Assembly (NCBI GenBank): GCA_023515795.1
Contig: JALGPX010000082.1
Coordinates: forward strand, 1 to 49,686
DNA from: Amoeboaphelidium occidentale
Taxonomy: Eukaryota > Aphelidiomycota > Aphelidea
DNA: 49,686 bases
Direction of reading: 5' to 3'
Below the pieces are notes generated by a model, which was given only the letters and a program-made list of their open reading frames with translations, was not told where the DNA came from and ran no database searches. Below are positions 1 through 49,686 of this stretch, in pieces (position 1 is the first letter of the stretch; each line of letters begins with the position of its first letter). Position numbers and translations under genes: made by a program.

Positions 1-1870
1 AAATAACGAGTCCATGCAATATTTCTTCAAATCTCCCATCAAAGAGTTGACGACTCCCTCCACAACTCTCTGTAGCGTTTGAGAAAAATGTTTCCACGAC
101 GCCAAACTAGAAATACCAGCAAGCAGCAAAGAATGAAACTTCATTCTAGATTCATTTAGTATGGACCGGTAAAACTGAAAATATTTCTCTACGTAAATTG
201 CAAAATTGAAAGAATTAGCTTCAGTTGAATCAGACAAGTTCTGATTTCGTAAAAATGAAATGTTGTGTGTTTGCTTTAACTCTGGTCGCAAAATATGATT
301 CCAGTCTCCACATCGCAGAGTAAGTTTCTGAAACATTGCCAAATGACGATGATCTTCTTGTTTTGTTTCATTTGGCTTGCGGACGCAGAGCTGGACCTTA
401 GGTGTAGCGGAAGTAGCCACTGCAGCCGGTCTGTCGACCGCTTTTCTGACGAATTGATTGCCAGCATCTGTGATACTTGACTTGAAACTGATGGACTTAA
501 TTGCCCTGTGCTCCGCAATGGCTTTGCGTTGCTTCCTTCTGATACTGTTTGAACTCAAACGAATTTCAATGCCGCTTGTTCTTTGACCATTCAACAGTGG
601 AGCTCCTTCATATTGAGATAAAAGTTTCAATCTGAGGCCAGGCCTCAAAAACGATCCATCTTCCTTTATGGCTCCAACCAATCTATCTTTCAATGAAATC
701 TCAAAGCAATCACTGAAACTCAAACCCAAATGGCCTAGGACAATTTCTGGAGGATCCATATTAAATTCTCTAAGCACATGATCAACTTCAGGGGAGTAAT
801 TGGGAAAAATATCATTCAAGTCTTACATTGAAGTTATGGTTTTCTTATTAAACTCTTTTAACCAATATCGAAAACCCTAGGGTTTAGATTTTAAATGTTC
901 TAAAGACACACCTTTCGAAATGCTACTTGCTTATGGTTATCACATCCGGAAAGTAAATATNCTTATTAAGCTCTTTTAACCAATATCGAAAACCCTAGAG
1001 TTTAGATTTTAAATGTTCTAAAGACACACCTTTCGAAATGCTACTTGCTTATGGTTATCACATCCGGAAAGTAAATATGTACAAGTCAAGACAAACTGAT
1101 CACACTGAAGTTTTTCCAACACATCTTCTTTTTTTAGAATAGAAAAGAACTTTTTCTGCGGCGTAAGAAGCAAGCCAACCGTATTTTGTGCAGAGAGAGC
1201 GATTAAGTCGGCATCGCTGGTAACAGCCACTGTGCAGTATCCGGCCTCTTTGTATGATTTCGCTAAATGTTAGATGTCTCAGTAAAGACATTACCCAAAG
1301 CAATAATCAAACTGTCCGACTCATATATATCAGTAACATATCCATCAAGATAAGAAGCCAATCCCATGATCATTTCTTGACTCAAGCATAAATTCTTCGC
1401 GATCAACCGTCTCCCTTGTTTCTTCTTAGAATCTCCTGAACATGTTAGAGTTTAAATTATAATCTACCTGAAGACAAGTAGACCTTGCGTATACCATTAT
1501 TTATCTGAGATGCCCTTCTAGAAGCTCTCTGACGCCTGGAAATTTTTGAAAATCCTACTCCAGGCTTTTCTAACACATACACAATTGCAAAGTCGCTTGG
1601 GATGAATTGTTCGATATAATCCTTTACTTGAGCACTAAGCAGTCTCAAGGATTTAGTGACATTGTCTCCAGTCCCTTCAAAAAGATCAACAGCCAATTTG
1701 GGATTCACGGCTAGAATTGACCTCAGAATAACCGACACATACACTATACAGACAACTTGCGAAGACGATATCTTGCCTTGTAGCCATTGACAACGACTGA
1801 GCCCACAAGTAGAATCATAGAACTGTCGAGCTGACTTCACTGCTTTCCAAAAAGCTTGGTTGCCGCCCAT
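1..1870 (-). CDS. XPG/Rad2-fold nuclease-like protein, catalytically incomplete (partial, runs off left edge)
   Basis: Read on the minus strand, the start chosen is the ATG at 1870 (MGGNQAFWKAVKSA), because XPG/FEN1/EXO1 proteins begin MG-x-GLW; an in-frame ATG at 1942 is less likely. Two short introns (1436-1467 and 1263-1294, 32 nt each) restore one frame. It carries an arginine-rich RRQRASRR stretch, the helical-arch motif YESDSLIIAL (YEADAQ in EXO1), TSDADLIAL (TEDSDLLAF) and LSGCDN (LSGCDY), so the later acidic ligands are present. The first two metal-binding aspartates (IAIDAS and VFDG in active enzymes) are replaced by V and by L/E. A further intron is likely at 995-1029. Downstream, about 270 codons stay open to base 1, but one junction near 820-840 next to the N join at 961 is not resolved. 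By family it is a 5'-flap or exonuclease relative; the missing residues suggest an inactive or altered nuclease. Confidence 0.65.
844..1078. repeat. Direct duplicate flanking a single N (probable contig-join artefact)
   Basis: Bases 844-960 and 962-1078 (117 bp each) are near-identical, with two substitutions, and abut the single N at 961. The duplicate lies inside the XPG-like gene and repeats part of one exon and intron. An unmerged overlap of two contigs is the simplest explanation. Confidence 0.8.
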
Positions 1871-2160
1871 AGTAATGAAGTACTCCAAGTATAATCTACG
1901 AGTTTCAAGTGTTTTCAATATCAATAGATTTGAAATTTGCACGATAACTATTCAATGAGAAGGTCGGCAAAATTGATCTTTACTGACTTGCGGAGTCGCT
2001 TATCAGATCTGTTGAAGAAAAAGATTGAGAAGACGGATTGAGACTCAACTGTATGCTTAGGTTCATTAAAAGACTAAATAATTAATAAAGTGCATCTATT
2101 ATTGCCAAGAACCATTCATTACTGAAATTGCACTGTATGATCTACTCTTACATCTCTTAA
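1871..2160. other. Intergenic, AT-rich
   Basis: This region lies upstream of the minus-strand XPG-like gene and presumably contains its promoter. I see no convincing coding frame, tRNA or repeat. Confidence 0.4.
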
Positions 2161-2508
2161 CTGAGAGTCAAGCGTCAAACTACGAAAATCTTACTAAAAC
2201 TATCAGGCCTATTCATAATCGTGCACTTATTGCAGTCCACTTATTGCAGTGTGAATTGTATCAACCTCTTTAATGGATACAAAGAAACTAAACCAGTATG
2301 TGCCATTGAATCCTACAGTCGTTTGTGCGTGCCAATACCATTCAGAGACGACGTCTCGTTTCATAAGAATCTTATGCAAACTTCACTGTACAAAATGTTA
2401 AGGCAAGAAGATAACCAACTTCGCAATATGTGCTCCCATGTTGTCCCACCACCACACGAAGTACAATTTGACTTAAACAATTGTAACAGTTGCACTATCA
2501 ACGACTAA
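2161..2508 (+). CDS. Possible small secreted cysteine-containing protein (uncertain)
   Basis: An open frame of 115 codons runs from the stop at 2158 to the stop at 2506-2508. It starts with a signal-peptide-like stretch (KILLKLSGLFIIVHLLQSTY) followed by seven cysteines. No ATG lies before the hydrophobic stretch in this frame, so an upstream exon would be needed; I did not find one with consistent phase. Its end overlaps the end of the disrupted minus-strand coding region by about 11 bp. I do not recognise the family, and it may be a chance frame. Confidence 0.25.
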   Translation: MRVKRQTTKILLKLSGLFIIVHLLQSTYCSVNCINLFNGYKETKPVCAIESYSRLCVPIPFRDDVSFHKNLMQTSLYKMLRQEDNQLRNMCSHVVPPPHEVQFDLNNCNSCTIND

Positions 2509-3448
2509 AACCTCTTTCAGACCAATAATCCTGCATTAAACTTGATGAAACTACTTTTTCCAACTGGCTGAGGTCGTATAATGCGGCAATTTTGTTGCGA
2601 AGAAGTGAGAAGCTGGAGGTTTCGTAAATCACCACTCCATCAATCCCAAAGAGTGTCTAAATTCCAACCCCAACAGTTATCATCTTTAAAAATCAGCTTG
2701 TGGTGATAACAAACCATTAAATAACGAAAACCACAACGAAGTTCATGCACCATGCGGAGTGCCTTCAAGCGTTATGATAGCTGGTTTCCCGGANTTCGTA
2801 AATCACCACTCCATCAATCCCAAGAGTGTCTAAATTCCAACCCCAACAGTTATCATCTTTAAAAATCAGCTTGTGGTGATAACAACCATTAAATAACGAA
2901 AACCACAACGAAGTTCATGCACCATGCGGAGTGCCTTCAAGCGTTATGATAGCTGGTTTCCCGGAGAGATCAACATGAATAAGCTTCATCTGACAGCTAC
3001 CTGTGTTGTGGTTAATTGACATAGATAACAGGAGTCGAAGATTATGTTATTCCTTGTAGCTACGCCACTTTTTACTCCGAGGAGGAAAATGTGGCGCTCC
3101 TGCTTAGAAACCTTCTGAATCCCGTTAAGTGAGGTGGAAGTATGTTATCGCATTAGGAGTATTCTTGGGTGTATGTGCCATGATCAATGTTTTCGAGTGC
3201 ATCCCTTCCAAACTCAAGTAATGCTGAGAGTGAGAGACTCTGTACTGTCCCAGTCTACCAATGACTTATTGCATGATCAAGGCTGGTGAGTGCGAAACAG
3301 TAAGGTTCCATCCTCCATTCTCCTTCAGCCTGGAAAAGCAAACATTTTGAAAACCCAGAACTTCTACAGTCTGCTTGGCGAGCGAAATCTTAACGATGCT
3401 TTTCCTGCGACAACAGCTGCCGGTTGTACTCAGTGTGAAGTTCGGCAT
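2498..3448 (-). pseudogene. Frame-disrupted protein-coding region of unknown family
   Basis: On the minus strand several segments look strongly coding but sit in different frames. They start with MPNFTLSTTGSCC at 3448 and a canonical 38-nt intron at 3330-3367. Next comes a segment ending ALTSLDHAISHW that meets an in-frame TAG and continues as SALLEFGRDALENIDHGTYT. A shifted segment follows (KQERHIFLLGVKSGVATRN), and then one containing HKLIFKDDNCWGWNLDTLGI, ending at the stop at 2498. At least one in-frame stop and two or three shifts interrupt it. It is either a decaying pseudogene or low-quality sequence near contig ends: the two copies around the N at 2794 differ by single-base indels that change frame. 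The ATG overlaps the stop of the upstream gene (TAATG). No known domain was recognised. Confidence 0.5.
2621..2965. repeat. Direct duplicate flanking a single N (probable contig-join artefact)
   Basis: Bases 2621-2793 and 2795-2965 are the same sequence on either side of the N at 2794. They differ by one A in two homopolymer runs (CCCAAAG/CCCAAG and ACAAAC/ACAAC). The shorter version of the first run keeps a minus-strand frame open where the longer creates a stop; for the second run the longer version keeps it open. Confidence 0.85.
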
Positions 3449-4272
3449 TACTTGTCGTACAAAGCATAATCGAAATTCCCCAGCATCATTACTCCGTTGG
3501 CCTCTCGTGAACTTCGACAGCTGAAATCCAATTTATCATCAATAATAGCAGCATTATGCTCATCTGTGAAAAAGTCCATCCTATCGATAGTAGCGAACCT
3601 GGTTAACAAAACCACGACGTTATCCAACAATTTACACATCTCGATTATAGATTCATCAACTGCATGTTTCAATGTAAACATTCCTTTGAATCTGGTCCAT
3701 GATAAATCAAAAATCTTACAATTCGGTAACTTCTTGACAATCTCCAGAACATACGGAATATCATCATCGAGCAGATTACAATCCGTAAACTTGATGTATT
3801 CAACTGAATCTCCTTCGCCTTCAATTAAACCCACAACCTTATTTATGGGAACATAACCAGGAATATCTTTAGGGTGTCTACAAGAAGTAACCTTTTTAGG
3901 CAGATGAAGCACGCCGTTCATAACTTTCCATGGTAACTTAGAAGGAGTAGCTTCAGGTGTAATTGATGCAACCGCATAAGCTCTTGCCAGTTCTTCTTTG
4001 ATAAACACAAAAGCTAAAGACTGCAATGCAGCTGGTAAGGAACCGATATTGAAACTTTCCAGGAAGCTATCACAATGTCGAAGTCTTAAGCCACGGAAAT
4101 ATGGTTTAAGAGGTGAATATTACCCACTGCAAAGATCTGTGATCAAAGTATCTCTCGTTAAATCATCATCATTCAAGGAACGGGTCTTTCTTTTAAATTG
4201 GACCCAAAGAATAAAACCCACCAATGAAAATGCAGCGCCAGCAACAAGCGTAATTTTTGTGACAGAAGACAT
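3448..4272 (-). CDS. Membrane-anchored leucine-rich protein, unknown function
   Basis: Two exons (4272-4124 and 4084-3448) are joined by a 39-nt GT-AG intron and give 261 residues. Residues 7-24 form one hydrophobic segment (LVAGAAFSLVGFILWVQF) followed by KRK, so it is likely a signal anchor with a cytoplasmic C-terminal part. The middle contains LRR-like strands (VEYIKFTDCNLLDDDIPYVL, KLPNCKIFDLSWTRFKG) and then a DRMDFFTDE stretch. Similar LRR-like proteins of unknown role occur in fungi and protists; I infer the resemblance from pattern only. Its stop codon overlaps the ATG of the disrupted region downstream. Confidence 0.6.
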
Positions 4273-4736
4273 GTTTCAGTCAAAACCTCGCGACGATGAA
4301 GTTCAAGTTCGGCTGGGTTGATAGCAACAGCCCTGAGTACAGTAAAATTGAATGATAAACATGCTAGGTGGTCCCTCTGAATGATGCGTAGCCATGTAGT
4401 CGCTGTGAGAACAACGAAACGACTTATCGCTTTTCTATTCACAATTTTGCATTGTTTGGAAAGTATCGCATAGCAAACTTAACACAAAACTGACTTAGAT
4501 CATCTCCAAGAATTGAACTACAAACTACCCTGCAGCTGCACTATATTTTAATAAGTATGAATGGCAAATTTTGAATTGTAGAAAGCCATATGAGAACTTT
4601 TAATCTTATCCAAACGAGCCAGTTGTCAGCAGGTATTTCTAGTGGCTGAATGTCAGTACCAAGAATCATGCGATACCATCCAGGAAAAGGTTTGTCAGAC
4701 TTGATCTGATCATATGAAACAAACACCAAAATTGAT
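4273..4736. other. Intergenic region between leucine-rich protein and debranching enzyme
   Basis: These 464 bp hold the 5' flank of the minus-strand leucine-rich gene and the 3' flank of the debranching enzyme gene. A minus-strand open frame of about 75 codons (4541-4768) overlaps the end of the debranching enzyme gene, but it lacks an ATG at its start and shows no recognisable domain, so I do not call it a gene. Confidence 0.4.
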
Positions 4737-4741
4737 TTATT
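4736..4741 (-). terminator. AATAAA overlapping the stop codon of the debranching enzyme gene
   Basis: The minus strand reads CAATAAATC, so the TAA stop lies within a canonical polyadenylation hexamer. Three other genes in the window show the same arrangement. Confidence 0.35.
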
Positions 4742-7700
4742 GCTGCGGAACGGAGCGTTCAATTTCAACTCTTAGGTCATGAATGACTTCAAGGAATGTG
4801 GCCATGCTCCAAGCTTGTGTAGCACAACTGTGAGGGCATAAGGCCCCATTGGAATTAGTAAGTTCCGGCAATCCCGCGAAAGGACTTTCAAACAACACTG
4901 TCTTTTGAGGTCTGGTCCATGAATGAATTTTGTGAGTTAAATCCCAGTCTGGGCTTTCAGTCTTATTGAAAAGATAATAAGCTTTTAGAAAGTACCCTAC
5001 AGGCCATACCCACTCTGGCCCTTGATGATAATTGAAACCTTTTGCAATAGAGGGATCATCAGAATCATTATCGTTGTCATAATCTCCTCTGTAAGACCAG
5101 TCACTTGGGTCAAGAGTTTTCATACCAATCTTACTTAGCAGTCTTTGACGAACAATTTCCAGCGCTTCTCTAGCTTTTACTGGATCGAATAGTTCAGGAG
5201 CCTAGAAATTTAAAGAAAAGTAATATTAAACTTACCAAAGCCATGGCGACAACAAAATTAGGTCTAAGCTGATAATCGGTGTAATGAAGCGAAGATTTGT
5301 ATGTGTCCTTATAAATTCCACGCACATTAACTACCTTGGAATCGATCATGTAATTCGAATCCATCGAAGATTCTTTAGGGATATAAAAGCACTTCTCGAA
5401 ACTTGCTTGCAAAGCGCTATTCCACTGGTCAAACGAGTAAGATTTTCCATTCTGTAGAGTAACAGCAGAAGGGAAAAGATTGTTCTTTGCTAATTTTGAA
5501 ACCCAAAAGACTACAGCTTTGAGCAATCCTATTATTTCAACCGCTGCGCCGTCTCTTGGGGTTGCAGGAAAACCTCGTGTTCCAGCCTTTCCAGAATCTC
5601 CCATTTTATCCATCCATGTTCCGCAATTCATTCTATTGCCGCCAAAAATCAAGCCAGTGTCAGTATCAAACTTAATTTCGATATTAAATCCTTCTGCGGT
5701 CATTGCATGGTCAAGATTAGGTCCAGCATTCCATTCAACAAACCTTATTCCACAAGCATGCCTCTTCAAAATCTCAAACATTACTTCCCTGATAGTGCTC
5801 TTAGTAGAGTAAGCTTTTGAATCTTCATAATCAACAAACTCATCCGAGGGAAATCTGCGCTTAATTGTTTCATTAAGTATCGAAGTACTTTCAGTATACT
5901 CACAATATCTTTTAATCGCATGCAAAAACCACCATGCAGCATCTCTTGCATTGTACCTTGGGCGCCTTCCAGCATCAAGAAGATTTGGAATCAGTCCATG
6001 CTTAACGCATGATGCAAAGTTCAATATATGGGCTTTTGCTATCTCAAAAAGGCCAGTACTTAAAAATAATCCAGGGAGACAAATAAAGATATCTCTGCCC
6101 CAACAGCGCATATGGTGTGTTGTAAAATGAGGTAGACCTGCAGATATTGACGGTGTACTTTCTATGGGCGTTAAACCGGTCGAAGGTACCTTGCCATACA
6201 TTTGAACAGCACCCATTGCCAAAGCTCTCACCATCTTGGATCCCGTTTTAACCATGTTAGACATCTTGCCATAAGAGTAGTATAGTGCTTCTCTATATGC
6301 AGACATAACAATGATATTAAAGTACTTCGGGATTAAGAAGTTTGGAAGTTTTTTCAATGCTTCTAGACGTACTTTTAGCCATTCTGCGAAGTCACTAAGG
6401 TTAGGATAAGTCTTTGTGTATTTTTGAATGCGATGCATAATGTAATCTAATGCCCAGAATCCTGCTCGTAAATTGGCACACAATGGGTGGCCCAAATCAT
6501 TGGATAAGGCGATAGGACGCAGCAATGATGCAAAACCCTGAAGGCCAGCGTAAGGTAAAGGCCCGTATCCAGGAATATCGTACGTTCCATCTCCGCTCGC
6601 GCAGTCTCTTTCTTCGGGATCAGCCTTATAAAGAATCACATTCATTTCTTCTAGACTCAATGCTTCAAAACAATTTCTCAAGCCTGGAATGACACACCTC
6701 ACAATACCGTCAAGGTACCATGCTCCATGGACGTTGAGGTTCATAAGATGTCTAATCTTTTCTAGACTGTTGTAAGCATCATTGTGGATACTTGTCTCTA
6801 GAAGTAAAATGGATCCAGACGGGAAATTCTTGGGTTCTATCTTAATAAATTGACCAAGGTCATCTGATCTCTCTTCGATTTCAACCATTCCATCCAGTGG
6901 CTTTTCGTATGATATTAAAAGCTCACTAGGTAATCCATTGATGTACATCTGGTCTCTGTCGTACTTATCAGCGAACGCGGATAACTTTGCTGCCATCACA
7001 GTTTTAAAAACTTGATTTCTCAATATGATCGGAGAAATTTGGGAATCACAATGATTTCTAAACCCTGTATTTGCAATCAAGACATAGCCGTGGTGTGTGA
7101 ACGGATTTTGCCTATGAACCATGACAAAATCGTTCTCATGATGAACATGCAATTCAGTGTATCCTTTTTGTCCCATCACGTAATGTAAATACATTAAAAA
7201 CTGCTTAGCTTTACATACTCCATCGGATAATTTGGCAACTTTGTACAAGCGAGGTTCATGAACAATGTTTAAGTGATAAGGAACCAATTCGTCGTAACCT
7301 TTTACGCTACCAACAGCACAATTTGCCATAGATACTAATGCAGATGTTGAGAGGGTATCTTCAGCAGTTCTTTTCATGTACGGTGTCTCGTTATCGTGAG
7401 TACAATCCATAAATAATGCATGTGGTAAAGATCCATTCATGGGCAATACGATCTCCTCGTTCGGATCATCATTCATGTGAACTTGAGGAGACGTTTGCGC
7501 TACATGGCGAAGAATGTAATCGCTATTTCCATCCGCCTTTGAAGTCTTCAAAGGAGTTATACTGCGGCCCCTCAGTAAAAAAGGTGTTTTCCTGCCACTC
7601 TCATCCAAATCATTTAATGACAAATGTGAAAACTTGGTGTCAGAGGCATCTTTGTCTACTTCTAACCACTCAACGGGCTTCTCAAAAGCGGAAATGATAG

Positions 7701-9715
7701 GCGACTTCACACTCACTGATCCATGCCCAACTAACTCATATGGAAGATACTCGGCATTTAATGCCATAGAGCCGGCTGGCTGGCCACCATGATGATGAAC
7801 CAAACGGCTCATTTCACCTGCGTTCCAAGCATTCATAGCTTCCCGTATCAGAGAATTTATACCTAATTTTGAGACAAACTTGATATCTTTTTCTTCTGAT
7901 CCCGTAAATAATTCTGCGATAACATACAGATTTGGTTTGATCTGTCGAGCTTTGTCTAAAAAGAATTGCGCCACGTGAATAGGCGTAGAGTGACAATTGT
8001 CAATCCTGAAACCATCAAATGCTGACGCCAGAAGTAATGAATACTTGGTCATATGCTCCCAAAGCCAAGGATTATCTGCCGGTCCTCTTCCATATCGCAA
8101 TTTAACACAATCTCCCCAAGGAATGACTTCTCTTATCAAATACGATTTTGAGTACGGACCAGCAAAATCTACAAGAGGATCAGCATTCCAAATCCATCCA
8201 TTATTTGCAACAATTAATTCCTTCCAGTCAAAGTGTTGATTCTGAGACGTCCTCTCAATTCTTGTAAAGTATGTACTGACAAGAGGTGATTCAAAAGATA
8301 TGCGGCCCATTTTTGGTCCATGGTCTGCCATTCTTTCGTATTTTAAGCGATTGCGTATATTTTCCATAATAGTCACCACGTCTTTATCATACTCTACATA
8401 ATAGAACATATTGATATCTTCCAGTATTCGTTTATACTCCATTATAAGGTTCTCCTTAGGCCAAGCTTCAATATTCAATCCGGCAGGAGTACATAAACTC
8501 AAAATAGACAAAGCATCCTCGGTTCCAATTCTCTTGCCTAAGCGCGTTCCAGGATTCACAGAAATCAAGCCTTCATTCCGAATAATTGAAGATTTCTCTT
8601 TCAAACTAAAGGATGAAAACGTTGTTTTGCTCAACTTTTGGGAAGCAGCAGTAGGTTTGAAATCGCGAATAGAAGCAGCAGAAATCTCGGAAAGATGCTT
8701 CTCGACATCCAGCACGTAAAACTCCCAAAGCTTTAAGTCTACAAACAGCTTCTCCTTGAAAGTATCCATTACATGATTAAGATCAGTTTCACTAGATACT
8801 CTATCGATTCCACAGTAAGACTGAATATTCTTAGAAAACTGCATAATTGCTTCATCCAGAATGTATGCTGACATAAGATGCGGCGAATTCACAAGGTTGT
8901 AACCAGCCTCCGGATGAATTTTCAGCCACTCGCTGTTATTTGCTGTGTGATTCCAGACAATATCAGACATTGTTAGCATTCCCATCTGATGTATGGATGA
9001 TATCTCCTGCCTCAAAATGGAAGTCTTCTTTTCCTCGGTCAATTTTCCGTTCTCTGCGTCTTCAAAGAGGTCATCAGAAAGTGAAAGTTGATCATAAATT
9101 GAGTATGGGGAGTTAGACTCGCCCCTTTTCTGTAACGGGACAAAATGTATCATATTGTAACCCATTGAAGCGAATGACTGAAAATGATGCTTCCATGAAC
9201 TAATAGGGCCCAACCATTTCGGAACAACCGTCAATAAGCATATAGAGTTCAAATTTAGAATGTGTTCTTTTGGTGCAATGCTTGATGCTTCTCTATCAAG
9301 TTTCAAAGGATGAATAGTCAAAGCAGGGTCCACAAGAAAATGACCAGGCAGTAGAGAGGTTTTGACCTGACCCTTATTCGAATACTCTACGAAATATTCA
9401 TATGCGCCGCCTTGATCAATTTGGAACTCGCAGTAGCCATCAGTGATGTAGTCATACCTGAAACTAATGGACGAAAATCGATTTCTTTCGAATGGTCCCC
9501 CATAAACTGGATAGTTCGTCTTCAAGCAGCCATTTATAAGAGCTTCTGAACCTGCTGCCAAGATGAAGCGTAAAGTATAAGGCTTATCAGGATCCGGAGG
9601 AGGTAATCTTTGAAGCTAGACAATTTAACGCTGCCGCTAGTATGAAATCATTTACTTTAGCCTGAGGTGGTGGAGAGCCGTCATCCCCCAGTGCAATTGC
9701 AAAGACGATTTTCAT
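4737..9715 (-). CDS. AGL/GDB1: Glycogen debranching enzyme (4-alpha-glucanotransferase / amylo-1,6-glucosidase)
   Basis: This is the bifunctional cytosolic enzyme that transfers maltosyl/maltotriosyl units and then hydrolyses the remaining alpha-1,6 glucose of glycogen limit dextrin. Three exons (9715-9656, 9615-5236, 5201-4737) with 40- and 34-nt introns give about 1634 residues, a normal length. The N-terminal half carries GH13 motifs: DIVWNHT (near residue 238), DGFRIDNCHS (near 555, nucleophile Asp), VIAELFTGS (near 590, acid/base Glu) and HDNETP (near 760, third Asp). The C-terminal GH133 part has WGRDIFICLPGLF, GTWMDKMGDS and GTRGFPATPRDGAAVE. It ends with ELTNSNGALCPHSCATQAWS, the conserved family terminus. 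The start ATG at 9715 lies in a short 20-codon exon. The stop overlaps an AATAAA motif. FPGS ends 48 bp upstream. Confidence 0.95.
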
Positions 9716-9763
9716 GGCTTGCGAAATTGTTTGTGACAAGTGGAAAAGAGCAATCTTTATGGC

Positions 9764-11194
9764 TTAGAGTTTTAACGCGGCACTAACCGAACCAACCAAG
9801 TGCAAAGATCCAGTTACCAATACGGAGCCAACATCTTCATTTTTCAATATTTCTTCCAAACAGTCTTCTATAGAATCTGGAAGCAATGGTTTGGCGTCTG
9901 AGCTAAGCTCATTCAAAGTCTCCACTAGAGTGCTTCTCGCCTGCATCTCCTCTGAGTCTGATACGTTACTGTTAATGAGGTCCGGATAGTCACTGGCAAT
10001 CTTTGATTTGTTTAATGGGAATATGATCTGATCAAATTGACATTTCGATAACACCAATTTCAGAATGGGCATGGGATCTCTCCTGCCAGACATGTAGAAC
10101 ACCAAAACATTTTTCTTTGAATTATTCGATGCATTAGATGCCATGACTTGCTCATACCAGTTCAAACAAGCGGATATGCTCTCCATAGTGTGAGCACCAT
10201 CCAGGTATACTTGCACGTCGGATCCCGAAGAATTCTTGCAAATAATAGACTGACTTCTACCCGCCCATCGCGCTTTAGTCAATCCTTGCTCCAAATCAGG
10301 GAGCTCATATGGTATATCATTCAAGCGAAGCCAATGCAGACATGCGACTAAGGCCAATTCAGCATTAATCTTCTGGTGATTCCCAGGGATACCTGGCTTC
10401 AAAGCGGATGCGCTGATATTCATATCTTTAAGAAAATCTTCAGCAATGATTAAACAGCTTGCCTGCAATTCATCGGCCCTTCGTTTCAAAACATCTAGCA
10501 CACTCACGTTGTCATTCGTGGTTACACAAGGGACATCCGTTTTCATTATCCCAGCCTTGTGCCAGGCGATTTCAGGTAAAGTCTGGCCTAGAATGGCTTG
10601 GTGATCAAAGCCGAGGGACGTAACGACACTAATGTGTGGTTTTTCTACAATATTTGTTGCATCAAACTCGCCACCAATACCAACTTCCACAATTGCAACA
10701 TCTAATTTCTCTCTAATAAAAGTATGAAATGCCATTAATGTGAGAAATCGAAAGTATGACGGAGGTTCTGGAACTGACTTCAACTTATTCCAAACTTCAA
10801 AAAAGTATTCCGAGAACAACGGTTTCTCCAACGGTTGACCATTAATTCTTATACGTTCTCGTACCTCTATCAAATGTGGTGACGTATAAAGCCCGACTTT
10901 AAGTTTCGATCGAGAAAGATTCAGCAATATTGACTCGATGAATGCACAAGTGCTTCCCTTGCCCTTTGTCCCCGCCACGTGAATAATTTTCAATCGATTT
11001 AGATCTGACAGTTCATAGCCAAGCTGCTTCCAGTATTGTCGCATTTCTGGTAGACTCTTTTCGTTCATTTTACCTCTAGAATCGCGCAAGGCAGTTAACA
11101 CTGCGGAATTGGTCTGTAGGCGATTGAGAGTACTCACAGCTTTCTAGATAGATATTAGAGGTATGGATATATTTATTACAATGTAAGAATCCAT
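9764..11194 (-). CDS. FPGS/MET7: Folylpolyglutamate synthase
   Basis: It adds glutamate residues to folates (ATP + tetrahydrofolate + Glu), retaining them in cytosol and mitochondria. A 15-nt first exon (11194-11180, MDSYI) and a 36-nt intron (11144-11179) lead into the main exon. The joined N-terminus MDSYIKAVSTLNRLQTN matches the family start. It shows the P-loop VAGTKGKGST, the SPHL motif (YTSPHLIEVRERIRINGQ), VEVGIGGEFDATN, HQAILGQTLPEIAWHKAGI and the C-terminal YLDGAHT. The 464-residue length is typical. The ATG lies only 5 nt after the stop of the upstream ThrRS gene on the same strand, so its promoter must lie inside that gene or the two share a transcript. Confidence 0.95.
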
Positions 11195-11199
11195 AAAAA

Positions 11200-12462
11200 T
11201 TACAGAAAATTGTGTTCTAGCCTAAAAAAATCGGACTTGAGATCCGCAGCTGTGAATTTCTGCTGTGGTTTTCCAGAAGAATCGCGGTTCCGGACTGACA
11301 GTAGTCCAGTCTCAACTTCCTTGTCGCCAATTACAATTGCAAAAATATACTCGTTTAAAGTAGCTGTCTTTATCCTCTTTGGCAATGTTTCATCAAAGTC
11401 TCTATCAACAGTAACTTCGTAATGAGGCGATAAAGGATCTTCTGGATACTTGACAGATAATTCTTGTCTTAAATTTTCTGCATATTCCAAATGGTTAGAT
11501 TTGAGCGGTATAATGATAGCTTGGTAAGGTGAACACCAAAAAGGTATTTTTCCCGCTATGGATTCCAACCAAACAGCAAAGAACCTTTCTAATGACCCAA
11601 GAACAGCCCTATGGATCATCACAGGTCGTTTTAATGACCCATCTGCAGCAAAGTATTTCAATTCAAACCTTTCTGGTAACTGATAGTCCAGTTGCAATGT
11701 GGAAAGCTGATGAGCCCTGTTTAAGGAATCTGTTACGTGAATATCAATCTTAGGCCCATAAAACGCACCATCTTTTTCCTTAATGGAGTAATTGAGACCT
11801 GAATCTTTTAGAACGTTTTCAAGAATACTTTCCGTTAACTCCCAATCCTTCAACGAGCCCAGGAAATTATCTGGCCTCGTAGACAACGCGACAGAATATT
11901 TCTTAAACTTGAAAACGTCAATAAGCACTCTCTGCACAAGCTTAAGGAAGTTCGAAATTTCTTTCTGGACCTGATCTTCTGTACAGAATATGTGTCCATC
12001 GTCTTGATGAAATTGGCGCAGTCTAGTAAGACCTGTTAAAGTATTTCGAAGCTCGTTGCGGTGAAGAGACGTGAAATCAGCAAATCGAATAGGTAAATCG
12101 CGATATGACCTGGATTTGGATGCGTAAAGCAAGCAATGAGCAGGACAATTCATGGCTTTCATTCCCATCGCATTTTCCTCCTCATTGATAAAGAACATGT
12201 TCTCCGCATACTTGTCGTAATGTCCACTCTGTTTCCATAGCTGTGGGGAGAATAGTATCGGTGTAGAGACTTCAGCGAAACCATATTTGTGATATTCAGC
12301 GCGTAATAGTCTCTTAATTTGATGAATAATATGCAGTCCAGCAGGCTGAAAGAATACCGACCCTGGGCTGCTTTCTTCGGCATGAATAAGCTTTAATCGT
12401 GCACCTATCTGCCTGTGGCACAGTTCGTTTATTGCAGATGCAGCAGGTCGAGATTTGAGCAT
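11200..12462 (-). CDS. MST1-like: Threonyl-tRNA synthetase, mitochondrial type without editing domain
   Basis: This class II aminoacyl-tRNA synthetase charges tRNA-Thr. The 420 residues start directly with the catalytic core and lack the TGS and N2 editing domains, as in fungal mitochondrial Mst1. Motif 1 is around EVSTPILFSPQLWKQSGHYD. The zinc ligands include MNCPAHC. Motif 2 is RNELRNTLTGLTRLRQFHQD, and motif 3 is GSLERFFAVWLE. The C-terminal anticodon-binding domain follows (SPYQAIIIPLKSNHLEYAEN). The short N-terminus (MLKSRPAASAINELCHRQ) is basic and could be a mitochondrial targeting signal; that is an inference. No intron is needed. The only ThrRS seen here is this compact one, so a cytosolic paralogue would be expected elsewhere. 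Confidence 0.92.
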   Translation of the reverse strand: MLKSRPAASAINELCHRQIGARLKLIHAEESSPGSVFFQPAGLHIIHQIKRLLRAEYHKYGFAEVSTPILFSPQLWKQSGHYDKYAENMFFINEEENAMGMKAMNCPAHCLLYASKSRSYRDLPIRFADFTSLHRNELRNTLTGLTRLRQFHQDDGHIFCTEDQVQKEISNFLKLVQRVLIDVFKFKKYSVALSTRPDNFLGSLKDWELTESILENVLKDSGLNYSIKEKDGAFYGPKIDIHVTDSLNRAHQLSTLQLDYQLPERFELKYFAADGSLKRPVMIHRAVLGSLERFFAVWLESIAGKIPFWCSPYQAIIIPLKSNHLEYAENLRQELSVKYPEDPLSPHYEVTVDRDFDETLPKRIKTATLNEYIFAIVIGDKEVETGLLSVRNRDSSGKPQQKFTAADLKSDFFRLEHNFL

Positions 12463-12800
12463 GTATAGTGCAAGATTGTTCAGAGATCAGAAAAGAGAGA
12501 TCAGAATGATTTTGCTCGACAAAGAACTTGTAGGCTATAACAATTGCTGAAAGGATAAACTAATGGTGAATGCAATAGGCCAAGTGAGTGACATATCCAG
12601 TGTTTGACGAAGAATGCTTGTTGTTCGCTCGATCGAAGTTTATGTTACAAACAATGCGCCAAGAATTTTTGCAGATGCATGAGATAACAATATTCAAATG
12701 AACCATCGCCCAATTGGCCATCATTTACAGACTTAAGGTTTATTCGATTCCTAGAGGGTTGCTTTTGAGTGAGTGGTTTTTTGCGATTCGATAGATCCGC
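12463..12800. other. Intergenic region (338 bp)
   Basis: It lies between the start of the ThrRS gene and the end of the IPP isomerase gene, both minus strand, and presumably holds the ThrRS promoter. I see no coding frame, tRNA or repeat. Confidence 0.5.
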
Positions 12801-13524
12801 TCAATACATCTTGTGGATATCACTATCAATACACTCTTCCAACTTATCTAAACGATCCCACCATTTCATGAGGAAGCTATCACAAATCAAAGCAAACCAT
12901 GGAGTTAGCTTTACTTCTCCGCGTTGTGATTTTTTGATCAGCTCCAGCATCTCGTCCTTCGATACGTAACGGTGGTTCATAACTTCATTAGCATTTGTGT
13001 TGTCCAGCAATACGCTCTTTTTGGCAAAAAGGATATAATCGACCTCATGCTCGCCCCATACGGTATCAGATTCAGCTTTGTAGAGTATTTTGGTCAAGAA
13101 CGTCAAGTCATCCGCTTCAATTCCAACGATTCCAAGTTCATGGTTTAGTTTGCGGATGGCAGCGCTCTTTACCCCCTCTACTCCGTCTTTCTCTTCCGGT
13201 AAATTGAACAAAGGATGAGAACAGCACGTATTTGTCCAATATTCAGGGAAGGTGATCTTTTCCTGCGAACGCTGCTGCAGCAGTAATTCTCCTTTATCAT
13301 TGAAGAGGAATACGCTGAATGCACGATGTAGAGCGTTGCCAGATTTTATGTTGGTCATTAAATGGCCTTTTAAATTAGCAACATATGACCGCGTCTAACT
13401 TACAGGCTTTCTTGCTTATTGAGCCTTCAATAACATCTTGCTCATTAACTTTAATGCATACTTCGTTCATCAATTCGACCTGCGTTTGGTCATATTCCTG
13501 CATGACCTGCTCAATTACTGTCAT
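12801..13524 (-). CDS. IDI1: Isopentenyl-diphosphate delta-isomerase, type I
   Basis: It interconverts IPP and DMAPP in isoprenoid synthesis. Two exons (13524-13404 and 13366-12801) with a 37-nt intron at 13367-13403 restore the conserved junction KKACHLMTNI. The Nudix-fold protein shows LHRAFSVFLFN, ITFPEYWTNTCCSHPL (catalytic Cys) and WGEHEVDYILF (catalytic Glu), and ends ITPWF-like (LTPWFALI) and KWWDRL, as expected. It has 228 residues. The start MTVIEQVMQEYD fits the cytosolic family start. A longer frame upstream exists but overlaps MLH1. The ATG is 6 bp from the divergent MLH1 ATG. Confidence 0.95.
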
Positions 13525-13530
13525 TGTGCG

Positions 13531-15330
13531 ATGAGTTTGATCAGAAAATTGCCGCCTGAAGTTGTTCAGAGGATTGCTGCAGGAGAAATTATTCAACGGC
13601 CGCACAATGCCGTGAAAGAGCTTCTTGAAAACTCGTTGGACGCTGGGGCCACTCATATTCAGATTTCCGTAAAAAACGGTGGATTCTCGTTGCTACAAGT
13701 AAGCGACGATGGATCGGGCATAAGAAAGGAGGACCTGGAAATTGTATGTCAGAGGTTTACAACGAGCAAGATAAAGAGCCTAGATGATCTTATGGATGCA
13801 ACCAGTTTCGGTTTCAGGGGAGAGGCATTATCTGCGATTTCCTCCGTCGCAAACGTTGAAATCACAACGAGAACGGCTGATAGCGAGTGTTCATACAAAG
13901 CAGACTATCGAGAAGGAGTGCTATTGGGAGAGCCACAACCTTTTGCTGGAAACGTGGGGACAAAAATCAAAGTTTCAAACATGTTTCTAGATTTACCGTC
14001 ACGAAGGAATGCAATTGGCGAAAATTACAACGAAGAATTTTTAAGAATAATGAATGTGGTCATTAATTACGCAGTTCAGTTTCACCACGTCTCATTTTCG
14101 TGTCGAAAAGAAGAATCCAGTAATGCCGAAGTCCAAACAATAGCTGGTGACCGGCTTAGCGTTCTGAGACAATTAAATCCGTCAGCTCTTACATCAAGCC
14201 TAAAGAAGATTTGTTTTGAAGGAGATAAAATTTCAATGGAAGGCTTCATATCGGCTCCTGAATATGTCAATAAGAAAACGAATTTAATTCTATTCCTGAA
14301 TAATCGTTTGGTTTCAAATCAAGCGATTAAGAAAACTGTTGAAACTGCGTTCTCAAAGTTCGCGCCGAAGGGATGTCATCCGTGGTGTTTTTTATCTGTC
14401 CAAGTTCCACCGAGAAGAGTTGATGTTAACATTCATCCAACAAAAAGAGAAGTGCGATTACTGGACGAAGATGAGATAACAGCCATACTCGCAAGTGAAG
14501 CATCTACTATTCTCCAAACGTCTTCAGAAGAGAAAGAATTTTCTGTCACGAAATTCTCTCAGACCCAGTTGAAACGATCTTCAAGTGTGGAAGAAACTCC
14601 AAGCACAGCCAAGAAAATTGCAGTCCACAAACTCAAGAGAGTGGATACAAAGGATCAAACCCTAGAAGAGGTTTTAAAAAGGGGGTTAAATTTTCAACCT
14701 AGGACATGGGTAACAGTCAGACTCACATCGGTTCTTCGATTGAGGAAAGAATGCGCTGATAAATCTGATCCTGTTCTTGGGGAAATGTTCAAAGATGTCA
14801 AGTTTGTTGGGAAGTTAAGCGAGAATCATTTATTATTTCAACACAACATTGGATTGTACTGTGTTAATATCCCTCGCATCAGCGAACTCATGTTCTATCA
14901 ACTCTTCTTACACTATTTTCATAATTTAGAGGAGTTTGTGCTAGATCCTCCGATAAAACTCGAAATGAAGTTAGAAAAGCTCCAAATGATGAAAGAATAT
15001 TTTAGCATACACATTGACGAAGATTCTGGACGTTTGGTAAGGCTTCCTGTGGTCATCAAGGGTCACAAACCGAATCTGTCTCGCATTGACCGTTTCATCG
15101 AACATTTGGCTAATCCAGATATCTGGGATGATGAAATGGTTTGTTTTAGGGCAATTATCGCCGCTTTGTCTCAGCTTTACAAGGTCGATGATCTTTCTGT
15201 GTTTAGTGACCTAGACTTCTTAATCGACCAGCTGAAGTTGATCAAAATCCCAAGTCACGTATTTAGTGACGGAGATATCAAGGAACTGGCAAGTTTGTCG
15301 AATTTATACAAAATCTTTGAGCGCTGTTGA
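13531..15330 (+). CDS. MLH1: DNA mismatch repair protein MLH1
   Basis: This MutL-family GHKL ATPase forms MutL-alpha/beta/gamma heterodimers in mismatch repair and meiosis. The start MSLIRKLPPEVVQRIAAGEI is the canonical family start; an upstream in-frame ATG at 13498 would overlap IDI. ATP-binding motifs are VKELLENSLDAGAT (residues 28-41), DDGSGI (59-64) and GFRGEALSAI (94-103). The R-x-VDVNIHPTKREVR motif follows near 300. The C-terminal dimerisation domain ends in the invariant FERC. At 599 residues it is shorter than animal MLH1 (about 756), mostly through a reduced linker. It has no introns. EBP2 begins 46 bp downstream on the same strand. Confidence 0.95.
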   Translation: MSLIRKLPPEVVQRIAAGEIIQRPHNAVKELLENSLDAGATHIQISVKNGGFSLLQVSDDGSGIRKEDLEIVCQRFTTSKIKSLDDLMDATSFGFRGEALSAISSVANVEITTRTADSECSYKADYREGVLLGEPQPFAGNVGTKIKVSNMFLDLPSRRNAIGENYNEEFLRIMNVVINYAVQFHHVSFSCRKEESSNAEVQTIAGDRLSVLRQLNPSALTSSLKKICFEGDKISMEGFISAPEYVNKKTNLILFLNNRLVSNQAIKKTVETAFSKFAPKGCHPWCFLSVQVPPRRVDVNIHPTKREVRLLDEDEITAILASEASTILQTSSEEKEFSVTKFSQTQLKRSSSVEETPSTAKKIAVHKLKRVDTKDQTLEEVLKRGLNFQPRTWVTVRLTSVLRLRKECADKSDPVLGEMFKDVKFVGKLSENHLLFQHNIGLYCVNIPRISELMFYQLFLHYFHNLEEFVLDPPIKLEMKLEKLQMMKEYFSIHIDEDSGRLVRLPVVIKGHKPNLSRIDRFIEHLANPDIWDDEMVCFRAIIAALSQLYKVDDLSVFSDLDFLIDQLKLIKIPSHVFSDGDIKELASLSNLYKIFERC

Positions 15331-15376
15331 TACAAAACTCGAATAGAAATTTTTCAATTTTCTTTTTCAAACCAAC

Positions 15377-16133
15377 ATGGATTCAGCAAAAAGAGTACGT
15401 GATATTAGCGTGACTTTCTAATCCTTAGGAAATATTGTTACAAAAAGCTAAAGAGCTCGACCTGAACGCGATAGCTGGCAAAGAGCTCGAATGGATTGAA
15501 AGACTAGATTACACGACTACGCGCTCATGCCCTGATGATCTTAAAGACAATGATATTGAACGCGAAAAGGTTTTTATGGCAATGGCTTTAGAATGCGCGC
15601 TTGAGGCTCAGAAAAGAGTTCTTGCCGCAGGCATTCCGTTCGAGAGACCCGAAGACTACTTCGCTGAGATGATCAAAACTGATGAACAGATGGATAGAAT
15701 CAAGAAAGATTTAGTTGAAGAGGCATCCGTTATCAAGAAGAAGGAAGAAGCGCGTAAGATACGTGAAATGAGGAAGTTCGGAAAACAGATCCAGTCTCAA
15801 AAGATCCAAGAACGTCAAAAGCAAAAGGCAGACACTCTGTCCAAGATTGACGCTATCAAGAAGAGAAAGCGAGAGAATAACAATTTGGACGACGACGATG
15901 AGTTCGATCTTAGCCTGCTTGATAACGAGGATGATCACAAGCAGAATCATAAAAAGAAAGGCAAGAAGTCTCGCGATGCAAGAGACAAACAATTTGGGTT
16001 TGGTGGAAAGAAACGATTCCAGAAGAGTAACAATTCAGATAGCGTTAACGAATTCTCATTCAATGTAAAGAAGAATAAGAAGACATTTAAGAAGAATCGT
16101 CCAGGAAAATCAAAGAGACAAAACAAGAAATAA
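15377..16133 (+). CDS. EBP2/EBNA1BP2: rRNA-processing protein EBP2
   Basis: This nucleolar factor is needed for 27S pre-rRNA processing and 60S assembly. A six-codon first exon (15377-15394) is followed by a 34-nt intron (15395-15428) and exon 2, giving 240 residues. The conserved core is WIERLDYTT, AGIPFERPEDYFAEMIKTDE, then REMRKFGKQIQSQKIQERQ and a lysine-rich tail (KKNKKTFKKNRPGKSKRQNK) that acts as a nucleolar signal. Residues around 105-140 are predicted coiled coil. Human EBP2 is 306 residues, so this form has a shorter N-terminus. Confidence 0.9.
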
Positions 16134-16148
16134 GGTTGCATAATAGAT

Positions 16149-17360
16149 TCATTTAGAATTGACAATCGCTTGATAAGCAACTATTTTCTCCTTTGCTGAA
16201 GTAATTTTGGCCTTAGCTTTATCTGAAAGAAAGTAAACTGAACCGGCCTGTCCTTTGAACTCTTCAGTTGAGCTTGAAATATCACATGAACCTTCAACTA
16301 TCAGTAAAATACCAGGCCCAACTGATGATAATTCGATAGATTTTCCCTGCAATACTTCCAAGCGACAAACAGAAAACTCAGGAACAGGAGATCTATACAG
16401 GCGTACACCTGTTGGTAGAGTTTCACCACCAAGAACTAATGAAGACGCAGAATAAGTTTTGAATGTGAGCATGCCAAGCAGTGTTTCAACGTCCTTGAGC
16501 TTTGGAGTTAATCCTGCTCGAACAACATTATCGCTGGTAGCCATACATTCGATGCAATCACCAGAAAGATATGCATGAGGTTCATTAGCACCAAGAAACA
16601 CCGCTTGTGACGGCTTCAAGCAAAGGTAATTCAACAACAAGCAACAAAAGCAGCCAACATCTCCTGGATACTGAGAGTTCAATCTTACAAGTAGCTCTTC
16701 TCTGCTGCCTTTCGAAAATGATTTCCCAGATGCCTTTAACCTCTGAACAGCTTTATCGACTGCTTGCTTGACATTTTCGTCTTTGGATCGCATCAATGCG
16801 CCAAACATGACTTTTAGAGTCTCTTTCGAAGGATTCGATTTGAAGACAGACACAGTATCGTTACCAACCAATTCACCAAGTTCGGGAAATAAAGCGATGC
16901 TTTCCAAGATATCGTGAAACTCCCTGAATCCACACAAAGCCTCAAAGTCAGTTAAAGCTATGGCCATTTCAGGCTTGTGATTATCATCCTTGTAGGCATT
17001 AGGAAACTTCGCATGTAAGACCTTGGCTAATTCCTTGTCGGGATGAGCTTGAATAGACAGCGCTTTGTTGACAGACAAAACTTTGAACAAGAAGGGCAAC
17101 TCACCCTGAAAATCTCCAGCCACTTTGTCAGATAAAATTCTTGAAGGATCTTTGCGTATTCTGTCAGACAGAAGTTCACCTGAAGAGTAGATTTTTGATG
17201 GACCATTAACATGAGTTCCCATCCACAATTCCGCATAAGGTTCGCTTTCTTTAATGGAGCCTTTTTCTGCAGAAGCATTCAATGACAGCTGAGCTACTTT
17301 AGAATCTGAGCCCAATTTTCCCCACGCATAATTCTGCGCCGCACAGGAAAGTCGGAACAT
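16149..17360 (-). CDS. PMI/MPI: Mannose-6-phosphate isomerase, type I
   Basis: This zinc enzyme interconverts mannose-6-P and fructose-6-P and supplies GDP-mannose for glycans. The start MFRLSCAAQNYAWGKLG at 17360 matches the family N-terminus; ATGs further upstream (up to 17474) extend beyond it. Zinc-site motifs are visible: SIQAHPDKELA (Gln and His), DNHKPEMAIALT (Glu) and GANEPHAYLSGDCIECMA (His). DNVVRAGLTPKLKDVETL is also typical. It has 403 residues. Its start faces the plus-strand small gene, whose chosen ATG is 130 bp away. Confidence 0.93.
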   Translation of the reverse strand: MFRLSCAAQNYAWGKLGSDSKVAQLSLNASAEKGSIKESEPYAELWMGTHVNGPSKIYSSGELLSDRIRKDPSRILSDKVAGDFQGELPFLFKVLSVNKALSIQAHPDKELAKVLHAKFPNAYKDDNHKPEMAIALTDFEALCGFREFHDILESIALFPELGELVGNDTVSVFKSNPSKETLKVMFGALMRSKDENVKQAVDKAVQRLKASGKSFSKGSREELLVRLNSQYPGDVGCFCCLLLNYLCLKPSQAVFLGANEPHAYLSGDCIECMATSDNVVRAGLTPKLKDVETLLGMLTFKTYSASSLVLGGETLPTGVRLYRSPVPEFSVCRLEVLQGKSIELSSVGPGILLIVEGSCDISSSTEEFKGQAGSVYFLSDKAKAKITSAKEKIVAYQAIVNSK

Positions 17361-17490
17361 GCGATTCGCTGAGTTTGTGAAACAACCAAAAAGATTTTCC
17401 TTTGCCATGCGATCTAGCAGTTGCGCACTTTGCATTTTTGCATTCTTTTTCCTGATTTTCATATTCACATTCACAAGAAAGCCTATTGAT

Positions 17491-17937
17491 ATGTCTTCAA
17501 CTTCAAATCAAGGAGCCCCTTCACTTCAAGCTTTGGGGCAGCAGTATCAGAACATGAGAAAAGCACCAAGCCATTTCGGTGCAGATGTCGGACAAGATTT
17601 CAATCCAGAGGTTGATGCTTACGATTCGCCAAAGCATAAGATCATGCAGCAATTGGGCGATCTTTTGGGAGATGGAACAAAGAGCGGTGCAGATGTTTTG
17701 CAAACGATGGGTGAAGCTGATGAGATCACAGCTGATTTGAGCCAACCATTCCAATCGCCCTCATTTATGCCAGGTCCTGTTATACCTGAGGGTGCATCAG
17801 GGAAAGAGGGTGCCGAAGAAGCAGATACGATCTACATGTTGTATTACTGGCGTGGAAGGCACGATTTCCTTTGGTTCAAGCTGAGACAATCAGATGAGAA
17901 AGTTGTTAAACACGGATGGTTCAAAACCAATGAATAA
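17491..17937 (+). CDS. Conserved-looking small protein of unknown function
   Basis: It has 148 residues from the ATG at 17491 (MSSTSNQGAPSLQAL). A longer in-frame ATG at 17359 would add a hydrophobic stretch antisense to the PMI start and is less likely. The N-terminal two thirds are polar and probably disordered. The C-terminal 35 residues look like a folded conserved module: YMLYYWRGRHDFLWFKLRQS, ending HGWFKTNE. The aromatic YYWRGRHDFLWFK pattern suggests a beta-hairpin, but I do not recognise a named family. Its TAA stop is inside an AATAAA motif. Confidence 0.75.
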   Translation: MSSTSNQGAPSLQALGQQYQNMRKAPSHFGADVGQDFNPEVDAYDSPKHKIMQQLGDLLGDGTKSGADVLQTMGEADEITADLSQPFQSPSFMPGPVIPEGASGKEGAEEADTIYMLYYWRGRHDFLWFKLRQSDEKVVKHGWFKTNE

Positions 17938-17938
17938 A
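17933..17938 (+). terminator. AATAAA overlapping the stop codon of the small unknown gene
   Basis: The end reads GAATAAATAAAG. The stop TAA (17935-17937) is inside the polyadenylation-like hexamer. The convergent Vps33 gene ends 19 bp away. Confidence 0.4.
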
Positions 17939-17956
17939 TAAAGTATATTTTGATAT

Positions 17957-19876
17957 TCATTCATTATTATCTGATGATAATTCCATCAAGCTTCCCATAA
18001 GTTTGTCTCCGTTGGTCAAATCTGAAGTAAACACGAAGTAATCGCATGCTTCAGTTTGCGGCCGATTATGAGCGAGAAATCTAAGAGCGGATATTTCAGC
18101 CAATGTACACCCACCAATGAAGACTACAAGCCCAGTCTTCTTGCCTTGTTTCTTTGTACCAAATACATCTTGTCTCAAATCGAACGATGGACCAGGAAGG
18201 AAATTACAATATTCCTCCAATGATTTCCATGCATTATTGCCTTCAGCCTTTAGCAAGTTCCGTGTAAGCGCTTCTATAATCCGAACACTTAGAGGGGCAT
18301 ATCCAGAGTAAACATAAGAAATATCCTGAGGATTTTGTTCATCGACTTCATCAACCACAAGCTTCAAATTATTTTTTACAATGGAAGCATTTTGCTTTGA
18401 TAGAATATTCCTCAGCAAACCAACATGCGCCAAAGCATCCAAGTGCTGCAAGTATTCGAATCCATAAGCATGAATAATATCCTGTTTTAATTGCTCCAAA
18501 ACTTTTGGCTTAAAAACATAACCTGTTAGAAATAAAAGACAAAGCAGTCGTAACACTCGTGTGATAGATTGTCTTGCGTATATTGCTTCTTCAACTTGCT
18601 TTAAAACATCAGTCACATCAACGCCATCGAGGATTGTTTGTTGTGCATCCCAATCTCGCAACAATTCAGACCCGATAACATTCTTATTCAAGAATTCTGT
18701 GATATTTGTATGTAATTGTAATGATTGCTTGTCTTGAAGCATGCCACCTAATTTTGACACAAAGTCTTTCAACTCAGTGACAGATTTTGCTTGATGCCGT
18801 GCTTCATCAGTTTGTTTGATGATCTTTGCATTCTTGTTAAGAACTTTGCCAACAACTGATATGTTGCTGTCTCGTATCTCATTAAATAGTCTATCTGATG
18901 AATTCAGAGCGAACTTCTTCTTGTCCTTGACGCCAGAAATCTCATGATTTAGAGAAATGATGCCTACAATTTCAATTAGATTAAGCCAGAAAAGCTACCA
19001 TGGTTGATTCCGAAGTACTCATCCAGAATGCCTTCGTAAGTCAGCTGTGTCAGCATTGGCGTGATCATGTCAACATTTCTGTCGAGAATAATCACGAAAT
19101 CTATCTCGGATTTTGTTGGTATCTTTTCTGGTGGAAAGTCCGCTCTCAGGCGTAACAGGATGTCCGCGAAAACTTTTGCAAAATACCCCTTCCCGATTAC
19201 ACGAGGAATTATCCCGGAGGTCAGCTGAAGTTTCATGACTGCTTTAGCCATCCAATTGATCGTCGTGTAGTCGCCGTCATAAAACAGCTCCCTAAAACTG
19301 TTGCTGTATTCCATTGATATAACATCAGACTCCAAAGGAAACATGTCCAAATGATATTCCCCAATGGTGATATCACCTAAGACACCTTCGTCCTCGAGTA
19401 TTCTCTCGCAAATCGTTTGTCGACATGGCGTAAAGTATAAAAAGAAGACAGTCCTCTGCCCAACAGCCCTTACTCGTTTGACCTGGTCTATAACGCATAT
19501 TTAGTAGAAAACCACAAAAATAACCTGCTATAAGTCCCATGTGTCCAAGTTTAGGCCTGGTAAGGTAAATTACAGTGCCACATTCCGTTTCCAAAGCTTC
19601 GCTGTCCAAATGATAAATCTTATCAACGCCATGCTCCTGAATTCCACGTGAGCCAGTCGAATGTTAAAATTACTTTAAGCAAAGAATACTCTGCGACCAG
19701 GCTCAGGGGCCCAGACAAAGACTTGTCGATAACTAAAGCTTTACCAATTCCAGGGCACTGCAAATGTGAGCCAATAAATGTGAAATTACGGAGTCCAGAA
19801 TGTCTATAAGTTCCTTCCTACTGAATTCTCGAATGTTTAAAGGGTTTATGGGATGGTTGCGAAGGTGTGATGACAT
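17957..19876 (-). CDS. VPS33: Vacuolar sorting protein Vps33 (Sec1/Munc18 family)
   Basis: This SM protein of the HOPS/CORVET tethering complexes templates SNARE assembly at vacuole/endosome membranes. Five exons (19876-19790, 19757-19674, 19636-19525, 19487-18999, 18963-17957) with introns of 32, 37, 37 and 35 nt give an uninterrupted 592-residue product. Diagnostic stretches are GPLSLVAEYSLLKEHGVDKI, DQVKRVRAVGQRTVFFLYFT, LPLES-type FPLESDVISMEY, DFVIILDRNVDMITPMLTQL and ISYVYSGYAPLSVRIIEAL, followed by FIGGCTLAEISALRFL. Most introns sit in the first third. It is convergent with the small gene at 17491. Confidence 0.92.
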
Positions 19877-20093
19877 TGAGAAATCGATTCAAAGATACGA
19901 CGGGCATCACAGGCAATTCACATTGAAAAGTGAAGCAATACAGAGCGTAAATGTGTTGCTCTTCTTACAAAGAACTTGGAAGATATCTGCCTAATTTGGC
20001 ACAATGATCACCGTGTTTCTTCTACTGACAACCTTTGTAACCGTGCTTTTGTTTCCTATTTCTTCTTCAGCCAAAAATAACTTCTGTTTAAGA

Positions 20094-21089
20094 ATGTGCA
20101 GATTCTTGCTTTACAAAGGAAAAGAGCCAATACTTTTAGCTGACTTACTGACAAGGCCTGAACATTCGATGGTTCACCAGAGTTTCGATTCCAAGCTGAG
20201 GGTGGATAAAAGGAGACCTCTGAACGGAGATGGATTTGGAATTGGATGGTACCAAGAGGAGAGACCTAATGACACTGCGCCTGAGCGACAGAATGAGTTG
20301 CTAAAGATGTACAGCGCTAAAGACGGTCCGTGTATATTCACAAGCATATTGCCAGCATGGACCAATTTCAATCTTATCCGGCTATCTGAGAAGATTCAAT
20401 CTAAACTGGTATTTGCTCATGTTCGCGCCGCGAGCCCTGGTTTTCCTATAACTGAAACAAATTGCCATCCATGGTCGTACGGTCGATTTCTCTTTATGCA
20501 CAATGGTTACATAAGTGGGTTCTCAAAGATCAAACGAAAGTTACAGAGTGTTCTACGTGATGAACTTTACCTTTTCGTCCAGGGCAACACAGACAGTGAA
20601 TGGATATTCGCACTATTTTTAAATCAATTTGATGATCCTTTAAATGGTGATTATGGTGCCGATAAAATGTCCGCTGCGCTACTTAAAGTCATCAACATAC
20701 TGAATCTTTGGTGCAAAGAAGCTGGTGTAATCGAACCTTCGTTGATGAATTTTGCTGTTTCAAACGGTTCTGTGGTCGCAGTTACCAGATATGTAAATTC
20801 CAAGACAATGGATCCTGCTTCTCTTTTCTATTCAACTGGAAGCAAGTTTGAAGCAGTATCTTGCGGTGTTTACAAAATGGTCACGCTTGATAGAAGAGAA
20901 AACCTCATCATTGTTTCATCTGAGCCTTTGACGTATGAAAGAAATGACTGGATTAGTGTTCCTGCTAATTCTCTGTTGGTGATCAATGAGAAGCTGAATT
21001 TGTTGACGTATCCCATCCTCGATGACTTCTACACCGAAGAAGAAAGGGCTCATTCCAGCGCATCAGAGAATCTATTGACGGTAAGTTGA
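20094..21089 (+). CDS. DUG3-like: Class II glutamine amidotransferase, Dug3-like
   Basis: It has 331 residues starting MCRFLLYKGKEP, so Cys2 becomes the N-terminal nucleophile after Met removal. Further motifs are NGDGFGIGWY, FAHVRAASPG, TNCHPWSYGRFLFMHNGYI and NTDSEWIF. In yeast Dug3 is part of the Dug1-Dug2-Dug3 pathway of cytosolic glutathione degradation; the substrate here is inferred from that similarity. An in-frame ATG 90 bp upstream (20004) would add a signal-peptide-like leader. I prefer MCRF because the nucleophile must be N-terminal. The last codons overlap the convergent PH-protein gene by 18 bp. Confidence 0.85.
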   Translation: MCRFLLYKGKEPILLADLLTRPEHSMVHQSFDSKLRVDKRRPLNGDGFGIGWYQEERPNDTAPERQNELLKMYSAKDGPCIFTSILPAWTNFNLIRLSEKIQSKLVFAHVRAASPGFPITETNCHPWSYGRFLFMHNGYISGFSKIKRKLQSVLRDELYLFVQGNTDSEWIFALFLNQFDDPLNGDYGADKMSAALLKVINILNLWCKEAGVIEPSLMNFAVSNGSVVAVTRYVNSKTMDPASLFYSTGSKFEAVSCGVYKMVTLDRRENLIIVSSEPLTYERNDWISVPANSLLVINEKLNLLTYPILDDFYTEEERAHSSASENLLTVS

Positions 21090-22701
21090 GATCAGGTCCA
21101 AGGTGTCATATTCTGGAGGAACAGGTGTTTCAGGGACTGGAACCGTGACGGAGTTTTTCAATGCACTGGAACTTTTCGGAATAAACCCAGGTTTTTGTTT
21201 AGGTGCAACTTTGTCCCAAACGAATTTCTTATCGACTTCTACCGGAGAGGTTTGACTGCGCTGTCTTCCTTTTGGAGCACTATAAGGAGTTACAGGCGAT
21301 GAAGTCTCAGAGGCATCATGAGACATATTATCACTAGTAAATTCAGTGGAAGCAGAAAATTCAGCAGAATTTAATCCACTCGGGCTCGATAAAGCCCTTT
21401 CTCGTACATTCACTGCACCTTTCTTCTTATCTTGCGGTTTGGGAACTAAATGTGGATTAGCATTAGCTGTTTCGATCACGTTCAATAAAATATTCATAAC
21501 AGTCAACGCGGAGTCACCAAGAGCCAATTTAATAGGAACTGTTTTGCCCTCGACTTTTGGATTTCTAGTACCGAAATCCAAAGACACAGATTTAGCATCC
21601 AACTTCTCACTCTTCGAAATAAGATTGGAACTTGATTTCAAAGTAGCGGTTTTCCCTAATGCATCATAAAAAGCTTTAGGGACCGCAAACTGTCCTGGAT
21701 TAACAGCAACTCCCTTCAAGTGATACACACCGTACGACCATACAAGATGCTACTGAGGTTAAACTACGTGACTAATAACTTACGAAACGAGAATCTCTAA
21801 GCATCAGCCCGCCTACCAGTCCCACAGACAGATAAGAGCCAACGGATCGATCTCCTACAAGGAAAGAATATTGCTTACAACGTTAAAGATCATGAAATAT
21901 AATACCTTTGATTTCTTGATATTGTGAAACGTAATTTGCCTCATATTACTTAACCAATGCTGCAATTCTGTAGCAGTTTCTATAACATTGAATCAGTAAT
22001 TATAATGCTAGAAAGTACCAAATGCAAGTAAGAGAAACTGTTGACCATCTCGTATCGCAGCGATATGTCTCTTGGTCTTCAAAGCATCATTGTAGCGATC
22101 GATTAGATTTAGTCTTGTCTCAACCAAACTAAATACGTGCTCACATTCCAAAAATTCTTCACCCAATTGAGGAGCTCTTGAAAGAAGCGCCAATTTAGAA
22201 TCCGTCAGAATCGCAAATTTTCGAGACCAGCTAGGTGTGTCTTCAATCCGATTCATGTTCCGCACATGGCACCATCCAATATCCAAAACCTTTCCTTGAA
22301 AATTAGCTTCTGGCTGGAAATCCAATATGGTTTCCCTCTTTATCTTGTCAAGGGCTCTGACATTCGATCGAACCAGCCTAGCCCACTCCAATAGTTCTTC
22401 AGGTGATTCTCCCCTGAACATGACCTGATCAACTCCATCAGAATTGCCTAGCGTAACAGATTTCAGTCCATCATTGTTGTCATTGTACTGAAGTGTGATG
22501 CAGGCCTGTTTCAATGAAAAGGGACCAAGAATATTGGATTGATCATGTCCCTATGATTTAGTTGTGACCTCAGCAGTTGATCGTTACCTTCATTAGCTCC
22601 AATACGTCTGGCTTCAAGATAACAAAGTAATCAGACCACGATTGTAATAACTTATTGAGCCCTTTAGCTTGTAAGCGCATGCTGGGATACTTTTGGCTCA
22701 T
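21072..22701 (-). CDS. PH-domain protein of unknown role
   Basis: Exons at 22701-22588, 22550-22019, 21979-21906, 21854-21784 and 21749-21072 can be followed on the minus strand. The N-terminus contains a first PH-like domain (QSWSDYFVILKPDVLELM to EELLEWARLVRSN). A second PH-like segment follows (SWSRKFAILTDSKLALLSRA to ATELQHWLSNMRQITFHNI). Next come FHLVWSYGVYHLKGVAVNPG and a low-complexity Ser/Pro-rich tail with RQRSQTSPVE. The sum of the exons is one base short of a multiple of three: the junction at 21855-21905 (51 nt, the longest intron here) leaves the frame off by one. A base is probably missing, or that splice is misread. Phosphoinositide binding is inferred from the fold only. Confidence 0.65.
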
Positions 22702-22726
22702 TTCTGACACTTGATCAAACTTCACA

Positions 22727-23146
22727 ATGAATCTTCTTGACTACGCATTAGTTTTGGACAGCTCTGGAAAAGAAGCTTTCGATGCTAATGGGAATTCAGT
22801 TACTACTGTAGAGTTTTCTGTAAAAGGCGTTACTTTGAAATGCCAAAATATTGAGCACGAGCTCAGCGGAGTTGGCACGTTGATAGTAGGCACGGAAGTT
22901 TTATGTTGGTCCAATGAGGACTCTAAAAAAGGATTTTCGTTAGAGTATCCCCTAATAGCAATTCATGCTATATCACGCGAGCCCAAGCCGTGCGTTTATC
23001 TTCAAATTACTGATAAGGATAATGAGGAAGTGCTTCGCGAGATAAATCTTATCCCCGCAGATAGTTCAGAAGTAGAAGAAATATTTATGGCTTTATCAAA
23101 ATGCTCTGCACTGCATCCTGACCCTTCTGGTAGTGACTCTGAATAA
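22727..23146 (+). CDS. CLNS1A/pICln: Methylosome subunit pICln
   Basis: This PH-like chaperone delivers Sm proteins to the PRMT5 methylosome and holds them before snRNP assembly. It is a single exon of 139 residues. It shows the pICln core: GTLIVGTEVLCWSNEDSKKG, FSLEYPLIAIHAISREP, CVYLQITDKD, then EVEEIFMALSKCSALHPDP. The acidic tail is shorter than in animals (about 237 residues). The ATG is 25 bp from the divergent PH-protein ATG. The stop overlaps AATAAA. Confidence 0.88.
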   Translation: MNLLDYALVLDSSGKEAFDANGNSVTTVEFSVKGVTLKCQNIEHELSGVGTLIVGTEVLCWSNEDSKKGFSLEYPLIAIHAISREPKPCVYLQITDKDNEEVLREINLIPADSSEVEEIFMALSKCSALHPDPSGSDSE

Positions 23147-23147
23147 A
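23142..23147 (+). terminator. AATAAA overlapping the pICln stop codon
   Basis: GAATAAAG ends the gene, with TAA at 23144-23146 inside the hexamer. The convergent kinase gene ends 8 bp further on. Confidence 0.4.
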
Positions 23148-23153
23148 GAATTA

Positions 23154-24836
23154 TCATGTTAACGATAACAGCTGGTTCGTGTTGTCGTAGATTTCATCAT
23201 CATCTGTATGCATAAGGACAGATCGGGCCTCCACAAATGCAGCAAACTTTAGGAATAATCCCTGTTTTAGTGTGTAAAATTGTGCCCGTCTGAAACGCAG
23301 TAAAGGTTTTGCGGCTTCAAAAAGATCCACTTCTGGATTCAGCTGTCTTCCCAGACCTTCCAGTACCATTATTGATACTACAAGATTTGTAAAGTCACTC
23401 TCAATTTTAACATGGTGGTCCCGAACTAAATTTAAAACGTTGCCCAGAACTTCCGAAATATGAATTGTTGCTAGACTAAATGTCTTTTCCTGTACATTTT
23501 GAATCAATGACTCCATCTCAGCTTCAAATTTGTCATAATTCCTACAAAATAACTTCTTATCCTTATCAGGTACTCCCTCCATCCTTGATCTCTCGACCAT
23601 CAGTCTCGCTATTTCTCTTCCGTCGCCATCGACCAAAGCTGCGAAGAGATCAATAAAGTTAAGCATGTTCTTCTCAGATAATACTGTCACAAGTCCAGCG
23701 TCAACAAACTCAAGTTGTGGATGTGGGGGTTTCAGTAAGTGCAACTCTTTTTCGATCAAACTGTTGGAACTGGTTGGAACCTTCACCAAAATATTCCCCG
23801 GATGCAAATCTGAATGCACAAAATTATCTTCCAGTAGCATTTTTAAAAAAGACTTTAGGCCCAAATCCGCAACTTGCCTTTTTAGATTTTCATCTTTGCA
23901 GTCCAAAATTGATGCCATGGGCAAGGCGTCTGAAAACGTTTCGACGAGCACTTGCTCCGTAACAAGTCCATCAATAGGACGCGGGAAAGTACAATATGGT
24001 ATCGTTTTAAAATTATTCCGGAATTTTTTCAAATTGCGCGCTTCTACCCGCATATCCAATTGTTTCAGCATTAGCGAAGAGAACTCTTGAACCTCTTCGG
24101 GAAAACTTAGCCACTTCATATTAGGAAGCATATCAATAATCCTGGCAGTAAACATCATAATAGCCAAATCAGCTTCTATCAAGGGCTTTATGTATGGATG
24201 CACTACCTTGACTGCAACATCACATTCTTCGGGGTATTTAATTCTAGCTTTGTGAACTTGGGCTATACAGCCACAGCCAATAGGCTTCTCCGTAAACTCT
24301 GTAAATATGTCATCCATCTTCTTATGGAAAGACTTCTCTATAGCTTTCATTGTATACTCGTAGGAATGTGGAGGAACTTGATCATGCAACTTCCTGAGAG
24401 TTACGCAAAGATCCTCCGGAAATATGTCCGGCCTTGTAGATGCCCATTGCCCCAATTTAATAAAGGTCGGTCCACTAAGTTCCAATGAACGTAAAAGTAC
24501 ATCGTACCAGAGCGGATATATCGAAGGCCGTAACATTGAAACAGGCAGCAACAGGATCGAAGGTGTAAAAACCAAAGCCAGATAAGCAGCTCTAGCAGCA
24601 CAAGCAATAGCGAATAAAGGTTTGAATGCAATCCTTTTGGCAACCGATATCACATTTGGTTTCTGCTTCTTCTGTGTAGTTGCTGGAGAATGTGTTACAA
24701 ATGGAAGCAATGCAGTGTAAAAGTTCCTCCTCTTCCATAGAATACTAGTACAGCGTTGTAAAGGGCTTCTAGTATTGAAGCTTTTAGTGTAGCCCAAGCT
24801 GAGCGCAGCAGGCATCCACACAAAGATTCTGATCAT
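23154..24836 (-). CDS. ADCK2-like: ABC1/ADCK family atypical kinase, ADCK2-like
   Basis: UbiB/COQ8-family protein-kinase-like protein of 560 residues, with an Arg-rich, likely mitochondrial N-terminus and a hydrophobic segment (residues about 75-100). It shows the family KxGQ motif (FIKLGQWASTRPDIFP), the modified nucleotide loop GCGCIAQVHKA (ADCK2 has GSGC-type, unlike the alanine-rich loop of COQ8), VAVKVVHP, the catalytic-loop DNFVHSDLHPGNILV and the metal motif FVDAGLV. The family works in coenzyme Q and mitochondrial lipid metabolism; the exact substrate is unknown. The gene is intronless. The ATG lies 12 bp from the divergent Gep4-type phosphatase start. Confidence 0.88.
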   Translation of the reverse strand: MIRIFVWMPAALSLGYTKSFNTRSPLQRCTSILWKRRNFYTALLPFVTHSPATTQKKQKPNVISVAKRIAFKPLFAIACAARAAYLALVFTPSILLLPVSMLRPSIYPLWYDVLLRSLELSGPTFIKLGQWASTRPDIFPEDLCVTLRKLHDQVPPHSYEYTMKAIEKSFHKKMDDIFTEFTEKPIGCGCIAQVHKARIKYPEECDVAVKVVHPYIKPLIEADLAIMMFTARIIDMLPNMKWLSFPEEVQEFSSLMLKQLDMRVEARNLKKFRNNFKTIPYCTFPRPIDGLVTEQVLVETFSDALPMASILDCKDENLKRQVADLGLKSFLKMLLEDNFVHSDLHPGNILVKVPTSSNSLIEKELHLLKPPHPQLEFVDAGLVTVLSEKNMLNFIDLFAALVDGDGREIARLMVERSRMEGVPDKDKKLFCRNYDKFEAEMESLIQNVQEKTFSLATIHISEVLGNVLNLVRDHHVKIESDFTNLVVSIMVLEGLGRQLNPEVDLFEAAKPLLRFRRAQFYTLKQGLFLKFAAFVEARSVLMHTDDDEIYDNTNQLLSLT

Positions 24837-24848
24837 TGATTAGACAAG

Positions 24849-25544
24849 ATGTGGTCGCGTGTTCAATTATTCATGCCACAGCGCACTGCGCCCACAATAA
24901 ACGGAATAGACTTTAGTAGTTTGAAAAGCTTGGGGATAAAAGTGATACTCTTTGACAAGGATAATTGCATTACCGCTCCGCATCGTCCAAATGTTCATGC
25001 AACAGTTTTAGTAACTTTTATCATACGGAGTGGGTTAACAGTGTAGGATCAATGGAACAGGTGCATTGACATATTTGGGCGTGAAAATATATACATTGTG
25101 TCTAATTCAGCAGGATCTAAAGATGATCCTTCATCCACAGACGCTGAAGCTTTTGAACAATTGCACAATGTACACGTATTGAGACATGGCGGAAAGGTAC
25201 AATATGTATTTAAATTAAATGCAATAATATGTAGAAACCATTCGGGGGCGATGATGTTATGAGGATGTTACGCCTAAAGAAACCTGAGTTGCAGCCAAGC
25301 CAAGTCTGTATGGTTGGTGATAGATTAATGACAGATGTGCTTTTTGGGAATCTCAATGGCATGAGTACAATATGGTTGACCAGGCATCTTGAACAAGGAC
25401 TATTTGATGTTTCTAGATACGTAAATATCACATAAGATTGTTTCTAATTTTAAGTTGAGGAACTTCGAAAGGTCTGTACTGTATCCAGCGTTGAAATTGA
25501 TGGGCGTTAAACCAAAAGATTCTATGATATCAGGACAACTCTAA
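24849..25544 (+). CDS. GEP4: Mitochondrial phosphatidylglycerophosphatase, Gep4 type
   Basis: This HAD-family phosphatase dephosphorylates PGP to phosphatidylglycerol in cardiolipin synthesis. Four exons (24849-25004, 25047-25196, 25235-25420, 25455-25544) with introns of 42, 38 and 34 nt give 193 residues. HAD motifs are: I, VILFDKDNCITAP; II, IYIVSNSAGSKDD; III, the Lys in HGGKKPFGG; IV, VCMVGDRLMTDVLFG. WLTRHLEQG and the C-terminal RSVLYPALKLMG resemble Gep4 proteins. It is divergently paired with the ADCK2-like gene. Confidence 0.9.
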
Positions 25545-25635
25545 ATGATTCTTCTCTGATGGACTTTGTGTGACCAAATCTTGTTTGCTGTGGAGGTTGA
25601 TCAGACGTCTTGAAGTTCTTCTTGACAAACTGAAC

Positions 25636-27314
25636 ATGTTTCAACTGATCTTGGCAATCTGCAACTTCATTTGTGGAATAAAATGCTTAACGTCAGAAGA
25701 AACCTTACCTGGCTCGATTACATTAAGAGGGACAATCAGAGATTTCAGCTTGTTTCATCTTGACTTTGAAGCAAATGTTGATGCAAAACGAGAACAGAAA
25801 GGCTTATTAAGTGCTAATCTGACCAATTCTCCTGATGATAGACCTTCTTTTATACCTCCAAACTTGAGGACCGATGATTCTTTGACCATCTTTTTGGATG
25901 TCAACTCTGATCAGGCTAATTACACAAGATATGCGCTTTCGAATTATGGCCAGTTTTACCATAACGAATACTTTCAGAATATTCCTGGAGTAAATGTCGC
26001 TATTCCAATTAACTTGGAACTGAAACTCATTGATGCTGCGAGATCTCTGTATCAATATGATTCTGGTTTGACTGGGTTCTTTCCCATTGATGAATATGGG
26101 TATCAACGAGAAAATCTTGCATCCGACACTCCACAGAGGCAAGGTGGAAATAATTATTGGTTTACTACCGAGTTCCGTGTCCGATTTTATTACAAAGGCG
26201 GAGAACAATTCGCATTCTCCGGAGATGATGATTTGTGGGTGTTTGTCAATGGAGCACTGGTTTCATCTTGTGATTTAGGAGGTCTTCATGCTCAGAGGTA
26301 AACTTGAAAGTATTTATATTGATATTTTAAGAAATTGCACGGTTGATATGGATTCTTTAGGGTTAACGCAATTCAGCTTGAATGAAATGTCGATTTTCCA
26401 TGCTGAGAGGCATTGGCTTGGAAGCAACTTCAAATTAACGACATCAATTATACCGGAGAATATTCCACCTATTTCAACAAGCTCTGTTGTATCAACTCCT
26501 GAAAATATTCCCGTTTCATTCAACCTTAAAGGTTTTGATCCTGATGAAACAGGAACTCTATTTGCAATGATCACACGTGCACCTTCTAATGGCACATTGT
26601 CTGTTAGCCTAAATACCTGGTTTCCCGTTTCTGAACAAGTTACGTTTTATCCCGATTTATACTTCTATGGAACAAATAATCTGGACTTCATTTTGAGCGA
26701 TGGAAAGGACAACTCAACTTCATCAACAGTCTTTATAGAAGTCTCATTTGTAGATCAGCCCCCAATAACTCAAAATGAGACATTTACGATTGCCATGGGT
26801 GAATCGGTCACAATACAACTGGTTTCCTTCGATCCTGATACACCTAAAGAAAATTTGACGTTTTATCTGGCAAGTAGCCCTGATTATGGTTACTGCTCAA
26901 TTACAGAATACGGCATGTTTACGTATGACTCTGTAAATAGTGGTATCGAGGTGATATTGTGGCAAATTACTGACGACGCAGGAAATTTCGCGACGGGTAA
27001 TGTGACGATTGAAATTTCATCTCCGATAACACAAGAGGGCGGTGTGCTAAAACCTGGAGAAGTTGCTGGCATTGTTGTCGGTTCAATGAGTTTAATAGGG
27101 CTAGTTGGTGTGGCATTAGTATTTTTTCTGTATAATTGGTTCATGGCTGCAAAATTTGAAGCGACGGTAACAGTTTCATTATGATCTAACAGTTTAGTGG
27201 CAAGAAGAGTTTTACCAAACGCAAGCTACTGTCAACCCGCTATACAAGCCGAAATACCAAGAAAAATACAATCCTCTGTACAAAGACAATGTTTTCGAGA
27301 ACAACGCAGTTTAA
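25636..27314 (+). CDS. Fibro-slime/PA14-like cell-surface receptor with NPxY cytoplasmic tail
   Basis: Three exons (25636-26297, 26332-27166, 27198-27314; introns 34 and 31 nt) give 537 residues. A signal peptide starts MFQLILAICNFI. A fibro-slime (PA14-like) domain spans about residues 30-265, with FAFSGDDDLWVFVNG and DLGGLHAQRN. Two cadherin-like beta repeats follow (about 285-380 and 380-475; QPPITQNETFTI, VSFDPDTPKENLTFYL). One transmembrane helix lies near 468-490 (GIVVGSMSLIGLVGVALVFF). The tail has two NPLY motifs (512-515 and 524-527) after a membrane-proximal Trp (W500). NPxY motifs in integrin-beta tails bind talin/PTB domains, so a talin-linked adhesion role is inferred. The ATG at 25636 is chosen because it opens the signal peptide. 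I do not know a named orthologue. Confidence 0.82.
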
Positions 27315-27337
27315 TAGAAGTTCAAGTAATGCACAAC

Positions 27338-28582
27338 CTATTTGGGAACATACCGATCAACGAAGCGAGATCCCTTCCGACCGTAACTGGTTGATCTGTG
27401 ATCGCTCCTATGCGATCTAGGAGACCTCGATCTACTTCTTTCATATCTTGGACCATCGTAATTTCGTCTTTCGTGAGGAGAATAGCTGTCTCTGTTATGA
27501 TAATCTCTCCGATAAACTGGTCTACCTCTATGATCTCTGTAAGGCCGTTCACCGTAGTTGTCTCGATAAGGAGACCTATTGCCTCGATACCTGTCGTCTC
27601 GATTGTAACTGTCATCTCGATGATAGTATGGCCGTCTGTCATCGTCTTCGTATTCTCGGCGATAGCTTCCTCCTTCCCTGGAGCTATTTCTTTTAGGCGG
27701 CGAATGAATGTCTGAAGCTTTTCTAAATGATGAATTATGCTTATAGCGGCTATTAGAGAGCACGAGTGATCGAAATTCTTCGTAAAGTGCCTTTGATGCA
27801 GGGTTGATTTCCAGACCTTTTTCCAGATGCACAACTGCCTTCTCATAATCCTTTTTATCATGAGCACTAAAAATTGAGCGCGATTTAACCTCATCACATA
27901 GAAATACATTTTAGCAAGTTCCAAGAGACAATTAACGTTGGTTGGGTCGATATCTAACGCATGCTCAAAAGCTTTCACAGCTTTGTCAATAGATTTACGC
28001 TCCAATAGACCCTTTCCGGTATTATAGCTTGCGAAAGTCAGTAGATTAAAATACTATCAGATACCTCGTAATGGCCCAGTCCGCGTTCTGCATATTCCGC
28101 AGTTGTAAATAAGTCTGAGTCTCTGGCACAGCCGGTCGTACAAGAGGATTCTTCATCAAACTAGACCTCATCTGAATATGACAGGCTTCTACGCACAGCC
28201 GTAAAGCTTCCGGATTCTGAATATCGGGATGTTGGCTGGAATAATCCTCTCCAGAATAGTGCCTGTGCCTATCAGCAGAAGCGTAAGGTGCAACGTCGTA
28301 AAACTTCTGCAAGATCATATCGCTCGAGTCTGTACGTGCAGCTTCACTGGGTTCTACTCATTAAAAGGGTTCAGCATATTAATAACCTTTTTCCAAGCCT
28401 GAAGGTACAAAACCTTTCACCAGTGTACATATTCGATCGATGGTTGTGGTTATTCCATTCGTTTCACCATGAGGTAGTTCCCTGCTTAAGAATTTCTGTA
28501 TTAGAGGTTCCAGTAGAGCAGAGTTATTATGATGCACTTTGCTTTTGCTTATAGGACTGGGTTCTACAGGATTTTCAGACAT
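27338..28582 (-). CDS. TPR protein with RS-like C-terminus (TTC14-like)
   Basis: Exons 28582-28387, 28353-28065, 28027-27898 and 27850-27338 (introns 33, 37 and 47 nt) give 375 residues. The N-terminal half is unassigned. Then come TPR-like helices (SIDKAVKAFEHALDIDPTN; DYEKAVVHLEKGLEINPAS) and a tail rich in R/Y/D/S with RDDRYRGNRSPYRDN and SRSRSPRSHRSDHRS. The TPR plus RS-like tail resembles TTC14-type nuclear proteins, but the N-terminal S1 domain of TTC14 is not seen. A role in pre-mRNA metabolism is inferred. The third intron's acceptor is uncertain: the in-frame choice makes the TPR linker about three residues short. It ends 23 bp from the convergent receptor gene. Confidence 0.72.
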
Positions 28583-28635
28583 TCGCTCAACTCAAAGAGA
28601 AAAAGATTGAACGGAATACTTGGTTTAATTTTTTC

Positions 28636-31600
28636 TTACGAGTTCAAGTATTTTGACATGACAACGTTCCTCATAACACTTCGCGGAGGGTTTCTACCAG
28701 TCCACCTCTTGAACTGTTCGAATCCTTGTTCAATTAGAACGTGAATTCCACCGTAAACAGTAAAACCAGATTTTTTGGCGAGTTTCATGAATTCTGTCTC
28801 AGCAGGTCTGTAAGCTACTTCAATAAACACTGATTTCCTTCCAGCTACAGAAAAGGCAGCACCAATGCTGTCTATGCAAGATGCTTGAGCTTCTCCAGGT
28901 ATTGTTGAAATTATAATGTCGAAATGGCTGGCATGAAGGGTTTGTGGATCCAATGAATTAATATTGAATTCTTTGGCCAGCATAGAAGCCTTCTCGGAAG
29001 TGCGGTTCCAAATGTAAACCAGAGACTCTTTTGTTAAGGAACAGGCGGCAAATAATGCAGCTCTTGATGTTCCGCCAGCACCAATAACAAGGATACGGGG
29101 TTGCATAATGGTAGAGCTCTTTTCCAATAATTTCAAGATTCCAAGCCAGTCGGTATTGTCACCAAGAAGTTTTTTCTGCCCTTCTTCCATATAAGGAATG
29201 ATCGTATTGACCGCCTTAATTTTGGAGGCTGATTCAGTTAGTTTATCCAAATGTGGAATGATAGCTTCTTTCAAAGGGATAGTTACAGATGCACCGCCAA
29301 ACTCGTCGGATTCAATTGCTTGAAGTAGATTTCCAGAGACGATATCAGTTTCAAAGATTTCGTACTTGAATTGAGAACCCAAACCAATTTCAACAAATCC
29401 GGTATTATGCAATAGAGGTGACAAAGAATGAGCTATAGGACTTCCAAACAAGTAAAAAATCTTTTTCGGAACATATCCTAGAAGACAGCGAGCTTCTTGA
29501 ATTTCCTTCAAAGACAGTTGACCTGGAGCTGCTTTTTGCTTCAATAGTGGATGACACACAGGAGTCATGAACTTATTCAAAACACGACTAAGCTGTCCTG
29601 CTGGACCCATATTAATTAAAATAATAGGTCCATGAAAAGGCCGAAGCAGCTTTGAAATGCCGTCCGATCCATTGAAAGATTTTGAAATGAGAAAATTATC
29701 TTCCATTTCTGAAGCAGTGCAGACGATTTTTAACACATCCGCGAATTCTGATACCTTCTTTACAGATGCCTCTGTTAGAACTTTTGTCAATTCAGACGGG
29801 TCTTTCCTCGTGTGGAAGGATGCAATAAATTTGCTGTGCCCTTTGATGTTTGTCAGCTTGTCAAGCAAACTTGAAGGCCAATTCAACTCAACATCAATAT
29901 AGTTACATCCCAGGGTGATCCCTTTAGTTATCAAAGACTCCAGCTGTTGAATATCTTCCGTCGGGAACTTCCCTCCTTCTTCTGTTGTCCTTACAGTGAA
30001 TATAATTGGAATCTTTAATTCGGCCAAGCGATACTGCAAAAGTGAAACCTGATGCTCCACAAATTCCAAATCCCAAGATTTCAACAAATCAACTCGTAAT
30101 TCAACAGCGTCAGCACTACAAGAAATTTCTTCTAGATCATTGAGACACTCAACATCTGTGGACGTCAGAGACAAGAAAAAGCTCGAGTTTTGAACATCAC
30201 TCCAAGTTTGAATCACATGCCCATCAAAGCCCACGTGGCATGGATTCTCAGTTATGTTCATCAAAAAATTCGTCCAAGAAAGGTTAACTTTGATCCAATT
30301 GTAATTCCCGTGCTCTTTAATAATAGTAAAGTGGTAATGACTACATTCTTCGTAAAATGTTCTTCTACGATTCCATACAGATTTCATGTCTTCACCCAAT
30401 GATGGACGGTGCAAATCTCGGTTGAGCTCTGAAACGACATCAGTGACATCTCTTTTAACCCAAACGATGAAGAAACCGCCCCTGTTCTTCATTAGCAATT
30501 CTCGGTTTGATTCCGTTTCTACAAGTCCTCCTCCGCAAGATAACACGGTATTATTTTTCTTTGTTAAAATCAGGCCTGAGAAAATTTCTGCCTCTTTGGC
30601 TCGAAACGATTCCCAGCCGTTGTTCTTTATGTATTCAGCAAGCGGCATATTTACGACCTTTTGAATCTCGTCATCAACATCGACGAATTCGTAGTTCAAG
30701 TAACGAGATGCAACCATGCCTAGATTTGTTTTACCAACTCCTCTCAAACCAATAATTATTATGGAGTTCCCTTTGACTTTTGCTTTTACCATTGTCTTGT
30801 TTGAGTCTGTGTCCACAGTTCTGTCTGATACAGCTAATGGAACATCAAGTTTTTGTGAAATGACATCCCACCATTGAGGCCAAGTTTTTTCTACACATTT
30901 CTTCTCTTCGATCAAAACGCCATTTGCAAAACTCATAGCTGATGCCAGGACTGAAAAACTCATTGCAACTCTGTGATCATCATAACAATGAACAGAAATA
31001 GGCTCCTTAAATGAGTCGGGTTTCAATAGGGACTTTCCACATATTTTGATTCCATCAGGTAGCTCTGAACATTCAACGCCGAACTTGGCTAACTCGGTCA
31101 CCATGGCTAATATTCTGTTGCATTCCTTCACTCTTTGATTAGCTATTCCTATGATGGACGTGACAGTGTCATCATACGAGCCAGCGCAAGCAGCCAGAAC
31201 TGAAGCAGTTAGAAAAGCATCAGTCATAGGCATCATGTCAATTATTGGTAATGGTTTCAAGTGGCCAAAAGTGGGACCTTCAACTGTAGTAGCGTAGTCA
31301 TTTTGCTCTACTTTACAACCCATTGGCCTTAAAATATCAACTGCAAATCGAGCATCTCCTTGAAGCGACTTGCATCCCAACCTTGGAACAGTAACCTTAC
31401 ATCCAGTTATAGCAGCAATAGCCAGAGGATATGTCGCAGATGACGCATCGATCTCGACGTGATAATCGGAAGGGTTAGAGTAAACTCCTTTCTTGATGAA
31501 GTACTTGTTAGGATTCTCGGTATCACGAATTACATTCACCCCAAAATCTTTCATCATAGAGATGGTCATGTCAATATAAGGCTGAGAAACAACTTCAGAA

Positions 31601-33389
31601 TCCTTATCACCAAGAACCAGCGTCACATCATTCTTTGCGTAAGGCGCACTTATCAAGATACTTGAAACGTATTGTGAGCTTATGGAAGCAGACAATGATA
31701 TTTCACCACCTTCAAAACCTCTAGAATTTTTGATGCTAAGGGGCAAGCATCCTTCAGACTCCATGTAATTAATAATGCAACCATTGGTTCTTAGTGAATC
31801 CACAAGAGGACCGATAGGTCTTTGCTTCATGCGACTATTGCCAGTTAGAATAGTGCTCCCAGGCCCTGAAGTTAAAGTCGCGGCTGTTGTTAGGAATCTA
31901 GCAGCAGTTCCTGCGTTGCCCAAGTAAAGTTCTTGAGACGTTTCGTAAAAGTTTCCACAAGAACCTTCAATGATTAACACTTTACCGTTATTCTCCCACG
32001 TAAAATTCTTTTGAGAAAGCTTCTGTAAAGCTTGAAGCATTACTTGTGTATCATCAGAATGCAAAAGACCATGAATTCTGCATTTTCCACTACCTAAAGC
32101 AGCCAAAAGAAGAACTCTGTTAGATATCGATTTACTTCCGGGAACATCGATTTCAATGGCTTCTCTCTGGTCATTCAAACTTTTCTTTTGGAATACACAC
32201 AACTCTGGCGAAAGAACTATCTTGATTGCTTCATCGGGAACATAACTTGCCTGCTCCTCCACTGGTTTTCCGATTCTTTCAAGCAATACAATTCTTTTCT
32301 TGTCTCCCTGATTTTTCTTATCAACCCGCATAATATCTAACAGCTGGTGAGTGGTCCAATTCTTTCCAGACTGTTTTGCCAGTTTAATTATAAGAGGATC
32401 ATTTAAATCCGTTGGAAGACCGTATTCTTTTAAACATCGGACTATTCTACCGACATGAATTTGGTTGAGATGTCCTAAATATCTTGATATCTCAGCCTCT
32501 TTGACCATTCCGATAGCAACAGCTTCACCATGTAAAAGTCCAGGAGTGTAAATAGCCTCAATAGCGTGACCAACTGAGTGTCCAAAATTCAGTAAACCTC
32601 TCAAGCCAGTCTCTTTTTCATCTTTGGTCACAACTTCCGCTTTAACCTCAATAGATTTTAGTATAACGTGCTCCAATATTTCCTATACCGTCAGTAAAAG
32701 GCATTGAATATTACCGTATCTTTTTCGTTAGCACAGCCATGTTCAGCGATTCGAACTAAGGCATCTGCACTCTCTTCCAAGTAACAAAACTCCTTCTCAT
32801 CCCAGAAAGCAGCAGTCTTTATGATTTCAGCCATACCATTGATGAATTGCCTTTTTGGTAACGTACGCAAGAGGTCGACATCTACATAAACTGCTGCAGG
32901 TTGCCAAAAAGCACCAATTAAATTCTTTCCATGGTCCGTGTCGACTGCCGTTTTACCACCAATACTCGCATCTACCATAGAAAGCAATGTAGTCGGAACC
33001 TGTACAAACGGCACGCCACGCATAAAAGTAGCTGCAACAAATCCCGTCAAGTCACCAACGACACCACCACCAAGCGCGATCAAACAAGTATCACGATTAC
33101 AAGAGTTAGACAGCAAGAAATCTTCCATTAGAGCTTTAGTCGCTCTATTCTTCGATTCTTCACCGGGAGGTATTTCATAAGTCAGAAAACGCTGACCTTT
33201 TGAGAGTTTCTTCTGGAGTATCCCAGCGATAGTTGTCCCATGCAGACGGGACACTGTGGAATCAGACACCAACACATAAACATGAGTTTTCTGGGTACAA
33301 CTGAGCATGTGGTCGACCCAATTATTTGTCCAATTAGAACCAACGAAGACAGCATCCTTGTTTAGAACTTGTACACGAAAGTTCGCCAT
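28636..33389 (-). CDS. ARO1: Pentafunctional AROM polypeptide (shikimate pathway)
   Basis: One protein carries out five consecutive shikimate steps from DAHP to EPSP. Two exons (33389-32715 and 32682-28636) and one 32-nt intron give 1573 residues, near the fungal size. Domain order is dehydroquinate synthase (about 1-380; [20 protein letters not shown]), EPSP synthase (about 395-850; [17 protein letters not shown] and [15 protein letters not shown]), shikimate kinase (from about 865; [12 protein letters not shown]-loop), type I dehydroquinase (about 1050-1290; [11 protein letters not shown] and [11 protein letters not shown]) and shikimate dehydrogenase (about 1300-1573; [23 protein letters not shown]). 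This is the fungal-type order. The start [12 protein letters not shown] is 15 bp from the divergent RNase H2A start. Confidence 0.97.
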
Positions 33390-33404
33390 GATTTTGTGGA
33401 TTCG

Positions 33405-34377
33405 ATGCCTTTCATAACTTCGCTCACAGAACATCACGCAGAAGTTGTTTCAGACACTTTAAAATCTGAGCCGTGCTGTCTTGGTGTAGATGAAGCTGGA
33501 AGAGGCCCTGTGCTTGGGCCTATGGTTTACGGAATTGCGTATTGTCCCGTAGCAAGAAATAAAGAGCTGAAAAGCATGGGCATGGATGGTACACTTATTT
33601 AACAGAAATTCTTACCACATTACATAATTTAGACTCAAAGAAGCTCACTGCTGAGCAAAGAGAAGGCTTGTTTGATAAGATGAAGTCTTTGGGTGAATGG
33701 CTGGGCTGGAGTGTGCGATCAATAAGTCCTGACGATATTAGTGGCTGCATGTTACAACGCTCCAAGTACAACCTTAATGAATTATCTCACGATGCCGCAA
33801 TTTATTTGATACAGTCTGCGTTAAACAGAGGTGTAAATGTTACTGAAGTTTACGTTGACACTGTTGGATCGCCGGAAAAATACCAACAGAAACTAGCGCA
33901 GTACTTTCCAGGGTTAAAAATAACTGTTGCAAAGAAAGCTGACAGTCTTTATCCCTCCGTATCAGCTGCCTCCATCGCTGCAAAAGTTACAAGAGATTTA
34001 CAATTGAAGAATTGGTTGTTTCAAGAGCATTTAGAGGGCAAGATTGATATTGAATTTGGCAGTGGTTATCCTGCAGGTACGGTTTAATTGGAAAGAGTTC
34101 ATGTTTAGATCCTTTGACGAAAAAATGGCTGTTGAATAATATGGATTCTGTATTTGGGTTTCCGCGTTTGATACGATTCTCCTGGCAAACATGTTCTGAT
34201 TTATTAGCCAAAGAGGCTGTAACTGTTGTGTGGCCAGAAGATCTTGAGGATGAGCAACAACAGGGAAAATCGAATAAGAAGCAGAAACAAGTGAAATTAT
34301 CATCTTTAATCAGACCAAAAAGTACTAGGCAACATGTTTATGGAGATTTAGGATTGAGGCATGTAAAAGATTTTTAG
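33405..34377 (+). CDS. RNASEH2A: Ribonuclease H2 subunit A (RNase HII)
   Basis: This catalytic subunit removes ribonucleotides and RNA primers from DNA. Three exons (33405-33588, 33633-34076, 34109-34377; introns 44 and 32 nt) give 298 residues. The [17 protein letters not shown] active-site motif (Asp and Glu), [15 protein letters not shown] (Asp), [17 protein letters not shown] (Asp) and [14 protein letters not shown] are intact. [14 protein letters not shown] is the eukaryotic signature. The lysine-rich C-terminus ends [19 protein letters not shown]; an SLIRPK-like stretch near the end could be a PCNA-interaction region (inference). Confidence 0.95.
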
Positions 34378-34393
34378 TTATATAAACATGAAA

Positions 34394-35635
34394 CTAATTG
34401 TATCCTAAACCCTTTTTCTTTCCAAGAATTTTCACTGCAATCGGATCAATTAGACCAGCTGACTGGGATGTGCTTCCTAACGCCTCACCTTGAGACCAAC
34501 CCATTAATCGCAGCATTTCATGTCCAACGTTCGATTCTTCAATAGGTTTCGCATTGCGTCCGATAACGGAGCCTTCTTTCATCTTGGAAGAGTCTCTCGA
34601 TTCCATCTTCTTTCCCTGTTTATCTTTGCGCTTTGAGTCTTTACCCTTTCTTTTGCGACCTACATCAGAATCACTATCACTCTTGGTTGGCTTCATTTTT
34701 TCCTGTGCTGCAAGTGCTCTGTCCTTCATTAACTCACATACTTCTTTTGATGGTATTGATGTATTAGGCAAACGATAAATAGTTATAAATCCCTGCTTAT
34801 GTGCGCCTTTGCCTATTGATACTTTAAATGGAGAGACTAATTTTTGAAACAATGCGATATGCTGATGATACAACGCAGGAGTGTAGTACACATCTTCACC
34901 GTCAGAATCTTGAGCCCATCTCATAAACTCCAAAAATACCCGATGAATATTAGCGTATCCTCCTATTCCCTTTTGTTTCTTGTCCTTATTTTTCTTTTCT
35001 TTCTTGCCGGATTGTTTACGTGCTCGCTGTAACCTCGCTGCGAAGCTACCGGATGGACCGATTTCGTCATGTTCGTAATCTCCATCCGTTATTTGATTTA
35101 AAATATTACTGAATAGTTGAATTTCATCAGATTCCAACGTTTCATCGCTCCACTCATCTGAGTCCAACTGATCTGTCCATTCCTCAGAATCATCCGTCTC
35201 GCTGCCATCTTCGTAATTATAATCAGCCTGCCTTTTCATGTGATCCTCTTCCCCGGCCCACACATTCGATATTTCGTAAGCAACTGCAGCAGAGTCGTCG
35301 CCATCCAAACCGATGTTTTCCATGTAATCTCTAATAGCAGAATTATCACTTATATCATCGCTGCTGCCATTTTCTTCAGATTCGTCCTCCAAGAAAGGCA
35401 GCTGCTGCTTTGGCTTTCCACCAGGCGAAGGTTTAACAGGTGCTTTTCCGTTTATCTTCTTTTGTGCCTTCTTTACAAAACTATTAAGGAACGGTATATC
35501 AGCATGTTCTGTAATGATCTGCCCAGAAGTATCCATAACATCATCTTCTTCGCTTTGATATTCAAATGGATTAAAGGCGACTGAACCCGAATATTTTCCT
35601 GCTCCCTTCCGTTTAGCTTTCTTGTTTCGTCCCAT
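34394..35635 (-). CDS. SQS1-like: R3H and G-patch domain protein, Sqs1-like
   Basis: Single exon, 413 residues. The N-terminus is basic (MGRNKKAKRKG), followed by long acidic, disordered stretches (EEWTDQLDSDEWSDETLESD). An R3H-like region around residues 230-315 contains FLEFMRWAQDSD, PFKVSIGKGAHKQGFITIY. A C-terminal G-patch (HEMLRLMGWSQGEALGS, ending GKKKGLGYN) follows. Yeast Sqs1/Pfa1 has this R3H plus G-patch layout and activates the DEAH helicase Prp43 in ribosome biogenesis and splicing; that role is inferred. It converges with RNase H2A, with a 16-bp gap, and starts 39 bp from the divergent acyl-CoA dehydrogenase. Confidence 0.85.
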   Translation of the reverse strand: MGRNKKAKRKGAGKYSGSVAFNPFEYQSEEDDVMDTSGQIITEHADIPFLNSFVKKAQKKINGKAPVKPSPGGKPKQQLPFLEDESEENGSSDDISDNSAIRDYMENIGLDGDDSAAVAYEISNVWAGEEDHMKRQADYNYEDGSETDDSEEWTDQLDSDEWSDETLESDEIQLFSNILNQITDGDYEHDEIGPSGSFAARLQRARKQSGKKEKKNKDKKQKGIGGYANIHRVFLEFMRWAQDSDGEDVYYTPALYHQHIALFQKLVSPFKVSIGKGAHKQGFITIYRLPNTSIPSKEVCELMKDRALAAQEKMKPTKSDSDSDVGRKRKGKDSKRKDKQGKKMESRDSSKMKEGSVIGRNAKPIEESNVGHEMLRLMGWSQGEALGSTSQSAGLIDPIAVKILGKKKGLGYN

Positions 35636-35674
35636 TCTCCGCTGAAGTTTTCACAGTTTGAAAAGAATTACGGG

Positions 35675-37122
35675 ATGTTGAGGACACTCTCTTTACCGAA
35701 AGCAGTGGTAACTTCCTTTAATGCCGACCTTTGTGACCGATTGTGACCTTTAGCCACGCAGACTGTTTCATTCTACCAGCAAAGCACTTGGCGCAAAGTT
35801 GAAGCCAGCGCCATGCATTGGTTTTAACTTGACACCTGAGCAAAAGGAGTATCAGGAATTGGCCAGAAAGTTCACAGCTGAGCATATCATTCCAAAGGCT
35901 GCTCATTACGATGAAACGATGGAGTATCCAACTGAAGTTTTGAAGAAAGCATGGGAACTTGGTTTGCTGAATACGCACATTGGACAGGAGTACGGCGGTC
36001 TTGGCTTAGGAGCCTTGGACTCTTCAATTATTACTGAAGAATTGGCTTATGGATGCACTGGAATTCAAACTGCAGCTGAAGCGAACTCATTAGCAGAAGC
36101 GCCTTTGATCTTGGCTGCCAGCGATGCTCAAAAGAAGAAGTATTTGGGCAGAATGACAGAGGAATTCCTCATGGCTGCTTATTGCGTTACTGAACCGTTA
36201 GTCTTTTAAGTTTGATCAACTGAATTCTTTAGTCAAGCTGGAAGTGACGTCGCTGGTATCAAAACGTCGGCTGTGAAAAAGGGCGACAAGTGGGTCATTA
36301 ATGGAAACAAGATGTGGATCACCAATGGAGGTATTTCACTGTCTTTCAGTGCGTTGATTTCATAGGCAAGGCAAACTGGTACTTTGTATTGACGAAGACC
36401 GATGCGTCTGCTCCTGCTGGCAAAGCATTCACCGCATTCATTGTTGATGCCGATACTCCTGGAATCAGTGTTGGTAAGAAGGAAATTAACATGGGACAAA
36501 GATGCAGTGACACTCGTGGTATTGCATTTGAAGAAGTTGTTGTCAGTGATGAGAACAGATTGGGTGATGTTGGTCAGGGCTTCAAGATTGCCATGGGCGC
36601 GTTTGATATCACACGTCCTGCTGTTGCTGCAGGAGCAGGTATGAATATTATGAGAATTAGTATAATTTTTAGTTGGTTTGGCTAGACGTGCTTTGGAAGA
36701 GGCAACAAAGTACTCCATGGAAAGAAAAACAATGGGAAAACCTATTTGCGAGCATCAGGCTATTGCATTCATGCTTGCTGATATGGCTATTGGAGTTGAA
36801 ACCGCAAGATTGATGGTTTACAGGTCTGCAAGAATGATTGACGAAGGTCACAGAAACACATATTTTGCTTCAGTAGCCAAAGCTTATGCTGGAGAAGTTG
36901 CAAACAAGTGTGCTGCAGATGCTGTGCAAGTGTTTGGAGGCTATGGTTTCAACAGCGAATATCCTGTTGAAAAGTTAATGAGGTGAATTTACAATCTGCT
37001 AATTAACAATGTTTAGGGATGCTAAGATCTTTATGATTTACGAAGGAACTTCGCAGATTCAGAGAACAATTATCAGTAGAATGCTTCTAGATAAGGTTGC
37101 AAAGACTGGAAGTTCCCTGTAA
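35675..37122 (+). CDS. ACADM: Medium-chain-type acyl-CoA dehydrogenase (mitochondrial)
   Basis: This FAD enzyme catalyses the first step of beta-oxidation. Six exons (35675-35707, 35754-36196, 36233-36330, 36366-36638, 36673-36982, 37017-37122), with introns of 46, 36, 35, 34 and 34 nt, give 420 residues (human ACADM 421). An Arg/Ser-rich presequence ([20 protein letters not shown]) indicates mitochondria. Signatures are [45 protein letters not shown] and [15 protein letters not shown], which contains the catalytic Glu in the MCAD position. Each intron junction restores the expected residue sequence. The first exon is only 11 codons. Confidence 0.95.
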
Positions 37123-37126
37123 TAAA
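37121..37126 (+). terminator. AATAAA overlapping the acyl-CoA dehydrogenase stop codon
   Basis: CTGTAATAAAG: the TAA stop (37120-37122) is merged with the polyadenylation-like hexamer. The next gene starts 20 bp after the stop. Confidence 0.4.
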
Positions 37127-37142
37127 GACTGTTAATTTCACA

Positions 37143-37892
37143 ATGAGTGGAAAGATTCACGTTGGAAACAACTCTACAGACATCGGCGTTGCCCTGGCAA
37201 AAATTATCGTGCAGAAGTCCAAGGAAGCAATCGCAGACCATGGCGCCTTTTCCATTGCTTTTTCTGGTGGAAGTCTTCCTCAAATCGTGGCAAAGGGCCT
37301 TCTTCAGTCTAAAGAGGAGATCGATTATTCTAAATGGACCATTGTGTTTGCTGATGAGCGCCTAGTGCCTCTTTCAGATGCTGACTCTAATTACAAATTG
37401 GTAAAGGACAATCTGTTAAGTAAAATTGCTAAGCAGCCGCATGTATTGACGATTGATGAGAACCTTTTGAAAGATGCTAACAAATCTGCATTAGATTATG
37501 AAGAGAGACTGAAGAAAGTCGTCTTAACCACAGCGGCTGGTGTTCCCTCTATTGATCTGCTATTACTTGGCATGGGCCCTGATGGCCACACGTGCTCTTT
37601 GTTCCCTGGGCATCAATTGCTAACGGAAACTGATAAGCTAATTGCTTCTATTGAAGATTCCCCGAAACCACCGCCTAGAAGGATCACATTCACTTTAAAA
37701 CTGGTTAATGCTACAAAAGACGCATTATTTGTCGTGACAGGTGATGGGAAGAAGCAAGTTCTGCATGAAGCATTCGAAGTGAAACCAAACAAATACCCTG
37801 TGGAATTCGTCAAAGCAAGGCAGGAGACTTTGTGGTTTCTTGATACACCAGCTGCATCACTACTGTCAACAGCTTCACTGAATAAAGTTTGA
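37143..37892 (+). CDS. PGLS/SOL: 6-phosphogluconolactonase
   Basis: It hydrolyses 6-phosphogluconolactone, the second step of the oxidative pentose phosphate pathway. It is intronless with 249 residues. Motifs are FSIAFSGGSLPQIVAKGL, WTIVFADERLVPLSDADSNY, IDLLLLGMGPDGHTCSLFPGH, PPPRRITFTLKLVNATKDAL and a C-terminal WFLDTPAASLL. Length and motifs match eukaryotic cytosolic enzymes. It sits 20 bp after the acyl-CoA dehydrogenase stop and 89 bp before UBE2C, all on the plus strand. Confidence 0.95.
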   Translation: MSGKIHVGNNSTDIGVALAKIIVQKSKEAIADHGAFSIAFSGGSLPQIVAKGLLQSKEEIDYSKWTIVFADERLVPLSDADSNYKLVKDNLLSKIAKQPHVLTIDENLLKDANKSALDYEERLKKVVLTTAAGVPSIDLLLLGMGPDGHTCSLFPGHQLLTETDKLIASIEDSPKPPPRRITFTLKLVNATKDALFVVTGDGKKQVLHEAFEVKPNKYPVEFVKARQETLWFLDTPAASLLSTASLNKV

Positions 37893-37981
37893 GCGTGATA
37901 ACAAATTGCTCGACCATCAACCACTTTCCATTTGTCTTGTCAACATCATCATCAAACGCATTCTCTAAACGATCAACCAAC

Positions 37982-38710
37982 ATGGCAGCAACATACAGCA
38001 AAAGCAAGGCAGAAGAAAGTAACATCAACAAAGACGGAGTGTCAGTAATCAAAAGGTTAACCTGAATTATCAAAGAGTTTCTTAATGATATAGATTGCAG
38101 AATGAGCTAATGACTCTGATGGTACATTGACTGTTTCAACTCGCTAGAACTGTATATATAGATGTCTGGTACTCCTGGAATATCTGCATTCCCTGAGTCT
38201 GAGAATCTTATGCAATGGATAGCAACAATTGAAGGGCCTACTGGAACAGTATGATCGTTTTTCCCAGTGGTTAGTACAAACATATTTAGGTCTATGAAGG
38301 GCTATCATACAAGCTCAGTCTTAAATTTGGTCAGAATTATCCTTATACAGCCCCTGTTGTCAAATTTGAGACACCATGTTACCATCCAAATGTCGATCTC
38401 AGCGGGAACATTTGCTTGGACATTTTGAAGGTTCGTTCAAACTTAAATCAAGTATTCACTGTTAAGGAGCAATGGTCAGCTGTTTACAATGTCAGCACGA
38501 TCCTATTGAGCATTCAATCTTTGTTGGGTGGTAAGAACAAAGTCTCTACATGGCGCGACTAACTTTCACAGAGCCTAACAATGATAGTCCTTTAAATGGT
38601 CAAGCTGCTCAGTTGTGGGCTAATCAGTCAGGTAACAATTGATACTCTGTATTGTCTCACTGGTAGAATTCAAAAAAGCCTTGGTAGCTTTCAATAACAA
38701 ACAAAAGTGA
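37982..38710 (+). CDS. UBE2C: Ubiquitin-conjugating enzyme E2 C (APC/C E2)
   Basis: This E2 partners the anaphase-promoting complex to ubiquitinate cyclins and securin. Seven small exons (37982-38055, 38094-38121, 38162-38248, 38290-38430, 38467-38530, 38572-38631, 38667-38710), with six introns of 35-41 nt, give 165 residues. UBE2C-specific features are [20 protein letters not shown] and [17 protein letters not shown]. The HPN motif is [17 protein letters not shown], with the catalytic Cys near residue 105. [20 protein letters not shown] and [15 protein letters not shown] follow. It has the highest intron density in the window: six introns in 498 coding bases. Confidence 0.93.
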
Positions 38711-38886
38711 TATAAGAGCCACAATAAATTCCAATGTACCTTAAATTTTCTGTCGGAATATATTTTATTGATGACGTAGTCGTAAATACGTTGCGTTTGT
38801 TTCACGCTAGAACGTTGTATGTGTTGATCAACATGCGCCTATAAAACAAGGCCATTCTCAGGATTTCAATCTTCATTTCAAATTAA

Positions 38887-39621
38887 ATGGTTCAATTTGG
38901 CGCTTGTTTATTACGAATTACTATCGTACTTCTGCTAGTTACCATCATCTTATCGTTGATCGGTGGTATGGGCTTCGTTGGTGCTAAATCATTGTTCTGG
39001 GTTGGGTTACAGCTGAACATGACAAACACTGATTTAAATCCTCCGCCAACTTATGTTCCTGTCTGGTATGGTCTGTTTGATAAGTGCCATTTGGTTGCTG
39101 GTACTAAGATCAAGTGTTTCCCATTGATCCCTCCAAAAGTGAAGAACTCTACTGAACTGAGCGCTGAAGAAGCAGAGGCTGAAAAAGAAAAATTAACAGG
39201 TGGTTCAATTGGTGTTGTGGCAATTACAGGAGTACCTGCCACTATCATTACATTCATGCCCTATTTATTCGCTGCATCAGCAGCTGTAACACTCGGTGCA
39301 TTGTTTGCGACCTGCTGTTTGAGAGCTGGAGCTTTCTCATTCGTTGCAATTCTGGTGCTTCTGATACAAGCTGCAGCTACTGGCGTTGCGATGTACTTTT
39401 TTGCTACATTAAAGGCAAAACTTAAAGGAAACTATGTGTTTGGTCCTGGTGTATATGCAGCATTTGGAGCAGTCGCGATCGCACTTCTTATTACCATTTG
39501 GTCGCTATGCATATTTACATGCCAGAGAAGACAAGTTTGCATAGACAGCGATTTGGATTACGATCAGAAGGTTGAATTACAACCAAGAAGAAGCTGTTGG
39601 GACAATCCATGCTGCTGTTAG
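38887..39621 (+). CDS. Claudin/SUR7-like four-transmembrane protein
   Basis: Single exon, 244 residues. TM1 is at about 9-31 (ITIVLLLVTIILSLIGGMGF). A large first extracellular loop contains WYGLFDKCH and a second Cys (IKCFPL), resembling the W-GLW-C-C signature of the PMP22/claudin/SUR7 superfamily. Loop Asn sites (NMT, NST) may be glycosylated. TM2 at about 120-145, TM3 at about 146-172 and TM4 at about 186-212 follow. The cytoplasmic tail is Cys-rich and ends CWDNPCCC, a likely palmitoylation cluster. Fungal SUR7/PalI proteins organise plasma-membrane domains; the precise family here is inferred. Confidence 0.7.
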   Translation: MVQFGACLLRITIVLLLVTIILSLIGGMGFVGAKSLFWVGLQLNMTNTDLNPPPTYVPVWYGLFDKCHLVAGTKIKCFPLIPPKVKNSTELSAEEAEAEKEKLTGGSIGVVAITGVPATIITFMPYLFAASAAVTLGALFATCCLRAGAFSFVAILVLLIQAAATGVAMYFFATLKAKLKGNYVFGPGVYAAFGAVAIALLITIWSLCIFTCQRRQVCIDSDLDYDQKVELQPRRSCWDNPCCC

Positions 39622-39698
39622 ACTGATACGAAACGACATGTAATCTTGATTTAATTTGATAATATAATGTTTACCAGAGCACCATTTTTATTTCCCAT

Positions 39699-40055
39699 TT
39701 ATTCGACATTCTTGGTAACTAGGCCCTTGAACGAAGTAACAGGGACGAAGGTAGCAACAGTGTACAACTTCTCAGTTGCTTCAGCATCCTCATTACGACG
39801 CCTTTCCAAACGAACACGAATGCGGCGAGGCACATTTCTAATTCCTCTGTTCCATACAGCCTGGTTTAAAGAGGTGTCGACACGGACGTCTTTTGTACCA
39901 AACGCTTTTGTTGCAAATTCCTTGATGCTCTTAATGGCGTGTGGAGCCCTCTTCTTGAAAGACTTTCCATGAACAAGTTTGTGTAAATGGATTGTGTATT
40001 CGCGGGTTATAACATCCTGAGTGGCTGCTCTCTTGGTAGTCTTTTCCTTTGCCAT
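39699..40055 (-). CDS. RPL31: 60S ribosomal protein L31 (eL31)
   Basis: Structural protein of the large ribosomal subunit near the exit tunnel. It is a single exon of 118 residues. Conserved stretches are [57 protein letters not shown] and [17 protein letters not shown], the full eL31 pattern. It faces the plus-strand methyltransferase gene across 216 bp that contain A/T runs; this is a likely shared promoter region. Confidence 0.97.
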
Positions 40056-40271
40056 ATCTACAGAGGGTTAGAACGTGTCCTTCATAAACCAGAAGCAAAG
40101 GCCTCGCGTGATGCCCCAGCGCTATTCATCCACAGTAGCCACTCGAGTATCCATCGCTTTCTGGTTGAGCTTTGATTTCTGTCGTACCTTTTTTCTGTGT
40201 AAAAAATTTTTTTCGTTGATTTCCGTGATCGGCTTCGGTTTGGCGGCGATAGTGATTTTTGGAAGATATTG

Positions 40272-41180
40272 ATGAATTCTGAGTTACGATGGCTCAAGGA
40301 AGCAGCATTGGCATACACAAAGAAGCATAAATCATTTATTGGTTTTACTGAACGCTTGAATTTCTACATCAGACAAAGGCGTGCTGGCGCGCCTTTACAA
40401 TATATCCTTCGATCGCAACCATTCTGTGGTTTAGACATGATCACTCGGAAACCTGTGTTGATACCGCGTCCTGAAACGGAAGAATGGGTCTCTGATGTTA
40501 TTAAGAAACTGAATAATACTTTGGATCATAACCGTCAAACAAGATCTTTGCGAATTCTAGACTTATGTACAGGATCTGGTTGTATAGCTGTTTCAGTTGC
40601 ATATCATTTGAAGAAGCACTTTGCTGAAAAGAATCTTTGCTATGATATTAAAGTTGTTGGTGTTGATAACCAGCAGCATTGTGTTCGCTTGGCTTCATTG
40701 AATGCTCGCAAATTTAAAGTGGATGATATCGTTGCAGTGAAATACTGCGATCTGTTTAATGATGATTCTGTGCGAGAAATAGGAAAATTTGGGCCTTACG
40801 ATATAATTCTTACAAATCCTCCGTATATCAGTGACGATGAAGTTCAATTGCTTGAGCCGGACGTAACACAACATGAAGACATGGCAGCATTATCAGGCAC
40901 TAAAGAGAATCACGATGGATTGATTTATTACAAGAGAATCTTAGAAGTTTTGGATCTGCTTGGTTACAAGAAGGTTGGCCGTAAATGTTGCGAAAGGAAA
41001 GTGGAACGAAGTCAGTTTGAATTTAACACGGAAGAGACCTTGAGGATACCTTCAATTGCGATGGAAATTGGTGGTGAGCATCAAATCCCAGGCTTGTTAG
41101 AAATATTCAAGTCCAAATTTAATCACATCAGAATCTATAACGACATGTTTGGCAAAACTAGAGTGCTGCAGCTTCAATAG
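40272..41180 (+). CDS. HEMK1/MTQ1: HemK/PrmC-type protein N5-glutamine methyltransferase
   Basis: This SAM-dependent enzyme methylates the Gln of the GGQ motif in release factors, probably the mitochondrial one. It has 302 residues from ATG 40272. A helical N-terminal domain precedes RRAGAPLQYILRSQPFCGLD and PVLIPRPETEEWV. The SAM motif I is ILDLCTGSGCIAVSVA. The substrate-binding motif is YDIILTNPPYISDDEV, followed by LEPDVTQHEDMAALSG. A basic insertion near 235-255 (KKVGRKCCERKVERS) is unusual. It is intronless and the first of six closely spaced plus-strand genes. Confidence 0.92.
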   Translation: MNSELRWLKEAALAYTKKHKSFIGFTERLNFYIRQRRAGAPLQYILRSQPFCGLDMITRKPVLIPRPETEEWVSDVIKKLNNTLDHNRQTRSLRILDLCTGSGCIAVSVAYHLKKHFAEKNLCYDIKVVGVDNQQHCVRLASLNARKFKVDDIVAVKYCDLFNDDSVREIGKFGPYDIILTNPPYISDDEVQLLEPDVTQHEDMAALSGTKENHDGLIYYKRILEVLDLLGYKKVGRKCCERKVERSQFEFNTEETLRIPSIAMEIGGEHQIPGLLEIFKSKFNHIRIYNDMFGKTRVLQLQ

Positions 41181-41254
41181 AGACTTATCGCGTTTTGATT
41201 TAATGCACGGAAGCTTAGAGGATTTTTCCGTGTTCATACTTTATCTTGTTATTG

Positions 41255-42304
41255 ATGGCAGAGGAGCGAAGACCGTCGCTGCTGAAATTGCTTGATGGAG
41301 TATTAAACGTATTGAAATGGGCAGATTCCACAGTAGAGGACAAAAACGAATTATCACCATCGAAAGATAAAACAGGGGAGCAGGAGGAACTAATCGATCT
41401 CTTTGACAGGAACTTGCGGTTATCAGAAGCCAAGACAGAAGTCAAAGCAAAGGACGCCGTAGAAACGTTATCGTTTACAGAGGGAACAATTAAGGAATTA
41501 TCGGATCTCATTAAATCTGATAAATGCCAGAATATCATCATCATGGCTGGTGCTGGGATATCGACAGCTGCGGGAATCCCTGATTTTAGGTCGCCCGGAA
41601 CAGGGCTTTATAGCAACTTACAAAAGTATAATTTACCTTATCCAGAAGCGATTTTTGATATTGAGTATTTTATGGAGGATCCTGAACCATTCTTCACTCT
41701 AGCAAAGGAGCTTTATCCTGGTCAGTTCTTACCCACACTCTCTCATCATTTCATTCGGTTGCTTCAGGACAAGAAGAAGCTGTCACGGTGCTACACTCAG
41801 AATATCGATACTTTAGAGCGAGTTGCTGGAGTGAATGATGATCTATTGGTCGAGGCCCATGGTTCATTTCACACGGCGCATTGTGTGGATCTTACTTGTC
41901 ATGAAGAGTTTAGCCATGAGGATGTTCGTGAGACTATCCTTAAAGGAAATATACCGAAATGCTCACGATGTGGTGGTCTTGTAAAACCTGATATTGTTTT
42001 CTTTGGAGAGGGACTTCCTGCACGATTCTTTGAGTATCTGGAGAAAGACTTTCCACAATGCGATCTATTGATAGTAATGGGCACATCTTTGGCAGTGCAT
42101 CCTTTTGCATCATTAATAACTAAAGTTCGGAAGAATGTTCCCAGAGTTCTCGTAAATATGGAAGTTGCTGGAACGGAAGTCTATGGAGGGTTTGACTTCT
42201 CGAACAAGAAGCGTGATGTCTTTCTCGAGGGAAAATGTGATGAAATCTTGAAGGAACTCATAGATCATCTAAGTTGGGCTGAAGATTTAGAAAGCCTTAT
42301 CTAG
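41255..42304 (+). CDS. SIRT2/HST2-like: Sirtuin NAD-dependent deacetylase, class I (SIRT2/Hst2-like)
   Basis: NAD-dependent protein deacetylase of 349 residues, intronless. The catalytic core has MAGAGISTAAGIPDFRSPGT, CYTQNIDTLERVAGV, the catalytic His in LVEAHGSFHTAHC (about residue 202), zinc Cys pairs (HCVDLTC and CSRC) and GGLVKPDIVFFGEGLP. LIVMGTSLAVHPF and RVLVNMEV complete the Rossmann site. The core resembles the SIRT2/SIRT3/Hst2 clade. The N-terminal 80 residues are acidic and specific to this protein. The ATG at 41255 is the first in frame. The RUS-family gene begins 13 bp after its stop. Confidence 0.93.
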   Translation: MAEERRPSLLKLLDGVLNVLKWADSTVEDKNELSPSKDKTGEQEELIDLFDRNLRLSEAKTEVKAKDAVETLSFTEGTIKELSDLIKSDKCQNIIIMAGAGISTAAGIPDFRSPGTGLYSNLQKYNLPYPEAIFDIEYFMEDPEPFFTLAKELYPGQFLPTLSHHFIRLLQDKKKLSRCYTQNIDTLERVAGVNDDLLVEAHGSFHTAHCVDLTCHEEFSHEDVRETILKGNIPKCSRCGGLVKPDIVFFGEGLPARFFEYLEKDFPQCDLLIVMGTSLAVHPFASLITKVRKNVPRVLVNMEVAGTEVYGGFDFSNKKRDVFLEGKCDEILKELIDHLSWAEDLESLI

Positions 42305-42317
42305 AAGAACGGCGAAG

Positions 42318-43667
42318 ATGCTGTTTAGTTATATCCGTTTTTGTTTTAATAATCAAATAATGGTTGCAATTATTGAGTCTTCACCAGAGAACAACGAAGT
42401 AACTTACACATTTAACAAAGAGGGTTCCGTTACAAAATCTTCCAATAATAAAGCAGGGCTGAAACATATCCAGAGATCAAAGTCTTCGATTGTGGGATTG
42501 TTTTATGAGATCTTTCTTCCTGCTGGATATCCACAAACTGTGACTGAAGACTACGCTGCGTATCAAATTTACGATTCACTACAGGCTTTTTGTTCAACCA
42601 TTAATGGTCTTTTATCAACTCAGGCTGCCTTAAAAGAAGCGGGTGTTGGTGATTCTACGGCAACAGCGTTAAGCGCACTCCTGAGTTGGACTATCAAAGA
42701 CGGGACAGGCATGGTCGGGAGTATCTTATTTACTTGGAAGTTCGCTAAAAATTTGGATTATGATGCAAAGACTTGGAGGTTCATGGCTGATATATTCAAT
42801 GATCTCGGAATGGTTTTTGTTCTCTTGTCTCCAATGCTGAACTTTGACAAGAGGATATCGCTAGCTCTCTTGTGTATCGGAACTCTATTCAAATCTCTCT
42901 GTGGTGTATGTGGTGGTGCCACAAAAGGCGCTTTAACTCAGCATTTCGCGAAGAGCAACAACATGGCAGATGTTTCAGCTAAAGACGGATCGCAAGAAAC
43001 GATTATCAATTTGGTATCGATGATATTTGGGTCTTGGTTAATATCTCAACTTGAAACAAAGCTATATGCCTCCAAGCATCTGCTGGAACTATTCGGTTTG
43101 TCATCACAAGAACAATTCAAAATTCTCATGAGCTGGCTGCTCTTTGCTTTGCTCACGATAGGCCATTTATACGCAAACTATCAGGCCTGCAGAAGCGTGG
43201 TATTAGACACGATTAATGCGCAAAGAATTGAAATTCTCCTGAAGAACTACATCAAATCTATTACTGCTTCTGAGCAAATATATATGGTGTGCTCTCCTAA
43301 AGATGTATCAAAAGCAGAAAGTATCATAGTCTGGCATTTTAAACCAAGACGATTGGTCAAGATAGGAGTTTCGGTTGAGAAGTATATTGACAACATCACG
43401 CTAAGAGATCAATTGGAGTCCAATGGGTTCGCAATATTTCCGGACAAGAAAAGCATCCATGTTGTACTTGAAGAAACCTTTTCTGATTATTTGAAACTTG
43501 CGTATCTGTTAAACCTTCACAACGTTTGTGATGATCAAGACGTTGCGCGATATTCGCTGCATTATGACCGCTTCAAAGAGCAGCTGGTTAAAAGGGGCTG
43601 GAACATAAAAAATTTACAGATATCTTTTCGAGACGAAGGGTATCGAGTTAGAGCGAAGCATGAATAG
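42318..43667 (+). CDS. RUS family (DUF647) membrane protein
   Basis: It has 449 residues and no introns. Hallmarks of the Root UV-B Sensitive family are FLPAGYPQTVTEDYAAYQIY, YDSLQAFCSTINGLLSTQAA, TALSALLSWTIKDGTGMVG, WRFMADIFNDLGMVFVLLSP, CGVCGGATKGALTQHFAKSN and ADVSAKDGSQETIINL. Hydrophobic segments lie around 165-230 and 270-300. In plants RUS1/RUS2 act in early seedling development and auxin transport. The role in other eukaryotes (human C16orf58/RUSF1) is unclear, so no function is assigned. An alternative start at 42360 (MVAIIESSPENNE) is equally plausible. Confidence 0.9.
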   Translation: MLFSYIRFCFNNQIMVAIIESSPENNEVTYTFNKEGSVTKSSNNKAGLKHIQRSKSSIVGLFYEIFLPAGYPQTVTEDYAAYQIYDSLQAFCSTINGLLSTQAALKEAGVGDSTATALSALLSWTIKDGTGMVGSILFTWKFAKNLDYDAKTWRFMADIFNDLGMVFVLLSPMLNFDKRISLALLCIGTLFKSLCGVCGGATKGALTQHFAKSNNMADVSAKDGSQETIINLVSMIFGSWLISQLETKLYASKHLLELFGLSSQEQFKILMSWLLFALLTIGHLYANYQACRSVVLDTINAQRIEILLKNYIKSITASEQIYMVCSPKDVSKAESIIVWHFKPRRLVKIGVSVEKYIDNITLRDQLESNGFAIFPDKKSIHVVLEETFSDYLKLAYLLNLHNVCDDQDVARYSLHYDRFKEQLVKRGWNIKNLQISFRDEGYRVRAKHE

Positions 43668-43691
43668 AAAAGCATAAAAGTTTTCCGAAGG

Positions 43692-45695
43692 ATGAAACGA
43701 TTGAATCGAGAAGAATCATCAGACTCTTCCGATGATGAGGAAATTGGGCCACAGCCAATTGAAGTTCCTGAGCCTAACGCGGCTAATGAAGATAAATCTG
43801 CGCGATCGCAAGAAGTAGAGGAAGCTCCTGTTAAAGCAGATAAACCTAAAAAGCGGCAAAGAGGTATTCCCGCTGCAAAAGGCTTTAACGCCATAGTTCA
43901 ACTTAATGAGGATATTCTACTTGATGACCTCCCCTCAGCAGAAATGTACGAAAAGTCTTTCATGCACAGGGACCAATTGACATTGTGCGCTGCATCTTCG
44001 AAAACGCACTTCTTCTTTACGGCCTCCAAAGATGGACATTTAAAGCTGTGGAAGCGGACAGAAAAGGGATTTGAGTTTGTAAAGCACTTTAAAGCGCACT
44101 CTGAGTCGATTACCGGACTCGCAGTTTCGCGCGATGGTCGCCGCTTAGTTTCCATCTCGACTGACAAGACATGCAAAATTTACAACGTCACGGCCTTTGA
44201 TATGATAAGCATGTTCAAGTTTGATTATGTTCCTGGATATGTTTGTTGGTACTCGGAAGTGGAGAATGGCGTTGATACATTCTTGGCTATTACAGATAAG
44301 AACTCTAATAAGATTTTTCTATACGATTCTAACGGAGATGGTACTGCATTGCATGAGGTTGAAAGCGTTCACAAGTCTCCTTTAAAAGCTCTTCGATACA
44401 ATCATTCACATCATTGTTTTGTTTCTGCAGACGCAAAAGGATTCTTGGAATACTGGAAGCCAGAGGCGCCATTCACTAAGCCTAAAACTGTCAAATGGGA
44501 ACTCAGATCTGAAACTGATTTGTTAGAACATCTGAAATGCAAAGCTCCGGCGTCTAGTCTTGAAATATCTCCTGACGGCTCCAAGTTTGTTAGTTTCTCT
44601 TGTCAAGACCAAATCTTCAGATTATTCCAATTCGATTCGGGAAAGTTATTATACAAATTGGATGAGAGCATTGATAGTGTCGTTAAGTCTTATCAGAACG
44701 GAGATTCTCCAGTAAAGCTGGATGAGATGGAGTTCGGAAGACGTCTATCTGTAGAAAAGGAATTATTTTCGTCGCCTCAAGCTGATTTCATTAATCCACA
44801 ATTTGATGAAACAGGAAGCTTTCTTCTATATCCGTCTTTATTTGGTATTAAAGTGGTTAGTGTCTTTTCTGGAAGTTTAGTTAGAATTATCGGTCAAGGG
44901 GAGAATTTAAGATTCTTGAATGTTGCATTGTATCAGAATGATCCAGTAAAGCCGCAGATAATTACCGCAGAGCTTGTTGCATCCAATAATCCTGTATTGC
45001 AAAAGAAGACAGAAAGACAGCCAACTATTATAAGCTCTGCATTCAAGAAGAATCGCTTTTATATCTTGACAAGAATTTCACCAGGAACTACTCCAGGGTC
45101 AAGTGTGTCATCAAGAGATGTATTCAACGAAAAGCCATCAAAAGAAGAACAAACTGTTGCAGCCTCTCCGTCAAAATCAAAGATAGCTTCACAAGCAGTC
45201 ATCAGAACATCTCATGGAGATATATTCATCAAGTTCTTTCCGGAACGTGCTCCTAAAACCGTGGAAAACTTTGTAGGTCTTGCCAAGAGAGGGTATTATG
45301 ATAACTTGAAATTCCATCGTGTGATCAAAGGATTTATGATACAAACCGGCTGTCCATTTGGGGATGGAACAGGTGGAGATTCTATCTGGGGAAAACAGTT
45401 TGAAGATGAATTCCATCCTGATTTGAAACACGACAAAGCATTTACTGTAAGCATGGCGAATTGTGGCCCAAACACAAACCAGAGTCAATTTTTTATTACT
45501 ACAAAACCGACGGTAAATTCCATGCTTTTGTTGAATCTAATTCTGTTTTAGCCTTGGCTTGATTCAAAGCACACAGTTTTTGGTCGCGTAACAGCTGGAC
45601 AAGATACTGTAACTGCAATTGAGAATGTAAAGACAGACAAGAAGGACCGCCCATACAACGATGTTAAGATTATTGGAGTGGAAATAAGGAAATAG
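43692..45695 (+). CDS. PPWD1: Peptidylprolyl isomerase with WD repeats (PPWD1)
   Basis: This nuclear cyclophilin is associated with spliceosomal complexes. Two exons (43692-45512, 45552-45695) and a 39-nt intron give 654 residues (human about 646). An acidic Ser-rich N-terminus precedes WD40 repeats (about residues 85-330: [40 protein letters not shown]). The C-terminal cyclophilin domain (about 498-654) shows [73 protein letters not shown] and [13 protein letters not shown]. Two Arg/Phe catalytic positions ([11 protein letters not shown]) are retained. Confidence 0.94.
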
Positions 45696-45715
45696 ATCTT
45701 TTTGTTCAATTTGAT

Positions 45716-46310
45716 ATGACTGTGGAAGCAGAGAAGGCCAACATTCTGATAACAGGCACACCAGGTTGCGGAAAGACCACTTTAGCACAAAAATTAGCAG
45801 AAGCGACAGGATTACGACATGTACACGTTGGTGATCTTATTAAGCGCGAAAAGCTGTATGATGAATACGATGAAGAGTATGATTCTTATATTTTGAACGA
45901 AGATAAGGTAAAACTTTATGCTGTACCATTAATCCGAAAGCTATGCGACGCTGTTGCACCTGAAATCCTTCAAGGTGGCGCCATACTTGACTATCATTCG
46001 TGCGACTTCTTTGGAGAAGATTGGTTTGACCTGATCATAGTCTTACGCACCGAGACTAAAGTGCTCTATGATCGTCTTACTAGCAGGTACCTTCAGCAAG
46101 TATCATGATGACTTAAAATCTTGTAGACAATACTCTGAGCTGAAGATAAAAGAAAACGTGGAATGCGAAATTATGCAAGTTGCTTTAGATGAAGCCAAAG
46201 AAGCTTATCCTGACACCGCAGTTGTAGGACTACAGAGCAACACCGAAGAAGACATGTCGGAGAACATCAATCGTATCAGACAATGGCTTGAGGCCAATGA
46301 TCTTCTGTGA
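45716..46310 (+). CDS. AK6/FAP7: Adenylate kinase isoenzyme 6 / Fap7 (ribosome biogenesis)
   Basis: This nuclear NTPase binds uS11 (Rps14) and is required for final 18S maturation. Two exons (45716-46086, 46127-46310) with a 40-nt intron give 184 residues. The family P-loop is ITGTPGCGKTTLAQKLAE, followed by VHVGDLIKREKLYDEYDEEY, GAILDYHSCDFFGEDWFDLI (substrate His/Asp) and, across the intron, VLYDRLTSRQYSELKIKENV. ECEIMQVALDEAKEAY completes the match. It starts 20 bp after PPWD1. Confidence 0.95.
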
Positions 46311-46450
46311 ACACGAAGAGGGAGCACCAGAAAACGCAATAGATAACATTAATAGATTATGCATTAGAAGTTACAACAAGTTTTCTGAATATTCTTCCAA
46401 TGAAAATGGTCTCTTTAATTTCCTGCGACTGATCGCTGGATTCCTCAGAC

Positions 46451-47664
46451 ATGTCGAGCTCAAGCAAAACACAAAAGTAATTGTCGAAATTCCGAATTAT
46501 TCATTCCTGTCGATTTAGAAAGGGCGCTGAATTCCTCTGTAAAGTGCGGTACAAGAATACGCTGCCGGACTTGCCTTTTGGGCCTAAATTACTGCCAACT
46601 GGAGATGCGAGCGATTATGCAATTTTTAAGTATACGGACTGGATGAAGAGCATTCCTTATCCACTCACATTCCCAGGGGACCTTGGAATGCCACTGGACT
46701 TTGTAGATTTACAGGGCCCTCAAATAATGGATAATCCAATAATCGAAGATGAAGATATCATGCTATTAGAACCGTATAAAGAGCAGACTAGCGAGCCAAA
46801 TGGTGTAAAGATGCCCATGGTATCGTGGCTCAGGCGAACGGAGTATATTTCAACAGAGGCAAGTTCCTTTCGCCAGCGGAAGAATGAGACGGTGGATGAG
46901 AAGCGCATCAAACAGCGTCTCAAAGAGAACCCTGAAATATTTGCCACAGACAGAGAGTCTCAGATTAAGGCCATCGAAAAAGGATTCCAGGAAATTCAAG
47001 ATACCGAGAACAATATTATTCATCCTTTGAATCCTAATCTCGAAGCTGTTGAAGTTTATCCCGTGTTCCCTGACTATGATATGTGGTCTCAAGTCTTTGC
47101 ACAGTGCAGCTTTGACGATGATCCAGCCGCAGGCTTAAAGGGTTCAGTAGATGAAAACAAAGCAGAAGATTTAAAGAAGCGCTCTATAATGACTGCATTC
47201 GATGTTGATGGTAAAGACGTTATGGTTTACTATCTTCCGAAAGACAAGGGCTCAAACCCTATGCTTATCGATGGCGAGGAAGATGAGGATGAAGCAGAAC
47301 TTTACGAATACACAAGGCAGCTTGAATTTGTTCCTGTACGTGAAGAAGGCAAATTATTCTTTGTGATCGACCCTGAAAGAAAGATTGCAACGTACAACAA
47401 GGTTGATCTTACATTGAACTTGAAGAGAAAAAGAGAAAAGGTACGTCAGAGTCTATCTTTCTTACTTATGATTAGAGGAAATCACAGAGTGCGAATGGTT
47501 CTTCACAGCACGATATCTCTGCTGCAATTCCATCTATCTTGAGCGTTACACGGAGAGAGAAGACAGAAGAAGAAAAGGAGCGGTATGAAAGTGTTATGCG
47601 TTCGTTTACCAATCCAGATTTGTCCGACGCAGAAGCATCACACGAAAGCATGGATGAATTTTAG
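46451..47664 (+). CDS. PAF1: RNA polymerase II-associated factor 1 (Paf1)
   Basis: Subunit of the PAF complex for Pol II elongation and histone modification. Three exons (46451-46476, 46519-47440, 47476-47664; introns 42 and 35 nt) give 378 residues. The joined N-terminus shows EFLCKVRYKNTLPDLPFGPK, as in all Paf1 proteins. Further motifs are WLRRTEYISTEASSFRQRKN, HPLNPNLEAVEVYPVFPDYD and FVPVREEGKLFFVIDPERK. A basic RKREKRK and Ser-rich tail follows. It is shorter than human PAF1 (531), lacking most of the acidic C-terminus. The first exon has just 26 nt. Confidence 0.93.
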
Positions 47665-48502
<838 letters not shown>

Positions 48503-48692
48503 TTTAAATGAGATTTACTTTCTTTAACAACTCAAAAGTTATTTTGAAGATGAGATTCGAGAGTTGCTTGTTGCGCCTCAGTTTGCCAACAACACACATG
48601 GCTTGTTTGAACTCGAGATAACGCTTTAATCGAAGTAAATGAAGGATTGATGTTATATTGTACATATTTATTCATGCGATGTAAGAAGTAAT

Positions 48693-48805
48693 ATCGTTTA
48701 TTTGGTACCAAACTTAAAATAATCCTATTTTATAATTATTGTCATAATGATATAATGAAAATGATCATACTTTTTCAGTACACTTTTTGGTACCAAATAA
48801 ACGAT
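48693..48805. repeat. 113-bp MITE-like element with 20-bp perfect terminal inverted repeats
   Basis: 48693-48712 (ATCGTTTATTTGGTACCAAA) is the exact reverse complement of 48786-48805. The 73-bp interior is AT-rich. Each arm contains the palindrome TTGGTACCAA. No coding capacity and no clear target-site duplication were seen. Confidence 0.65.
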
Positions 48806-48984
48806 CTTTAAATATGCCTCGAAAATGTTCAAACAGTTCTTAAACACGCCTTAATATTCTTCACTTGTGACTTTGCTCTGCAGTTCTCTATTGGATCGTT
48901 TTGTGATGAGTCTTGGTCATGTCTAACACATGTCTAGAATGAGCATGATGATCTCGCATCAATGATGATATAAAGCTCTCACCA

Positions 48985-49330
48985 GATGCACTTGATAGCT
49001 TTCACATTTCACCTTTGCAGATGTTCAGGTTTGATGTTTGTTCTTTGATGACTCTGATCTTTGACACTTGACCTTTGACACCTTAAACCTTTGAGCCTTT
49101 GATGTTTCACTTGGTCTTCAATTGAAACTTCAACATTTCAAATTATCTATATATATCACGAGATATTTTTTAAAATAAATTAATTAATCAAAGGTGAAGG
49201 GTAAAAGGTGAAAGGGAAAAGGGAAAACATCAAGGGTGAAACAAGCAAAGGTCGAAACACCAAAGGTAAACTAAAGGTGCAAAGGTACAATGCTACAAAG
49301 ATATAAAGGTACAAAGGTGCAAAGCTATTA
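48985..49330. repeat. Inverted arrays of a degenerate ~10-bp repeat (CACCTTTG / CAAAGGTG)
   Basis: From about 48985 to 49115 the plus strand carries many CTTTGA/CCTTTGA units (TTGACACTTGACCTTTGACA). From about 49188 to 49330 it carries the reverse complement, CAAAGGT/AAAGGTG (GGTACAAAGGTGCAAAG). The units recur about every 10 bp. The arms are separated by an AT-rich spacer (TATATATATC, AATTAATTAATC), making a large imperfect fold-back. Confidence 0.6.
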
Positions 49331-49377
49331 ATTATTTAATTTCAGAATTTTAATAGTTCCCTATATATACATGTCTC

Positions 49378-49686
49378 ATGGTCAAAACCAGTCGGATTTC
49401 CTTTAATGAGCCCAAGAGGCTTCCATCCTTGGACTATCTCATTGATGAGTTTGATCTTGTCTTTGATGTGAAACCCCTGTGTCTCAAGAAAAAATTGAAG
49501 AATTCTTCCCTATTATTATTTATTGCAGGAGCTCACCTATTCTTTAAACGACTTAACAAGAGATTATTATGAGTTGGAATTTCAGATCTTCAAAGGTAAA
49601 GTTGAACATTTATTGCAATGTAAAGTCAATGATACTGGTTATCTTATTGGTCGAAATGAACTTTTGCCAATAAGGGATCTAGTGTA
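49378..49686 (+). CDS. Partial open reading frame at right edge, unknown (low confidence)
   Basis: An ATG at 49378 opens MVKTSRISFNEPKRLPSL and LDYLIDEFDLVFDVKPL. After a pyrimidine-rich stretch ending TTGCAG (49529) another frame remains open to the window end (ELTYSLNDLTRDYYELEFQI, then VNDTGYLIGRNELLPIRDLV). A 61-nt intron from the GTG after FDLVFD would join them in phase, but it is longer than the other introns. The family is not recognised; it could be the start of a gene or of a repeated element. Confidence 0.3.

Follow-up and report, generated by a model that had tools for sequence, protein, structure and literature searches.

The focal-adhesion scaffold of basal fungi has been described with its membrane partner missing, and a "yet-unidentified integrin functional homologue" was left open (PMC5042518, partial text). 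A gene of Amoeboaphelidium occidentale raises the question of what such a partner might look like. The window, as the whole analyzed stretch of 49,686 nucleotides is called here, carries at positions 25636-27314 of the plus strand a three-exon gene for a 537-amino-acid membrane protein, which an earlier note had read as a possible adhesion or phagocytosis receptor with an integrin-beta-like tail. The genome is eukaryotic and comprises 11.3 Mb in 204 contigs, and the GC content of the window is 38-44%. This analysis considers the gene model, the relatives of the protein, its candidate partners in the same genome, and its likeness to known receptors.

The protein is read from the first ATG (25636) downstream of an in-frame stop. 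Its parts follow in the order signal peptide, fibro-slime/PA14-type domain, two cadherin-like repeats, one transmembrane (TM) helix, and a 50-residue cytoplasmic tail; the coordinates are collected in the table. The earlier gene model included the 31-nt intron 2 and overlooked intron 1.

Table. Features of the receptor gene in the window and what each assignment is based on
Feature	Position	Strand	Content or basis
Exon 1	25636..26297	+	Signal peptide and beginning of the fibro-slime/PA14-type domain; gene model
Signal peptide	about 25636-25686	+	By eye
Fibro_Slime TIGR02148, residues 172-260, split by intron 1	26149..26449	+	Profile match; Cys212 and Cys223 family-invariant
Intron 1, 34 nt	26298..26331	+	P0112 continuous through the junction; halves of the Fibro_Slime match flank the intron
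Exon 2	26332..27166	+	Remainder of fibro-slime domain, two cadherin-like repeats, TM helix, tail residues 1-12 (YNWFMAAKFEAT)
Cadherin-like repeat 1, residues 264-352	26459..26725	+	Big_9 and Cadherin_4; fold of homologue P0003
Cadherin-like repeat 2, residues 353-448 (Big_9 363-447)	26726..27013	+	Pfam; fold of homologue P0003
Single TM helix, residues 464-487, with GxxxG	27059..27130	+	By eye
Intron 2, 31 nt, phase 0	27167..27197	+	P0001 and P0004 enter the intron at the same codon; calmodulin and AROM introns as controls
Exon 3	27198..27314	+	Invariant Trp (27198-27200), aromatic residue at N-8 of the first motif, two NPLY motifs separated by eight residues, stop

The tail signature depends on intron 2. 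Without its removal the protein ends in ...AAKFEATVTVSL followed by a stop; exon 3 contains the Trp as well as the two NPLY motifs. The claim that the splice reveals the second NPLY holds as far as the splice is concerned; the Trp and the first NPLY depend on it as well. Intron 2 has the form GTAACA...TCTAAC...TTTAG, which occurs 10 times in the window against a shuffle mean of 4.65 and maximum of 10, an enrichment of about twofold that is weak for the class. Because the form is only mildly enriched as a class, the argument for the splice is carried by individual genes. The window has other candidate introns with this form, and five of them were checked for a reading frame across the junction. 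Removal of a 34-nt candidate in the calmodulin gene (48027-47994, minus strand) gives ...NYEEFVKM/MMSK-stop (the slash marks the junction), which we take to be the C-terminal ending expected of calmodulin. A 32-nt candidate in the pentafunctional AROM gene (32714-32683, minus strand) joins in frame, removal of the candidates at 1467 and 1294 keeps one frame open through each junction, and for the candidate at 4676 there is no convincing one. Relatives of the receptor bear on both junctions: P0001 and P0004 lose the frame at the same codon as intron 2 (...AARFERL/V...), and P0112 is uninterrupted over the intron-1 junction (...HGRRNCTVDMDTLGL). The exon-3 tail is present in five relatives, and it is on this account, most of all, that the tail is counted as real and not as a splicing guess. 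Both splices are thus supported, from sequence rather than cDNA. With introns of 32-34 nt, as in the AROM and calmodulin genes, gene calls unaware of introns would drop last exons like exon 3.

The domain order proposed in the earlier note is borne out by the gene model and by profile searches, with the window protein's signal peptide and TM helix assigned by eye. The fibro-slime match (TIGR02148) has an E value of 6.8e-25 and scores 87.4 bits, above the curated cut-off of 45. A Pfam scan of the window protein (E up to 1) returns only Big_9, Cadherin_3/4/5, and PA14; Big_9 (E 9e-17) and Cadherin_4 (E 4.6e-15) each match in two stretches. The 537 residues include just 6 cysteines, 3 of which fall in the first 17. 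Cys212 and Cys223 of the fibro-slime domain are invariant in nine aligned family sequences, and the pair does not appear in the consensus when 33 sequences, 23 of them non-family proteins, are aligned. The structure models are those of the homologues P0003 and P0007, built with 23 and 33 of 162 fetched proteins. The Catenaria homologue (P0007) is predicted to match PA14 lectin-type folds, a result for the homologue and not for the window protein. In the P0003 model, a single predicted helix covers the TM segment and the juxtamembrane part of the tail.

As the earlier note described, the window tail contains a membrane-proximal Trp and two NPLY motifs with an N-to-N spacing of 12, and this arrangement is kept in relatives. 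The six complete tails available (the window protein and five relatives) align with 13 invariant columns. The linker from the Trp to the first N is 11 residues in all six, and the N-to-N spacing is 12 in five and 13 in Gonapodya. Eight positions ahead of the first N stands an aromatic residue in every tail (Phe, Tyr, or Trp). NPLY is the first motif of four tails and NPLF that of two; the second motif is NPLY throughout. A stripe of KF, Trp, and an aromatic residue is seen in the juxtamembrane sequence, within the helix predicted for the homologue. Among five members (the window protein, P0002, P0003, P0005, and P0006), mean pairwise identity peaks at 57% in the fibro-slime core, and the tail comes next at 42%. 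It falls to 33% for the N-terminal part of the head, 31 and 30% over the two repeats, 28% across the TM segment, and 21% in the stalk. The tail, surpassed in identity by the core alone, is therefore under constraint. An NPLY-type pair arises in 144 of 200,000 shuffles of the window tail and in 3 to 44 of 200,000 for each of the other five, and among the 162 fetched proteins the paired motif occurs in five, all of them family members. Origin of the tail by chance or by a splicing guess was rejected on the relatives' tails, these shuffles, the count among fetched proteins, and the control introns.

A profile of the six tails was compared with 177,635 distinct PDB sequences. At E values up to 10 there are six matches: integrin beta7 (0.1), beta2 (0.18), CFAM166C (0.57), beta1 (1.5), beta1D (3.9), and beta1 (8). 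Five are integrin beta chains, including the two best. When single tails are compared with 24,736 Pfam models, Integrin_b_cyt is matched by four of six tails (best E 0.012) and is the sole family matched by more than one; the other family, NPH3, is matched by one tail. The window tail itself scores 10.9 bits against Integrin_b_cyt (PF08725), below the cut-off of 23.4. Each match is below formal significance, and the tail nevertheless points to integrin beta tails, because five of the six PDB matches and four of the six tails fall on one family. The integrin-beta layout ascribed to the tail earlier holds for the Trp and the two motifs 12 apart; it does not hold for the distance from the Trp to the first motif, 11 residues as opposed to 3-4 in talin-binding integrins.

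Two whole-protein searches of 5.8 billion proteins, with about 8,000 candidates scored in each (7994 and 7996), found at least 10 close relatives (P0001-P0009 and P0112) among more numerous bacterial fibro-slime and tandem-repeat proteins. The named relatives belong to Coelomomyces lativittatus and Catenaria anguillulae (Blastocladiomycota) and to two Gonapodya (Monoblepharomycota). A complete tail, of nearly fixed geometry, is present in five of the 10, including Coelomomyces, Catenaria, and Gonapodya. The remaining relatives were left out of the tail alignment: in P0001 and P0004 the reading continues into intron 2, P0112 breaks off within the fibro-slime domain, P0008 ends short of any TM helix, and P0009 has unrelated sequence at its end. 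Those retained have flaws of their own (e.g., the P0002 model is without a signal peptide, and the Catenaria model, P0007, is without most of the repeats). P0006, from a Gonapodya sp., is longer and has additional repeat sequence. The model of P0008 (Gonapodya prolifera) ends before the TM segment and P0006, from another Gonapodya, has the full tail; the P0008 annotation may have lost its last exons. A database search with the tail plus TM segment returned P0001 alone from 140 candidates and missed the five known tails, and is no measure of how widely the tail is spread.

Within the A. occidentale genome, one fibro-slime gene and one such tail were found. A fourth, weak whole-protein match in the genome (C193, E 0.0045) lies in another frame and has 28% identity over residues 320-407, in the repeat region. 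The fungal affinity of the genome is indicated by the named homologues, which are fungal, and by alpha-aminoadipate reductase, which is found as two pieces of 947 and 500 bits, each below the whole-protein cut-off of 1030; weaker matches to this enzyme occur in 12 of 14 control genomes. Bacterial contamination was ruled out by the introns, the eukaryotic neighbor genes, and the fungal relatives. A metagenomic protein of 946 amino acids (P0158) has a fibro-slime domain and, by eye, a TM segment in a eukaryotic-receptor-like arrangement, and its tail of about 100 residues is without an NPxY pair; it is possibly a second kind of fibro-slime receptor.

The absence of any talin or PTB protein had been named beforehand as grounds for abandoning the receptor interpretation. 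The same genome encodes a complete talin in one frame of 2584 codons, with F0, F1-type, F2, F3 (PTB/IRS), middle, rod, IBS2B, and I/LWEQ regions. Against the PDB, its head matches talin-1 chains with an E value of 5.8e-134, and seven of the best nine rows are integrin-beta/talin-1 chains. The F3 stretch is identical to talin-1 at 74 of 109 residues, including RWAA, and is the strongest IRS/PTB match found in the genome (108 bits, the next being 44). The co-occurrence of receptor and talin is established for one genome, that of A. occidentale. Integrin_beta, vinculin, and PID were looked for in the genome without a match, in runs that had no working positive control.

A paxillin-like protein is also encoded, on the minus strand and in at least two frames (L038, C88:24800-27500). 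Its LIM part scores 126.7 bits against paxillin (alpha), compared with 66 for leupaxin and 64 for PINCH; the first LIM stretch is marginally nearer PINCH (43.6 versus 38.9 bits). The same protein has what we take to be LD-like motifs. At two further places (L036, C202:48000-52500, and L039, C132:6500-10000), frames seem to join presumed RasGAP-type sequence to several C-terminal LIM domains, a combination that looked unusual; L036 has presumably C2-like and C1-like stretches upstream. At L014 (C1:500-8500, minus strand), frames that we take to be calponin-homology/RhoGEF-like lie beside a FERM-bearing frame, and they are perhaps one large protein split by introns. The FERM place L016 contains stretches of N.

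Taken together, we consider it fairly probable that zoosporic fungi use the protein as a single-chain adhesion receptor that binds carbohydrate and couples to talin, which would make it a functional analogue of integrin beta and SibA. The PA14/fibro-slime head would, to judge from its fold, bind carbohydrate on a host, a substrate, or a cell coat, and the two cadherin-like repeats would serve as a short stalk. The TM helix would continue as a membrane-proximal amphipathic helix bearing the KF-W-aromatic stripe. The first NPL[YF] is predicted to dock into the F3 (PTB) domain of talin, whose rod and I/LWEQ regions would tie the receptor to actin, so that a wall-less stage could gain traction or attach firmly; the second NPLY may be a further PTB-type site. 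There is precedent for the talin step. The integrin beta tails of Capsaspora recruit human talin through NPXY/F (PMC6450878, partial text), and force coupling of SibA to talin places talin on a non-integrin tail (PMC12686525, in part). The main structural difference from talin-binding integrins is the 11-residue Trp-to-NPLY linker: in those integrins the linker is 3-4 residues, and changes in it alter talin binding (PMC12637224, partial text). With a linker of 11 residues, either the aromatic residue at N-8 or the helical segment would replace the Trp contact, or affinity would be low and clustering needed.

The stage that might use the receptor in zoosporic fungi is the wall-less zoospore, either crawling or attaching. 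Chytrid zoospores, which belong to fungi other than A. occidentale, crawl by means of actin (PMC7213984, in part). In the gut fungus Orpinomyces, scaffold genes are not up-regulated on cellulose, and scaffold transcripts are lower in flagellated than in germinating spores, which counts against a role in the zoospore; the authors of that work lean to non-adhesion roles for the scaffold (all from the available portion of PMC5042518). On balance, the earlier interpretation as an adhesion or phagocytosis receptor is supported.

NPxY is a recognized endocytic sorting signal, and the protein might accordingly be an endocytic or phagocytic cargo receptor: clathrin adaptors would read the NPLY motifs, and glycans or prey particles caught by the PA14 head would be taken up instead of giving traction. 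Motif and fold by themselves do not separate adhesion from uptake, and a clathrin adaptin does engage the NPXY of integrin beta5 (PMC6450878, in part). We nonetheless regard this alternative as unlikely, for a plain endocytic NPxY should have no need of an invariant Phe and Trp, an 11-residue linker, and a near-fixed spacing of 12. The profile matches of the tail are, moreover, integrin beta tails, and the PID search described above, which had no working control, gave no match in the genome.

A different ligand is also conceivable, in that the NPLY tail may be carried or anchored in filopodia by myosins of the MyTH4-FERM type and not by talin. Three further IRS places above the cut-off each lie beside a FERM_M place (C82, C112, and C60), and sequence that we take to be myosin-motor-like is present in the C60 frame and in the frame neighboring C112. 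The PTB/IRS scores of these three places (28.9-43.9 bits) are far under that of talin, the F3 of which is close to talin-1, and a myosin in place of talin is quite improbable; the talin and myosin readings are, however, compatible. We hold it to be very unlikely that the protein is a wall or surface stress sensor like yeast Wsc/Mid2, with the cadherin-like stalk as a spring and signaling through the tail: the tail is an integrin-type double NPLY one, unlike Wsc/Mid2-type tails, the stalk is without clear Ser/Thr richness by eye, and talin is present in the genome. Such a sensor would fit the description of yeast mechanosensors as functional integrin analogues (PMC6685044, partial text) and the building of walls after encystment in zoosporic fungi (PMC7213984, partial text). 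That a wrongly guessed intron created the tail, the real protein having no motifs, is scarcely credible despite the weak enrichment of the intron class, given the exon-3 tails of the five relatives, three of which are NCBI-named fungal proteins, and the 32-34-nt introns that calmodulin and AROM require.

With a talin-coupled adhesion receptor as the preferred reading, the family gives the unidentified functional homologue of integrins in basal fungi a concrete candidate, and its predicted binding is testable. It may be an adhesion receptor of the kind that zoosporic (swimming-spore) fungi were thought to lack. More tentatively, and with slightly less than an even chance in our judgment, the family would be the membrane anchor that the fungal focal-adhesion scaffold has been missing: a glycan-binding "integrin" of one chain that was retained or assembled in early fungi and has a talin-docking geometry of its own (the long Trp-NPLY linker and the KF-W-aromatic stripe). 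If this were true, the loss of integrins in fungi would not have ended the clutch between talin and receptor, which would have been built anew on a PA14 lectin head. By titles and abstract openings among the literature matches listed, a scope mostly outside subscription papers, no description of this receptor family was found.

Known receptor families share parts of this architecture in different combinations. Bacterial fibro-slime proteins (Polyangia, Myxococcales) share the fibro-slime domain; the Cys pair is not in the consensus that they dominate, and in contrast to the receptor family none of the non-family proteins fetched has an NPLY pair. The PA14 adhesins of yeast (Flo/Epa) are GPI- and wall-anchored and, unlike the window protein, are not known to have a cytoplasmic tail. 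A classical-cadherin catenin-binding tail is likewise not indicated, with no cadherin cytoplasmic family in the Pfam scan and a tail of the NPLY type.

Integrin beta chains of animals and Capsaspora resemble the window protein in having a Trp and a pair of NPxY-type motifs (the spacing of 12 is seen when beta7 and beta1 are aligned), in the juxtamembrane KF of their tails, and in being the best database matches of the family tail. They differ in their shorter linker and their ectodomain: neither a beta-I/VWA domain (PF00362) nor EGF or PSI modules were found in the window protein in the Pfam scan (E up to 1). Without a beta-I domain or Cys-rich modules, and with its Pfam tail score below the cut-off, the protein was rejected as an integrin beta by domain content.

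Receptors of amoebae are organized in a parallel way. The mannose-binding protein of Acanthamoeba and the adhesion lectin of Entamoeba are lectin receptors whose tails are integrin-like or contain NPXY, and they occur in amoebae that have talin and no integrins; there too talin binding is a proposal (PMC12686525, partial text); they are compared here by description, and they belong to amoebae as opposed to fungi. SibA and SibC of Dictyostelium, also compared by description, are non-integrin receptors with two NPxY motifs and a GxxxG TM segment in a cell that has talin (PMC9453864 and PMC12686525, both in part). The features recur here, with GxxxG in six of seven TM segments of the family and the paired motif in all six complete tails. 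The Sib ectodomain combines a VWA domain with a Cys-rich region and repeats of bacterial type (PMC9453864, partial text), as opposed to a fibro-slime/PA14 domain and two cadherin-like repeats in a family with fungal relatives, and Sib membership was rejected by domain content on the lack of a VWA match. The protein is best regarded as an integrin-independent, probably talin-linked receptor whose distinguishing traits are the PA14/fibro-slime head and its occurrence in fungi.
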